DNA of 64,000 nucleotides from Pseudomonadota bacterium. GTDB lineage: Bacteria > Pseudomonadota > Gammaproteobacteria > JAKAQQ01. Numbering within the stretch: the stretch's first letter is position 1; each line of letters opens with the position of its first letter. A model generated the notes under the pieces. The model was not told the DNA's origin. It was given only the letters and a program-made list of their open reading frames with translations, and did not search any database. Where the stretch lies: the NCBI GenBank assembly GCA_021810635.1, contig JAJZIH010000008.1:22814-86813 (forward strand). The letters run 5' to 3'. This document shows positions 1-64,000 of the stretch, one piece after another. Position numbers and translations under genes: made by a program.

Positions 1-2
1 CA

Positions 3-146
3 TCCGGACTATCGTTCGTGAACAGCATGGTGAAAAGCGACCCGCGCTTGCCCTTCGGCGGCATCCGGGACTCCGGGGTCGGACGTGAACTCGGCGTGGC
101 GGGCTTGCGCGAGTTCGTGAACATCCGGACCGTCTGGATTGCCTGA
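3..146 (+). CDS. NAD(P)-dependent aldehyde dehydrogenase, C-terminal fragment (5' end outside window)
   Basis: Frame 3 reads [47 protein letters not shown], a typical ALDH C-terminus. Confidence 0.85.
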
Positions 147-153
147 GCCAGGG

Positions 154-804
154 TCAGGGCAAGGCCGGGATGTGCGCGGTCCACTCGCGGATCCGGTGCC
201 AGACCTCGTCTTCGGCGCCGGTCATCCACGCCGGGAACTCGACGAGCCCGAGCCCCTGCGAGCCCGCCTGGACGTAGAGCTGGGTGTCCTTGATGAACGT
301 GATGAGGGGGATCTCGAGGTGATCCAGGAATTTCCGGAGATGGCCGAGCGATCGCGTACCGCTGCGGGTCCGGTTGCCGATGATCCCGATCCGTTCACGC
401 GGATAATTCATGAGGACGAGATCGGCAATGGTCCGTGGCGCGGCTTCGAGATCGATCGCCGAAGGCAGGATGGGCATGAGCAGGCCTTGGGCGTCGCGCA
501 GGATGTCGACCATCCGTTCCCGGGCGACGCCGGCCGGTGTGTCGACGAGGACGGTTTCGGCGTCCGGATACTGGTGGAATTGCCAGCTGCGGGTGACGTG
601 CTGGCTCAAGTGGGCGCCGTTGATACCGTAGATGGGGGCCCGTTCCTCCGGCCGCTTGCGGAGCCAGGCCAGGGAGGAACCCTGGGGGTCGAGATCCAGC
701 AGGCAGATCCGCATGCCATCGGTGGCGAGACGGGCGGCCAGGTTGGTCACCACTGTCGTCTTCCCGGACCCCCCCTTGGGGTTAAGCACCACGATCTTTT
801 TCAT
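154..804 (-). CDS. ParA/MinD-family ATPase
   Basis: Deviant Walker A KGGSGKTT near N-term (MKKIVVLNPKGGSGKTTVVTNLA); no parB adjacent. Confidence 0.85.
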   Translation of the reverse strand: MKKIVVLNPKGGSGKTTVVTNLAARLATDGMRICLLDLDPQGSSLAWLRKRPEERAPIYGINGAHLSQHVTRSWQFHQYPDAETVLVDTPAGVARERMVDILRDAQGLLMPILPSAIDLEAAPRTIADLVLMNYPRERIGIIGNRTRSGTRSLGHLRKFLDHLEIPLITFIKDTQLYVQAGSQGLGLVEFPAWMTGAEDEVWHRIREWTAHIPALP

Positions 805-908
805 GCCGGATACGGTCTTGCGCCTGGCCGAGTGCTTTTCAGTATAGTCCGGTCCCCCGCCGCCCAAGGAGCCCGTCCGATGGCCCCGTCGGCCACGGGA
901 AGGGATCC

Positions 909-2114
909 GTGACCGACGGGGCCTCTCCCACCCGGCTGGGCGTGATCCTGCCGGGCGGAGGAGCCCGCGCGGCCTATGAAGTCGGCGTCATCCGCGCGCT
1001 GGCCGAACTCTGGCCGGCCGGCCTGCGTCCACAGCCGGATATCCTGGCGGGGACTTCGGCGGGCGCCCTCAATGCCATTTTCCTGGCCGGGCGCATCGAC
1101 GATCTCGGACGGGGTGCACGTGACCTGGCGAAGCTCTGGAGCTCGCTCACAGTCGATCAGGTCTACACGCACCATTGGCTCCAGTCCTGGGGCCGACGCT
1201 GGATGTGGCGCCACAAACTGGCGGAGGAACCGGCCGGGGACTCCAGAGAGGGGCGCCGTCGTCGGTTCGGGGCCTTCCTCGACACGGCCCCGTTGCGCCG
1301 TATCGTCGACACCCAGGTGGACTGGCCGGCCATCGGGCGGCACATCGAGGCTGGCCGTCTGCGTGGCGTGGCCATCACGGCCACGTCATACACGGACAAT
1401 CGGAGCGTGACCTTCTTCCAGGGCGCACCGGACATCACCGGCTGGACCCGGGTGCGCCGGGTCGGGCGGCCGGTCCGTCTGACGACGGATCACATCATGG
1501 CCTCGATCGCGCTGCCGATTTTGTTTCCCTCGGTCCGCATCGATGGCTGTGATTACGGAGACGGATCGCTCCTGCAGCTGACCCCGCTGGCCCCAGCGCT
1601 GCACCTCGGCGCCGACCGCCTGCTCATCATCGCCGTTCATGCCCCCCAGGGACAGACGGCGCCAACTATGCCCTCTCCCTCTCCCTCTCCCTCTCCCTCT
1701 CCCGATGCCCCGTCCTGGATGACGATCGGCGGGTTCCTGTTCAATGCGCTTTTCATCGAGGGCATCTACCTCGACCTCGAGCGTCTCGAACGGATCAATG
1801 CAACCCTGCGGAGCCTCGCCGTCCCGGGAGGTCATCTGCTTCGTCCCGTCGAGACTCTCGTCCTGTCCCCGAGCGTCGACCCTGCCTCGCTGATCGCCCA
1901 TCACCGTGACCGCATCTCGCGCTGGCTGCGTTGGATGGCCCGCGAAACGGGACCCAGCTCTGCCGGCTACGCGTTCGAAAGCTACCTCTTATTCGACGGA
2001 GGTTACTGTCACGACCTGATCGAGCTGGGCTATGCCGACACTCTGGCCCGGGCGTCCGAAGTCCTTCGCTTTCTGGAACCCCTGGCGGGCGGGGAACGCT
2101 TAGCAGATACTTGA
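909..2114 (+). CDS. Patatin-like phospholipase
   Basis: GGGARAAYEVGV oxyanion motif and GTSAGALNA nucleophile elbow; internal (Ser-Pro)n linker. Confidence 0.88.
   Translation: MTDGASPTRLGVILPGGGARAAYEVGVIRALAELWPAGLRPQPDILAGTSAGALNAIFLAGRIDDLGRGARDLAKLWSSLTVDQVYTHHWLQSWGRRWMWRHKLAEEPAGDSREGRRRRFGAFLDTAPLRRIVDTQVDWPAIGRHIEAGRLRGVAITATSYTDNRSVTFFQGAPDITGWTRVRRVGRPVRLTTDHIMASIALPILFPSVRIDGCDYGDGSLLQLTPLAPALHLGADRLLIIAVHAPQGQTAPTMPSPSPSPSPSPDAPSWMTIGGFLFNALFIEGIYLDLERLERINATLRSLAVPGGHLLRPVETLVLSPSVDPASLIAHHRDRISRWLRWMARETGPSSAGYAFESYLLFDGGYCHDLIELGYADTLARASEVLRFLEPLAGGERLADT
1671..1703 (+). repeat. Hexanucleotide microsatellite (CCCTCT)5 inside the patatin gene
   Basis: Read directly: ccctctccctctccctctccctctccctctccc, encodes SPSPSPSPSP. 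Confidence 0.95.
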
Positions 2115-2145
2115 CTTCGGTTCGTACCGGTCGATCACTGGTCAT

Positions 2146-2239
2146 GATGGGCCAACCCGACGGCATTGGCGAGTTTGCAAAGCGCATCGGCCAGTCGGTT
2201 CAGACGGTGCGTCGATGTAAACACGAGGGGGCATACTGA
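2146..2239 (+). pseudogene. Possible N-terminal HTH remnant of an IS607-type serine recombinase / MerR-like protein
   Basis: IGEFAKRIGQSVQTVRRCKHEGAY, then stop. Confidence 0.4.
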
Positions 2240-2249
2240 TTGCCTGCCG

Positions 2250-2500
2250 GCTCCCGTTGGGCCGATCCCACCGGCATTCTTGCAATGGGTGGCGTAAGAC
2301 TGCAAATCTGAATCGGTCAAACCCATGGTTCGCGCAATCCAGGAACACTCGGCACCCGTGCCTTTTGCTCAGATGATTGGGGCGTTCTTTTGGGCATCTT
2401 TCGTGCCGTAGCCCAAGCCTGGGACTGCTGCATCAGGTCCAGCCGCCGTAACATCGCATCCATCACCGCGTTATACAGTTGCGCCCGGTCTCGAACCGCA
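2250..2500 (-). pseudogene. Frameshifted TnpB/OrfB (IS605/IS607 family) N-terminal relic
   Basis: Minus-strand frames give AQLYNAVMDAMLRRLDLMQQSQAWATARKMPK... then MGLTDSDLQSYATHCKNAGGIG. Confidence 0.55.
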
Positions 2501-2759
2501 CGGAAAGCACCCGACCTTCGGGGGGGAATACCACGATCGGGAGTTCCGGGACAAACGACAAACCGGTTTTCTTACGGTAAGAGATCTCAATGCGCGCCGG
2601 GTTCAAGACCGGGTTTGGGGAATGGACTGCGCTCGTGCGTCGGCTACCCGGCCCGGCCTGAAGGGATGTCGGGCGTGTCACAAGTCAGTCATAAAAACGA
2701 CACGGAACCGACATCCCATACTCCTACGATAGTGCCTGTCAGTCACACGAGAGCCGTTC

Positions 2760-3494
2760 GTGAGGAACAAGGCCGTGGCGGTCAGTGTCCAAGCCGGGGT
2801 TCAACCCCCGCACGCAATCATCATTGGTCCCATTGCAGGCCTCGATCCGGGACTGCGCATTGAAATCGAGCAGGGCACGGGATCCATTCGACAGACCACG
2901 AGCCCCGACAGTCTCACGATGGCGGATTGGGAACAAGCCGATTGCCTCGTGATCCTGAACGAGGCCGCTTTGACGCCGGACGCCATGCATCAACTGCTGT
3001 TGTCCTGCTCACCCCATCAGGAATGGAGTGGGCTGTTCATCAAATCCGGAAGAATCTGGCCGATAAAATTTTGGAACCAGATCACTGAAATTCTGTTGTC
3101 GCATCTGCTCGAAACGCTTCCCGCTCGGCGCCTCGGGCTCGTCGAGGCGCAACCGATCCGCGCCCGGCTCAGGGTCGGCCCGTTTGTCCTGGATCCTGGC
3201 AATCACGTAGTCATGATCGCAGACGAGGAGATCGTATTGCGACCCATGGAGTACTTATTACTCTCCCATTTTCTCGAGTACCCGAATCGTCTGCATCACC
3301 GGCAAGAACTCATGGATGTTCTCTGGGGAAGCGGAACCGCCATTGATCCCCGAACCGTTGATGTGCATGTCGCTCGTTTGCGCAAGGTCTTGGGTAAGAA
3401 AGGGCAGGAAGGCGCCATCGAAACCGTTTTCCGCTTTGGTTACCGGTTCCGGCCCGACCGGAGCGCCCAACCCCGAAAGCTTTCACATACCTGA
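2760..3494 (+). CDS. OmpR/PhoB-type winged-helix transcriptional regulator with atypical receiver-like N-terminus
   Basis: C-term RPMEYLLLSHFLEYPNRLHHRQELMDVLWGSGTAIDPRTVDVHVARLRKVLG...FRFGYRF is a classic trans_reg_C domain; GTG start. Confidence 0.8.
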   Translation: MRNKAVAVSVQAGVQPPHAIIIGPIAGLDPGLRIEIEQGTGSIRQTTSPDSLTMADWEQADCLVILNEAALTPDAMHQLLLSCSPHQEWSGLFIKSGRIWPIKFWNQITEILLSHLLETLPARRLGLVEAQPIRARLRVGPFVLDPGNHVVMIADEEIVLRPMEYLLLSHFLEYPNRLHHRQELMDVLWGSGTAIDPRTVDVHVARLRKVLGKKGQEGAIETVFRFGYRFRPDRSAQPRKLSHT

Positions 3495-3519
3495 TTCGAT
3501 TTCCCTGAGGAATCTGTCC

Positions 3520-4290
3520 ATGAATGCTGTCGTCAGTTCCGAAGTACTCAATCCCACGCGTGAAGGCATGCCCGCTTTTCGCCCGGATCTCGTTCCGCTC
3601 GTGCAGATCGCATCCGGCGAACGACCGCTGCCTGCGTCCACCTGGTTTGGTGAGGATCAGCTCCAGGCGCCGTTCTGGCGTTCGGCGGGCGTGGCCATCC
3701 TCCTTGAAATACTTTTGCTTGCGGGCCTGTTTGGCTGGGTCCTGATCGGCCATCTGGCGCCCGCGCATACGCAGAAAGCAATTACGGCCGTGACACTTGT
3801 CGCGCCGCCGAATCCTCCCCCCCCGATCATGCGCCCGCCGGAGCCACCCATGCCGCTGAACCAGGCTGCTCCCGCTCCGATTCTGCCCCGCATCGCTCCG
3901 CTTCCGCCGATTGCGGGCGGACTTCCGGTTCCGCGCGCGCTGTTTCTGCCCCGGCCACCTCCCGATCCGACGCAACCCCGGACTGCGGGGCGTGTGAATC
4001 CGCTGGCGCTTTACACGGCGATTCTGCGCGAACAGGTGCGGGCCGCGCTCGTCGTGCCTGCGATCGCGCGCCAAATGGGTCTCAGTGGCAAAACCCTGGT
4101 TCTCTTCCGGCTCGAGCCGAATGGACGGATGATTTGGGCCCGCATCGCCCGATCCAGCGGATCGGGCATCCTGGACCGCGCCGCACTCGATGCGCTCCAT
4201 CAGGCCGACTTTCCTCCTTTCGTGCCGAGAATGAGTCGGGCCGACACGACGTTTGAACTCTGGGTGCACTTCAACGTGAGCCGGAGTTGA
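3520..4290 (+). CDS. tonB: Energy transducer TonB
   Basis: Single N-terminal TM, Pro-rich periplasmic linker, C-term LVLFRLEPNGRMIWARIARSSGSGILDRAALDALHQADFPPF. Confidence 0.85.
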   Translation: MNAVVSSEVLNPTREGMPAFRPDLVPLVQIASGERPLPASTWFGEDQLQAPFWRSAGVAILLEILLLAGLFGWVLIGHLAPAHTQKAITAVTLVAPPNPPPPIMRPPEPPMPLNQAAPAPILPRIAPLPPIAGGLPVPRALFLPRPPPDPTQPRTAGRVNPLALYTAILREQVRAALVVPAIARQMGLSGKTLVLFRLEPNGRMIWARIARSSGSGILDRAALDALHQADFPPFVPRMSRADTTFELWVHFNVSRS

Positions 4291-4354
4291 CCGCTGATAC
4301 CGTACCGCACATTTTGATCCGCAACCACAACCACAACCACACTGGGGAAAATAT

Positions 4355-6790
4355 ATGTTGCAGTTCCGTCCAAAAAAGACCATGGGGCGATTTGTCCGTG
4401 CACCCGATCGTGTCGCATGTATGAACCGTGCCGCACGCGGTGGCATCCCGGCTCTTTTGTTTCTCATCCTCGCCATGCCGCCGGTTTGGGCACAGGGATC
4501 GGATACCGGCGCGATCGTCAACGCCGGTGGCATCCACAAGCGACATCCGGCAAACGCTGGCGCCACTCCCCCGATCGTCAACGCGGGTGCCATACGCAAG
4601 GCCGCTTCTAGCGAAGCCGTCAAACCCTATTCCCACCGCGCCCAGCTCAGGAAACCCGTCAGCGTCAAGGTGATCGGACGCCCGGAAATCCGCGCGGCGG
4701 GCCCTGCGGCCGGTGCGGCACAGGCGCTCGTATTCGCTCCGGGTGTTGCGATCGGCGGGTATGGCAACGGTGGCGCGACCAAGTATTCGCTCAGCATTAA
4801 CGGTATCAAGCAAGGCTGGGGAGGACCTTCCGGAGGCACGATCGACAATGGATCCATTGCGGTGAGCTTCGATGGCGTGCCCATGAACAATTTGGCTTCG
4901 GGCTTATGGGAATCGCCCGAAGTGAACCAGCTCGAAATGATTCAAAACATCGCCGTGACGTACGGACCCGGCGAACCGGTCGATCGCTGGTTCGACAATG
5001 TGGGTGGCGCCATCGATTTCGTGCCGATCCAACCCAACCGTTATCCGGGATTCAAGTTCTCCCTTTTTACGGGTTCGTACGCCAGCCAGGGTTTCTACAT
5101 CCAGGGGCAGAGTGGCCGCCTGGACGGGTGGGAAACCGTGGTGGCGGGCGGCGCGAGCAGCCAGGATAGTTTCCGAACGACACCGGACGGGTTTTCCAGC
5201 CCGGGACACGACTACGCCTGGTATTTCAAAACCCGCCACCGCTATGCGGGAGGCAGTTTCAGTATGGGCGCCTATACTGCATACGGGCAGGCGTTCCGGC
5301 CCAACGTGGTGCCCGTGAATCCGATTGCGGGCGTCACCGTAAACGGCTTGACCGCAGCCGGCACGACCATCCCGGGACCGCTCTACAGCCAGGCGACGAC
5401 CGGATTTTATGGTGCGCTCCCGTACTCGGTCTGGAACAAGAACGATGCCAACCGGACTTATCTGATCTACATCCGGAACAACACGGCGCTGAGCGGGAAT
5501 CTCGGGTTTCATGAAATGGTCTGGTACCGCTATGGATCCCGCTTTCATTTTCATGATTACAACTTCGAGCAGGATCAGGCGAACCGCTACGAATACAACA
5601 ATCCGCACGGCTATGCGTACGGCGACAAGGCGTATTTCAGCCTGCTTTTGCCCGCCAACACCGTCGATTTTGGTGCCTTCTGGATCACGAGCAAGTACAA
5701 CTCCAAAAACGCGTTCTATAACCCGCTCGATGGCGGCAGTAACGTGGCGCCGAACGGCTCCTATCGCAGCGATATCTGGGACCAGACTGATGTTGCGCTT
5801 TTCGCACAGGATGCAATCAGGCTGCCCGCCCATTTCACGGTCACTCCGGGACTTCGCCTCATCCGCTACAACACCGACTACTACGTGAATGGTCCCGCCG
5901 ATTTTCCGAATGCAACGGGAACCGATCAGGGCAAGCTGCCCAACGCCTCGACCGGGTACACCAAGCTCGAGCCTTCGATTTTCGTGAACTGGCGGCCGAC
6001 GCGGAACTGGGCGGTCTACGCCAACTACAGCACGGCCTACCGCCAGCCTTCCGATGGCGGCGGCGGCGGTCCCTACCAGCAGATTCTGGCTTCATCGCTC
6101 AAGCTCGAGGAGGGGGTCGAAACGCAGGTCGGCGCCAAGTACCGCTGGGTGCACAGTCCGATCGGAGCGCTGTTTGCCGGCATCAACTATTACCACCTGA
6201 CCTACCGCAACCAGATCATTTCCATCTCGAGCGCGAATGGACAGTTCTTGACGTCGGCTTTCGGGAGTTCGCACTATGACGGCGTGAATCTCTTCGCCGA
6301 TGACAACCCCATCTCCAATCTGCACGTGTTTGCCAACTTGTCATTCGAGCATGCGGCGTTCAGTCACTATACGGTGGGCGGTGTGGACTACAACGGTTTG
6401 CCGGTCTCGAATACGCCGACCCGCACCTTCAGCCTGGGAGGCGCTTGGATGCTCCCTGTGAATGCCGACCTCTCGCTCACGCCGAGGCTCTGGCTGACCT
6501 ACAATGGCCCCGAGTATCTTTTCAACAACAGTACCAGTGCGCCGACCCGCAACACCCAGCCGGCCTATACCGTTTGGAATGCGGCGCTCGGAGTCGGTTT
6601 GCCGCGCATCCATCCGCTCCATAGTCTCAGGCTGAGTTTTGGAGTGTTGAACCTCTTTAACAAGCACTACAACACGATCGAATACTACTCGAGCGGCGGA
6701 TACTTCGTGGTTTCGCAAAGCGTGGGCGCGCTTCTGGCTTACCCCGGTGCGCCGCGGACGGTGTACGTTTCTCTGACCGCGACGCTCTGA
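4355..6790 (+). CDS. TonB-dependent outer membrane receptor
   Basis: Plug (DGVPMNNLASGLWESPEVNQLEMIQNIAVTYGPGEP) and beta-barrel signatures with C-term NLFNKHYNT...SLTATL. Confidence 0.88.
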   Translation: MLQFRPKKTMGRFVRAPDRVACMNRAARGGIPALLFLILAMPPVWAQGSDTGAIVNAGGIHKRHPANAGATPPIVNAGAIRKAASSEAVKPYSHRAQLRKPVSVKVIGRPEIRAAGPAAGAAQALVFAPGVAIGGYGNGGATKYSLSINGIKQGWGGPSGGTIDNGSIAVSFDGVPMNNLASGLWESPEVNQLEMIQNIAVTYGPGEPVDRWFDNVGGAIDFVPIQPNRYPGFKFSLFTGSYASQGFYIQGQSGRLDGWETVVAGGASSQDSFRTTPDGFSSPGHDYAWYFKTRHRYAGGSFSMGAYTAYGQAFRPNVVPVNPIAGVTVNGLTAAGTTIPGPLYSQATTGFYGALPYSVWNKNDANRTYLIYIRNNTALSGNLGFHEMVWYRYGSRFHFHDYNFEQDQANRYEYNNPHGYAYGDKAYFSLLLPANTVDFGAFWITSKYNSKNAFYNPLDGGSNVAPNGSYRSDIWDQTDVALFAQDAIRLPAHFTVTPGLRLIRYNTDYYVNGPADFPNATGTDQGKLPNASTGYTKLEPSIFVNWRPTRNWAVYANYSTAYRQPSDGGGGGPYQQILASSLKLEEGVETQVGAKYRWVHSPIGALFAGINYYHLTYRNQIISISSANGQFLTSAFGSSHYDGVNLFADDNPISNLHVFANLSFEHAAFSHYTVGGVDYNGLPVSNTPTRTFSLGGAWMLPVNADLSLTPRLWLTYNGPEYLFNNSTSAPTRNTQPAYTVWNAALGVGLPRIHPLHSLRLSFGVLNLFNKHYNTIEYYSSGGYFVVSQSVGALLAYPGAPRTVYVSLTATL

Positions 6791-6812
6791 CCGAAAGCAC
6801 CCAGAACTGTTG

Positions 6813-6840
6813 GGGGCCGGTGCAAACCGGCCCCTTTTTT
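6813..6840 (+). terminator. Rho-independent terminator after first TonB-dependent receptor
   Basis: GGGGCCGGT-GCAA-ACCGGCCCC followed by TTTTTT. Confidence 0.9.
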
Positions 6841-7089
6841 CGTCCGGCCGGTGGCAGTAGCCCATCGGTCTCCCGTCCGTGGAATTCCAGGAATGTCCGT
6901 CGCTTGTTTCTCTTCCCGCAAAGGCGAATCACGATCGGACCGGTATGTGTCGCAAGCGTGCCATGAAATAGTATCGGATCCGTCACGGTACCGAAAAAAT
7001 AGAAAGAGACGATATACGCATCCCCGTCATGCGCGTGCATGTGCGGGTGGTTGAATGAACATCCTCGCGATCTCTGGGAGGTATCTGCC

Positions 7090-9390
7090 ATGTTGTGTTC
7101 ATCCGTCGTCCGTCGGGCTGCCGGCCGATCCATTCCTGCCGGTTTTGTTCTGATCCTTCTGATGGGATGTCTTCCATCCACGGCATCAGCCGCGCACGGA
7201 CCGGTCTATGCGGGATCCGTGAGCAAGAAGGGCAAGCTTAAACGCAAGAAGAGCCTTCATGCCAAGACCAAAAAATCCGCCTTCACGGTTTCGACGATTG
7301 GTGCGCCGACACTTCGTGCGGCCTCGCCTGCGGTCAACGTACAGACCATTCTGGCCAAACTCCCGAGCATCAACGCCTATAGTGACGGACCCAACGGCAT
7401 CCGGAGCCATATCACCCTGCGCGGGTTCGACGCGTACCAGATCTCGGAAACATTTGATGGCATTCCGCTGAACGACCTCTTTAATGCGGCCGCTTCCAAC
7501 TATGCCTCCGCGCGCAACGCGATCCCACTGACGCTCTCCGATCTCGGGAGCATATCGGTGTACCGGGGCATCAACAATCCGTCCGTCAACTCCCTCTATT
7601 CCCTGGGCGGAACGATCGCCTATGCGCCCCGGCAGCCGAGCCCGGTTTTCGGTGCCACCATCGGGCTTGGACTGGGTCGCTACGCCACGAGCCGGATCGA
7701 GGGTCGCATCAATACCGGTTCGCTCGACGGATTCCGGACCCTCATCGACTTCACCCGTGACGAGAGCAACGGATGGCTCCAGGGCGTTCACAACCAGAAC
7801 TACAATTTCTATCTGGCGACGGTCAAGCACTTCAACGACGGGGCGTCCAAGTTTTTCACCTATATCGTCTCGAATGAGAACTCGGGCAAGACACCCCATA
7901 CCGTTCCGGTTCCGCTCATCGATCAATATGGCTCGAGCTATCAATGGCCGGAAAGCTGGGCATACTCCAATCAGCAGGATCATCACACGATCATCATCAC
8001 GGGGCTCTCCACGGCGCTCGGCAGCCGGGTTGAGCTCACATCAAAGGTCTACTACCTCAACAATACCTATAGCCGTCTGTCGTATGCGAACCCCCTCGAA
8101 ATTCCTGAGACCAATCCGAACCAGCCTTATTTCCTGCCCAATGAGCCGGAAACCTATGCCGGCTATGACCCGCCCATCAACTATTACAATCCCGTGGCCC
8201 TTTTTGGCTCATCGCTGAACGGATCCAAATACCACCTCTACCTCAACAACACTTCGAGCCTCGGGTTCATGCCCCAGGCCCGCATCGATCTTCCGTACAA
8301 CACCGTTACGGTAGGTGGCAACATTGTCTACGGCACCCTGCATTCCGCGGAATACTGGTATGGCAGCTCGAATGTGCCGCAACAGACCCTTTACAACGAC
8401 GCCTGGAACGAGCGGGACCAGCGCGACTTTGAGGAGGGGTTCATCCAGGACGAGATCCACCTCTTCCATAATCACCTGCATATCGAGCCGGGGCTCAAAT
8501 ACACCCAGGTCGACACGACGGATGCGGACAATGCCGGTTATTTTTACAGTTTTGGCGGAACCGTGAGCAACAAGGAACACTATACTTCACCCACATTGGG
8601 GGTGAGCTGGCAGATCACAAAACCCTGGGTGATCTACGGCTCCGTGGGCCGGACCTTTAAGGTCCCCGAAATCGGCGCGTACTACGGCAGTATCGGCGTT
8701 GCCAACAATAATGGGCAGGACGTGATCCCGCGTGTTTTGGTGCAACCCGAGTACGTCCAGGACTACGAACTTGGAACCCGTTACTATCTCCACGGATTTG
8801 AGGCCTCCCTATCGGCATATCGGGAAGAGTTCGAGAACAAGTTCAACTACTACACGCCCCAAGTTGGTCCCGATGCGGGTCTTACGATCGAATACAACGG
8901 CGGTACGGCCCAGTACCAGGGTGTCGAGTTTGCGGCCCGGAAATATTGGCGCCACTGGTATGCTTTTGCCAACTTTTCGGTCAATCAGGCCAGCTACGGG
9001 GCATTTGTCTCGCCCTTCACGAAATCCGAGGCTCCGGCCGCACCGCTCGCCTACATTCCCCACCACATGGCGAACTTCGGCGTGGGCTACAAAACGGGCC
9101 CGTACAACCTCGACCTCTACGGGAAATACACTGGCCCGCAGTCTACGATCAACGCGACAACCGGCTTGACCTCGAACTACGTGCAATCCGGCTACACGCT
9201 CTTCAATCTGGCGGGCGAGTATCGGTTGGATCGCGCCTGGCGCTTCCGCCTGGATGTCTACAATCTCCTCAACAAGGCCTACTACAACTATGCCTTCGCG
9301 AACGCGACCTTCAACAACATGCCCTTCGTCCAGGCGCTGGTCGGCGAACCCCGGTTCTATTTCGTGGAAGCCGAGTACAGCTTCCACTGA
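7090..9390 (+). CDS. TonB-dependent outer membrane receptor (second)
   Basis: Plug domain LRGFDAYQISETFDGIPLNDLFNAA..., C-term YNLLNKAYYNYA...YFVEAEYSFH. Confidence 0.88.
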   Translation: MLCSSVVRRAAGRSIPAGFVLILLMGCLPSTASAAHGPVYAGSVSKKGKLKRKKSLHAKTKKSAFTVSTIGAPTLRAASPAVNVQTILAKLPSINAYSDGPNGIRSHITLRGFDAYQISETFDGIPLNDLFNAAASNYASARNAIPLTLSDLGSISVYRGINNPSVNSLYSLGGTIAYAPRQPSPVFGATIGLGLGRYATSRIEGRINTGSLDGFRTLIDFTRDESNGWLQGVHNQNYNFYLATVKHFNDGASKFFTYIVSNENSGKTPHTVPVPLIDQYGSSYQWPESWAYSNQQDHHTIIITGLSTALGSRVELTSKVYYLNNTYSRLSYANPLEIPETNPNQPYFLPNEPETYAGYDPPINYYNPVALFGSSLNGSKYHLYLNNTSSLGFMPQARIDLPYNTVTVGGNIVYGTLHSAEYWYGSSNVPQQTLYNDAWNERDQRDFEEGFIQDEIHLFHNHLHIEPGLKYTQVDTTDADNAGYFYSFGGTVSNKEHYTSPTLGVSWQITKPWVIYGSVGRTFKVPEIGAYYGSIGVANNNGQDVIPRVLVQPEYVQDYELGTRYYLHGFEASLSAYREEFENKFNYYTPQVGPDAGLTIEYNGGTAQYQGVEFAARKYWRHWYAFANFSVNQASYGAFVSPFTKSEAPAAPLAYIPHHMANFGVGYKTGPYNLDLYGKYTGPQSTINATTGLTSNYVQSGYTLFNLAGEYRLDRAWRFRLDVYNLLNKAYYNYAFANATFNNMPFVQALVGEPRFYFVEAEYSFH

Positions 9391-9447
9391 GACCTGCCGC
9401 ACGCCTCCCGGATATACGTAGCGGTTTTTCGCAGGTACGGAGAGGAT

Positions 9448-9474
9448 GGAGGCCGGAGCTTCGCTCCGGCCTCC
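9448..9474 (+). terminator. Probable terminator hairpin after second receptor
   Basis: GGAGGCCGGAGC-TTC-GCTCCGGCCTCC perfect 12-bp stem; weak T-tract. Confidence 0.55.
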
Positions 9475-10159
9475 TGTTCGTCGGATCGACCCTGAGCGGG
9501 TTCCGGGCGACTCGATCGGATCGAGAGGCCTGATGCCCTCCACAGGTGAATTGACGGCGGATCCCGTGCCATTCGATACGGTTCTGACAGCGGGGGGCGG
9601 CAGGAAATGGTTGAAGACCCGCTTTCCATTGTGCAGACCTTCAGTGGCGGGCTGCATGGCATGCGGAAATACAGGAAACGGTTGCGCGAAAACAACCCAG
9701 AATACTCAATAAAAGAGCCCAAGGATATTTTACCGGGCCATCAATGAGTTGGCTAGCTGAAGGTGGTGGAGTGCGCGCATCGACACTGCCAGACTGGCGA
9801 TGGTCGAAATCACCGGAGGCAGGCCGATGCGCGCGTGTGAAGTGTTGCACAACGTTTTGGACCGGCAAGGGTTCGGCTGGATGCGCGACCGCGGCGAGGG
9901 CTGTACGGGGGCCGGTGGAGGCGCCGGTGCGCAGCCGGTAGGTGATGCTGATGGAACTGGTGCGCCAGTATCCAGAGGCGACGCGAATGGTGGCGCTGCT
10001 GAAAGCGCTGGACCGGCTACTGTCGAACCGGCGCCTGCAAGAGGCACGCGGTGTCATTGTATGGCGCGGCGCTGCCGATGGGCGGTCGCGTCCTGCCGGT
10101 GTAGGATAAAGCGCACGGGCAGGCGAGCGGGTGAGGATGGAATACGAGGAGAGCACTCC

Positions 10160-11059
10160 ATGTCCACTGATCAGCTACATCGGATCTTTATCCGCACGAG
10201 CGCCCAGGCGCGGATCCCATATTTTGCTATCCCCCCTATTGAAAGCGGTGGGGGCAATGGCGCCTATGCATTTGAGCATCGCGCAGTTGGTGCTGGCAGT
10301 CTGGGATCCCATACGTTCGATGCCCATGTCCTGATGTTGCCGGTAGGACGGAATCCGGTGCGATTCTGGAGTCGCCTCAATGGTCGCCCAATCTCAGGTT
10401 TGATCGAACCCGGACGATTTCGATTCCTTGCTTATGGCGATACACTCTCGACATCTTGGAACGCATCGCTGCAGGGATTGTTTTTAACGTTACCACAAGT
10501 CCTATTTGCGCAGGCATTCGGGGAAAGCGCTGACAGGCCAATCGAACTTGTTTCCAGGCTGATGCCGCATGAGGATCAGCTTTTGGTGCATCTGTTGCAT
10601 GCAATTAAAGCGTACACGATGGGCCAACGTTTGGCCGGACGGCTGTTTGAGCAATCCTTATTGACTACAGTCACTGTACATGTCTCCATGAGCTATGGCG
10701 CCGGTCGCCGGGATCTTTTACGTGGCCCGAGCTTGCCTCGCTGGAAGCAGCAGAGGCTACAGGAATTTATCCGTGAGCACTTGAATTCAGATATCAACCT
10801 CCATGCTCTCGCAGCCGTGATGAACATGAGCTCTTACCACTTGGGGCGAGTGTTTCGTGCGACAACCGGCAGAACCCTCTGGCAGTATGTCCTGGAATGT
10901 CGGGCCAAAGAGGCGCACCGATTGATAGCTGCGCATCCAGCCCAGCCTCTGTCAAACATCGCCGATGCTTGCGGGTTTGAATCTTACTCACAGTTTATTG
11001 CCATTTTCAGGAAGTTCTATGGTCAACTACCCAGTGAGTTCCGTCGGTCCGTGACCTGA
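10160..11059 (+). CDS. AraC-family transcriptional regulator
   Basis: C-terminal double HTH: FIREHLNSDINLHALAAVMNMSSYHLGRVFRATTGRTLWQYVLECRAKEAHRLI...IADACGFESYSQFIAIFRKFYGQLPSEFRR. Confidence 0.9.
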   Translation: MSTDQLHRIFIRTSAQARIPYFAIPPIESGGGNGAYAFEHRAVGAGSLGSHTFDAHVLMLPVGRNPVRFWSRLNGRPISGLIEPGRFRFLAYGDTLSTSWNASLQGLFLTLPQVLFAQAFGESADRPIELVSRLMPHEDQLLVHLLHAIKAYTMGQRLAGRLFEQSLLTTVTVHVSMSYGAGRRDLLRGPSLPRWKQQRLQEFIREHLNSDINLHALAAVMNMSSYHLGRVFRATTGRTLWQYVLECRAKEAHRLIAAHPAQPLSNIADACGFESYSQFIAIFRKFYGQLPSEFRRSVT

Positions 11060-11141
11060 ATCAGCCCGGCGATTGGCGCCACTCAAGCGCCTGAGTGCCA
11101 CGGTGAAAAGCATTGGGCCGGCATTCTTGAACACTGTATTG

Positions 11142-11693
11142 TCAGAATACGAAGTGGGCCATTACGAGGATGATCGTCACTTGCATCAACCCCTGCAGCC
11201 CAGCCAGCCTTAAGTTGATGCCGTTCAGGCGAACGATACGTTCTCGGTTCGGTGCTGGTCGGCCTAGCTCTCGCCAAATGCGAAAACTGTTGGGTAGCAG
11301 TATCCCCAAGCCGATGAGCGTCATTACCAACACCATGGCCAGCGCAAAGATTACCCAGGGGCGGAGGGGACTCCCGTGAGCCAGAAACCCTAATTTAACC
11401 GCCAAGAACCAGCCAGCCATACTGGCAGTCAGGGAGATCATCGGGAAGAACAGGAGCGTTCGCGGCACTAGGTAAGTGATCACTGCGGTACGCGCCGATG
11501 GCTCCAGCCGCCGCAGGACGGGGCCGAGAATGAAGCCCATGAAGAGGTCAGCCCCAGTCCACAGCGCTCCGCTGAGCACGTGGATCCAGTCGAGCAGATA
11601 CAGACTGTGAACCGCAAGGGCAGCGAACAGAGTGGCCGGGAAGGCGAGCGCCCACCAAGTCAGTTGACGGGCAAGCGGTGCTGGCTCTGTCAT
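11142..11693 (-). CDS. Multi-spanning membrane protein (CopD / DUF2269-like)
   Basis: Several hydrophobic segments; SLYLLDWIHVLSGALWTGADLFMGFILGPVLRRL. Confidence 0.6.
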   Translation of the reverse strand: MTEPAPLARQLTWWALAFPATLFAALAVHSLYLLDWIHVLSGALWTGADLFMGFILGPVLRRLEPSARTAVITYLVPRTLLFFPMISLTASMAGWFLAVKLGFLAHGSPLRPWVIFALAMVLVMTLIGLGILLPNSFRIWRELGRPAPNRERIVRLNGINLRLAGLQGLMQVTIILVMAHFVF

Positions 11694-11709
11694 GTTCGCC
11701 AACGGTTGC

Positions 11710-12249
11710 TCAGGGCAACACGTTCGTAAGGCTGGCCTTGGGTTGCTGCGGCACGAAGATGATGTAAGGGGTTGTGGGCAGCTGACCGGGCCGCGCATAA
11801 GCTGGCGCCGGCTTGCCCATGGGGCCCAGGCTACGGATGAAGATGTAGAGAGCCCTGACATCGCGGACGCTGAGCCGATGGACATTCACCCAAGGCATAG
11901 GTGGCCGCATAGGATATTGCGGGAGCGGGGTCTTGCTCTTGAACATGGCAACCCACTGCGCTTCAGATACCTCTTGTACAAGCAGGCGCAGGTTGGCGGG
12001 GTAAGTGGTTCCCCAGGGCCCCTCAAAGCCCACTGGGCTGCCAGTGAGCCAGTGGGTCAAGGGGGTCTTGCCGCCCGACGGATCCCATCCGGGCGTGTGG
12101 CAGTCGTTACAGCCGCCCGCCACCACAAGATATCTGCCAGCGTCCACCGCAGTCGGTGCCCAGACGTGAGGTGATGATGTGCCGGAGCACGCGGCGAGGA
12201 TCGTGAAGGCCCAAAGTGCCGCCATTTTCCAGACATTACCTTTGAGCAT
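11710..12249 (-). CDS. Monoheme cytochrome c family lipoprotein-like protein
   Basis: Signal-like N-term with LAAC lipobox, GRYLVVAGGCNDCHTPG heme motif CNDCH. Confidence 0.75.
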   Translation of the reverse strand: MLKGNVWKMAALWAFTILAACSGTSSPHVWAPTAVDAGRYLVVAGGCNDCHTPGWDPSGGKTPLTHWLTGSPVGFEGPWGTTYPANLRLLVQEVSEAQWVAMFKSKTPLPQYPMRPPMPWVNVHRLSVRDVRALYIFIRSLGPMGKPAPAYARPGQLPTTPYIIFVPQQPKASLTNVLP

Positions 12250-12406
12250 GGTGCCCCCTTTCTTGCCAACCAAAAACTCACTTCCTACTTTATGGCAACG
12301 CTGCACGACATGGTTTCAGTTTCTGGCGCCCATCTTTAGATTCGTGGCATTTTGAAGTGGGTGGCTTTGTCAAGACAGTTTTTTGCCCCTTTTAAGCTGA
12401 AGTTCC

Positions 12407-13563
12407 GTGCGCCGTGGAAACGTGCGCTCTCTCAGTGGGAGATCGGCCCACCCGGCAGACGGTCACTCCAACCGGTAGTCATTGGAGCGGTTGTGGAGGG
12501 AACGAAGCGACCGAAGCCTTCGAAGTAAAGGGTCACCCAAGGGGTGATTCTGCGAACACGCGGGGGGCAACGGGTCGTGAACGTTGAGCAGGTCCCGAAA
12601 AAGAGATTGCGGATGCCGACCCGGTCGGAACTCGGGGGGAGGCTGGTATGGCTGGCGAAGCGAGCGATGAATGCAGCCGATCAGTCCGCCTGGATCGTGA
12701 CGGCGGCACGCGTGTATAGGGAGAGTGGTGCGATGTGGGGAGTCCTTGGGTGGCGGACGACGGCGTCCAACCGGATTCCCGCGCGGGAGAGGTCGGGCCG
12801 CTCGAGGATGGCGGACGGGCTCGTACGACCGATGAAGCCGGGTCATGCCGGTGGAGGAAAGGGGCCCGAGTTCAAGGTCAACGCAAGACATGGCGAGGAG
12901 CCCGGAGATTGGATCTGATGATCCTCGAACCTTCAAATCGTGTTCAGAAGCTACAGACGGCGTTACAGACCCAAGCGAAGGGATCGCCTGGCTATCGATT
13001 CGATTTGCTGTACGACAAGCGGTACCGCAAGGACGTACTGGAATAGGCCGATCGGTGCTGTAAAGCCAATCGGGGCGCACCGGGGGTGGACGGGCAGGAC
13101 TTTGCGGACATCGAGGCGTATGGGAAGGAGCGGTGGCTGGGTGAACTGGCGGATCAGCTCCGCAGGAAGACGGATCGAGCGGAGGCAGTGCGGCGGGTGT
13201 GGATACCGAAATCGGACGGACCCAAGCGCCCGCTCGGCATCCCATGCATCGCCGATCGGGCGGTCATGACGGCAGCGATGGCGGTGCTCGCACCGATCTT
13301 CGAGGCCGATCTGCCCGCCGAGCAGCATGCTTACCGTGCCAACTTCAGTGCCCATACGGCGGTGCGCTCAGTGCACAGCCTGATCCATACCGGACATACG
13401 CAGATGATTGAAGGCGACTTGGCCGGCTACTTCGATTCCTTGCCCCATGCCGAACTTCTGAAGTCGGTGGCACGCCGGGTCTCTGACCGGCACCTGCTGC
13501 ATCTGATCAAGATATGGCTGGATGCGCCGGTGGAAGAAGACAACGGCAAAGGCGGCAAGATCC
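12407..13563 (+). mobile_element. Truncated group II intron (5' part; domains V/VI not found)
   Basis: GUGCG-type 5' end at 12407 and LtrA-like RT downstream; intron/RT reading ends near 13560. Confidence 0.6.
12902..13563 (+). pseudogene. ltrA: Group II intron reverse transcriptase (LtrA-like), nonsense-mutated and 3'-truncated
   Basis: KANRGAPGVDGQ...RRVWIPKSDGPKRPLGIPCIADRAVMTAAMAVLAPIFEADLPAEQHAYR...EGDLAGYFDSLPHAELL; in-frame TAG at about 13044. Confidence 0.85.
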
Positions 13564-13807
13564 GCGATTGGGGACGAACTCGACATGAGAGGAAGCATGA
13601 ACAAAATAAACGCAACAGACGAAATATTCGAAGCGGACACCAAGCCTTGGCGCGGACTCGCACATCCACAACGACGCCCGTTTACACCCATTCTGGAAGG
13701 ATGGCCCAAACCGCATCGGTCTTCTTTGCGGGGAATGGTTCCCCTATCACCGCACATCCTGCAGTGAATAACTTGCCAATGCGGAGAATGCAGTCCATAA
13801 TCTCCGC

Positions 13808-14932
13808 ATGAATAGCGGTGATTGCACATACATCTGGCAGGCCAGCGACTGGCCAAACTGGCGCTTTGACCTGGCGGCGCTGGCTGGTCCCATGGCCGAG
13901 GTCAGTCGCGCCCAGGGGCTCTTGATGGGGCGCCTGGCTGACGTTGGCATGGCCCTGCGCGATCAGGCGAGCCTCGCGGCGCTCACCGAGGATGTGGTCA
14001 AGACCAGCGAGATCGAGGGTGAGCAGCTCAATGTCGAATCCGTTCGCTCGTCCATCGCCCGCAGGCTGGGCGTGGACATCGGTGCCCTGGCCCCGGTGGA
14101 TCGGCATGTCGAAGGCGTGGTCGAGATGGTGCTCAATGCCACCACCAACTGTCATGCACCCGTGTCGCGGGAGCGCTTGTTTGGTTGGCACGCAGCGCTG
14201 TTTCCCACCGGCTACTCCGGTCTATCCAAGATCAACGTCGCCGCTTGGCGTGACGACGCCCGCGGTCCGATGCAGGTCGTGTCTGGTCCCATCGGCCGCC
14301 AGCGGGTGCATTTTGAGGCACCGCCCGCCGACCGTCTTGAGGCCGAAACCAGCCGATTCCTCGACTGGGTGAATGGCGCGTCGAACGAACCGCCGCTACT
14401 CAAGGCCGGTCTCGGCCATCTGTGGTTCGTCACCTTACACCCGTTCGACGACGGCAACGGTCGCATCGCCCGGGCCATCAGCGACCTGCTGCTGGCGCGC
14501 GCTGACGGCAGCCCGCAGCGTTTCTACAGCTTGTCGGCGCAGATCCAGCGGGAGCGCAAGACCTACTACGAGATCCTGGAGCGGGTCCAGAAGCGGTCGA
14601 TGGACGTCACCGAGTGGCTGGCCTGGTTCCTCGATAGCCTGCACCGCGCTGTCGATCAAGCACAGCACCCGCTCGACGCCGTGCTGACCAAGGTGCGTTT
14701 CTGGCAGCACTGGGCGACCCCGCCATTGAACGAGCGACAGGTGAAGCTGCTCAACCGACTGCTCGACGGCTTCGAAGGCAAGCTCACCAGCAGCAAGTGG
14801 GCAGCCATTGCCAAGTGTTCGCCGGACACGGCGCTGCGCGACATCAACGATTTGCTGACGCGCGGCGTGCTGCGAAAAACCGAGGCGGGTGGACGCAGTA
14901 CCCGCTATGAACTCAGCGATCTGCCCGAGTAG
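13808..14932 (+). CDS. Fic family protein (AMPylase-type)
   Basis: HPFDDGNGRIAR core motif and N-terminal TSEIEGE inhibitory-helix motif. Confidence 0.92.
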   Translation: MNSGDCTYIWQASDWPNWRFDLAALAGPMAEVSRAQGLLMGRLADVGMALRDQASLAALTEDVVKTSEIEGEQLNVESVRSSIARRLGVDIGALAPVDRHVEGVVEMVLNATTNCHAPVSRERLFGWHAALFPTGYSGLSKINVAAWRDDARGPMQVVSGPIGRQRVHFEAPPADRLEAETSRFLDWVNGASNEPPLLKAGLGHLWFVTLHPFDDGNGRIARAISDLLLARADGSPQRFYSLSAQIQRERKTYYEILERVQKRSMDVTEWLAWFLDSLHRAVDQAQHPLDAVLTKVRFWQHWATPPLNERQVKLLNRLLDGFEGKLTSSKWAAIAKCSPDTALRDINDLLTRGVLRKTEAGGRSTRYELSDLPE

Positions 14933-15015
14933 TTACGTCTCCAGTAAATGACTTGGCTCGCGGGCGGAACAGCGCCTTCACGGACTCCTGCCAACGCATT
15001 CGGCAGGAGACCAAG

Positions 15016-15227
15016 ATGGACGTCGTTTACCTCAACCAAAACAACTGGCCGCCCGCCGGAGCTTTAGCGAGGCCACTCTGGAGCGCTGGTGCAGCAAGGG
15101 GATCGGGCCTCAGTTCCTGAAGCTCTGCGGCCGGGTGCTCTACCGCCAGATCGATAGTGAGGCCTGCGAGGAGTCGTGCCTGGCGACGGCGACCAAGACC
15201 GTCGCGGCTCAAATCGGCGCCGGCTGA
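15016..15227 (+). pseudogene. Excisionase/AlpA-like small HTH protein, frameshifted
   Basis: MDVVYLNQ... then in another frame SEATLERWCSKGIGPQFLKLCGRVLYRQIDSEACEESCLATATKTVAAQIGAG. Confidence 0.55.
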
Positions 15228-15479
15228 GGAATGTTCCTAATCGTCGGTGGATAACAACAAGTACCGACGTTTCGCAACGAAACGGCCTCAGCGATGGCTC
15301 GAGCGAGCAAGATTTCCGGCCTATTGAAAGTCCGCGGTTCGCAAGCGCAGACGATCAAGCGGTTTGTTGAAAATCAACAAACCGCCATCAGCCCGTGCGA
15401 ACGATTTCGAACTTCCGCGGGTTCCTGCGTACTCGTTCGTGCTCCTGCGGGGTCTGGGCGGCGTTTTTCAGGGTAGTTG

Positions 15480-15789
15480 TCGCGTCGAACATTCTTCAAG
15501 CCGCCATCTGAACCTGTCGTTCCGGATTCAGATCAACGGCGCCAATCGGATCTCAATTACGGGTTCTGCCTGGCCAGCGCTGTGGGCACTTGGCCTTGGC
15601 TTGCTGATACAAGGCATGACGCTCGGCCAGGATCTCACGATCCTTACCGCGGTGACGCTGCGCCGGCGTCACGAAGCGGATCCGGCTGTGGAGATATTCC
15701 TGGTTGTACCAGACAATGAAGTCACGCACCCATGCGCGTGCAGCTGAGCTATGATCGAATCTAATGGGATGAACGTCCCCTGCTTCCAA
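15480..15789 (-). pseudogene. IS3-family transposase (OrfB integrase) C-terminal fragment
   Basis: AWVRDFIVWYNQEYLHSRIRFVTPAQRHRGKDREILAERHALYQQAKAKCPQRW. Confidence 0.8.
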
Positions 15790-15942
15790 ACGTGGTTCGA
15801 TGCCACAATGGGGAACGCATTGAACAGGAGACTCATCCCATTACAATTGACGATAGCTCATGGATCCATGGATCCCCCCGAGTTGGGTTACGAGACGAAC
15901 TCGCGGGGGACGGGCCGCTCTCGGCTATCTGCTGGAGAAGCG

Positions 15943-16775
15943 CTATTGGCGGAGGGCTCGCCGAACCTCGCGGTAGACCGCGTTGAACTCTGGGAGATCG
16001 GCTATCTGGGCCGCGAGGCGGATCTGCCAGAGCTTCCTGAAGCGCATCTCTTTGAGGGCGAACTGCCCGCTTACCTGCGTCAGCGTCAACCCCCGGAACT
16101 CCTGCTTCCACGCGACCGGTTTGAGAAGGTCGGGCAGGCGCACGTGACCGGCCGCCGAGAGGACCCAGAGGTCGTACAGATCGCGCGGTTCGTTTCGGCC
16201 CGGTCCAGAAGCGCCACCGTCTTCTCAACCGCCACCTCGTCGAGGGAGTAGACCCGGACCTCGGCGTCCTCGGGCGGATCGTAATGTCGGTCTTGACGGT
16301 TTTCCCGTGCGTCAAAGGGAGAGGGCCTTCATTCAGAGAGGTAGAACGTGTGGCTGTTCTCCTGGGAATTGCGGTCGAGGTGGTCGAGGCGGATCTCCAC
16401 ACCGGAAGCCCTTCGCGTCTCCTCGAAGGCGACGGCGAGGTGCCGCTCGATCTCCTCCCACGACGTCTCCCGGGTCAAGGTAAAGTCCAGATCCTCGGAA
16501 AATCGATAGTCCGCGAAGAAGCACTTCTTGAGTGCGGCCCCGCCCTTGAACGCGACCCGATCCCGAAGCGGGCTCCGGGACAATCCGACCAGGAACCACG
16601 AGAGGCAGTAATCACGCTCGAGAACCGTCTCCGGGATGCGCCGTCCGGGTTCCCGGACGCGCTGTTGAGTCTGCGGCTTGCGAGGAAGGGCGCTCGCGGG
16701 CCGGCCTGGAGGCAGGCGCGGCGGGTGGGGTCGCGAATCCGAAGAGAGGTGATCGTTGTGATCAATACCGTGCAA
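15943..16775 (-). pseudogene. AbiEii/AbiGii-type nucleotidyltransferase toxin, multiply frameshifted
   Basis: LERDYCLSWFLVGLSRSPLRDRVAFKGGAALKKCFFADYRFSEDLDFTLT then stop; homologous-looking pieces continue in other frames (VYSLDEVAVEKTVALLDRAE, LYDLWVLS, GLTLTQVSGQFALKEMRFRKLW). Confidence 0.75.
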
Positions 16776-16777
16776 AA

Positions 16778-16876
16778 ATGTTTTCGCTCATCGGCGGCGA
16801 CGTACCGTTCACGGACATCCATTTGGAACCCGGGCAGCCCATACTGTACCGCTCACCGTGAGGCTACCAGGCTTAC
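16778..16876 (+). pseudogene. Short N-terminal scrap resembling a PilT/DotB/TraJ-type secretion ATPase
   Basis: MFSLIGGDVPFTDIHLEPGQPILYRSP*GYQAYD. Confidence 0.3.
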
Positions 16877-16879
16877 GAT

Positions 16880-17070
16880 GCCGAGACACTGATCGAGTTG
16901 CCGCAGACGCCGCACGGCGGCCGTCCCCATATTCCCGTAGCGCTTGCGTCAGGTGGAGAGCGTCTGTTCGCTCACCCCGTGTCGCTTCGTCACCTCCGGC
17001 ATCGGGTCCTGATCCACCTCGCTCAGGATCTTGACCATCTGCTCTTCACACTGCATCGATTCTTCCTCAT
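16880..17070 (-). pseudogene. IS3-family OrfA (HTH transposase) fragment with in-frame stop
   Basis: CEEQMVKILSEVDQDPMPEVTKRHGVSEQTLST*RKRYGNMGTAAVRRLRQLDQ. Confidence 0.7.
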
Positions 17071-17251
17071 GGCTCCCTCGCTTGCCAGGGAGCTATCCTC
17101 TCAAGAATCACATGGTCCAAAATCCCCTGGCAGGTCAAAGCCCTGAAGCCATGCCTTTACAGATTCAGCCGGCACGAGTGGCCGATGACGCCGGTCCATC
17201 CACCGGGTGCGAATCAATCCTCCGTACCGGTTGGTGGAAACAGAAGGCGGA

Positions 17252-18181
17252 CTAGGATTTGTCCGGGTTCCCCGGATCCAGCTTGAGGTGGCGGACCAAG
17301 GTCGGTCGTGGGGCCGCCGCGAAGAGGCGGGCCAGCGCTTCGGAAACATAGACCGAGCGGTGCCGGCCCCCGGTGCAGCCGACGGCCACGGTGAAATAGC
17401 TGCGGTTCTGGGTCTCGTAGGCAGGAAGCCATTTGCCGACCCACTGTGCGATGTCCTGGACGAACTCCCGGGTCTCGCTGAACCGCTCGAGATAGTCTCT
17501 GACTGCGGGGTCGTTGCCGTTGCGGTCGCGGAGCCCGGCCTCCCAGTGGGGATTGGGCAGGCAGCGGGCGTCGAACACCAGGTCGGCATCCAGCGGCACG
17601 CCGTCCCGGTAAGCGAAGGATTCAATGAGGAGGACGAGCGATCCGCCGCCGTGCCGGGTGACCCGGTCTCGGACCTCGGATCGCAGTTCGTGGACCGTCT
17701 TGCGGCTGGTGTCGACCACCAGGTCAGCCTGTTCCGACAGCGGGGCCAGGAGATCCCGTTCCTGCCGGATGGCGTCGAGCAGCGAGGTGCCGCCCCCGGT
17801 GAGCGGATGCCGGCGCCGGGTTTCGCTGTAACGCCGGATCAAGACGTCCTCGGCCGTATGCAGGAACATCACGAGCGTGGTCACGCCCTGTTCCCGGACC
17901 CGGCGGCACTGTTCCACCACGGACGTGAGGTCGAGGTCATGGCTGCGGGCATCGATGCCCACCGCCAGGCGATGGTAGAGCGCTTGGCGACTCATCAGGG
18001 TTTTGGCGATGACGTTTTCGAGGAGATCGGGCGGCAGGTTGTCGATGCAGTAGTAGCCGGCGTCCTCGAGTTCGTGCAGGGCAACGGACTTGCCGGATCC
18101 GGACTGCCCGCTTAGAACCACCAAACGGGGAGGATCCCCGGATTCCGTCTGGATGCCGTCGCTGGGCCGTTCAGTGTCCAT
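17252..18181 (-). CDS. rapZ: RNase adapter protein RapZ
   Basis: LVVLSGQSGSGKSVALHELEDAGYYCIDNLPPDLL...VAVGCTGGRHRSVYVSEAL. Confidence 0.93.
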   Translation of the reverse strand: MDTERPSDGIQTESGDPPRLVVLSGQSGSGKSVALHELEDAGYYCIDNLPPDLLENVIAKTLMSRQALYHRLAVGIDARSHDLDLTSVVEQCRRVREQGVTTLVMFLHTAEDVLIRRYSETRRRHPLTGGGTSLLDAIRQERDLLAPLSEQADLVVDTSRKTVHELRSEVRDRVTRHGGGSLVLLIESFAYRDGVPLDADLVFDARCLPNPHWEAGLRDRNGNDPAVRDYLERFSETREFVQDIAQWVGKWLPAYETQNRSYFTVAVGCTGGRHRSVYVSEALARLFAAAPRPTLVRHLKLDPGNPDKS

Positions 18182-18470
18182 GGCCATGGTGGGTCGTGCG
18201 CTTTTCCTTGTCGCGGCAGAGCTGGGTGGTGAGCTTGTCGGCCAGCCGGTCGATCGCGCAGTAGAGATCATCCGCCTCGGCATCGCAGTGGAAAACGCGA
18301 CCGTGATTGTGGCCGGTCGCCTCGGCCTTGTGGGTCTTCTTCTCGACGTGCAGCACCACGTGGAGATCCATGAGCGGCTCATAGTGGTCGAGTCGGCCCA
18401 ACTTGTCCTCGGCATGGCGACGCAGGGCCGGGGTGAGTTCGAGTTGGTGTCCGCTCACGGTGATTTGCAT
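18171..18470 (-). CDS. hpf: Ribosome hibernation promoting factor
   Basis: MQITVSGHQLELTPALRRHAEDKLGRLDHY... ; next to rpoN. Confidence 0.9.
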   Translation of the reverse strand: MQITVSGHQLELTPALRRHAEDKLGRLDHYEPLMDLHVVLHVEKKTHKAEATGHNHGRVFHCDAEADDLYCAIDRLADKLTTQLCRDKEKRTTHHGHGH

Positions 18471-18484
18471 GGGCCAATCTCCAG

Positions 18485-19942
18485 TCAGGGTAGGGGCCGC
18501 TGAGTTTTCAGGCGCTCGCGAAACGGCGGGAAGCCGAGCGACTCGCGGTATTTGGCGATGGTCCGCCGTGCAACCATGATACCCTCCCGGGCTAGGCGGT
18601 GAGCCAGTTGGTCGTCGGTGGCCGGATGGGCCGGATCCTCGGCCTCAAGCCAGGTCCGGAGCCGGGTCCGTACTGCGGCCGCGGAGGCCAGCGGGCCGGA
18701 TTCCGTGGCCAGGGGAACCGAGAACAGGCGTCTCAGGGCCACGACGCCACGGGGGGTCGTGAGATATTTGCCGTGGACCAGGCGCGAGACCGTCGTTTCG
18801 TGGAGCCCCACCACCGTGGCGATCTGGCGCAGACTCAAGGGGCGCAACGCCACCTCGCCGTCCGTGAAGAACCCTTCCTGGTAGTCGACGATGGCTTGGG
18901 CCAGGCGGAGAAGGGACTGGTTGCGTAGCTCGAGTCCGCGGATCAGCCAGCGGGCCTCACGGAGCTGGGTCCGCAACGCCTCGTGACGATGTGCCGGATC
19001 CTTGAACCAGCTGTGGAGCGCCGGGTCGAGCCGGAGACGGGGCTGGTGCCGGCTTTCCAGGCTCACGATCCAGTGCCCATGGGTTGCCGACCGGACGACC
19101 CGGAGATCCGGGACGACGTAGCCTGCGGTTTCCGGGCTCCGGGGATAGCCGTCGGCCGGCCTGGGCCTGAGGGAGCGGATCAGGAACCAGCCGGCTTCGA
19201 GGTCGGCGAGCGGGACGGAAAGCCGTCGGGCCGTGGTGGCCCTCGGTCCCTGGGACAGGGATGCCGGATCTTCTGAGAGCCAGCGCAGAGCCAGCGCCCG
19301 TCCCGGTGTGTCGGGAGGCAGGAGCCCGAGCTGGACCTCCAGGCATTCGACCAGCGTCCGTGAACCCACTCCGACCGGATCGAGGGACTGGATCTGCCGA
19401 CGGACGGACTCGATTTCGAACGGCTGGACGGCGAGCCCGGCCTCGAGGCCGGATCCGATTTCGTCGTCCGTGAGTGTGAGATAGCCGGACCCCTCGTCGA
19501 TTCCCTCGACGATCACCCAGGCGATGGCCCTTTCGCGGCTGTTGAGCGGCGTCAGGTCGAGCTGCCAGAGCAGGTAGTCGATCAGGGTTTCATGCTGCGG
19601 GATTTCGGTATCCCCCCCGGGGTGCAAGCGGGGCGACGCGGATTCGAAAGCCCAGTCTTCAACCCCGGGGTCGGGAAGGTCCTCCCCCGGCTCGCGGCTG
19701 ACAGCCTCGGGCGGAGCCAGCTCCGGTGGGGTCTGGTCGTCTGCTCCTGATGGTTCCGGCCCCTCGTCCCGCGGCGCCGGGGCATCCAGAACTTCGAGCA
19801 GAACGTTGGTTTGGGCCAGCGTTCGCAGGTGCTGGGTCAGTTCCAGGATGGATAGCGGCAGAAGCGCCATCATCTGTCTCAGTTCGGGACTGAGCGTGAG
19901 GCGGGGGGTCAGGCGTTGCGAGAGACCGGGGATCGTTTTCAA
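18485..19942 (-). CDS. rpoN: RNA polymerase sigma-54 factor
   Basis: LTPRLTLSPELRQMMALLPLS N-term, RPADGYPRSPE..., ARRTIAKYRESLGFPPFRERL C-term RpoN box. Confidence 0.95.
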   Translation of the reverse strand: MKTIPGLSQRLTPRLTLSPELRQMMALLPLSILELTQHLRTLAQTNVLLEVLDAPAPRDEGPEPSGADDQTPPELAPPEAVSREPGEDLPDPGVEDWAFESASPRLHPGGDTEIPQHETLIDYLLWQLDLTPLNSRERAIAWVIVEGIDEGSGYLTLTDDEIGSGLEAGLAVQPFEIESVRRQIQSLDPVGVGSRTLVECLEVQLGLLPPDTPGRALALRWLSEDPASLSQGPRATTARRLSVPLADLEAGWFLIRSLRPRPADGYPRSPETAGYVVPDLRVVRSATHGHWIVSLESRHQPRLRLDPALHSWFKDPAHRHEALRTQLREARWLIRGLELRNQSLLRLAQAIVDYQEGFFTDGEVALRPLSLRQIATVVGLHETTVSRLVHGKYLTTPRGVVALRRLFSVPLATESGPLASAAAVRTRLRTWLEAEDPAHPATDDQLAHRLAREGIMVARRTIAKYRESLGFPPFRERLKTQRPLP

Positions 19943-19986
19943 GGTGCCGGATCGGAGGAGGCAGTCCTGATTCTAAGCGCGGCCGC

Positions 19987-20712
19987 CTAGAGCTGGAAAT
20001 GCTCGCCCAGGTAGACCCTCCGGACCTCGGGATTCTCGAGGATCTCGCGGGAGGGACCCTGGGCAATCACCCGTCCTCCATTGAGGATATAGGCCCGCTG
20101 GCAGATGCCAAGCGTCTCGCGCACGTTGTGGTCGGTGATGAGGATGCCGATCCCCCGATCCGCGAGGTGCCGGATAATGCGCTGAATGTCCAGGAGGGAC
20201 AGTGGGTCGACGCCGGCAAAGGGTTCGTCAAGCAGCATGAATTTCGGGTTCACGGCGAGGGCCCGCGCGATCTCGACCCGGCGGCGCTCGCCGCCGGACA
20301 GGCTCATGCCGAGATGGTGGGACAGATGCCCCACGTGCAGTTCCTCAAGCAGGGTGAGCAGCCGCTGGTTGCGTTCACTGGCCGAAAGCTCCGCGCGCAC
20401 CTCGAGTACGGCTCTCAGGTTCTCCTCGACGGTGAGTTTCCGGAAGATGGACGCCTCCTGGGGCAGGTAGCCCAGGCCGAGCCGTGAGCGTTCGTGGATC
20501 GGCAGGTGGGTGAGGTTGTGTTCGTTGAGTTGGATGTGTCCCTGATCCGGGCGGATCAGGCCGACCAGCATGTAAAAAGTCGTGGTCTTGCCGGCACCGT
20601 TCGGTCCGAGGAGGCCCACCACCTCCCCGCTCGCCACTTGGAGATCGACGGTATCGACGACCGGACGGCGCCGGTAGCGTTTGCAAAGCCCGTGGGCGGT
20701 GAGCCGGTTCAA
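19987..20712 (-). CDS. lptB: LPS export ABC transporter ATP-binding protein
   Basis: [59 protein letters not shown]; probable TTG start overlapping lptA stop. Confidence 0.93.
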
Positions 20713-21284
20713 TGCCGGGAGGTGGCGTGCGGGTGATGGGGATGGCGGGCCTGCGGGACGACGATGTAGACCCGTTTGCCGCCCGGCGCCTGGGAGGCCT
20801 CGACGGTCGCCGTGGTGCGGTTGTAGACGATGCGGTGCGCCCGGACGTGTTCCGTGCCGCGGGTGAGCGATGCCTGACCGGTCAGGATGTAGGTGTTTGA
20901 GGCGGTTTGGTAGAGGATCGTCAGGGCATGCCCGGAAGTGGCCGGGCCCTGGCCCGGTTTTTGTGTGAAATGGGCAGGCTTTCCCCAAGCCGTGGCTTCG
21001 ACGAGCCCGCCGGACGGCGACAGCTGCATGCGGACGCGTTCCGCATACACGGTGACGTCACCCTGGTGCAGCGTGACGTGGCCGGTGAAAAGCTCCTCGC
21101 TCGGCTTGCCCTTGGGCCCGCTCACGTTGAGGCGCTGGGCGCGGACGTGGATCGGCTGGTTCCCCGGAGCCGGGTGGAGAGGGGGGGTGGCGAGAGCCGG
21201 TGCCGCAAGGAGCGCCAACAGCCCGGACAGCGCGACGGGACGCCGGATGTGGCATCGGCAGAGCCGGGCCCGGAGAGTGTTCAC
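20709..21284 (-). CDS. lptA: LPS transport periplasmic protein LptA
   Basis: Signal peptide then [40 protein letters not shown]; synteny. Confidence 0.88.
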
Positions 21285-21880
21285 GCGAGCGGAGCCGGAT
21301 GCGTCCGGGCCGGCCGCCGCGGAGCGGGGGGCAGGAGGCCCCGCACGCGCGAGCGGAGCGTGAGGACACGTCTTCCGAGGTCCAGGGTGAAGCCGGTGCC
21401 GGAAAGATGCCCCATCCCCTCAATAAGCGTCACCGGTTGCGAACTTTCCGCCCGGCGGGTCTTGAAGAAGACCGTGAGTCGGCTGGTCGACAGCAGGAGC
21501 GAAGGATGATGCGGGGAAGGGAGCTGCCGGGCGCGGACGTGGTGCCAGAGCCTGAGCTGGTTGCGGGGCGAGTTGAGCAGGCCGTGCCGGGCCCGCACGC
21601 GCCAGACAGTGTGGGGTCCGGGGTGCTCGGTGAGGAGGGGCTGGGTGAGCGCGTACAGTCCGGGCACGGGGAGATGCTCGATCAGGAGGGCCTGAAGCCG
21701 GTAGACGAGCCGTCCCTTGCGGTTCCAGTGCAGAAGCGTCGCGCCGGTCATGAAGTAACGGGGAGGTTGGGGTCCGGCGGAGGGCGTCGGGACCGGTGAC
21801 TGGGCCCAGCCGAGCAGCCAGAAACTGAGGCCGGTGAGGCCGGACAGGACCAGTGCGGCAGTCCAGCGACGGAGGTTCAT
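21281..21880 (-). CDS. lptC: LPS export protein LptC
   Basis: Single TM N-term, beta-jellyroll like region, synteny kdsC-lptC-lptA-lptB. Confidence 0.82.
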   Translation of the reverse strand: MNLRRWTAALVLSGLTGLSFWLLGWAQSPVPTPSAGPQPPRYFMTGATLLHWNRKGRLVYRLQALLIEHLPVPGLYALTQPLLTEHPGPHTVWRVRARHGLLNSPRNQLRLWHHVRARQLPSPHHPSLLLSTSRLTVFFKTRRAESSQPVTLIEGMGHLSGTGFTLDLGRRVLTLRSRVRGLLPPAPRRPARTHPAPLA

Positions 21881-22374
21881 GCCGGACTCCGGGCCGTGAG
21901 GAGGAGATCGGCCACCTCGCGGACCGCACCCCGGCCGCCCGGTGCCCGGGTCACGTAGTCGGCTGCGGCGAGCAGTGACGGATGGGCGTCGGCGACCGCC
22001 AGCCGGACGGCTGCGCGGGAAAACAGGGGCAGGTCCGGTTCGTCGTCACCGAGGGCCGCGGTTTCCGCGACGCCGCATCCGAGCGAGGTCTGGAGGTCGG
22101 TCAGGGTGGCGGCCTTGTCCTCGACGGACTGGTGAAGGTGCGGGATCCCCAAGGCCCGGATCCGGCCAGCCAGCGCCTCGGAGCGACGGCCGCTGATGAC
22201 GGCCAGGAGGAGGCCGGCCTCGATGAGCCGACGGATGCCCCAGCCGTCACGGACATGGAAGGCCAGGCTGGATTCTCCGTGGGCGTCCCAATAGATGAGG
22301 CCGTCGGTCAAAACGCCATCGGCGTCGAGCACAAGGAGCCGGATGCGGGCCAGGGACACTCTCAGCGGATCCAC
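21877..22374 (-). CDS. kdsC: 3-deoxy-D-manno-octulosonate 8-phosphate phosphatase
   Basis: RLLVLDADGVLTDGLIYWDAHGE HAD motif. Confidence 0.92.
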   Translation of the reverse strand: MDPLRVSLARIRLLVLDADGVLTDGLIYWDAHGESSLAFHVRDGWGIRRLIEAGLLLAVISGRRSEALAGRIRALGIPHLHQSVEDKAATLTDLQTSLGCGVAETAALGDDEPDLPLFSRAAVRLAVADAHPSLLAAADYVTRAPGGRGAVREVADLLLTARSPA

Positions 22375-23394
22375 TCACACCACCCCGGCCCTGAGCAGAT
22401 CGTGCATGCTGAGCGCTCCGACGAGGCGCATTTCGTCGTCGGTCACGAGCACCGCGCCGATCCGGTGCTGCTCCATGAGCTCGAGCGCCTTGACGGCCAA
22501 TGCATCGGGCGCGATGGTCTTGGGGTCGCGGGTCATGACCGTGCCCATACAGCAATCGTGGAGATCGATGCGGTGATCGAGCGCGCGGCGGAGGTCGCCG
22601 TCGGTGAAGATGCCGAGCAGCCGTCCGTCAGATCCGGTGACGGCCGTCATGCCGAGTCCCTTTCCGGTCATCTCGATCAAGGCCTGGCCAAGACCGGTTT
22701 CGGGCGCGACCTGCGGAATGGCGGGTCCCTGGTGCATGAGATCGGCGACCCGCATCCACAGCCGGCGGCCGAGCCGTCCCGCCGGATGGGCGTAGGCAAA
22801 GTCCTCGCGGGTAAAACCGCGGGCCTCAAGCAGGGCGACGGCCAAGGCGTCTCCCAAGGCGAGAGCCACCGTGGTGCTCGCCGTGGGCGCCAGGTTGAGC
22901 GAGCAGGCTTCCTGGGTGACCGAGGATTCCAGGATGAGATCGGACAACTGGGCCAGACGGGACTTCGGGTTTCCCGTGATCGTCACGAGTGGGAGGCCGA
23001 GACGCCGAATGCGGGGCACGAGGGAGAGGATTTCCTCCGTTTCTCCCGAATGGGAGATGGCGAGCACGAGATCCCCCTGAACCAGCATGCCGAGATCGCC
23101 ATGGCTGGCTTCAGCCGGATGGACGAAGAACGCTGGCGTGCCGGTACTGGACAGGGTCGAGGCGATCTTGCGGGCGATGTGCCCACTCTTTCCCATCCCG
23201 GTCACGATGATCCGTCCGCGGCAGGCAAGGCACAGCCGGCAGGCCCGCGCAAATCCGGGCGGCGGGTTTTGTGTCACGTGGGCGAGCGCCTGGGCCTCGA
23301 TGCCGAGCACACGGCGTCCGCAGGCCAAAAACGCCTCATCCGAATCGGCCGGCCGGGAGCGGTGGGTGGGGACCGGAGTCGGTGGATTCAGCAT
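22375..23394 (-). CDS. kdsD: D-arabinose 5-phosphate isomerase
   Basis: SIS domain (IIVTGMGKSGHIARKIASTLSSTGTPAFFVHPAEASHGDLGM) plus two CBS domains. Confidence 0.93.
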   Translation of the reverse strand: MLNPPTPVPTHRSRPADSDEAFLACGRRVLGIEAQALAHVTQNPPPGFARACRLCLACRGRIIVTGMGKSGHIARKIASTLSSTGTPAFFVHPAEASHGDLGMLVQGDLVLAISHSGETEEILSLVPRIRRLGLPLVTITGNPKSRLAQLSDLILESSVTQEACSLNLAPTASTTVALALGDALAVALLEARGFTREDFAYAHPAGRLGRRLWMRVADLMHQGPAIPQVAPETGLGQALIEMTGKGLGMTAVTGSDGRLLGIFTDGDLRRALDHRIDLHDCCMGTVMTRDPKTIAPDALAVKALELMEQHRIGAVLVTDDEMRLVGALSMHDLLRAGVV

Positions 23395-23687
23395 CGGGGA
23401 GGGGATTGGGTCATTACAGGCTGGATTCCGTAGGGTACCGCGCCTCCGCACGACGGGAGCATGCCGCTTCCGGGACGGGCCCGCCGGACACCGGAACCCC
23501 TCAGCGGATCCTTGCCGTTCAGAATAGCATAATCACCCCGTCGAGCCGCTGCGGCCCGATCGGAGGACGCGTTTCCCCCGCCGGAGCGCCGGGGCGGGTA
23601 TCATGTGGACGGTGGGCGCCGGGGCTCTCCCCCGGGCTTCCCGGTACAGTCCATGAGCCACCCCGCGGGGTTTCGGAGTATGCCGCG

Positions 23688-25824
<2,137 letters not shown>

Positions 25825-26000
25825 GCTCGAAATGATTCCGCTTCCTGTGTGTATAATTATGCCCGACTCAGGTCGGGTGGTACCGACCATGCCCGGATCC
25901 CGTGCCGCGAGGATCCGTCGGTCCCCGACCGGACCATGGTAGCGCGGAACCGGGGCCCTTGTCATGCCGCGGGGCGTTTGCCGATCTTCGAGGAGCCGTT

Positions 26001-27428
26001 ATGAACCAGAGTGAGACCGTTCCCAACTCTCCGGCCGGATGGGGGGGGCGACTGTTCGGGTGGATTGACGCACGCTTCCCGTTGAGCAAGCTCTGGCGCA
26101 GCCAGGTCAGCGAATACTACGCTCCAATCAATTTCAACTTTTGGTATTTCTTTGGTTCGATTGCCCTCCTGGTCCTCGTCAACCAGATCGTGACGGGCAT
26201 CTTTCTGGCCATGAGTTACCAGCCTAACGCCCATCTGGCGTTCAGCTCCGTCCAGTACATCATGCGGGATGTCCACTGGGGCTGGCTCATCCGTTACCTC
26301 CATACGACCGGCGCGTCGCTGTTCTTTGCCGTGATCTATCTCCACATGTTCCGCGGTCTGCTCTATGGCTCCTACAAGAAGCCCCGCGAACTGCTCTGGA
26401 TCATCGGCATGCTCATCTATGTCTGCCTCATGGCCGAGGCTTTCATGGGCTACCTCCTGCCCTGGGGGCAGATGTCCTACTGGGGGGCCGTGGTCATCAC
26501 GTCCCTCTTCGGCGCGATTCCGTGGATCGGCAGCCACCTGGAAATCTGGATCCGCGGCGACTTCGGGATCAGCGGGGATACCCTGAACCGGTTTTTCGCC
26601 CTGCATGTCGTCGCCATCCCCATCCTCCTCCTCTTTCTCGTCGTCTGCCACCTCATGGCGTTGCACGAAGTCGGCTCCAACAACCCCGACGGGATCGAGA
26701 TCCACGAGAACCTGGATGCCGATGGCAAGCCGGTGGATGGGGTGCCCTTCCATCCCTACTACACGGTGAAAGATCTGTTCGGTGTCGGGGTTTTCCTGGT
26801 GGTCTTTGCACTCATCGCGTTCTATGCGCCGACCCTGCACGGCCTCTTCATCGAGCGCAATAATTTCAAGCCTGCCGACTTCCTGCAGACTCCGCCGGAC
26901 ATTCGGCCGCTGTGGTATTTCACGCCCTACTACGCCATCCTGCGGTCCTTTCCCAACAAGGATTTCGGCGTGAGCGCCTTTGCGCTCTCCGTCATCCTCC
27001 TGTTCCTGATGCCCTGGATTGACCGTCATCCCATCAAGTCTTTCCGCTACCGGGCGCCGATGTACCGGATCCTCCTCGGGGTTTTCGTGGCCACGTTTCT
27101 CTTCCTGGGCTACGTGGGTATCCAGCCGGCCACCCTGTTCTGGCAGAAGGTAGGGCTCCGGATCTCGGAACTCTACTTCCTCTTTTTCGTGACGGCCTGG
27201 GTTTATGCGCACCGGCCCGGCCGACGTGCCCTGGTCACGACCTTCGGGATCGCCCTGGCAGTGGTGCTCCTGATCGACTGGCGTTTCTATCTGACGTCGA
27301 TCGCTCCCCTCATCTGGCGGACCCTCGTCATTCCGGTAGCCTACTTGGTCGTGTTCTATCTGATTCCTCTGCTTTGGCCGGATGGCCTGAGAGACCGGGC
27401 CGTCCCTGCGCGGGTGACCTTCCGATGA
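26001..27428 (+). CDS. petB: Ubiquinol-cytochrome c reductase cytochrome b subunit
   Basis: INFNFWYFFGSIALLVLVNQIVTGIFLAM...FMGYLLPWGQMSYWGAVVITS...RPLWYFTPYYAILRSFPNK. Confidence 0.96.
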   Translation: MNQSETVPNSPAGWGGRLFGWIDARFPLSKLWRSQVSEYYAPINFNFWYFFGSIALLVLVNQIVTGIFLAMSYQPNAHLAFSSVQYIMRDVHWGWLIRYLHTTGASLFFAVIYLHMFRGLLYGSYKKPRELLWIIGMLIYVCLMAEAFMGYLLPWGQMSYWGAVVITSLFGAIPWIGSHLEIWIRGDFGISGDTLNRFFALHVVAIPILLLFLVVCHLMALHEVGSNNPDGIEIHENLDADGKPVDGVPFHPYYTVKDLFGVGVFLVVFALIAFYAPTLHGLFIERNNFKPADFLQTPPDIRPLWYFTPYYAILRSFPNKDFGVSAFALSVILLFLMPWIDRHPIKSFRYRAPMYRILLGVFVATFLFLGYVGIQPATLFWQKVGLRISELYFLFFVTAWVYAHRPGRRALVTTFGIALAVVLLIDWRFYLTSIAPLIWRTLVIPVAYLVVFYLIPLLWPDGLRDRAVPARVTFR

Positions 27429-28207
27429 ACCACAACGCATGGCTGGGCCGGGCCGCCGCCGGCGCCTTTTGGGTTTTCCTCCTGTTCCCGGGCTCCGCCC
27501 GCGCCGTTCCGCTTGCGGGCTATCCGCTCATGACGGCACCCGTGAACCTGACCGACCGGGTCTCCCTCCAACGGGGCGCCCGCACCTTTGTCAACTACTG
27601 CATGGGCTGCCACACCCTCCGTTATGTGCGATGGAGCCGTGTCGGCCGCGATCTCCGGCTGAACAAGCGGGCTCTCCGGGAACTCATGTTTCTGCAGACC
27701 AAGCCGACCCAGATGATGCTCAACGCCATGCCCGTCCAGGAGGCGACCCGCTGGTTTGGTGCGGCCCCCCCCGACCTCTCCGTGATGGTGGACCAGAAAG
27801 GGGTGAACTGGGTCTATACCTACCTGCAGAGCTTCTATCTCGATCCGAATCGGCCCACCGGGGTGAACAATGCCGTGTTTTACCGGGTGGCCATGCCGGA
27901 TCCGTTCTGGCAGCTCCAGGGCCTGCAGAAAGTGGTGTATCGGAAGGTCAGCGAGAACGGCGGGACGGTCGACCGGTTCGTCCGGTTCGTGCCCGTCACG
28001 TTGGGGACGCGCTCTCCCGTGGCCTTCCGGAGAATGGTCGGGAACCTGACCAACTTTCTGTACTATGCGGGACATCCCGACGAACTCAAGCGGATTCACC
28101 TGGGCATCTGGGTGATCGCCTTTCTGGTCCTGTTTACGGTCTTCGCCTATTTCCTCAAGCGCGAGTACTGGAAAGACGTCCACCGCAAGCACCCCCATGA
28201 AAAATGA
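27425..28207 (+). CDS. petC: Cytochrome c1
   Basis: RGARTFVNYCMGCHTLRYVRWSRVGRDL (CMGCH) and C-terminal TM anchor. Confidence 0.95.
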   Translation: MNHNAWLGRAAAGAFWVFLLFPGSARAVPLAGYPLMTAPVNLTDRVSLQRGARTFVNYCMGCHTLRYVRWSRVGRDLRLNKRALRELMFLQTKPTQMMLNAMPVQEATRWFGAAPPDLSVMVDQKGVNWVYTYLQSFYLDPNRPTGVNNAVFYRVAMPDPFWQLQGLQKVVYRKVSENGGTVDRFVRFVPVTLGTRSPVAFRRMVGNLTNFLYYAGHPDELKRIHLGIWVIAFLVLFTVFAYFLKREYWKDVHRKHPHEK

Positions 28208-28269
28208 GACGGGCGGAAGACGGTTACTGACTGCGTGTCCATTCCGGATGCCGGTCTCTCGGTAGGCCG

Positions 28270-28881
28270 ATGAAGCTCTATTCGGATCCGATGGGCGCAG
28301 ACAGCCATCGGGTCCGTATCGTGATCGCCGAAAAATCGATCGAAACCGTGGTCCGCGACATGGGCGCCGAGGAACGGCTTCCGGCCGAACTCCTCACCGT
28401 CAATCCCTACAACCTGATTCCCATGATGTGCGACCGCGATGTGATGATCTATCCGGCCCGGACCATTCTCGAGTATCTCGACGAGCGTTTCCCCCATCCC
28501 CCGTTTCTGCCTCCCGATCCGATCGCGCGGGCGCGGATGCGGCTCGCCCTCTACCGGATCGAACGCGACTGGTACTCGCTCATCCCGGATCTCGAGAACC
28601 GGATCCGGGGCAAGACCGAGAAATGCCGCAGCCAGCTCAAGGACAGCCTGGTCGGCAGCAGTGAGCTGTTCGCTGCGAAACCGTTTTTCTTGAGCGACGA
28701 ACCCACGCTGGTTGACATCAGCGTGGCTCCGATCCTCTGGCGCCTGGATTCCTGGGAGATTCCGCTGGCGACTCTGCCGGCACCCGTCGTGGACTATGCG
28801 GAACGGCTGTTCCGCCGGCCGGCCTTCCGGGCGAGCCTAAGTGCCGGGGAGCGTCGGCTCCGCCCGCTGCCGGTGCCATGA
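28270..28881 (+). CDS. sspA: Stringent starvation protein A (GST fold)
   Basis: MKLYSDPMGADSHRVRIVIAEKSIE...; petBC-sspAB synteny. Confidence 0.9.
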   Translation: MKLYSDPMGADSHRVRIVIAEKSIETVVRDMGAEERLPAELLTVNPYNLIPMMCDRDVMIYPARTILEYLDERFPHPPFLPPDPIARARMRLALYRIERDWYSLIPDLENRIRGKTEKCRSQLKDSLVGSSELFAAKPFFLSDEPTLVDISVAPILWRLDSWEIPLATLPAPVVDYAERLFRRPAFRASLSAGERRLRPLPVP

Positions 28882-29270
28882 TTCCCTACCGGCCCTATCT
28901 CCTCAAGGCTTTCCGCCAGTGGATTGAAGACAACGGCATGACGCCGCATCTCGTCGTGGCGGTTGGGGGCGACGGCATCCGTATCCCGCCACTGCCGGCT
29001 CCGGAGGGACGGGTGATTCTCGACCTGAACCAAAAGGCCACCCGGTCGCTTGCGATCGGCGAGCACGGCGTCGAGGCCGAGATGCGTTTTGGTGGTCGTC
29101 CATTTGCGGTCCGGATCCCGCTTGCCAGCTGCCTCGGTATTTTCGCCGCGGAGACCGGCGTGGGGATGTGGTTTCCCGACGAGCCCGGTCTGTATGCCGG
29201 GGGGCTGACTGCCCCTCCGCCGGTTGAGCCCTCACCCACCGGCCGCCCCAGTCTGCGGGTGGTCAAGTAG
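28878..29270 (+). CDS. sspB: ClpXP protease specificity-enhancing factor SspB
   Basis: YRPYLLKAFRQWIEDNGMTPHLVV... ; acidic/Pro-rich tail ending SLRVVK. Confidence 0.9.
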   Translation: MIPYRPYLLKAFRQWIEDNGMTPHLVVAVGGDGIRIPPLPAPEGRVILDLNQKATRSLAIGEHGVEAEMRFGGRPFAVRIPLASCLGIFAAETGVGMWFPDEPGLYAGGLTAPPPVEPSPTGRPSLRVVK

Positions 29271-29392
29271 GTTCGGGAGGCCTCCGACCCATCGGGAAAA
29301 AAGCCGCCAACGGCGGTCATTCCGTGGTGGCAAGTGAGGTGGCTCGGGTCGTTCGGACAGATTTCCGGGTGGGATTAGGTGGATGACCCCGC

Positions 29393-29448
29393 TGAACCGC
29401 ACCGGGATTCTCGGAGGCTCCGAACTTTGAGAGAATGGAGTCATGGAA
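29393..29448 (+). mobile_element. Probable IS3-family terminal region relic
   Basis: tgaaccgcaccgggattctcggaggctccgaactttgagagaatggagtcatg resembles an IS3-family end and leader. Confidence 0.4.
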
Positions 29449-29925
29449 GTGACCAGTAAAGGCTGGTCTGAAAGGAAGGACGTGATCGGTCACGTCCGGA
29501 AATTCGGAGGATCCGTCCAGCGGGTGCGAATCCCGTCCGGCTAAAGCGAAGACCCGCAGGCCGGAAGCAAGCCTTGCGACGGCGGGGGTAACCCCGACGG
29601 TGATACGTAGGCATGGGAGAGTGTGAGCCGTGGGAATGCAGCCGCGTAATCTCCTTATCCCGGGTGTCCAAGGGGTCATGGTGTTGGAAGGCAGCAGTAC
29701 CATCTCCGTCAGCGTGGTCGAGGAGGTGGTGCACCCGGCGAGGTGTTCGACTACGGCGCGTGCTCAAGAGGTTATGAATGCAAAATAGAATCAGCAACCC
29801 AACAGGCGGATGTGTGTCAACGCGTTCTCGCACTGCACGGCAAGGAATTGGAGAGCGGCGCCATCGTTACCGCTGAGCCCGGAAGGCTGAGATTGAGACC
29901 TCCTGAGTAACCGCTCCCTGCGTCA
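29449..29925 (+). mobile_element. Group II intron-like 5' fragment (no RT ORF)
   Basis: GTGACCAG-TAAAGG-CTGGTCTGAAAGG 5' hairpin, then conserved-looking structured tract (gggtgcgaatcccgtccggc..., gggtaaccccgacggtgatacgtaggcatggg). Confidence 0.5.
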
Positions 29926-29933
29926 GTAAAACG

Positions 29934-30076
29934 ATGCAGCAAATTCAAAATACACTCTACGTCACGACGCCGGAGGCGTACCTGCGGCTCGAAGGGGAAA
30001 CTGTGTGCGCGAAGATGGAGCAGGAAAAGCGCCTGTAAATTCCCCTGCATCACCTGGGCGCAATCATCTACTTTGG
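29934..30076 (+). pseudogene. cas1: cas1 N-terminal relic (type I-C-like)
   Basis: MQQIQNTLYVTTPEAYLRLEGETVCAKMEQEKRL*IPLHHLGAIIYFG: Cas1 N-terminal beta-domain with one in-frame TAA, then truncated. Confidence 0.75.
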
Positions 30077-30103
30077 TGTTTCACTCCCATTGACACGCGC
30101 CGC
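30075..30103 (+). repeat. 29-bp direct repeat copy 1 (IS-end-like)
   Basis: ggtgtttcactcccattgacacgcgccgc; 3 mismatches to copy at 40780-40808. Confidence 0.8.
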
Positions 30104-30253
30104 TTTTGCACCTTCCTGAAAAATCGCGTCAAAAGACCGGGGGACTTCACGAGGCCTGCCTCCACGTCTCTCCGCGTGAAGAGGAAACCCCGTCTCTTTA
30201 CCCCTACGATCGGCCGGGACGGACTCGGCCCTCTCCAAGTTCGCCATCCACGT

Positions 30254-31309
30254 CTATGATTTCCGGTATTTTCTTGCCGGTGCCTTCTTCCCCTGGACGG
30301 AGGAGGATCGCTTTTTCAGCGACGGCTTTTTTTCACCGACCGGTGTCATCCCGTTTTTCTTCTCCGATGCCGGAGAGGTTCCCTTCTTTGCCGACATGTT
30401 CGAGGCAACGTCCGGAGACGTCGCCGCCTTCCGTCCCGCAGGCGAGGAGGGCCCTTTCTTCACCGGGATTTTCAGCGAATTTCCCGTCAAAGGAACCCCC
30501 TTCTTCCCTGTATTTCGGGAAAGATTATTTTTTGCCGGCGCACTCGTCTTCTCCCCCGGCACCTTGCCGGACTTCGAGTGGCGCGCTCCAGGCTTGACCG
30601 GCGAAACCGGGCGCTCGACGGAGACCATATCGAGTCCAAACACATCCTCAAGCCGATCGTCGGCCAGAACATGGCTTTGGCCGGACCCTTTAGATGTCTT
30701 CCCTGAAAATTCCGCCGCCTGCGTCACCAGATCGTTGGCGTCCACCTGACGTAGCGTGAAAAGAAGCTCGGGCCGATCGTCCAGCCGTGCGCCAATTCCG
30801 TAAAGCGTGGCGGCCACGTGCTTGCACATCGAGGCCCAGTCCGGACAGGAGCAGTCGAGCCGGATCTCCTTCGGCGAGGGGAAGAGTCCTGTCCTGGGCT
30901 GGCAAATACGTTCCATGACGGCCTTCGAGAACTTGCCCTGCAACAGCTCCACGAGCGAGGCGATGGAGCCGGTGCATTCCTTCGCGAGCGACGCCCACCG
31001 CTTCCCCGGCAAGGGAAGGATGGCGATGTCGATCGTGTAGAGATGCGATCCCATCACGAGCGCCCGCACCTTTCCCCGCTTGATCGCCAGATCGACGACC
31101 GATCCGTTGCGGACATAGCTACGCCCCCGCGGCAGACGATTTTCGTAGTCGCTGTAGGCCTCTAGATTGTCGCACCAGGCCTTCCCCCAGAAGGTCCGGG
31201 CAATGGCCCGGCCCTCAACGACCACGGGAGACATCTCCTTGCCGGTCTTTTTCGCCTGCGCGCGGCGCACGGCGACCGGAACATAGGGTTTCCAGAATCG
31301 ATAGCTCAT
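30254..31309 (-). CDS. SWIM zinc-finger protein with long basic disordered C-terminal tail
   Basis: RLDCSCPDWASMCKHVAATLYGIG SWIM motif CxCxnCxH; Lys/Ser/Pro-rich tail. Confidence 0.88.
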   Translation of the reverse strand: MSYRFWKPYVPVAVRRAQAKKTGKEMSPVVVEGRAIARTFWGKAWCDNLEAYSDYENRLPRGRSYVRNGSVVDLAIKRGKVRALVMGSHLYTIDIAILPLPGKRWASLAKECTGSIASLVELLQGKFSKAVMERICQPRTGLFPSPKEIRLDCSCPDWASMCKHVAATLYGIGARLDDRPELLFTLRQVDANDLVTQAAEFSGKTSKGSGQSHVLADDRLEDVFGLDMVSVERPVSPVKPGARHSKSGKVPGEKTSAPAKNNLSRNTGKKGVPLTGNSLKIPVKKGPSSPAGRKAATSPDVASNMSAKKGTSPASEKKNGMTPVGEKKPSLKKRSSSVQGKKAPARKYRKS

Positions 31310-31313
31310 GGGA

Positions 31314-33965
31314 TCATTCTCCGATTGAATGGATGTCGAGCTTGACCAGGTCGAGCAACTCCGTGTCGCTCAACTCGGTCAGATTGACTTCACTGCCCTC
31401 TCCCCCCTCTTCGAGGACCTCCTTCACCAACGCCTGCTTGGACCGGATCAGATCATCGATGCGCTCCTCGACGGTGCCCCGGCAAACGAACTTGTGCACC
31501 AACACGTTGCGGTGCTGACCGATGCGCCAGGCCCGGTCGGTCGCCTGGTCCTCCACGGCGGGGTTCCACCAGCGGTCGAAATGGATCACATGGGAGGCGG
31601 CGGTCAGATTGAGCCCCGTCCCTCCCGCCTTGATCGAAAGGACGAAGAAGGGAACGTGCTCGTCTTCCTGAAAACGCGCGACCAGCTCCCGACGCTTTCC
31701 CACCGCCGTGCCGCCATGCAGGACGAGGCCTTCCCGCCCGAAGACCTTCCCCAGAAAAGCCGCCAGAGGCTCCGTCGTCTCCCTGAACTGGGTAAAAACA
31801 AGGACCTTTTCCTGTTTGGCGGCAATGGTCTCCGTAAGTTCGCCCAGCCGTCTGAACTTGCCGCTGTCCTCCGGGTTCCAGGCTCCATCGCCCGTCCACT
31901 GCGACGGATGGTTGCAGATCTGTTTGAACCGCATCAGAAAGGCCAGGACCAGCCCCCTGCGCTCCATGCCCTCGGAGTGTCCCAGGGCGGACTCCAGCTC
32001 CTTGACCGCGCGCTGGTAGAAGGCGGCCTGGGAGGGGTTCAGGGAGCACCAGGCGATGACTTCCGTCTTGTCCGGAAGGTCGCCGATGATCCGCTTGTCG
32101 CTCTTCAAACGGCGCAGGATGTAGGGCTTGACGAGGGCTCTCAGCGGACCGTAATGGGCCATGTCCTTCGTGACGCTGGCGAAGGCCTTCTGCGAGCCAA
32201 GGAGGCCCGGGTGGGTAAAATCGAAGAGGGACCACAGGTCGGAGAGGCGATTTTCCACGGGGGTGCCGGTGAGGACGATGCGGGCGTCGGCGAGAAGCTT
32301 CTTGACGGCCTTCGTCTGCTTGGCGTTGGGGTTTTTGAGGGCTTGCGCCTCGTCGGCCACGACCAGATTCCACCGCATCTCGAGAAGGTTCGGCAGGCGC
32401 AGAAGGGTCCCGTAGCTCGTCACCACGAGATCCACGCCCGACAGTCGCCCGGCTTCGAGGACTCGAAGCTCCTCCTGAGCCATCCAGGAAGGATGGGCAA
32501 CAAGACAGCGGAGGGAGGGAGTGAAGCGTCGGGACTCCTGCTCCCAGTTGGCCAGGAGCGAGGCCGGTGCCACGAGGAGGCTGGGGCGGGTCCGCTCGAG
32601 CGTCAAAAGAAGCGCGAGAACCTGGATCGTCTTGCCCAGACCCATGTCGTCGGCCAGGCATGCGCCGAGACCCATCCGCACGAGCAGGTTCAGCCAGCGA
32701 ACCCCCGTCAGCTGGTAGGGGCGCAGCGTGGCTTTCAATGCCAGTCCGGGATCGATCCCGGACAGATTTTCCGGAGAGCGGACCATCCGGAACCATTCGG
32801 AAAGCCATTTCCCGGAGACGATCTCGGACCAGTCCGGGTCGACGGGCTCGGAGCCGTCGATCGCGGTTCCCGCCAGAAGGCGCATGGACTGGGCGAAGGG
32901 AAGACCGTCCACTCCGTGGGCTTCCTCGAGCCCCGCGAAGCGGGCGAGGAGGGTCGCCATCCGATCCCGGTCCACCTCGACCCACTGGCCCCGGACCCAT
33001 TGCAGGCCTTCACTGTTTGCGAGCAGGGCCTTGACTTCCTCGGGACTGAGGGACTGCCCGTCGAGTGTGATCTCGACCTGGAAGTCGAGCAGGGCGTCCA
33101 TGCCGAGGACCACGGGACTCTTCCCCCCGACTTTGGCGGAAACCTTCGGCCGGGCGGGACGGTTAGCGGCCCAGGTCTTGGGCATGCGCACGACAATTCC
33201 GGCCGACTCAAGCTTCGGCACATCCCTGAGAAACCGAACGGCATCCCGAACGTCCCATCGCAAGGGATGGTAAATGTCTCCCTCGGCGACCAGCATGGCC
33301 ATCCAGTCGCAGTTCTCCGCCGCCCTCTGGACCGGCAGGAGCAGGGACAGAAGCTGGTTTTTCTTCTTCCCTCCAGAAAACTCCGCCAATGCCTGGGAGA
33401 GCGGCAGGTGCTGGGCCTTTCCATGAGCCGAGAGACGCGAGGTGTAGGTGGCGAGAAAGGCGAAGGGACATTCCGGATCCTTGCGATTTTCCGCGAGGTT
33501 GAAGTGCACGCGCCCCACAAGATTCCAGGCCGGATGCTTCGATTTGAGGAAGGTCTGGAGCGTCTGGCCGGAAACGGCCAGCTCCGCCTTTGCGGCCTCT
33601 TCGACGGACGTCCAGAGGACCGTTAGAACGTCCGGGGAGAGATACTCCCCGCCGGTCATGGGAGGCGCATCGAGAGATAGGGATTCGAGAAGCGGGCCTT
33701 CGGGAGGGGAGACAGAAATTGCGTCGTCTTCCGGCGTGGCAGTCAGGGCCGTCACGTATTGGCGCGCGAAATTCCGCCAAAAGGACCAGACTGAAGGAAG
33801 GGCCGTGGTGACCTCCACCGCCCCCAGGTGAAGCAGGCCCTCTCCCGTCCCCCGGGCGAAGGCTTCCCTGAGCCGTCCCGCAAGCGTGTCGTCCAGGAGA
33901 GGGGCTTCCGGTTCGTCGACAGCCTGCAGATGCCCCTTTGGTGTGAGCTGTAAGGCCAGGGTCAT
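31314..33965 (-). CDS. SNF2-family DNA helicase/ATPase
   Basis: ADDMGLGKTIQVLALLL, DEAQALKNP, LTGTPVENRLSDLWSLFDF, SIKAGGTGLNLTAASHVIHFDRWWNPAVEDQATDRAWRIGQ; GGAGG SD upstream of ATG 33965. Confidence 0.95.
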   Translation of the reverse strand: MTLALQLTPKGHLQAVDEPEAPLLDDTLAGRLREAFARGTGEGLLHLGAVEVTTALPSVWSFWRNFARQYVTALTATPEDDAISVSPPEGPLLESLSLDAPPMTGGEYLSPDVLTVLWTSVEEAAKAELAVSGQTLQTFLKSKHPAWNLVGRVHFNLAENRKDPECPFAFLATYTSRLSAHGKAQHLPLSQALAEFSGGKKKNQLLSLLLPVQRAAENCDWMAMLVAEGDIYHPLRWDVRDAVRFLRDVPKLESAGIVVRMPKTWAANRPARPKVSAKVGGKSPVVLGMDALLDFQVEITLDGQSLSPEEVKALLANSEGLQWVRGQWVEVDRDRMATLLARFAGLEEAHGVDGLPFAQSMRLLAGTAIDGSEPVDPDWSEIVSGKWLSEWFRMVRSPENLSGIDPGLALKATLRPYQLTGVRWLNLLVRMGLGACLADDMGLGKTIQVLALLLTLERTRPSLLVAPASLLANWEQESRRFTPSLRCLVAHPSWMAQEELRVLEAGRLSGVDLVVTSYGTLLRLPNLLEMRWNLVVADEAQALKNPNAKQTKAVKKLLADARIVLTGTPVENRLSDLWSLFDFTHPGLLGSQKAFASVTKDMAHYGPLRALVKPYILRRLKSDKRIIGDLPDKTEVIAWCSLNPSQAAFYQRAVKELESALGHSEGMERRGLVLAFLMRFKQICNHPSQWTGDGAWNPEDSGKFRRLGELTETIAAKQEKVLVFTQFRETTEPLAAFLGKVFGREGLVLHGGTAVGKRRELVARFQEDEHVPFFVLSIKAGGTGLNLTAASHVIHFDRWWNPAVEDQATDRAWRIGQHRNVLVHKFVCRGTVEERIDDLIRSKQALVKEVLEEGGEGSEVNLTELSDTELLDLVKLDIHSIGE

Positions 33966-34170
33966 GACGTGCGGCCTCCAGCAATCATCCGGACGCATGT
34001 TTTCGATGAGAGACCACAAGATACCGGAAAATCCTCCCTGACGTCTTTATACCCCTTGGCAGGCATTCACAGTCAGGCGTCGTTAATAAATATGTTATGC
34101 AGGTCTCGATAACCGGGCCGCAGTGTCGCTGTACAATAACAAAAACAATGTTTCATGAAGGGGCGAACAA

Positions 34171-34759
34171 GATGATTTTCACAAAAGAAGACATTCTGAA
34201 TGCTTTCGAGGAAATCGGCGTGATGGCAAAGGAGCAGGGCATTCTTGTCGATATTGGCGTTTACGGTGGTTCTGCCATTGCCCTACAATGGGGGTTTCGC
34301 CAATCGACGAGAGACGTGGATATCGTCGTTTTTGGGGATCCTCAATTCCTTCGGGAAGCGGCGGCGATTGTCGCCGACCGGCATGGTTGGTCGGCGAACT
34401 GGATCAACGATGCAGTGAAAGGTTTTGTGTCAGCACGCCAGGATGTACAACTGTCGCTTGAATTTCCGAGAGAGGCGGAGAATCCCGGACTTCGTGTTTT
34501 TACGCCGACACCGGAATACATGCTTGCGATGAAATGTATGGCAATGAGAACGGGAGCGGAAGGAAATCGCTCGGACATCGACGATATCAAGAATCTTGTC
34601 GGCATGACTGGCGTCAAGTCGGCACAGGATATTCTGACCATTGTCGAAAAGTACTATCCGGCAAAACTTGTGACTCCGCGCACTCTGTTTGGCATCCAGG
34701 AAATTCTCGAGTCCATGAACAAAGAACGTAAACATCCTGGTTTCGAGACGGGACGGTAA
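34171..34759 (+). CDS. Minimal nucleotidyltransferase-like protein (AbiEii / DUF6036-type)
   Basis: GVYGGSAIALQWGFRQSTRDVDIVVFG matches NTase motif GGS...DxD. Confidence 0.75.
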
Positions 34760-34762
34760 GCG

Positions 34763-35179
34763 ATGACTATAAGAAGTACGAAAGCAGTGTTTGCTCGCCC
34801 TGAAAGCCTTTATGAATTTTCCACTGCGCTGGCAAAAGGAAATTCGGAAGGCTGGGCACTTGGGGAATTTCTGGACGCCTTTTACGGAGTTCCTCAAGAC
34901 AAGAGACAGAACATGCTGAATAGGGAGCCTAAACTTCTGGCGGGAAGGATCCGAAACGGAGATGTTACGGACGCCAGCCTTGCCGCAACGGCGGAATATC
35001 TGGCGTGGAAGTTTCGTCTTATAAATCCCGAATGGACGCAAGATTCCCGTCGGGTAATGAAAGAACCCTGGTTCGCGACCGATATCGAAGGTCTCAAGAT
35101 TCTTCTGGTTATGGAAAGCCCGGCGGCTTTTCGCCGACGGAATCTGTTCGTCTCAGAAAACGCGCTGTCAAGAGCGTAA
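34763..35179 (+). CDS. Uncharacterised partner of the NTase
   Basis: 3-nt gap to upstream gene; C-term ESPAAFRRRNLFVSENALSRA; no recognised catalytic motif. Confidence 0.6.
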   Translation: MTIRSTKAVFARPESLYEFSTALAKGNSEGWALGEFLDAFYGVPQDKRQNMLNREPKLLAGRIRNGDVTDASLAATAEYLAWKFRLINPEWTQDSRRVMKEPWFATDIEGLKILLVMESPAAFRRRNLFVSENALSRA

Positions 35180-35236
35180 ACGGATTGGAACGGGAAGAGA
35201 TGGATCCTCTGTGGTCAAGCTCATTCCATGGCGGTT

Positions 35237-35623
35237 TCAAGCCCCAAGTGCAAAAAGTGCAGCGTGATGCTGCCTAAAGTCAAAAGCGTCTGGCATGAAC
35301 CGCTCTACCGGACATTTGAATCCGAGTGACTTGCGAGGTCGAGTGTTCAGCTTCCACGCAATCGCATCCAGTTCTGCTTGTGAGAACACACTCGAATCGC
35401 TTCTCTTTGGCAGGTACTGCCGCGCTGCCAAGGGCTGTGCGGATCGGCGAAGTATTCCTTGATGCCCGTTTCCGCCGCCAGTTGCTGGTGTCCCGCCATT
35501 TCCTTGCCCTGATCGCAGGTCATCGACAAACGCTTTTGCGCGTCGATGCGATTGAACACATGGCCGAAGCCCTTCACCGCCGGTGCTGTGCTGGCATCTT
35601 CCATCTTGGCCAGGGGGATGCAT
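35237..35623 (-). pseudogene. IS30-family transposase C-terminal fragment, frameshifted
   Basis: LSMTCDQGKEMAGHQQLAAETGIKEYFADPHSPWQRGS and, in another frame, RQYLPKRSDSSVFSQAELDAIAWKLNTRPRKSLGFKCPVERF. Confidence 0.85.
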
Positions 35624-35718
35624 TTCTAGTTGAAGGTTAGAGACAGCGGTTTCCGGGTCAATCCGCGAGAATCGGGTTGGCCAACCCCGCCACTCCTGGA
35701 GAGGAAACCGCCGTAGAA

Positions 35719-36168
35719 TTAGGACGTTGCTTCCTCATCCGGAGATATCACACCCACGTTAAACGGTATGAAGTGCCTGGTATTGCAGGTGACCACAACA
35801 AGATCATGTGCTTTTGCTATGCCGGCGACCGTGGCGTCGGCCAGGCCGGAATTGTAGCCCGCCGCAATCGCCCTGGCATCGAGTTGACCGGATATCGCTG
35901 CTGCGGCCCCATTGAATACGATGATTTTGTCCTCGTAGTCGGATATAAGACCTATGAGCCAGTTTCTGAGCCTTACGGCTCTAGTTGTCGCACCTGTGCT
36001 TTCCAAAAGCGTAATCCCCTTTTCGATCTCGTGGATGACGACAACGGACAGGAACAGCCTGTCCTCGCTATCCATACGTTCCAGCCAAGCGAGAAACATC
36101 GCGGATGCATCGTTCCGTGAGGGCGAAAGCATGGAAATCACATCGGTGTCGAGCAGGAAGCCCGTCAC
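35719..36168 (-). CDS. vapC: PIN-domain ribonuclease toxin (VapC/FitB-like)
   Basis: GTG start; FLLDTDVISML...VVVIHEIEKGI...LADATVAGIAKAHDLVVVTCNTRHF. Confidence 0.88.
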   Translation of the reverse strand: MTGFLLDTDVISMLSPSRNDASAMFLAWLERMDSEDRLFLSVVVIHEIEKGITLLESTGATTRAVRLRNWLIGLISDYEDKIIVFNGAAAAISGQLDARAIAAGYNSGLADATVAGIAKAHDLVVVTCNTRHFIPFNVGVISPDEEATS

Positions 36169-36258
36169 AATGCGATATCCCGCGAAGGAGTGCGATTGCG
36201 CTCGAACGATTCATCAGGGAGAGTCCTGAGATAGGCCACCAGTCGCGGGCGATGCGTC
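36165..36258 (-). pseudogene. vapB: C-terminal remnant of VapB-like antitoxin, truncated by IS66
   Basis: Frame gives HRPRLVAYLRTLPDESFERNRTPSRDIAL* overlapping vapC start (GTGA); interrupted where IS66 GTAAGCG end begins. Confidence 0.6.
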
Positions 36259-36329
36259 GTAAGCGCGCGACGGAGTCACCTATGATGATCTGAGTGGATC
36301 TGGCATCCTGAGGTTTTCGAGGAGATGCC

Positions 36330-36638
36330 ATGACTACCACCACCCCCAACCCGACCGGCCGGGAGGTTTGGCTGGCTCATGTGAAAGCCTGGCGCGCCTG
36401 CGGTCTGCGAAAGCGGGAATACTGCGCGACCCAGGGCCTGAAGTTATCCAGCCTGAATTATTGGTGTCGGGTCGAGACGGCAACCCAACCGGAACCCACG
36501 CTGACCCTGATCCCCATCAGCCAGTCCTCCACCCAGCGATCCCTGGCCCTCACCCTGCGCCATGCTCATGAGTGGGAGTTGTCATTGTCCCAGGAGGTCG
36601 CCCCGGCATGGGTGGCTGAACTGCTCAAAGCGCTATGA
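36330..36638 (+). CDS. IS66-family accessory protein TnpA
   Basis: As above. Confidence 0.75.
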   Translation: MTTTTPNPTGREVWLAHVKAWRACGLRKREYCATQGLKLSSLNYWCRVETATQPEPTLTLIPISQSSTQRSLALTLRHAHEWELSLSQEVAPAWVAELLKAL

Positions 36639-36972
36639 TCCGCTCCGAGCAAATCTGGCTGGTTTGGGAACCCATCGACATGCGCTCCGGCCTGGATCAA
36701 TTGTCGGCCTGGGTCAGGACAGCCTGGCCCGCCCCCCCTGCGATGGATCGGCCTTCGTGTTTCGCAACCGGCGGGGCACCCGGTTGCGGTTGCTGCTCTG
36801 GGATGGCAACGGGGTTTGGTTATGCCAGCGCCGTCTGCATCGGGGTTGCTTCACCTGGCCCGTCCAGGGAGAGCGTCTGCATACCCTGTCCCAGGAGCAG
36901 TGGAACTGGTTGATCGCAGGGGTCGACTGGACCCGTCTGAATGGCCGGCCGAACCCTGACTGGAGAGTGTAA
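36635..36972 (+). pseudogene. IS66-family TnpB, frameshifted
   Basis: Homology-like sequence splits between two frames near 36718. Confidence 0.75.
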
Positions 36973-37071
36973 AGGTTCTTTGAAATCAAGCAAAATGTTT
37001 TGCTTTTGGGGTGGGTTATGAAGAGGTCAGCGACGTCGGTCGGTAGCCCGCGCTTCGGGGTCTTCCAAGCG

Positions 37072-37380
37072 TCACTCACTCAGTTTCTCGAGGGCTTGCC
37101 GGTATACCTGGATCAATCGGCGCGAGACACGGCTCTTCTTGATCCGGGCGGTGCCAGTCATCGCGGGCAGGACCGTGGCGGATCGGCGGGCGGAAACCCC
37201 CGTCATCAGGATATCGTGCAGACGTTCATCTGCGGGGACGACGACCTCGCCGCCGGTGCCGCGAGGCCGGGGGCGGTGCACGCGAAGTTTGCGTTCGGCG
37301 AGCACGATGCGCCCCGGTTGGGCGCCATGCCAGCGGATCGCGCCCGTGCGTTTGCCGGGGTCCTTAATTGTTGTTCTGAT
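37072..37380 (-). pseudogene. IS256 (mutator)-family transposase N-terminal fragment
   Basis: LAERKLRVHRPRPRGTGGEVVVPADERLHDILMTGVSARRSATVLPAMTGTARIKKSRVSRRL. Confidence 0.6.
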
Positions 37381-37414
37381 TTAGTCGTCCACTATAAACC
37401 GATCTGGCCGGCTC

Positions 37415-39181
37415 TCAGGGTGCGCTGACACCCGCCAGCTCGCGCGCCTGGAGTGTCGCCTGCGCAGGTGACAACACACCGCGCGCGAGCGCCTCGATCA
37501 GGCTTTCGCGCGCGCGCGCGCGCAGCGCAAACAACGAGGCGCCTATTTCATGCGCAGCATGTCCCAGCCGCTCGATGTCAGCCTGGGCATGGCGTCCCGC
37601 TAACCGCGGGCCACACACCAGCACGCCGAACAGGTGCCCGCGCAGGGCTAGCGGCAGCGCTAGACCGTCGGCACCTAGAGCGCTGCCCACGTCGTGCAAG
37701 TCCAGCGGTTCTAGGGTCGCGCGCAAACGCACCAACGCGCGGTCGTCCTGGTCGAGGCGATCAGGAAAAGCCGAGTCCGCGCCATCACGACCGCTGCATT
37801 CAAACTCGATGTCGCGCACTTCATACAGCGCGGCACTCGTAACGCCCGCATCGCAGACGAACGCCTCGACCGCGCGCGCAATCAGCGTCTGCGGTGATTC
37901 GATGAACCCCGCGTCGCGCACAAAGTCGCTCAATGCCGCACGCGCCCGATGTTCGCGATGGAAGAACACACGATCGACCAGCGCCTCGACATGCCGATGC
38001 AGCTGGTGAAACAGGATGCCCAGCGCTAACGGCACACCAATCTCGAGTGCCAGGCTGGCGCTTTCACCGATCGCGCTGCGCTCGATCAGACTCTCCATTA
38101 GTGCGAACAGGCCCACCACCATGCCCATCAGCAAGGCAAACACCAGCGCGCGATTGACCACCACGCGTACTTCGACCAAGCGCTGCCGCAGCACAACATA
38201 GGTGTAAATACCCAGTACAATGATGATCATCGCCGTACCAGCCCAGCGCAGCCACATCAGTGCCGGCGACTGCTGGATTGCTGTGTTCTCCAATGCAAGC
38301 TGGATGAGCATGATCGGTAACAACAGACTGGTGCAGCTGAGAATCCAGCGAATGCGCAAACGCGCCTCGGCCGTGGCGTGTACATAACCACGCAGCAAGA
38401 CCCATAGCGGCACGGCCAGCCCCGCAAGCCCGGCCGCAATGGTCAAAACCTGCAACAGGACAGGTATTTTGGACACTGCAAACATGAAAGAAGCCAGCAT
38501 GCTGCCAGCCTCGAGTGCGAACAGCGACAGCAGCACCAGCAGATAGGCAATCACGGGGCCATGCAACAGACGCGGCCGCCAACCCACCAAAGTGTTAGCG
38601 GTGAGATAAAGTCCCAGAAACGCCATCGGTCCGCCCAGCCACCACCCTACCATCAGCAACACAAGATTCCAAAACGGCGGCATGGGTAGCACGGTGGTGA
38701 AGTTTAAAAACGTGAAACTGAGGGTAAACATCGCCAATCCCCACGCCGCCCAGTCGCGACCGCGCCACAGGGTCAACAGGCCAAGCGCCAACAGCATGGC
38801 ATCCACTGCCCATGTCGCCCAGCCTAGCCGTCTTGACTCGGCACTTGGCGATTGCACCACGCTGTGCACCGCAACCGTCAGCACGCTGCCGGCACGTTGC
38901 ACCCGCAAGTTATATGTGCGGTTTTCGGGCACGTTTTCGCGAATGAGCACGGCGCGCATCAGCAGCGTTTGCTGGCCATACACCACGCGGTCACCCGCTC
39001 GCAGTCCGGCTGGCAGAGGGGTCCAGCTTCGCGCTTCGATCACGCCCCCTGCGGCATCCTGGCGCAGATGGAAAGGCAGTTCACGGAGCGGAATCACCAA
39101 GGTCAGCGCAAAGCCGGCCACGGCAAGTACTCCGATGATCAGGCGCAGCACGGACCAGTGGTCGAATGCGTAACGGTCCAT
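37415..39181 (-). CDS. Multi-TM membrane protein with C-terminal GAF-like domain
   Basis: About 10 hydrophobic segments followed by IARAVEAFVCDAGVTSAALYEVRD...LALPLALRGHLFGVLVCGPRLAG. Confidence 0.55.
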   Translation of the reverse strand: MDRYAFDHWSVLRLIIGVLAVAGFALTLVIPLRELPFHLRQDAAGGVIEARSWTPLPAGLRAGDRVVYGQQTLLMRAVLIRENVPENRTYNLRVQRAGSVLTVAVHSVVQSPSAESRRLGWATWAVDAMLLALGLLTLWRGRDWAAWGLAMFTLSFTFLNFTTVLPMPPFWNLVLLMVGWWLGGPMAFLGLYLTANTLVGWRPRLLHGPVIAYLLVLLSLFALEAGSMLASFMFAVSKIPVLLQVLTIAAGLAGLAVPLWVLLRGYVHATAEARLRIRWILSCTSLLLPIMLIQLALENTAIQQSPALMWLRWAGTAMIIIVLGIYTYVVLRQRLVEVRVVVNRALVFALLMGMVVGLFALMESLIERSAIGESASLALEIGVPLALGILFHQLHRHVEALVDRVFFHREHRARAALSDFVRDAGFIESPQTLIARAVEAFVCDAGVTSAALYEVRDIEFECSGRDGADSAFPDRLDQDDRALVRLRATLEPLDLHDVGSALGADGLALPLALRGHLFGVLVCGPRLAGRHAQADIERLGHAAHEIGASLFALRARARESLIEALARGVLSPAQATLQARELAGVSAP

Positions 39182-39553
39182 CAGCCCCCCCCGTTGCACC
39201 ATGCGCACTTCGTGCGCCGCGGATCGCACAAGCCGCCGTAAACCATCGGGCCTTCGTCGCTCACAGCACGGTGCTCAGTCTCGTAAAAACGAACGGAAAG
39301 TCTCGTCATGGCGAACGCTCAGTCTTCCCGATCGCGAACAGGCATTCTTGCCATGGCGAACCCTGTATGATTCCCCAGAAGTTGTTTCCCTGTTAAGGGA
39401 TCGTAGAGCGGTTTTTACTCCTCCGCTCCCAAGGAGTCAAGTTTTAGGTAGTGTAGAAATATGGAGACTTGGGCAGAAGTTTGAAAAGAAACGCCCTTCT
39501 GGATCCGGTTCGAATGTCTTGCCGAGACGTTCACCCATCCAGGAGAGGGCATT

Positions 39554-40754
39554 ATGGGAATACTACCACAGGAAAAAAATCTCACAATCGAGTTTTGGTG
39601 TCAATTCACCCTGACCTTGCCGGATGTCCGGCTCTCCACCTTGCGGTCGGCGTTTACCGTTCTCTTGTGGAAGGTGAGGCAACGAGGAACAGTTCATCTG
39701 GAAGACGCGGAGCGGCAAGCCGACGAAGGTTCTGACGACCTTTTCCTGGGTGACGCTGGGGCAGATGCAGATCCAGTGTTCGGGTTGTGGGCACAAGCTC
39801 TCGATCACTCGGATGCGGTTGGGGCTGGATCCCGACCAGCGGATCGCGCCGGGGATTCGACGGAAGCTGGGGCTTCTGGGCGCGTTGACCACGTTCCGTG
39901 TGGCGGAGACGTTCACGGTGACCGTAGGTTTGGCGATCAACAAGATGACGATCTGGCGGTCGGTGCAGAGAACTGGGGAAGAGATCGCCTTTTCGCTCGA
40001 CCCGAAGGAAGAGGCGCGGGGCGAGGCGGACGGGACGGGAATCGGCATCCGTGGCATCAAGAAACGGGGGCGGGAGCTGAAGGTCCAGATGCAGTACATG
40101 AAAGGCGGAGCGATCCGGGTGGCGGGAATCGACATCGGCTCCTACAACGGGCATTGGAACCGCCTTTTCAAGCGGAACCTCAAGGCCCTCCAAGAGCCCC
40201 CGAGCTTTTTCCTGGTGACGGACGGAGATACCTCGATTCTGGACGGGCTTGCGGGGAAGGTGAAAATCTTCTATCAGCGCTGTTTGTGGCATATCCCCCA
40301 CCAGCCGAAGTTCGCCCTGTGGCAGGATCGGGCAAAGGTGCTGCGAAAAAGCCCCGAATGGTTGTCCGTCATGGCCCGGGTCTACGAGATCTGCTCCCTC
40401 CGCTCCGGCCTCGACGAGGACGACGAGATCCGGGCCTGGATCGCGCTCAAAACGAAGATGCTCGACGCCTTCGTCGAGGACTGCCGGGAAAAAGAGTACC
40501 GGCACACGGTCGCCTATCTGGAATCTGCCAAGAACGATCTCTTTACCGGAATTTCCAACCGGCTGAAGGGAAAAACCACCAGTCGGGTGGAATGGCTCTT
40601 CCGGACCGGGAACATGAGAGTGAATGTGAGCCAGTGGACCACCCCGGGAGCCCTCAACGTGACCCAGGTCCGGCTTGTCTATGATTACAACGGGTTTGAC
40701 CCAACATTTTCCGAAAACCCCTATCCAGAAGGATTTGCTCAGGTCTCCACTTGA
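39554..40754 (+). pseudogene. IS transposase, family uncertain (ISLre2/IS256-like DDE), N-terminal frameshift
   Basis: Frame 2 N-term MGILPQEKNLTIEFWCQFTLTL...VLLWKV continues in frame 0 as GNEEQFIWKTRSGKPTKVLTTFSWVTLGQMQIQCSGCGHKL...GIDIGSYNGHW...FFLVTDGDTSILDGL...YQRCLWHIPHQ. Confidence 0.6.
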
Positions 40755-40779
40755 CGACGCCACCAGATTATTTCCACCC

Positions 40780-40808
40780 GGTGTCTCACTTCCATTGACA
40801 CGCACCGC
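40780..40808 (+). repeat. 29-bp direct repeat copy 2 (right end of IS)
   Basis: ggtgtctcacttccattgacacgcaccgc. Confidence 0.8.
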
Positions 40809-40809
40809 C

Positions 40810-41058
40810 ATTGGTCATCACTGCAAAAAAGGTATAGCTTTGGATGGAAAACCCTGCTCGGCTGAAGAACAAAACGAACGTTGGGCTTCCCCTGAAACGT
40901 GTCGAGAACATCAGGGTATGTTTGATAGAAGTGCGTGCCAATGATGGCTCGCGTGATGCGCGAACAATGTTCTTGGAGGAGATCAAATACCGAGTTCCCC
41001 TCAGACCAGAGAGCGTTCGTGCCAGCTTCGTATTGCTCGATATCAGTTTCAAAGGTCT
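40810..41058 (-). pseudogene. Phospholipase D-like domain fragment, truncated at both ends
   Basis: Minus frame: ETDIEQYEAGTNALWSEGNSVFDLLQEHCSRITRAIIGTHFYQTYPDVLDTFQGKPNVRFVLQPSRVFHPKLYLF (HxKxY core); no start codon. Confidence 0.5.
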
Positions 41059-41063
41059 ATCTC

Positions 41064-41106
41064 CTTGAGCCACCTCGGGCAGCCCTGCCCACCGAGGTGG
41101 CTCAAG
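41064..41106. repeat. Perfect 15-bp inverted repeat with 13-nt loop
   Basis: CTTGAGCCACCTCGG - gcagccctgccca - CCGAGGTGGCTCAAG. Confidence 0.95.
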
Positions 41107-41221
41107 CAGGCCCGCGCGCGAAAACCCTGGCGGGCCTACGCCGCGATGTCTCTCTGGCGGTGGGCGGCGGCCGGACCCGGGGAGGTCACGGCGGGTGCCC
41201 GCCCAACGGCATCGGCCGAAG

Positions 41222-41893
41222 TCACCAGATCGCCGGGGTCCAGTTTTCCTCTTTGCCGCCCTTGAGCGCGCCGACCCGGATCACGGTGGGGCTGACATAG
41301 TAGTAGGGTGGGACCGGCAGATTGAGCGGGGCCGGGGAGCCCACGAGAACGCGTCCCGCGAAGTCATACATGGAGCCGTGGCACGGGCAGTGGAAGCCGC
41401 CCTTCCAGGACGGGCCCAACGATCCGCCGGGTTGCGGAACGTAGTCCGGGATGCAGCCCAGATGGGTGCAGATGCCGATCAGGACGAGATACTCCCTCTT
41501 GATCGAACGCCAGTACTGGTAGACCCCGGAAGGCATGTTCGGCGGTTGCTGCGGCTGGCGGTTGTGCGGATCCTTGAGGACGGGATCCATGCCGGGCAGG
41601 ATGCCCAACTGCTCGGGCGTCCGTCTCAGAACCCAGGCCGGCTTGTGCCGCCAGAGCACCGTGACGAGTTCCGCCGGCTTGATCTTGCTGATGTCGATAT
41701 CGACCGGGCTGCCGGCCGCTACCGCCTTGCGGCTCGGGTTCATCGACCCAATGAAGGGTACCGACGCCGAGGCCACGCCGATGGCGCCGAGCACCGTGGT
41801 CGCTGAAATGAGGAAGCGGCGACGGGTCCGGTCAACGGCTTCTTCGGCCGTCTCCGGAGCGGCGGGGGGCACGGACTCGGAGGGGTGTTTCAC
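41222..41893 (-). CDS. petA: Ubiquinol-cytochrome c reductase Rieske iron-sulfur subunit
   Basis: TRRRFL Tat motif; CTHLGC and CPCHGS cluster ligands. Confidence 0.95.
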
Positions 41894-42162
41894 GGGGGAT
41901 CTCCTGGGGACTCAGGCAACCGGAGGGAACCGGCCCGACCAATTATACCCGCCGCGGACCGAGCGCGAACTCAAGGCGGGATGGAGTGGCGATTGTCGTC
42001 CGCGGCTCCGCGGCGTGCGCGATGATCCTGGGGAGCCTTCCTCCCCCGGCCATTGGGGGAGCATGCGGCGACCTGGGCGGCCGGCCCCGGTCCCGCATCC
42101 GGAGGCCGGAACGGGAGCTCCCGACCGGTTCTGCAGCAGGCGTGGTGAGGCCCCCTCGCGGT

Positions 42163-42825
42163 TCAGGCCAAAAGTGAGCGGCCCTGATGCACGGCCTCGT
42201 CCGGGGTCCGATCCGGGGCAGCCGGCACCTGCATGCCGATCTGGACGGCCGGCCGGGAGCCGACCCGTCCGAGCCAGGCGATCAGCGCGTCGAGCCCCTC
42301 CATCCGGATCCCCGCCCACTCGTGAGAGGCGACCCAGGGGTAGGTCGCGATGTCGGCGATGGAGTAGTCGCTCGCGAGATACGCCTCGGCGCCGAGTCGG
42401 CGGTCGAGGACCTCGTAAAGCCTCCGGGTCTCGCGCTGGTAGCGGTCGATGGCATAGGGGATCCGTTCCGGCGCGTAGCGGGAGAACACGTTGGCCTGCC
42501 CCTGCATGGGCCCGATCCCGGCCATCTGGAAAAAAAGCCACTGAAGGACCCGGGAGCGGCCACGGGGATCGACCGGCAAAAGGCGTCCGGTCTTTTCCGC
42601 CAGATAGACGAGAATGGCGCCCGATTCGAAAACGGCGAAATCCCCCTCCTCGCGGTCGACCAGGGTCGGGATGCGGCCGTTCGGATTGAGTGCGAGATAG
42701 GCCGGCGTTTTCTGTTCCAGCGCGGACAGGTCGAGTGCATGGACAGTGTAGGGCAGGCCGAGTTCCTCAAGGGCGATCGAAACTTTCCGGCCGTTTGGGG
42801 TGGGGGCGGTGTAGAGGTCGTACAT
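42163..42825 (-). CDS. Glutathione S-transferase family protein (YfcG/YghU-like)
   Basis: [29 protein letters not shown]...[34 protein letters not shown]. Confidence 0.9.
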
Positions 42826-42852
42826 CGGAGACTCCTGGGGACGAGGGCCGGG

Positions 42853-43641
42853 TCAGTCCACTGTGCGTAAAGTGGCCTGCGCGAGGGCGTGGAGATGGGA
42901 TTCCAGGCGGGCCGGGTCCCGGGATTTTTCGATCAGGCTGGATCCCACGATCACCCCATCCGCCCCCTGAGCCAAAGCCGCGCGCACGTCGGCGGGCGAG
43001 GAGATGCCGAAGCCGACGAGACCGGGCGGGGCCCCCAGGGCCCTCAGGGTTTCGAAGAGTCGGGCCTGGGGCCGGCCGGCCCCCCGCTCCGTGCCGGTCA
43101 CTCCGCTCCGGCTCACGACGTAGGTATAGCCCGAACCGAGTTTCGCGATCAGGGCCAGGGTCGCCTCCGGCGCATTGGGGGGAGCGATCAGGACCGCCGC
43201 GAGGCCGGCCTGCCGGGCTGCGGCCACGTAGGGTCCGGCTTCTTCCGCCGGCACGTCCGGGATGAGCACCGAGTCCGCTCCGGCCGCCTCAACCTGCCGG
43301 TAGAAACGTTCCGGTCCCGGCTGGTAGACCAGGTTGGCGTAAACCAGCAGTCCGATCGGCAGCTCCGGATGCTCCGCGCGCAGACGGCTCACCGTGGCGA
43401 GTCCCGAATCGATACGGGCACCGGCCGCGAGCGCCTCGTGGCTCGCCGTCTGGATGACCGGTCCGTCGGCGATGGGATCGGAGAAGGGCAGACCGAGTTC
43501 CAGGGCATCGGCGTGGGGGAGGAGGGCCTCGATCCACGCGAGCGAGCGGGCCGGGGTCGGATATCCCAGGACGGCAAAGGGGACGAGGGCACCCCGGCGC
43601 TCGCGCGCCAAGCGGTCGAAGAGGCGGGTGTAACGGCTCAC
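42853..43641 (-). CDS. trpA: Tryptophan synthase alpha chain
   Basis: [21 protein letters not shown]...[12 protein letters not shown]...VVSRSGVTG. Confidence 0.95.
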
Positions 43642-44843
43642 GGCGGGTTCTCCTCGAGCCCGGCTTGCACATGGGCGAGGTCCTTGTCACCCCGTCCCGA
43701 TAGGTTGACCAGGAGGCGGGCCGGGGCGGGACGGGTGCGCGCGAGCCGCTGGCAGTAGGCCAGGGCATGGGCCGACTCGAGGGCCGGGATGATGCCCTCG
43801 TCGCGGGCGAGCTGGCGGAAGGCGGAGAGAGCCTCGTCGTCGGTGGCCAACTCGTAGTGGACCCGTCCGGTCTCATGGAGATGGACATGCTCGGGACCCA
43901 CACCCGGATAATCCAGTCCGGCCGAGATGCTGTGCGACTCGAGAATCTGGCCCTCCCCGTCGGTCAGGATCAGGGTTTCGGCCCCATGCAGGATGCCGGG
44001 CCGTCCGCCGCTGATCGTGGCGCCATGGCGGCCGCTCGCCAGCCCCGCTCCACCTGCCTCGACACCGACGAGCGCAACATCGGGATCTTCGAGAAACGCC
44101 CGGAAGATGCCCAGCGCGTTCGAGCCGCCGCCGATGCAGGCCACGACCCGGTCCGGAAGAGCTCCACCGGTCTGTTCCAGGAACTGGACGCGGGCCTCGT
44201 CCCCGATGATGCGCTGGAACTCGCCCACGAGCGTTGGAAAAGGATGCGGACCCGCGACCGTGCCCACCAGATAATGGGTATCTCCGTAGCTCGCCGCCCA
44301 GTCGCGCAGGGCCTCGTTCATGGCATCCTTGAGGGTGGCGCTGCCAGCCGTGACGGAAATGACTTCGGCACCGAAGAGTTTCATGCGGAAGACATTGGGG
44401 GCCTGGCGCGCGCAGTCGGTGGCACCCATGTAGATGCGGACCGGGATCCGGAACAGGGCACCGGCCAGCGCGACCGCGACGCCGTGCTGCCCGGCCCCGG
44501 TTTCCGCGATGACCCGGGTTTTGCCCATGCGGCGGGCGAGCAGCATCTGGGCCAGGACCTGGTTGGTTTTGTGCGCTCCTCCGTGCAGGAGGTCCTCGCG
44601 TTTGAGGTAGATTTCAAGCCCCGAGCCGGCCAGAAAATTGCGGCAGCGGGTGAGGGGTGTCGGCCGACCGGCGAAATTCCGGAGGAGTCCGGCCAACTCC
44701 GCCTGGAAGGCGGGATCGGCGCGGGCATCCCGGAAGGCCCGATCGAGCTCGTCCAAGGCAGGGACCAGGATTTCGGGGACGTAACGGCCGCCCCAGCGGC
44801 CGAAACGGCCGGGATGCGGAGCCGGGGCGGTGGGGATGGTCAT
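43638..44843 (-). CDS. trpB: Tryptophan synthase beta chain
   Basis: [15 protein letters not shown]...[17 protein letters not shown]...[14 protein letters not shown]. Confidence 0.96.
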
Positions 44844-46228
44844 GGGGCACTCCGTCCGCGGCGCGGAAGGTTCTTGAGACGGTCGAAGAGCCGGGTCAGG
44901 AGTTGCGCGTCCTTCCGTCCGGGCGACTCCTCGACCGCCGAGTTGACGTCGATGAGCCAGGGATCGAGCGAACGGGCTGCCTCGATCCGGTCGGGACCGA
45001 TGCCGCCCGCGATGACCGCCCGGGAAAGTTCCGGCCAGAGACGGGCACGGGCGAGATCGAAAGGGATCCCGGTGCCGCCGAAGCGGATCCCGTTCGTAGT
45101 ATCCAAGACCAGGCGGTCCGCGCCGCACGAGGCCGCCGTGACGGGAGTGGCGTCCCAGGGAACGGCCTTCCAGAGCGCCACATCCGCCGGCAGATTTTCC
45201 CGGAGCGCATCCAGCACGCCCCGCGGCTCATCCCCGTGCAACTGGACGGCCGCCAGCCCGAGCGTACGGGCGCATTCGGCCATGACGCCGGGTTCGGCAT
45301 CCCGGAAGACGCCCACCCAGGCGAGCGGAGCCGATCCCACCAGGGTCTGCGCCTGCTCCCGGGTGACGGCGCGAGGTGAACCGGACACGAAGTTGAGCCC
45401 GCCGTGGGTGGCCCCGAGCGTCCACGCCAGACGGGCATCTTCGGGACGGGTCAGTCCACAAACCTTGACCTGCCCGAGGCGGAGGGCCCGGGCCGCGAGC
45501 TCGATCCGGGGTGCCCGCATGAGGGTGCTGCCCACGAGGAAGCCGTCGACCAGGGGTCCCAGTTCGCGCAGGTGGGCGTGGGTCTCGATTCCGGATTCGG
45601 CGATGACCGAAAGTCCGGGCGGGACCTTGGGGGCGAGACGCCGCGTGGTCTCGAGGTTGACCTCGAACGTCCTGAGATTGCGGTTGTTGATCCCGAGGAG
45701 ATCGCATCCGAGACGGAGCGCCCGCTCCAGCTCCGCCTCGTCATGGACTTCGGTGAGTGCGTCGAGGCCGAGCTCGCGAGCAAGTGCGAGGCAGTCGGAG
45801 TAGCACGAATCGTCGAGGACGGATAGCATGAGCAGCACGGCATCCGCCCCGTAACGGCGGGCCTCGAGCACCTCATAGGGATCGACGAGGATGTCCTTGC
45901 GCAAAAGCGGCAGGGGGCTGTGTTCGCGCCAGAAGGAAAGATCCGCCAGGCTGCCCTTGAAGAACCGTTCTTCCGTGAGGACCGAGACCGCATCCGCCCA
46001 CGCGTTGTAGGTCTTGGCCAGGTCGGCGAGGTCAGCTGCGGGGCGGAGCGCGCCGGCCGAGGGCGAGGCGCGCTTGCACTCCAGGATGAGGGTCAATCCG
46101 GGGGCCTTGAGGCGCCGACCGAGGGGGTTCCGGCCCAGGGTGAGTCCCCGGCGGAGCTCGGCCTCCGGGACGAGCCGCCTGCGCCCGGCCACGACCTCCC
46201 GCTTGTGGGCGACGATCGCCTCAAGCAC
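44840..46228 (-). CDS. trpCF: Bifunctional indole-3-glycerol phosphate synthase / phosphoribosylanthranilate isomerase
   Basis: IGPS domain ([15 protein letters not shown]...[14 protein letters not shown]) fused to PRAI ([16 protein letters not shown]...VQLHGDE). Confidence 0.95.
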
Positions 46229-47237
46229 GGGTTGCGACCTCCCGGAGGCGGGTCAGGATGTTCCGGGCGCCTCCGGCCGCGAGCGTCGCATACGCCTGTT
46301 CGGCCCCTTCCCGGAGGGTCTCGCAGCGGCCGGCAATCCAGAGCAGGGCCCCCGTATTGAGCGCCACCGACCAGGCGTACGCCGGCTTGGCCCGGCCGTC
46401 CAGGAGATCGGCGAGCGCGCGAGCATTGGCGGCTGCATCGCTGCCCTGGAGTGCCGCGAGCGGGTAGCTCGGAATGCCGAGCGATGCCGGTTCGAGGATC
46501 TGGTTCTCGATCACGCCGTCGCGGAGCAGGCTCAGGCGGGTCGGTCCGTGGAGCGCCATCTCGTCAATCCCCGAGCCGTGCAGCACGATGGCGCGGGTCC
46601 GGCCGAGTTCGGCGAGCGCTTGGGCCATGGGTTCCGTGCAGTCTGGATCATAGACGCCGACCAGCTGGATGGGCGGTCGCGCCGGGTTGAGCAGCGGGCC
46701 CAGGAGGTTGAACAGGGTTCGGATCCCGAGCGCACGGCGGACCGGCATGGCATGGCGCAGGCCCGGGTGGTACTGGGGGGCGAAGAGGAAGCAGAGTCCG
46801 GCCTCGTCCAGACAGGCGCGGGCTTGCTCCGGCGCAAGTTGCAGCGGAATGCCGAGCGCTTCGAACACGTCGGCGGATCCCGACCGTGAGGAGACCGACC
46901 GGTTTCCATGCTTGGCGATTGGCAAGCCACATGCCGCCGCGAGGAACGCGACGCCCGTCGAGATATTGAGGGTTCCCTGCCGGTCGCCTCCGGTCCCGCA
47001 GCTGTCGGCGAACGCATAGTCGGGAGCGGGGAAGGGTTTGGCGACTCCAATCAGGGTCCGGGCAAAGGCGGCCATTTCGCCTCCGGATTCCCGTTTGGCG
47101 CGGAATGCCACGACGAGGCCGGCCAGCTCCGCGGGATCCATCGTGCCCATGACCAGGGACTCGCAAACGGCGGCAATCTCCTGTGCCGGCAGTTCGTGTC
47201 CCGCGAGGAGCGATTCGAGTCGGGCACCCGGGTCCAT
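46221..47237 (-). CDS. trpD: Anthranilate phosphoribosyltransferase
   Basis: FADSCGTGGDRQGTLNISTGVAFLAAACGLPIAKHGNRSVSSRSGSADVFEALG. Confidence 0.96.
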   Translation of the reverse strand: MDPGARLESLLAGHELPAQEIAAVCESLVMGTMDPAELAGLVVAFRAKRESGGEMAAFARTLIGVAKPFPAPDYAFADSCGTGGDRQGTLNISTGVAFLAAACGLPIAKHGNRSVSSRSGSADVFEALGIPLQLAPEQARACLDEAGLCFLFAPQYHPGLRHAMPVRRALGIRTLFNLLGPLLNPARPPIQLVGVYDPDCTEPMAQALAELGRTRAIVLHGSGIDEMALHGPTRLSLLRDGVIENQILEPASLGIPSYPLAALQGSDAAANARALADLLDGRAKPAYAWSVALNTGALLWIAGRCETLREGAEQAYATLAAGGARNILTRLREVATRA

Positions 47238-47246
47238 CAGCGGAGC

Positions 47247-47861
47247 CTAGGGATAAGCCGGGCGGCGCCGGGCCCAGTCGAGCGCGCGGACGATGAGCGT
47301 GTGACCGAGCGGGGTCAGGATGGATTCGGGATGGAACTGCAGCCCCAGGATCGGATCGTGCTCGTGTTCCATGGCCATGAGCACCTCGTGGGATCCGTCG
47401 AGCGACCAGGCGCTTTTCCGGAAATGGGGCGGCAGGCGGTCGACCACGAGGGAGTGATAGCGGCCAGCCGTGAACGGGACGGGCAGGTCCTGCCAAAGAC
47501 CGCGGCCGTCATGGAAAATGGCGGCCGGCTTGCCATGGACGAGGAGGGGGGCCGCCCCGACGCTTCCGCCCAGAGCTTGGGCGATCGCTTGGTGGCCGAG
47601 GCAGATGCCCAGAAGCGGGATCCTCCCTGCCTGTGACCGGATGAGGTCGACGAGGCAGCCGGCCCCCTCCGGCCGGCCGGGCCCCGGCGACAGCACGACG
47701 AGCGTAGGCGGACGGACGGCCAGCCGGTCGGTCAGCGATTCAAGGGGGGTGTCGTTGCGCCAGATCTCAATTGTGGCTCCTGCCGACTGGAACTCGTCGA
47801 CCAGGTTATAGGTGAAGGAATCGAAGTTATCGATGAACAGAACGTGGGTGTCGGTCATCAT
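47247..47861 (-). CDS. trpG: Anthranilate synthase component II (glutamine amidotransferase)
   Basis: LFIDNFDSFTYNLVDEF...VVLSPGPGRPEGAG...LLGICLGHQAIAQALGG. Confidence 0.95.
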   Translation of the reverse strand: MMTDTHVLFIDNFDSFTYNLVDEFQSAGATIEIWRNDTPLESLTDRLAVRPPTLVVLSPGPGRPEGAGCLVDLIRSQAGRIPLLGICLGHQAIAQALGGSVGAAPLLVHGKPAAIFHDGRGLWQDLPVPFTAGRYHSLVVDRLPPHFRKSAWSLDGSHEVLMAMEHEHDPILGLQFHPESILTPLGHTLIVRALDWARRRPAYP

Positions 47862-49459
47862 GGGCCAGAATCTCCGCGGGTCCTCTCGATGGCTTCGAGA
47901 ACGGCTTCCGCCTTGCGACGGGTCTCGTCACTTTCCTGGACGGGATCCGAATCCGCGACCACGCCGCATCCGGCCTGGACCCAGGCCTGTCCGTGGGCCA
48001 CCCAGGCCGAGCGGATGACGATCGCGGTATCGAGGTTCCCGCGCAGATCCAGGTAGCCCACGGCTCCGCCGTAGGGACCCCGGGGATGGGGTTCACGGTT
48101 GCGCAACAATTGCATGGCGCGGATCTTGGGGGCACCGGTCAGCGTGCCCATGTTGAGACAGGCCTGATAGGCATGCAGGGCATCCAGGTCCGGATCCAGG
48201 GTGCCCTGGACCCGGGAGACGAGATGCATGACGTGGGAATAGCGTTCCACCGCCATGAGCTCGGTGACGGTCCGGGTACCCGGTTGCGAGACCCGGGCCA
48301 CGTCGTTCCGGGCCAGGTCGATCAGCATGGCATGTTCGGCCAGTTCCTTGGCGCTCAGCCGGAGCTCGAGTTCCAGCCGGGCGTCCCGGTCGGCGTCCAG
48401 CGATCCGTCCGGATGGAGGGCGCGGGGTCGGGTGCCGGCGATCGGCCGGATCTCGACCCGTGACTCGGCGGCGCTGACCTTGAGCGCGCTCTCCGGGGAG
48501 GCTCCGAAAAGGATCCCGTCCCCATCTTCCAGGAAGAACATGTAGGGGCTCGGGTTGAGTTGTCGCAGTTCGGCATAGGCGCGCAGCGGGTCCGGGCAGG
48601 CGGTTTCGAACCGGCGCGAGGGGACGATCTGGAAGACTTCTCCCCGGGCGATCTCGTCCTTGAAATCCCGGACGATGGTGGCGAAAGCCTCGTCGGAAAG
48701 GGTCGTCCGGTCGCTATGGGCGCCAGGTCGTGCCGGGCGGGGGCGGTTTTGTAAGACCGGGTCCGGCGTGGAGCGGATCAGGCGTTCGAGTTCGGTCAGG
48801 CGCCGCCGGGCCGTGAGCTCCAGGTCCTGGGGCGGGTCATCGCCGAAGACCACGGTCGTGATCGTGGTCGAGCCTTGGGCGTGGTTGATCAGAACCCGGG
48901 TTTCGCAGAGATGGAACTCGAAGTCCGCGACCGGCCGTTCCGCGGCCTGGCGCGGCGGCAGGGATTCGAAGCGGTCCGCGAGATCGTAGGCGAACAGGCC
49001 GTAGGCGTGGACACTTTCAAGGGTTTTCGAGTCCGCCTGCCAGCTCCATAAAAGGGCGCGCAGCGGATCGAACGGACCGGCGGCCCGCAGTCGCGCCGCC
49101 TCATCGAGCGTCCGGGGGGCGGGCTCGACGGGGAAGCGGAATCCCCCATCGGGCAGTTCGCGGGCGCCGTCCGTCCATCCGGCGCGGCGCAGGCTGTCCA
49201 AGGCAAACCGACCGTTGGCGGTGAGGGGATGCCAGTCGACCGTATCCCCGACCAGCCGGCACCGGATGGCCGGGTCGACATAGAGGAGGCTCTGGGCCTC
49301 GCGCTTTTCAGTTTGGTCGGCCGTCTCGAACAGGGCACGCGGGCACGGATCGGCGGATGCCCGCAGGCGGACGAACAGAGCCAGGGGATCGGGCAGGTGA
49401 TCGAGGCGGCGGGACAGGGTGCGCAGTCCGGGCTTCGTCGGTGGTGAAGGGGTCGTCAT
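47858..49459 (-). CDS. trpE: Anthranilate synthase component I
   Basis: EIARGEVFQIVPSRRF...NPSPYMFFLEDGDGILFGASPE...GTLTGAPKIRAMQLL...GPYGGAVGYLD. Confidence 0.95.
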   Translation of the reverse strand: MTTPSPPTKPGLRTLSRRLDHLPDPLALFVRLRASADPCPRALFETADQTEKREAQSLLYVDPAIRCRLVGDTVDWHPLTANGRFALDSLRRAGWTDGARELPDGGFRFPVEPAPRTLDEAARLRAAGPFDPLRALLWSWQADSKTLESVHAYGLFAYDLADRFESLPPRQAAERPVADFEFHLCETRVLINHAQGSTTITTVVFGDDPPQDLELTARRRLTELERLIRSTPDPVLQNRPRPARPGAHSDRTTLSDEAFATIVRDFKDEIARGEVFQIVPSRRFETACPDPLRAYAELRQLNPSPYMFFLEDGDGILFGASPESALKVSAAESRVEIRPIAGTRPRALHPDGSLDADRDARLELELRLSAKELAEHAMLIDLARNDVARVSQPGTRTVTELMAVERYSHVMHLVSRVQGTLDPDLDALHAYQACLNMGTLTGAPKIRAMQLLRNREPHPRGPYGGAVGYLDLRGNLDTAIVIRSAWVAHGQAWVQAGCGVVADSDPVQESDETRRKAEAVLEAIERTRGDSGP

Positions 49460-50466
49460 GGGAGGTTGCGTCCGAACAGTTGCGCGAGCGGTCGGAGTTC
49501 ACGCATGAGGCGGATGAAACCCTGGGGGTCGAGGGATTGCCGGCCGTCCGACCAGGCCCGGGTCGGGTCCGGGTGGACTTCGATGAGCAGTCCGTCGGCC
49601 CCGGCGGCGAGTGCTGCCTTGCTGAGCGGGGGGACCAGTTCGGATAGCCCGGTGCCGTGTGACGGGTCGACCAAAACCGGCAGGTGCGTTTTGATCTTGA
49701 GCCAGGCCACGGCGTTGAGGTCAAGGGTATTGCGGGTGGCCGTTTCAAAGGTCCGGATTCCGCGTTCGCAGAGAATGACCGCTTCGTTGCCGGCATCGAC
49801 GATGTACTCGGCCGCGAGCAGGAGTTCTTCCAGAGTGGCCGCAAACCCCCGTTTCAGGATGACGGGGAGCTTCTGGGAACCCACGGCCTTGAGCAGCGAG
49901 AAGTTGTGCATGTTGCGGGCTCCCACCTGCAGGACCTGGACCGACTCGGTCATGGCCGGCAGGTCTTCAGCATCCATGATCTCGGTGATGACGGGCAGAT
50001 GGTGGGGGAGAGCGGCCTCGCGCAACAGGCGCAGACCGCTTCGCCCGTGTCCCTGGAAGCTGTACGGGCTCGTGCGGGGTTTGAAGGCGCCGCCGCGGAG
50101 TCCGTGGGCTCCGGCGGCGCGGACCGTGGCGGCGATCGACTGCATCTGTTCCGGCGTTTCGACGGCGCAGGGCCCTGCGATCACGACGAACGACTCGCCT
50201 CCGACCGTGACGTCCCCGAGCGGAACGAGCGTGTCGTGCGGATGGAGCGCCCGGGCCACCCGCTTGTAGGGAGCGGCATCGCGGATGCATTCCTCGACGT
50301 AGGGATGGATCGCGAAGCGTTCGGTGATCTCTGGAGGGCCCACCAGCGCCAGGGCACGCCGGTCAAGACCCGGCAGCGGAACCACCTCGAGCCGGGCCGC
50401 CTTGAGTTCCTCGACGAAGCGGTTTTGAACGTCGGGATCGAGGCCGGGTTTGAGAATGAGGTACAT
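49456..50466 (-). CDS. aroF: 3-deoxy-7-phosphoheptulonate synthase (type I-beta, ferredoxin-like N-domain)
   Basis: VVIAGPCAVETPEQ...LRGGAFKPRTSPYSFQG...VLVDPSHGTG. Confidence 0.93.
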   Translation of the reverse strand: MYLILKPGLDPDVQNRFVEELKAARLEVVPLPGLDRRALALVGPPEITERFAIHPYVEECIRDAAPYKRVARALHPHDTLVPLGDVTVGGESFVVIAGPCAVETPEQMQSIAATVRAAGAHGLRGGAFKPRTSPYSFQGHGRSGLRLLREAALPHHLPVITEIMDAEDLPAMTESVQVLQVGARNMHNFSLLKAVGSQKLPVILKRGFAATLEELLLAAEYIVDAGNEAVILCERGIRTFETATRNTLDLNAVAWLKIKTHLPVLVDPSHGTGLSELVPPLSKAALAAGADGLLIEVHPDPTRAWSDGRQSLDPQGFIRLMRELRPLAQLFGRNLP

Positions 50467-50477
50467 GCAACGCTCCT

Positions 50478-50509
50478 AAAAACGGACGGCCCGCATTGCG
50501 GGCCGTCCG
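50478..50509 (-). terminator. Intrinsic terminator upstream of aroF-trp operon (candidate attenuator)
   Basis: Minus strand CGGACGGCCCGC-AAT-GCGGGCCGTCCG-TTTTT, then AGGAG SD and aroF ATG. Confidence 0.9.
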
Positions 50510-50531
50510 GAAAGAAGGGGAGGGATGCCCG

Positions 50532-50612
50532 CTAGGGGGAAGGCAGCCGCCACCAGGTCCACGTCCCCGGACGGCATTCTGCCCGAAGCAGGGCGGGGAT
50601 CCCGCCAGCCAC
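50532..50612 (-). promoter_or_regulatory. Candidate Trp leader peptide (26 codons, GTG start)
   Basis: MAGGIPALLRAECRPGTWTWWRLPSP*: three Trp codons (TGG ACC TGG TGG) just 5' of the terminator. Confidence 0.6.
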
Positions 50613-50818
50613 GCCCGCAGCCGCCGGATCCACGGTTGCAGAGAGGAGACCTGGACTGGTTTTCTCTAGAATCAACGCACCCTCGACCGATGACCCACGA
50701 AGACAGCGGAGAAGCGGACGAATCCATGATAGCCTGAAGCGGGAGGGCTGACAAGAAGCGGCCTCATGACCCGTCCGGGCAGAACCCCGGACGGCGGAGT
50801 ATTGCGCGGGGTGCCAGG

Positions 50819-51748
50819 GTGCCTGAAACACAGTCCGGATCCGATCGCCCCAGCGAAGGAGGGACGGTCCCCGTCTTGGCGGCCGTCGTTCTCAACTACC
50901 GTCTGGCCGAAGCGACGCGCCGCTGTGTGGAGACGCTGGCGGCACCCGTGGCCCAAGTCTATGTCGTCGACAACTCCGCCCATGCGGAATCCACCCGCGT
51001 GCTGGCGGCGAGCCTGGCTCATCCCTTCCCCGGCACCGCGCCCGTGCGGGTTCTCGAAGCGCCCGTGAATCTGGGTTTTGCGTGCGGCATCCAGTTCGGG
51101 ATCGAGCGGGCGTTGGCCGAGCGGGCGTGGGACGGATTTTTCATCATCAACAATGATGCGGTTGTCCATCCGGCCCTCCTTGAACGGATGGTCCGGACCT
51201 GGGAGGGACACCGGGGTCCCATCCTGGTGGCACCGGCCCGCGACGACCGGGGACAGCCGCTTCGCCTCTGGTATCACCGGATCCTCGGGATCGTGCTGAA
51301 GCGTTCTTGGCGGGGGACCGTGCCCTACCTCTGCGGGGCGTGTCTTCTGGTTCCGGCCGCCTTGGTACATCCCTTTCTTTTCGACCCCGATTTTTTCATC
51401 TACGGCGAGGATATCGAACTCGGTTGGCGTCTCGGCCGGACCCGAATCCCCTTGGTTACCGTCGAACCCCGGGCGGGCGAGTTCCAGCACGATGCCAATC
51501 GCTCCACCGGCAACGGGAGTCTCTTCTACGAATATCACATCAACCGCGCCCATCTCCTGCTCGCCCGCAAGCTCTCCCGTCCGGGACTTGACCGGCTGGG
51601 TCTCGTCGCCGGTCGCGCGCTCATGCTGCCGGCCCGAGCCCTGGTCCGGAGCCTGCGTGGCGGGGGGCTCATGCCGTGGATCGGGCTCGTCCGGGCGCTC
51701 CGGGGAGATTCGCCTCCCCCTCCCGGAGAGACGGAAGCGCACGGATGA
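50819..51748 (+). CDS. Glycosyltransferase family 2
   Basis: VVLNYRLAEATRRCVETL...VVDNSA...NLGFACGIQFGIERAL...FIINNDAVVHP. Confidence 0.88.
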   Translation: MPETQSGSDRPSEGGTVPVLAAVVLNYRLAEATRRCVETLAAPVAQVYVVDNSAHAESTRVLAASLAHPFPGTAPVRVLEAPVNLGFACGIQFGIERALAERAWDGFFIINNDAVVHPALLERMVRTWEGHRGPILVAPARDDRGQPLRLWYHRILGIVLKRSWRGTVPYLCGACLLVPAALVHPFLFDPDFFIYGEDIELGWRLGRTRIPLVTVEPRAGEFQHDANRSTGNGSLFYEYHINRAHLLLARKLSRPGLDRLGLVAGRALMLPARALVRSLRGGGLMPWIGLVRALRGDSPPPPGETEAHG

Positions 51749-52749
51749 AGCCAGCCGGAATGGGGGAGGAGGGACCGGCGGATGGGCAGATCCCGTCCCG
51801 GCGGGTGGCGATCCTGTGGGGTGGCGGCCTCGGGGATGTGCTGGTCATGCGTCCCATGCTCGAAGCCCTCATCCGGCGCGGAGATGAGCCGGTTTACCTG
51901 ACGCGGAGCGACCGGTGCACGCCGGTGTTTGCTGCGCTTGCGTTGCCGATCCAGCAGAGAACGCTGCCCCGCCCGGCCCTGGCGGCCTTCCGGGCGCTCC
52001 GCGCGGCGGGCTTTTTCGATTGGGTCTACACCGGCCCAGGTTCGGGCTGGCGCACGCGGTTGTTGGCCCGGATGCTCCGCTCCGGACGGAGCCGGTCGCA
52101 GGGCGGACGCGCGCGCTCTGGTTTTGTGGCGGATGCCATCGCGGAGGACGTGGTGGCGCTGGGTCTGGCCGACCGCCACCCGCCGCCGTATGGATCACGG
52201 CCGATCTTTCCGGAGATTCGTGAGGCCCCATCCCGTCCGCCGGAGGAGCCCTATCTGGTGCTCCACCCCGGCAGCCGCTCCGACTGGCAGACCAAGTGCT
52301 GGCCGATGGTGCGCTGGCAGGCTCTGCTCGAAACCCTCTCCGCATGCGGCTGGCGGATGCTCGTGGTCGGCACGGCGGAGGAGCGCGAGACCCTCGCCCC
52401 GCTCATGACCGGCCGGTCACGAGCGGAGCGGGTCAGCCTGCATACCGACTGGCCGCTGGCCCGGCTCGAGCGGTACATTGCCGGTGCCGCGGGCGTGATC
52501 TGTCACAACTCCGGAGTCATGCACCTGGCGCTCGCCTACCGCCGCCCGACCGTCGTTCTGACTGGATCCTCGGCACGCCATTGGCGCGCAGCCTACCCTG
52601 AGGTCTTCAACCTGGATTCCGGCCGCTGCCGTCTGGCGTGCAACCGGCGGCGTTGCCCCGTCCCCGGCTTCCGGGCGCGCTGCATCCGGTCACTCGAAAT
52701 CGGCCCGGTCGTCGACGCCTGCCTCGCCCTTTGGGCAGGGGGGCTCTAG
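51745..52749 (+). CDS. Glycosyltransferase family 9 (heptosyltransferase-like)
   Basis: AILWGGGLGDVLVMRPMLEAL...YLVLHPGSRSDWQTKCWP...ICHNSGVMHLALAYRRPTVVLTGSS. Confidence 0.85.
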   Translation: MKPAGMGEEGPADGQIPSRRVAILWGGGLGDVLVMRPMLEALIRRGDEPVYLTRSDRCTPVFAALALPIQQRTLPRPALAAFRALRAAGFFDWVYTGPGSGWRTRLLARMLRSGRSRSQGGRARSGFVADAIAEDVVALGLADRHPPPYGSRPIFPEIREAPSRPPEEPYLVLHPGSRSDWQTKCWPMVRWQALLETLSACGWRMLVVGTAEERETLAPLMTGRSRAERVSLHTDWPLARLERYIAGAAGVICHNSGVMHLALAYRRPTVVLTGSSARHWRAAYPEVFNLDSGRCRLACNRRRCPVPGFRARCIRSLEIGPVVDACLALWAGGL

Positions 52750-53153
52750 CCCACCGGTCCGGCCGGAGGCTCCTCCCACCGGTTGGTTCCGCTGGGAAAA
52801 TCCGGCAGCTGTGGCGGGACCACGCAGAACCGCTGGCCGGTCGGCGCCTCCATCACCACCCAGTGGCGGATGCGCTGGACCTCGCGCGCGCCGAGACGGA
52901 TGAGGCGGGCCACCTCGGCCTCCAGGTCATCGGTCTCGATGTCGATGTGAACACGGCTCGGATGGCCGACCTGCTGGACTTCGCACCGGATCGAGCCGGC
53001 GGGCGTCTGAAGGGCCCGGTACCGGGCCACGTTCTCGCTTTTCTCAAGATCGACGGACCAACCGAGTGCGCCGCTCCAGAAATTCGCCGCCGCATCCAGA
53101 TCGCACGTGTTCTCGCAGTCGATGATGATCGAACCGAGACGGCTATGGTGCAT
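52746..53153 (-). CDS. VOC/glyoxalase superfamily protein
   Basis: IIIDCENTCDLDAAANFWSGALGWSV...RVHIDIETDDLEAEVARLIRLGA...PTGQRFCVV. Confidence 0.82.
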   Translation of the reverse strand: MHHSRLGSIIIDCENTCDLDAAANFWSGALGWSVDLEKSENVARYRALQTPAGSIRCEVQQVGHPSRVHIDIETDDLEAEVARLIRLGAREVQRIRHWVVMEAPTGQRFCVVPPQLPDFPSGTNRWEEPPAGPVG

Positions 53154-53299
53154 GGATCCTCCGGAGAGTCAGCCCATGAGCCCAGCATTGACCCGGCTGA
53201 TGCAGATGTCAAGAATTTCTCCCGCCGGGAGACTGACCTGCACGGCCGTCCGGATGAGGCCCTGAGCATATAATCAACGGCCAGCCGGTGGGGAATCCC

Positions 53300-54670
53300 A
53301 TGCGCATCCACATTCTCGGAATCTGTGGCACCTTCATGGCGGGAGTGGCGCAGGTGGCCGTGGCCCTCGGACACGAGGTGTCCGGATCGGATCGCCAGTA
53401 TGTCCCGCCCATGAGCGACCAGCTCGAGGGGGCCGGGGTGCGGTTGTGCCCGGCGGGCTACCGGACCGAAAACCTGGACCCCGCCCCGGATCTCGTTCTC
53501 GTGGGCAATGCGCTCATTCGCGGCAACCCGGAACTCGAAGCCGTCCTGGACCGTCGTCTCTCCTACGAGTCGGCTCCGGCCTGGCTCGGCCAGACCGTCC
53601 TGCGTTCCCGCCGCGTCATCGCCGTGGCCGGAACCCACGGCAAGACCACGACGAGCGCCCTTTTGGCCTACCTCTTGGACCAGGCGGGAGCCGACCCTGG
53701 CTTTCTCGTGGGAGGCGTGCCGCTCGATTTCCCGGTCTCCGCGAGGCTCGGGCACGGGCGTTGGTTCGTGATCGAGGCCGACGAATACGACACCGCCTTC
53801 TTCGACCGGCGCCCCAAGTTCCTCCACTACCGGCCCTGGATCACGGTGCTCAACAACCTGGAATACGACCATGCCGATCTCTATCCGGATCTGGCGAGCC
53901 TGGAGACGGTTTTCCATGAACTCGTCCGCAGCCTGCCTGCGGCCGGCCGGATCATCGTGAACGGCGCGGACCCGGCACTGGCCCGGGTGCTCGCCCGCGG
54001 GACCCGGACGCCGGTCACGCACTGCTTGGCGGGTCCAGGGGCCTGGCGGGCCCAGGCGCTCGATGAGGCGGCCAGCCGCTTCCGGGTGATCCACCCGGAC
54101 GGGGAGCTCGGCCCCCTGTGTTGGAACCTCCGCGGAACTCACAACCTCAGCAATGCCGTCGCGGCCCTGGCAGCGGCCTGGGCGGCCGGCGTCGATCCCA
54201 CCCGACTCGCTCCGGCCCTCGAACATTTCCGGGGGGTGAGACGCAGGCTCGAAGTCGTGGCCGAAGGCGGCGGGGTCCGGATCTATGATGATTTCGCCCA
54301 TCACCCGACCGCCATCGCCGCCACGCTCGGAGCCCTCCGCGCGGAGGATCCGTCCGGCCGCCTCATCACGGTCTTCGAGCCCCGCTCAAACAGCATGAAA
54401 CGGGGGGTCTACGGGGCAACCCTGGCGGCGGCCTTCCGGCCGACGGATATCCTTTACGCCTACGATCCGGGCCTCGACTGGAAAATCGGCGATGTGCTCG
54501 GGCCTAAGGCCCGGGTCTTTTGCGAGCCCCGGGAGATCTTGGCGGCACTCAAAGACGAAGTCCGGGTGGGCGATCGGGTCGTTTTCCTTAGCAACGGGGA
54601 TTTCGCCGGGTTGCGCGATCGCCTTTTCTCGGAACTCCGGGCCTTTTTGCCAAACGGCGTCTCTCACTGA
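53300..54670 (+). CDS. mpl: UDP-N-acetylmuramate:L-alanyl-gamma-D-glutamyl-meso-diaminopimelate ligase
   Basis: MRIHILGICGTFMAGVAQ...VAGTHGKTTTSALLAYLLDQAG...EADEYDTAFFDRRPKFLHYRP. Confidence 0.95.
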   Translation: MRIHILGICGTFMAGVAQVAVALGHEVSGSDRQYVPPMSDQLEGAGVRLCPAGYRTENLDPAPDLVLVGNALIRGNPELEAVLDRRLSYESAPAWLGQTVLRSRRVIAVAGTHGKTTTSALLAYLLDQAGADPGFLVGGVPLDFPVSARLGHGRWFVIEADEYDTAFFDRRPKFLHYRPWITVLNNLEYDHADLYPDLASLETVFHELVRSLPAAGRIIVNGADPALARVLARGTRTPVTHCLAGPGAWRAQALDEAASRFRVIHPDGELGPLCWNLRGTHNLSNAVAALAAAWAAGVDPTRLAPALEHFRGVRRRLEVVAEGGGVRIYDDFAHHPTAIAATLGALRAEDPSGRLITVFEPRSNSMKRGVYGATLAAAFRPTDILYAYDPGLDWKIGDVLGPKARVFCEPREILAALKDEVRVGDRVVFLSNGDFAGLRDRLFSELRAFLPNGVSH

Positions 54671-54695
54671 ACCGCGGCTGCACCACCGGTTTCCC

Positions 54696-55580
54696 ATGTC
54701 CCTTTTCGGCCTGTTTTCCCCGCCCCACACGACCTGGCCTTGGTGGATGGCCTGCCTCACCGTCTTGGTCTGGTGGTGGTACCAACGGGGCGTCCGGAGG
54801 CTCGAGACGCACGTCCACCCGGTTCCTTTCGGACGCCGGTTCTGGACCCGGGTGGGCATCCTGATCGGTTTTCTCGCCGTGATCCCGCCGATCGATTCGG
54901 TTGCCGACTCCCTCTATGTCGTGCACATGCTCCAGCATTTCCTGCTTGAGATGGTCGCGCCCTTCTGTCTGGCCTTGGGGGCTCCTCTCGCCCCCCTGAT
55001 CGCGGGACTTCCCGAAACCCTCCGTCGTCGCCTCCTGGTTCCCCTGGTGCGCTGCCGTCCCCTGCAATGGCTCTTCCGGGCCTGGGTCCATCCCCTGGGG
55101 GCGGCCCTGATGTTTGCCGCCGTCTGCGGGTTCTGGCTCCTGCCCGGGCCGTTCACCGCCACGGTGCTGTCCGGAACCATCGACGGCCTGTGCCACGCCA
55201 CCCTGCTTCTCGTCGGGCTTTTTTTCTGGTGGATGGTGCTCGATCCGAGAACCCGCCGGCCGCGGGACTACCTGGTCCATTTTGTCATCCTCATGCTGCT
55301 CATGAATTTCTTCATTGTGATTGCGGCCTACATCACGATGACGTCACGCAATCTTTATCCGGTCTACGACCTCACGAGCCGCGCCTGGGGTCTGCCGGAG
55401 CGTGTCGACCAGCAGTTGGGCGGGCTTCTGCTCTGGATTCCGGGATCGCTGATCCACATCCTCGGGGCCCTTGTCATCTTCCACCGCTGGATCCATGACG
55501 ACGCGCGCGGCCGGTCGGGAGGGACAGCGGAGGGCCGCCTCCCGTCTGCCGTCAGGATTTCCGGCGCCGCGACTCGATGA
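54696..55580 (+). CDS. CtaG-family (caa3-type) cytochrome c oxidase assembly-like membrane protein
   Basis: Multi-TM; ADSLYVVHMLQHFLLEMVAPFCLALGAP and FFWWMVLDP signatures. Confidence 0.75.
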   Translation: MSLFGLFSPPHTTWPWWMACLTVLVWWWYQRGVRRLETHVHPVPFGRRFWTRVGILIGFLAVIPPIDSVADSLYVVHMLQHFLLEMVAPFCLALGAPLAPLIAGLPETLRRRLLVPLVRCRPLQWLFRAWVHPLGAALMFAAVCGFWLLPGPFTATVLSGTIDGLCHATLLLVGLFFWWMVLDPRTRRPRDYLVHFVILMLLMNFFIVIAAYITMTSRNLYPVYDLTSRAWGLPERVDQQLGGLLLWIPGSLIHILGALVIFHRWIHDDARGRSGGTAEGRLPSAVRISGAATR

Positions 55581-57531
55581 GGAGGATCGGATGGCGGCCG
55601 ATCCGGCGTGGCCACAGTCGGAAGGCCGGCTGCCCGGCAAGGGACCGGGCGAGATGGGCGAGTCCCTGCCGCCGGCTGCCCTGGTTGCGGGGCAGAGCGA
55701 TCAGGGCCAGGTGCTCCCGGGTCTTGAAGGGGCTCATCTGCCCCAGCCAGAGCGTCTCCCCTCCCGGCTCCAGGATGTAGGAGCTCCGCCAGAGCCTCAG
55801 GACCCATTCGGTCCGGCGGGAGTGGTCGTGGTTCACGGTCTGGAGCAGAGTCAGGGCCGGGAAGCGTCCGTGATGAAGGGTGGGGAAAAGGGGCAGGCGG
55901 TTCACGGGAGGGCGGGTCATGAGCCAGGACAGGGCGTTCTCCGGGGTCAGGCGGGGAGGCGGGGTCCAGCCGGCAGCCCCGAGTGCGAGACGGAGTGGTT
56001 TGAGTGGTCCGCCGTACTCGACGTTGAAATCGGTCGGCCAGTGCCGGGCCAGGGATTGACGGTCCCCGAATCCCGGCCAGTGGCCGGCCAGCCAGGCCCT
56101 GCGTGGCAGGCCCAGGGGAGGGGTTTGGGGAAGGCGCCAGCCGGTGAGCAGTGCCCAACCCGAAATGGCGGCCAGGATACAGACGAACAGCGCGATCAGC
56201 AGGCGGCGGGGGGGCGGGTCGTGAGGATGGTGACGATAGGCCAGGACGAGCAGCGTGGCCCAGATCAATCCAAGGAGCCCCGTACCGATCGCGTTGCCCA
56301 GCCACAGGGCACCGGTGAAAAGTGCCCCCGCGATTGCGGTGGCAATCGGCAGGGTGAACAGGGCATACAGGACGAGCCGGCGGGCGCGCGGCCAGTCAGT
56401 GGCGGTGATGCCGGCACCGACTCCGTAGACGGCGAGCGCGCCGGCGATGCTGTTCGGTATGACCAGGCTGTGGCTCCAGTGGGAGAACGCGGCGCTGAGC
56501 AGGAGGTCACAGGCGAGACCGAACAGGATCGCGGAACCGAGATAGCGGAAGACTGGGGATGACCGGCGGCGGGCCAGGATCAGGACCGCCGGTACGCCGT
56601 ACAGGAGCCATCCGGCCGGGGCGACCCAGAGCACGAGGTCGCCCGCGACGTTCCGCCAGGGACCGCCCGGGATCCGGGCGGCGGCCGCGAGGGCCATGGC
56701 ATCGATGAATCCCGGCCAGTGATCGCCGAGAACGCCCAGGAGCAGCCCGTTGAACAGCCAGAGGATCCCGATGAGCAGCAAGCCGGACAGGGCGAGCATG
56801 GGGACTCCACCCGGGTTGTCGATGGATTCGGTGAGCCGGTCCAGGGAAGGCCAGTGTTCGGTGCGTTCCCACAGCCGGAACCAGAGCCGGCGCAGGTGCT
56901 GCTCGAAGGGGGCGAGGTGCCCGAATCCCCAGCGCAACAGGAAGTGTCCGAGCCAGAGCAGTGTGATCGCGAGGAGGAGGATGAGGGCGAGCCTCAGGCT
57001 GACGGCCGCCGCGAGGCCGACCGAAGCACCGAAGATCATGCCGGGCAACAGGTAGATCGGGGCCCAAAGGAGCGCTGCCAGTCCGTCGATCCAGAGAAAG
57101 CGCAGCAGCGGGAAATCAGCGATCCCGCTCACGACGGGGACGATCGGCCGCAAGGCGCCGATCATGCGGCCCATGAGGATGCTCTTCCCGCCATGGCGCT
57201 GGAAGAACCGTTGGCCCCGGTCGAGATTGTTCCGGATGCCCCGATGTTCGATCCAGCCCGATCCCCGACCCCGGAAGATGCGACCCAAAAGATAGCTCGA
57301 CGTGTCCCCGAGGAAGGCGCCCGCCGAAGCGGCGGCGCAGACGGGCCAGAACGGCAAAAGTCCGCTGCCGAGGAGCGTGCCGATGCCGAACAGCAGGAAT
57401 AGCGCCGGGACGGTGTAGCCGATGAAGGCCAAGGTTTCGCAGAAGGCGATGGCAAAAGTGGCGGCGACCCCCCAGAGTGGGTGCCCGCTCACCCAGCGGA
57501 TCAGGAGCGGAATGAACCGGTGGAACAGCAT
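55552..57531 (-). CDS. DedA/VTT-domain protein fused to PAP2-like membrane segment and LssY C-terminal domain
   Basis: N-term IGYTVPALFLLFGIGTLLG...GRMIGALRPIVPVVSG; C-term DFNVEYGGPLKPLRLAL...LPRNQGSRRQGLAHL. Confidence 0.8.
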   Translation of the reverse strand: MLFHRFIPLLIRWVSGHPLWGVAATFAIAFCETLAFIGYTVPALFLLFGIGTLLGSGLLPFWPVCAAASAGAFLGDTSSYLLGRIFRGRGSGWIEHRGIRNNLDRGQRFFQRHGGKSILMGRMIGALRPIVPVVSGIADFPLLRFLWIDGLAALLWAPIYLLPGMIFGASVGLAAAVSLRLALILLLAITLLWLGHFLLRWGFGHLAPFEQHLRRLWFRLWERTEHWPSLDRLTESIDNPGGVPMLALSGLLLIGILWLFNGLLLGVLGDHWPGFIDAMALAAAARIPGGPWRNVAGDLVLWVAPAGWLLYGVPAVLILARRRSSPVFRYLGSAILFGLACDLLLSAAFSHWSHSLVIPNSIAGALAVYGVGAGITATDWPRARRLVLYALFTLPIATAIAGALFTGALWLGNAIGTGLLGLIWATLLVLAYRHHPHDPPPRRLLIALFVCILAAISGWALLTGWRLPQTPPLGLPRRAWLAGHWPGFGDRQSLARHWPTDFNVEYGGPLKPLRLALGAAGWTPPPRLTPENALSWLMTRPPVNRLPLFPTLHHGRFPALTLLQTVNHDHSRRTEWVLRLWRSSYILEPGGETLWLGQMSPFKTREHLALIALPRNQGSRRQGLAHLARSLAGQPAFRLWPRRIGRHPILLIESRRRKS

Positions 57532-58812
57532 TCAGGGCGGCAGTGTCCGCAGGGCCGTGCGGGCCGCCCCGAGAATCCGGTCGATGTCGCGCTCCTCGTG
57601 GGCCAGGGACAGAAAGGCGGATTCGTAGGGCGAGGGAGGGAGCAGGATGCCCTGGGATTTGAGACTGTGGAAGAAATGTCGAAACGCCTGCGGGCGGCTG
57701 CGCCGGACGTCCTCCAGGTTCCGGACCGGGGGGGCGCAGAAAAACACGCTCCACATGCCGGGGACGTGATGGACGGTGGCTTGGGCGCCGGTCTCCTGGA
57801 TGAGCCCTTCGAGCCCGGCCGCGAGCCGGTCGGTCCGCCCGGCCAGCCGGGTGTAGACCTGCGGGTCCGCCAGCTTGTCGAGCGTGGCGATCCCGCTCGC
57901 CACGGAGAGCGGATTGCCGGACAGGGTGCCGGCCTGGTAGACCGGTCCCGAGGGCGCGAGCGCATCCAGGTCGCGGCCCGATCCCGCAAGCGCACCCATG
58001 GGCAGCCCGCCTCCGATAATCTTGCCCAGGGTGATGAGATCGGCCCGGATCCCATAGCGGCCGAGGGCACCCTCGGGACCGACCCGAAAACCGGTCATCA
58101 CCTCATCCGCAATGAGCCGGGCACCGGCGGCGCGGGTGGCCTCCGTGAGAGCCGCGAGAAAATCCGGTTCCGGGGGCACGCAGCCCATGTTGCCGGCAAC
58201 AATTTCCACGATGACGGCGGCGATCCGGTCGCCTTCCCGGGCCAGCGCTTCCCGGAGGGCCGCGCCATCGTTGTAGGGCAAAACCCGCGTCAGGCGGGCC
58301 AGCTCCGCCGGGATCCCGGGCGAACTCGGATGGCCACCCGTGAGCGCTCCCGAACCGGCCTCGACGAGCAGGCTGTCGGAGTGTCCGTGATAGCCGCCTG
58401 CGAACTTGATCAATCCGTCCCGTCCCGTCACGGCACGGGCCAGCCGGATCGCGCTCAGGGTGGCCTCGGTGCCCGAACTCACGAGACGGATCCGTTCGGC
58501 GCCCGGCACGCGTTCGACGAGCCTTCGGGCCAGCTCGGTTTCGCCGGGAGTGGGAGCGCCGAAACTGAGGCCGTCCTGGGCCGCCCGGCAGACCGCCGCC
58601 ACGACATCGGGATCCGCATGGCCGAGGATGGCCGTCCCCCAGGAACCGACGCAGTCGAGGTAGCGGCTTCCATCGACGCCCCAGATCTCGGCTCCCGCCC
58701 CGCGGGTCACGAAGACCGGGACTCCGCCGACCGACTGGTAGGCCCGGACCGGTGAGTTGACGCCGCCGACGAGAACGCGGCGGGCCTGTTCCATCTGTTC
58801 GGCATCGGTCAT
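57532..58812 (-). CDS. hemL: Glutamate-1-semialdehyde 2,1-aminomutase
   Basis: GGVNSPVRAYQSVGGVPVFVTRGAGAEIWGVDGSRYLDCVGSWGTAILGHADP...TLGKIIGGGLPMGALAG. Confidence 0.95.
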   Translation of the reverse strand: MTDAEQMEQARRVLVGGVNSPVRAYQSVGGVPVFVTRGAGAEIWGVDGSRYLDCVGSWGTAILGHADPDVVAAVCRAAQDGLSFGAPTPGETELARRLVERVPGAERIRLVSSGTEATLSAIRLARAVTGRDGLIKFAGGYHGHSDSLLVEAGSGALTGGHPSSPGIPAELARLTRVLPYNDGAALREALAREGDRIAAVIVEIVAGNMGCVPPEPDFLAALTEATRAAGARLIADEVMTGFRVGPEGALGRYGIRADLITLGKIIGGGLPMGALAGSGRDLDALAPSGPVYQAGTLSGNPLSVASGIATLDKLADPQVYTRLAGRTDRLAAGLEGLIQETGAQATVHHVPGMWSVFFCAPPVRNLEDVRRSRPQAFRHFFHSLKSQGILLPPSPYESAFLSLAHEERDIDRILGAARTALRTLPP

Positions 58813-58893
58813 CGGGCGCGGCTCCTCACGGGGTTCGCCCTCTCGCGGGGCAGTCGGCTATCATAATGCACCTGTCTTGGGGAGCCATGAGCC

Positions 58894-59841
58894 GTGCAGG
58901 CCACTTCCGCACCGAGTCGCGAATGGGCACTCGAACTCGTTGACGTGAGCAAATCCTTCGGCCGGAACCCGGCCCTGCAGGAGGCCTCGTTCGGGATCCG
59001 GTCCGGCGAGATTTTCGGGCTTCTGGGACCGAACGGGGCTGGCAAGACGACCCTGGTCGAGATTCTGCTCGGCATCAAGCATCGGGATCGGGGACAGGTC
59101 TGGATTCTCGGTGTCGATCCGGAGTTGGCACCCCGCCGCATCCGCGAGCTCATCTGCGGCCAGCTCCAGATCTCGCCTTTTCCCGACAAGATCCGGGTGG
59201 ATGAGCTGCTCCACCTGTTTGCCGCCCTCTATCCCCACCCGCGGTCGGTCCCCGAGCTTCTCGGTCTGGTCGGTCTCAACGAGAAGCGTCGGGAGTTCTA
59301 TGAACGGCTGTCCGGAGGGCAGAAACAACGCCTCGCCCTCGCCCTTGCGCTGATCGGGGATACCGATCTCATCATCCTCGACGAGCCCACGACCGGGCTC
59401 GACGCCCAGATCCGGCACGAACTCCACGACATCATCCTGGAACTGAGCCGGATGGGCAAGACCCTGCTCCTGACCACCCACTATATCGAGGAGGCCGAGA
59501 AACTCTGCAACCGCGTGGCGGTCCTGTTCCGTGGCCGGGTCCATGCCGTCGACACGCCCGCCGCCCTCGTCAAGCGGTTTACTGACGGACAGCATCTCGA
59601 GGTCCGTTTCAGCCGGGTGCTCAGCGCCGAGGAGGAATCCGGTCTTTCCGGACGCTTCCGGTTCGAACGGGTCTCGAGCGGTCCCGATTACCGTTTCCAT
59701 GGCGAGCAGGGCGAGCGCCTGCTGGTCGATCTCGTGCTGGATCTCGCGCCGCGCGGGATCGGGCTCGAGGAAGCCCGGATCCGTCGGCCCTCCCTCGAGG
59801 AAGCCTACTTGGCCATCACCGGGAGCCGGATCGAGCCATGA
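58894..59841 (+). CDS. ABC transporter ATP-binding protein
   Basis: [20 protein letters not shown]...LSGGQKQRLALALALIGDTDLIILDEPTTGLD; GTG start. Confidence 0.92.
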   Translation: MQATSAPSREWALELVDVSKSFGRNPALQEASFGIRSGEIFGLLGPNGAGKTTLVEILLGIKHRDRGQVWILGVDPELAPRRIRELICGQLQISPFPDKIRVDELLHLFAALYPHPRSVPELLGLVGLNEKRREFYERLSGGQKQRLALALALIGDTDLIILDEPTTGLDAQIRHELHDIILELSRMGKTLLLTTHYIEEAEKLCNRVAVLFRGRVHAVDTPAALVKRFTDGQHLEVRFSRVLSAEEESGLSGRFRFERVSSGPDYRFHGEQGERLLVDLVLDLAPRGIGLEEARIRRPSLEEAYLAITGSRIEP

Positions 59842-60662
59842 AAGCCATGCTTCTCCTGACCTGGAACAGTCTCAAGCTCTCCTGGCGGACGCCGATCGCG
59901 TTTTTCTTCGTGGTGTTTTTCCCCCTCGGATTCTTCTTTCTCTACGCCGGGGTTTTTGCCCATGGCCGCCCGCTGGAAGTCGCCGCCGTGTTCGGTCCGG
60001 TGCTCACCCTCATGGCTCTCATGAACGGACTGTTCGGCAACGGCGCCACCACGGTCATGATGCGGGAACGTGGCATGCTCCGGCCCTATCACCTGACTCC
60101 GCTCACGGCCTGGCAGTGGATCGTGAGCCGCATCCTGTCCAACTATCTGACCTCGGTCGTAATCGGTGCCTTCATGCTGGCCGTGGCCCGTCTGGTCTAT
60201 CACATGCCGATCGGCACCTCCGTTTTCAATCTCTGGATCGTCTACAGTGTCGGGACCTTCTCAATCGCGAGTCTCGGTTCGATCGTTGCGAGCCTCATGA
60301 ACAACATGCAGGAAGCCCAGATCGTCTTCAACCTTCTTTTCATGGTTTTCCTGTTTTTTTCCGGAGTCACAGTCCAATTCTCGCACCTGCCGGTTTTCCT
60401 CCAGGGGTTCGGCCGTTTCCTGCCGCCGACCCTCATGGTGCTCTCCTTCACCCGTCTGATGCATGACCATGTCCCGCTCTGGCGCCTCTGGCCGGAGTTG
60501 ACCGGGCTGGCCGTGACCGGCCTTTTGTGCCTGGTCATCGGCAGCGTCCTGTTCCGCTGGGAAAAGGAGGATCGGGCAACGCGCCGCGAGCGGCTGATTG
60601 CGCTTGTGGCTCTCGTGCCCATGATCGTGGTCGGAATCTGGATGAACCGGCTGTTCGGCTAG
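59838..60662 (+). CDS. ABC-2 type transporter permease
   Basis: Six-TM-like hydrophobic profile, ATGA overlap with ATPase gene. Confidence 0.88.
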   Translation: MKAMLLLTWNSLKLSWRTPIAFFFVVFFPLGFFFLYAGVFAHGRPLEVAAVFGPVLTLMALMNGLFGNGATTVMMRERGMLRPYHLTPLTAWQWIVSRILSNYLTSVVIGAFMLAVARLVYHMPIGTSVFNLWIVYSVGTFSIASLGSIVASLMNNMQEAQIVFNLLFMVFLFFSGVTVQFSHLPVFLQGFGRFLPPTLMVLSFTRLMHDHVPLWRLWPELTGLAVTGLLCLVIGSVLFRWEKEDRATRRERLIALVALVPMIVVGIWMNRLFG

Positions 60663-60670
60663 GGACCGGC

Positions 60671-61324
60671 TCAGGGCGGCGCAGGCTCTTCTCCTCGAGT
60701 GCTCGCGCAGGCGGCGACGAGTGCCCGGATGGCAGCCACGGGATCCGGTGCATCCCAGACCGCAGAAATGACAGCCACCCAGTCCGCCCCGGCCGCCATC
60801 AGGGACCGGGCGTTGTCCGCTCGGATGCCACCGATGGCGCAGATCGGCCGGTCCAGCGTGCGCCGGGCCTCCCGGAGGAGGTCGAGCGTTGCGCGGGGCG
60901 CGCGGGGCTTGGTGGCGGACGGAAAGAAACTGCCAAAGGCGATGTAGTCGGCGCCCTGTTGGATGGCCTCCTGCGCGCGTTGCAGGTCGGCATAGGCGGA
61001 GGCCCCGATCCAGGCTTCCGGCCCGAGCATGCGGCGAGCATCGCGGATTGCGTGATCCTCCTGTCCGAGATGAACGCCATCGGCTCCGAGTTCGCGGGCC
61101 CAGCCGGGATCGTCGTTGACGATGAGCGGCAGGCCGTGGGCCCGGCAGCGTTCCAGAAGGTGGCGGGCGAATGCCGGGGACCGCCCGGGCGTGCGCTGCT
61201 TGTCCCGGAGTTGCACGCAGGTCACCCCCGAGCCCAGCAGAGGGTCGAGGAGATCCTCCCGGCGGTGGCGGTCATGGCCCACGGGATCGACGATCAGGTA
61301 CAGTCCGGGCGCGGGACGCCTCAT
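60671..61324 (-). CDS. thiE: Thiamine phosphate synthase
   Basis: LLGSGVTCVQLRDKQRT...LIVNDDPGWARELGADGVHLGQED...GADYIAFGSFFPSATKP. Confidence 0.94.
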   Translation of the reverse strand: MRRPAPGLYLIVDPVGHDRHRREDLLDPLLGSGVTCVQLRDKQRTPGRSPAFARHLLERCRAHGLPLIVNDDPGWARELGADGVHLGQEDHAIRDARRMLGPEAWIGASAYADLQRAQEAIQQGADYIAFGSFFPSATKPRAPRATLDLLREARRTLDRPICAIGGIRADNARSLMAAGADWVAVISAVWDAPDPVAAIRALVAACASTRGEEPAPP

Positions 61325-62115
61325 CGGAACGGCGAAATACGAAACGGAACCGGCCGGCCCCGGCCGAGGGTGGCGGCGTGCAGCAGAGTCTCGTGGGTCC
61401 AGTGCAGGGCGGCCCGGATCGCCGGTTCGAGCGGAAAGCCGCGTGCCAGAAAACTCGTGATGGCGGCCGCAAGGGTGCAGCCCGTGCCATGGAAGGAGCC
61501 GGGCAAGCGCACGTCGCGCCAGACCCTGGGTGGGCCCGAGTCGGTGAACAGTGTGGCCGACACCTCCGGGGAGCCCGGCTCATGGTCTGCACCGGTGACG
61601 AGCACGGCTTGGGTGCCGCGATCCAAAAGCGAGCGCGCCGCTTCCCGGGGAGTCGCGGCATCGGGCGCGAGAAGCGCGAGCTCGGCATGGTTCGGGGTGA
61701 TCAGGGTGACGTGACTCAGCAATTCCCGGCGGATGGAATCGATCCATTCCGTCTGTGCAAACTCGAATCCACCGGTGGCCCGGAGGACGGGATCGAAAAC
61801 CACGGGGAGCCCCGGATGGCCGGGGAGCAGTTGCGCCAGGGTCTGCGCCAGCGCAGGCGATCCGATGAGCCCGATCTTGAGACTTCGGGGGGTGATGTCC
61901 GCGAGGATCCGCCGGAATGCGGTCTCCAGGAAGTCCGGGGGTACGGGCCGCATCTCGTACACGTTCTCCGTATCCTGGGCCGTAAGTGCGGTGACGAGGG
62001 AGACAGGGTGGATCCCGAGCTGGCTCGCGGTCTGGATGTCCGCGACCAAGCCCGCCCCGCCCGAAGGGTCGTGACCGCCGATGAAGAGGGCGACGGGAGG
62101 GGTGGGGGCAGGCAT
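61321..62115 (-). CDS. thiD: Hydroxymethylpyrimidine/phosphomethylpyrimidine kinase
   Basis: ALFIGGHDPSGGAGLVADIQTASQLGIHPVSLVTALTAQDT...GSFHGTGCTLAAAI. Confidence 0.94.
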   Translation of the reverse strand: MPAPTPPVALFIGGHDPSGGAGLVADIQTASQLGIHPVSLVTALTAQDTENVYEMRPVPPDFLETAFRRILADITPRSLKIGLIGSPALAQTLAQLLPGHPGLPVVFDPVLRATGGFEFAQTEWIDSIRRELLSHVTLITPNHAELALLAPDAATPREAARSLLDRGTQAVLVTGADHEPGSPEVSATLFTDSGPPRVWRDVRLPGSFHGTGCTLAAAITSFLARGFPLEPAIRAALHWTHETLLHAATLGRGRPVPFRISPFR

Positions 62116-62235
62116 GGAAGGAGATCCGGAAGGCGGCACGGACAGACGGTCCACCGGACCGGCTGTCCTTTGACAGGCGAATATGGAATACTAATTGACT
62201 GACTCCGAAAGTGCAAATTTCTCGAACGGACGGGC

Positions 62236-62400
62236 ATGAAAGCGTACATGTGCGTGATTTGCGGGTTCATCTATGACGAAGTGAAGGGCCATCCGGAATC
62301 CGGACTCGTTCCCGGAACCCGCTGGGAGGACGTTCCGGAAACATGGGCGTGCCCGGATTGTGGCGCCCGCAAAGAAGATTTCGAGATGATCGAAATTTGA
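62236..62400 (+). CDS. Rubredoxin (absent from supplied ORF track)
   Basis: [54 protein letters not shown]: CxxCG...CPDCG. Confidence 0.96.
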
Positions 62401-62504
62401 ACCGTGGATCCTGACCCCGAGCTCCGCCAAAAGACCCTGCTGCGGTTTGTGATTGCCGGCAGCCGGGCCCTCCGTCTGATCGACCCGCGGGCAGGACGGC
62501 GGGC

Positions 62505-63866
62505 GTGATCACGCTGTTTGTCCTGGCCGCCCTGATCCTCCTGAACGGCTGGTTCTCGCTGGCCGAGATGGCCATCGTGGCATCCCGTCGGCATCGTCTG
62601 GAACGCATGGGCCTCGGGGACCGGAGAATCCGCTCCGCCATCGCTCTCGTCACCGAGCCCGGGCGTTTTTTTCCTGCGATCCAGATCGGGATCACCACCA
62701 TCACCATCCTGGTCGGAGCCTTCGGGGAAAGCGGCCTGGCCCACCGGGTGACGGTCCTCCTGCTTGGGGTTCCCTGGGTGGCGCCGGTGGCCCGGAGTCT
62801 CGGCATCGCTCTTCTCATCGCCGGGATTACCCTGGCTTCGATCCTGTTCGGGGAACTGATCCCGAAGCGTTTGGCCCTGCTCAACCCGGAGCGGGCCGTG
62901 CTCTGGGTGGCCCGGCCGCTGCACCTTCTCGCGCGCCTCGTCTCCCCAGTGGCCAGCGCCCTCAACCGGATCAGCAACTTGGTGCTGTACTGGACCCTTC
63001 CCAAGGGTCGGGCGGCCGATCCCGGGGTGAGTCCGGAGGAACTCCGTTCCCTGCTCGAGCAGGGCAGCCTTGCGGGAGTGTTCGCGCCGTTCGAACCGGC
63101 GCTTGTCGCGAGTGTCCTCCGGCTCGACGATGAGGACCTCACGCCCATCATGACCCCGCGCGTCGACATCGCGGCGATCGACCTCAATGCGCCCTTCGAG
63201 TTCTCGCGGGAGACCCTCATGGCGTCCCGGTACAACTCCTTTCCCGTCTACCGGGACGGACTCGAGCATATTCTGGGAATCCTTGACCGACGCGATTTCG
63301 TGCGGCGGGGCCTCCCGGTCGAGGTGGCTTCCATCCCCCGCCTGTTGCGGCCAGCGCTCTACCTCCCGAGCACCGCCTCGCCCCTGAACCTCTGGGAGCT
63401 ATTGGAGCGTGAACAGCAGCATCTGGCGCTCATCGTCGACGAATATGGGGATATCGAGGGACTCGTCACCCGTTACGATCTGCTCAAGGCCATCGTCGGA
63501 CTCCTGCCCTCCCATGCCGCGCGCATCGGGGACGCCGTTGAGGAATCCCCCGGGGTCTGGGTGCTGGGCGGCCAGCTCGCACTGGAGCGGGTGGCCGAGC
63601 TGCTCAAGACGCCCGGCTTCGCGCCGCGCCCAAACAGTGACTATCGCACCCTGGCTGGCTTCCTGTTGCAGGCCTTCGGACGCATCCCAGAGGCGGGAGA
63701 CACCTGTCGCGTGATGGGTTTCCATTTCGAGATCCTGGCCATGCAGAAGCACCGGATTGTCCGGGTCCGGGTCCAGCGGGAGGCGGTGACGGACGAACCC
63801 CCGCCGGAAGCACCCTCGCACCGGGAGAACGAGGAGACCGGCGAGACCACAGAACCCCGCACGTGA
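62505..63866 (+). CDS. CNNM/CBS-domain hemolysin-C/CorC-like membrane protein
   Basis: WFSLAEMAIVASRRHRLERM...ILFGELIPKRLALLNPE, CBS pair, CorC_HlyC C-domain. Confidence 0.92.
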   Translation: MITLFVLAALILLNGWFSLAEMAIVASRRHRLERMGLGDRRIRSAIALVTEPGRFFPAIQIGITTITILVGAFGESGLAHRVTVLLLGVPWVAPVARSLGIALLIAGITLASILFGELIPKRLALLNPERAVLWVARPLHLLARLVSPVASALNRISNLVLYWTLPKGRAADPGVSPEELRSLLEQGSLAGVFAPFEPALVASVLRLDDEDLTPIMTPRVDIAAIDLNAPFEFSRETLMASRYNSFPVYRDGLEHILGILDRRDFVRRGLPVEVASIPRLLRPALYLPSTASPLNLWELLEREQQHLALIVDEYGDIEGLVTRYDLLKAIVGLLPSHAARIGDAVEESPGVWVLGGQLALERVAELLKTPGFAPRPNSDYRTLAGFLLQAFGRIPEAGDTCRVMGFHFEILAMQKHRIVRVRVQREAVTDEPPPEAPSHRENEETGETTEPRT

Positions 63867-63913
63867 GGGTGGAAGTATTTTCCAATCGTAAGATGAGGCT
63901 GAAATCGTAGCAG

Positions 63914-64000
63914 TCATGCTGCGGACCTGGATCGACGGTTGATGAACTGGAACAGCTTTTTTCTTTCCTCCTGTACCTGTCTGGCCGCTTCATTATCGCT
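63914..64000 (-). CDS. C-terminal end of an unidentified protein (5' part outside window)
   Basis: Minus frame SDNEAARQVQEERKKLFQFINRRSRSAA* open to window edge. Confidence 0.25.
   Translation of the reverse strand, partial: SDNEAARQVQEERKKLFQFINRRSRSAA

Follow-up and report, generated by a model that had tools for sequence, protein, structure and literature searches.

A candidate Trp-codon transcription attenuator ahead of the DAHP synthase gene of an aroF-trp operon

Sequence comparison and modelled folding of the window, the whole 64,000-nucleotide stretch of DNA that was analysed, indicate that its aroF-trpEGD(CF)BA operon is very probably controlled by a ribosome-mediated transcription attenuator that reads Trp codons. 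The initial annotation had proposed such ribosome-mediated attenuation ahead of DAHP synthase from the window alone. The proposal is now strengthened by the conservation of the parts in relatives, by their restriction to aroF genes linked to trpE, and by the presence of Tyr codons before an operon of the tyrA type. Attenuators of this kind are known; the position, in front of a DAHP synthase gene, is less usual.

Organization of the operon and its leader

The operon is encoded on the minus strand in the order aroF (49456..50466, ATG at 50466), trpE (47858..49459, overlapping aroF), trpG (47247..47861), trpD (46221..47237), a trpC-trpF fusion (44840..46228, PRK09427), trpB (43638..44843) and trpA (42853..43641), with overlaps between most of the genes. 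The start of trpB was placed where the TIGR00263 match begins, and is likely an internal start within the ORF listed as 43638-45128. The first gene, aroF, encodes a DAHP synthase (TIGR01361 / PRK08673) and is preceded by a Shine-Dalgarno sequence, AGGAG (50473..50477, minus strand), read in the sequence. The gene names first assigned to the operon were all confirmed, from DAHP synthase and TrpE, TrpG and TrpD to the TrpC-TrpF fusion, TrpB and TrpA. Elsewhere, the window contains two group II intron structures, at 12433-12575 and 29527-29753 (Rfam RF02003 and RF02005).

A 14-kb scan revealed its best sigma-70-type site upstream of the aroF leader, TTGTCA-17-TATCAT (50754-50726, minus strand), with 10/12 matches and a 17-nt spacer. 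The -35 hexamer TTGTCA (50749..50754) and the -10 hexamer TATCAT (50726..50731) are identical in the congener G002, including their spacing, and the other family genomes have TTGACA at -35. This consensus site provides a promoter upstream of the leader ORF, as in Trp attenuators, with a predicted transcription start near 50719. Just upstream of the promoter, between divergent genes, sits a hairpin, CCGTCCGGG-GTTCTG-CCCGGACGG (window 50771-50794), which has a 9-mer in common with a private element of this genome at 50566-50574; in G002, another hairpin (CCGGGG/CCCCGG) occupies roughly this position.

The leader-peptide ORF (50532..50675, minus strand), its frame read from the sequence, encodes MILEKTSPGLLSATVDPAAAGVAGGIPALLRAECRPGTWTWWRLPSP from a proposed TTG start at 50675 to the stop codon. 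A candidate Shine-Dalgarno sequence, GAGG (50681..50684, minus strand), lies 5 nt before the TTG, and GAGG-N5-TTG is also present in G002, so that two genomes, the window genome G000 and its congener, support the UUG start. The leader probably begins at this UUG, upstream of GTG 50612 and GTG 50633, from which the initial annotation had read the ORF; both GTG codons are possible starts, but the TTG with its GAGG is the better candidate. The stop codon read there, TAG 50534-50532, is retained (50532..50534, minus strand), and in G002, G004, G006 and G008 the stop is equally far from the last Trp codon. The frame ends in ...GTWTWWRLPSP before the stop, and its equivalent in G002 in ...VAWAWWLCNPF.

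The regulatory codons TGG ACC TGG TGG (WTWW, 50550..50561, minus strand) place Trp at 50561-50559, 50555-50553 and 50552-50550. Between the leader ORF and aroF lies an intrinsic terminator, also found in relatives, which consists of the 5' arm CGGACGGCCCGC (segment 3, 50498..50509), the loop AAT, the 3' arm GCGGGCCGTCCG (segment 4, 50483..50494) and a U5 tract (50478..50482), all on the minus strand. With 12 pairs, compared to 5-8 in the other eight terminator-like sites, this hairpin is the strongest of the 14-kb scan. The ORF with WTWW, the perfect 12-bp hairpin, U5, AGGAG and the ATG of aroF are all located as originally read. Upstream of the terminator, the hexamer GCGGGC (segment 2, 50527..50532, minus strand) overlaps the stop codon and can pair with the core GCCCGC (50498-50503) of the 5' arm, and a 9-bp complement to the same arm, GCCGTCCGG, is found at 50567..50575 on the minus strand.

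From these parts we infer how transcription start, leader translation, readthrough and the response to Trp would be connected. RNA polymerase would start at the promoter, and a ribosome would translate the leader. When charged tRNA-Trp is scarce, the ribosome would stall on WTWW. Its footprint would reach about 12-13 nt beyond the codon in the A site, so that GCGGGC, which lies 20 nt after the last Trp codon, would stay free for the GCCCGC of the terminator 5' arm. This pairing, formed as soon as the 5' arm is made, would prevent the terminator and allow readthrough into aroF and the trp genes. Once charged tRNA-Trp suffices, the ribosome would reach the stop codon and sit on GCGGGC, so that the 12-bp terminator could form and transcription would end at U5.

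Conservation of the leader and its linkage to trpE

We compared the upstream regions of aroF from the window's own GTDB family, from class-wide samples and from named genomes, most of the relatives being draft or metagenome-assembled genomes. A leader with Trp codons and a terminator precedes aroF in 16/16 cases in which aroF is joined to trpE, eight in the window's family and eight in other lineages, and the trpE-linked set covers several lineages. Among the tested aroF loci with enough flank, the layout is present in 15/15 trpE-linked and 0/115 unlinked ones (Fisher p about 6e-20, a value overstated by the non-independence of related genomes). The sixteenth trpE-linked case, G007, is divided over two contigs, one carrying the leader at its end and the other aroF-trpE. 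Given 16/16 against 0/115, the leader and terminator are not a product of chance. The layout, defined as a leader in which two of three successive codons are Trp, with a stop and a terminator, arose in about 0.1% of dinucleotide shuffles of the upstream regions.

The leaders of eight family genomes, which belong to three genera, carry the runs WTWW, WAWW, WW, WW, WW, WWW, WWWW and WWW at the same place, followed by the stop codon and a GCCCGC/GCGGGC terminator, with an extra GCGGGC at or just before the stop. In an alignment of these leaders with that of G056 (nine leaders), the only invariant columns are those of the Trp region, segment 2 and both terminator arms. The same Trp-leader layout was found in G056, G164, G170, G276 and G386. 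The initial annotation had looked to the leaders of relatives for conserved Trp codons, a terminator and covariation. A short ORF with tandem Trp codons, followed by the antiterminator strand and a terminator, is indeed conserved in the three family genera and the five further genomes, whereas covariation between segments 2 and 3 is not clear: the GCGGG core is invariant, and pairing beyond it is not clearly better within than between lineages (420/5040 permutations reach it).

In G048 and G159, the aroF leader carries Tyr codons, YGYY, instead of Trp codons, with the peptide reading MRYPFATTYGYYVFPPAGKRAHIV up to its stop in G048 (L009 / L115, G048:C11) and MRFHFATTYGYYVF... in G159 (L157). 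The Tyr-type leader has a terminator, AGGCCCGCTTTCC/GGGAAGCGGGCCT, and an 8-bp antiterminator, CGGGAAAG:CTTTCCCG, 16 nt past the last Tyr codon. As read from the translations, G048 encodes a fusion of AroF with a chorismate mutase domain, and the gene behind it is that of prephenate dehydrogenase (tyrA); G164, a member of the same family, has aroF-trpE with a WWW leader. The identity of the leader codons thus follows the product of the operon, Trp with trpE and Tyr with chorismate mutase-tyrA, which amounts to a natural experiment within one bacterial family. We regard the leader of G048 and G159 as a candidate for a Tyr attenuator; the Trp-type leader of G164 comes from the family of G048.

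The sphingomonad-type genomes G057, G058 and G113 (L036, L037/L117 and L118) also have aroF-trpE, with WWRW or WWW leaders and terminators. A GCGGG segment 2 was not found in these three leaders, and the stretch from stop to terminator is longer, which points to a switch built differently. AroF of such sphingomonad-type aroF-trpE operons occurred in 2/61 genomes of one family sample. G056 (L035), a MAG with the label Acidobacteriaceae, has not only aroF-trpE with its Trp leader but also a second DAHP synthase-like gene; 0/19 aroF loci fetched from its relatives are linked to trpE, which suggests a transfer or a foreign contig.

The leaders vary at their 5' ends. In the window's genus, a predicted 5' leader of roughly 40 nt precedes the UUG start with GAGG. 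The sister genera, except G007, have an in-frame ATG 6-7 nt past the -10 hexamer, which predicts leaderless translation. G048, G056, G164 and G170 show a comparable spacing from -10 to ATG (7-9 nt), and several other lineages look leaderless. In G007, the Trp codons are not in the reading frame of the first ATG past the promoter, possibly owing to an assembly error.

Switch strand and alternative readings

As the initial annotation had advised, the leaders were folded with and without a stalled ribosome, which was assumed to cover -15 to +12. In 8/8 family leaders, a ribosome at the last Trp codon allowed segment 2 to pair with the terminator 5' arm at 0.86-1.00 in RNA that does not yet include arm 4, and a ribosome at the stop brought this pairing to 0.00. 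In the models, the antiterminator strand is thus free in the stalled state and hidden at the stop. Across 13 leaders, GCGGG always lies 13-21 nt past the last Trp codon, at -16 to +2 of the stop. A rightly placed 6-bp complement appears in 1-8% of the shuffles of a single GC-rich leader, and the case for the antiterminator therefore rests on its recurrence.

Modelling of the full-length leaders revealed differences among the genera. For G003, G005 and G007, the switch is visible even in the full-length fold, with the terminator at 0.00 when stalled vs 0.92-0.97 at the stop. Full-length folding of the window leader favours the terminator in every ribosome state (0.99), and the terminator likewise always prevails in its genus and in the third one; the switch in these two genera must therefore be kinetic. 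When no ribosome is modelled, segment 2 remains free in most family leaders, and untranslated leaders should accordingly read through. The untranslated leaders of G164, G170 and G048 do not form the pairing between segments 2 and 3, and the simple geometry does not hold for the modelled leaders of G057 and G386.

Two candidate antiterminator strands had been named at the outset, of which GCGGGC is conserved and GCCGTCCGG is private to this genome. The same attenuator might still use GCCGTCCGG, upstream of the Trp codons, as its main antiterminator strand here. This segment can form the longest pairing with the terminator 5' arm (9-10 bp) and is the best upstream complement in G000; it also dominates the ribosome-free fold of the window leader before arm 4 (segment 2 only 0.02). 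However, it is absent from the congener G002 and every other family leader (G002-G008), and segment 2 prevails at 0.86 once a stalled ribosome is modelled, which makes GCCGTCCGG very unlikely as the switch strand; it may add a competing structure. Its recurrence in the leaders and the models point to GCGGGC (50527-50532), at the leader stop, as the antiterminator strand, which largely settles the switching logic. It is hardly credible that the hairpin is a constitutive partial terminator before aroF and the Trp codons a coincidence. Hairpins are common in GC-rich DNA (9 terminator-like sites in the scanned region vs 7.5 expected), but Trp runs at a fixed place in the 16 trpE-linked leaders and in none of the 115 unlinked ones, their replacement by Tyr codons where the operon makes Tyr, and the rarity of the layout in shuffles all argue against this reading.

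T-box, TRAP and TrpR systems control trp genes in other bacteria, so an untranslated protein- or tRNA-sensing leader (T-box, TRAP site) or a TrpR operator could be imagined as the control of this operon. We give such control next to no weight: Rfam searches of the whole window at the gathering threshold, and of the leader at E up to 10, gave no match to the T-box RF00230, to Trp_leader RF00513 or to any other relevant family, TrpR is missing in 8/9 family genomes with a borderline match in G003, and what is conserved is a Trp-codon run that shares its frame with a stop. A weak Rfam match to ncr1241 over the stop codon and terminator (E 0.021, 26/60 bits) is far below the cut-off. Compatible with attenuation, the terminated leader RNA or peptide might also act in trans, as rnTrpL/peTrpL of Sinorhizobium meliloti do (PMC7298713). 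Attenuation would indeed release a short RNA with a complete ORF, but apart from the Trp codons the peptides show little conservation, so that a conserved peptide role in trans is unlikely, and we consider a trans function highly improbable.

Entry into the aromatic pathway and known leaders

In the family genomes, PF00793 matches this AroF and at most one second protein of KdsA size, which was identified as KdsA in G000 and G003. Profile searches revealed neither a class II DAHP synthase (PF01474) nor a member of the DHQS family PF01959 in any of the nine family genomes. The completeness is 94-96% in three of the nine; in G001, which is 89% complete, neither AroF nor TrpE was found, owing to loss or an assembly gap. 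Judged from these draft genomes, AroF is apparently the only DAHP synthase in this uncultivated family. The unusual point is that the operon begins with the apparent sole enzyme for entry into the aromatic pathway. With no other DAHP synthase found and TrpR missing in 8/9 genomes, the attenuator may be the main control of this only DAHP synthase. It is conceivable, at slightly under an even chance, that the only DAHP synthase is co-transcribed with trp in such a way that charged tRNA-Trp alone governs transcription of the gene for the first step towards Phe, Tyr, folate and quinones. If true, this Trp-only gating would be an unusual wiring that needs compensation by leaky readthrough, an internal promoter or feedback inhibition, and it raises the question of how the supply of Phe and Tyr is kept up under control by Trp alone.

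Leader-peptide attenuation, Trp attenuators, leaderless Trp leaders and leader ORFs before DAHP synthase genes are already known; Trp attenuators are reportedly also the subject of Vitreschak 2004 and Merino 2008. A description of the aroF-trpE arrangement with a Trp attenuator, and likewise the phrase aroF-trpE, was not found in the literature searched, the coverage of which is incomplete, and the present leaders add a conserved Trp attenuator for lineages without one described there. Similar to the enterobacterial Trp leader (RF00513, E. coli trpL), the window leader has a short peptide with tandem Trp codons and an antiterminator set against an intrinsic terminator, upstream of trp biosynthesis genes. 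It differs from E. coli trpL in preceding aroF rather than trpE, and RF00513 remains unmatched even at E up to 10. Compared to the 1:2 protector design of E. coli, most family leaders have no visible segment-1 protector, with segment 2 free without a ribosome, and the leaders of the sister genera look leaderless.

The trpL of S. meliloti, also a Trp-codon attenuator, is leaderless, its transcript starting at the AUG of the leader ORF (PMC7298713), and a similar start at AUG is predicted for two sister genera and several other lineages. However, the S. meliloti attenuator precedes trpE(G), without aroF, and the window's genus differs by its predicted 5' leader and UUG start. A leader ORF directly before a DAHP synthase gene, as in the window, is present in Corynebacterium glutamicum, which has a candidate Phe-Tyr-Phe leader before aroF and two DAHP synthases (PMC4046766), and in Acholeplasma, where uORFC-13-1 is a candidate leader-peptide attenuator (PMC8632094). 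These leaders use Phe/Tyr or Phe codons, whereas those of the window's family use Trp; moreover, the family apparently has one DAHP synthase compared to the two of C. glutamicum. The leaders compared here suggest differences among lineages in the 5' UTR and the protector hairpin, which are useful for models of attenuator evolution.
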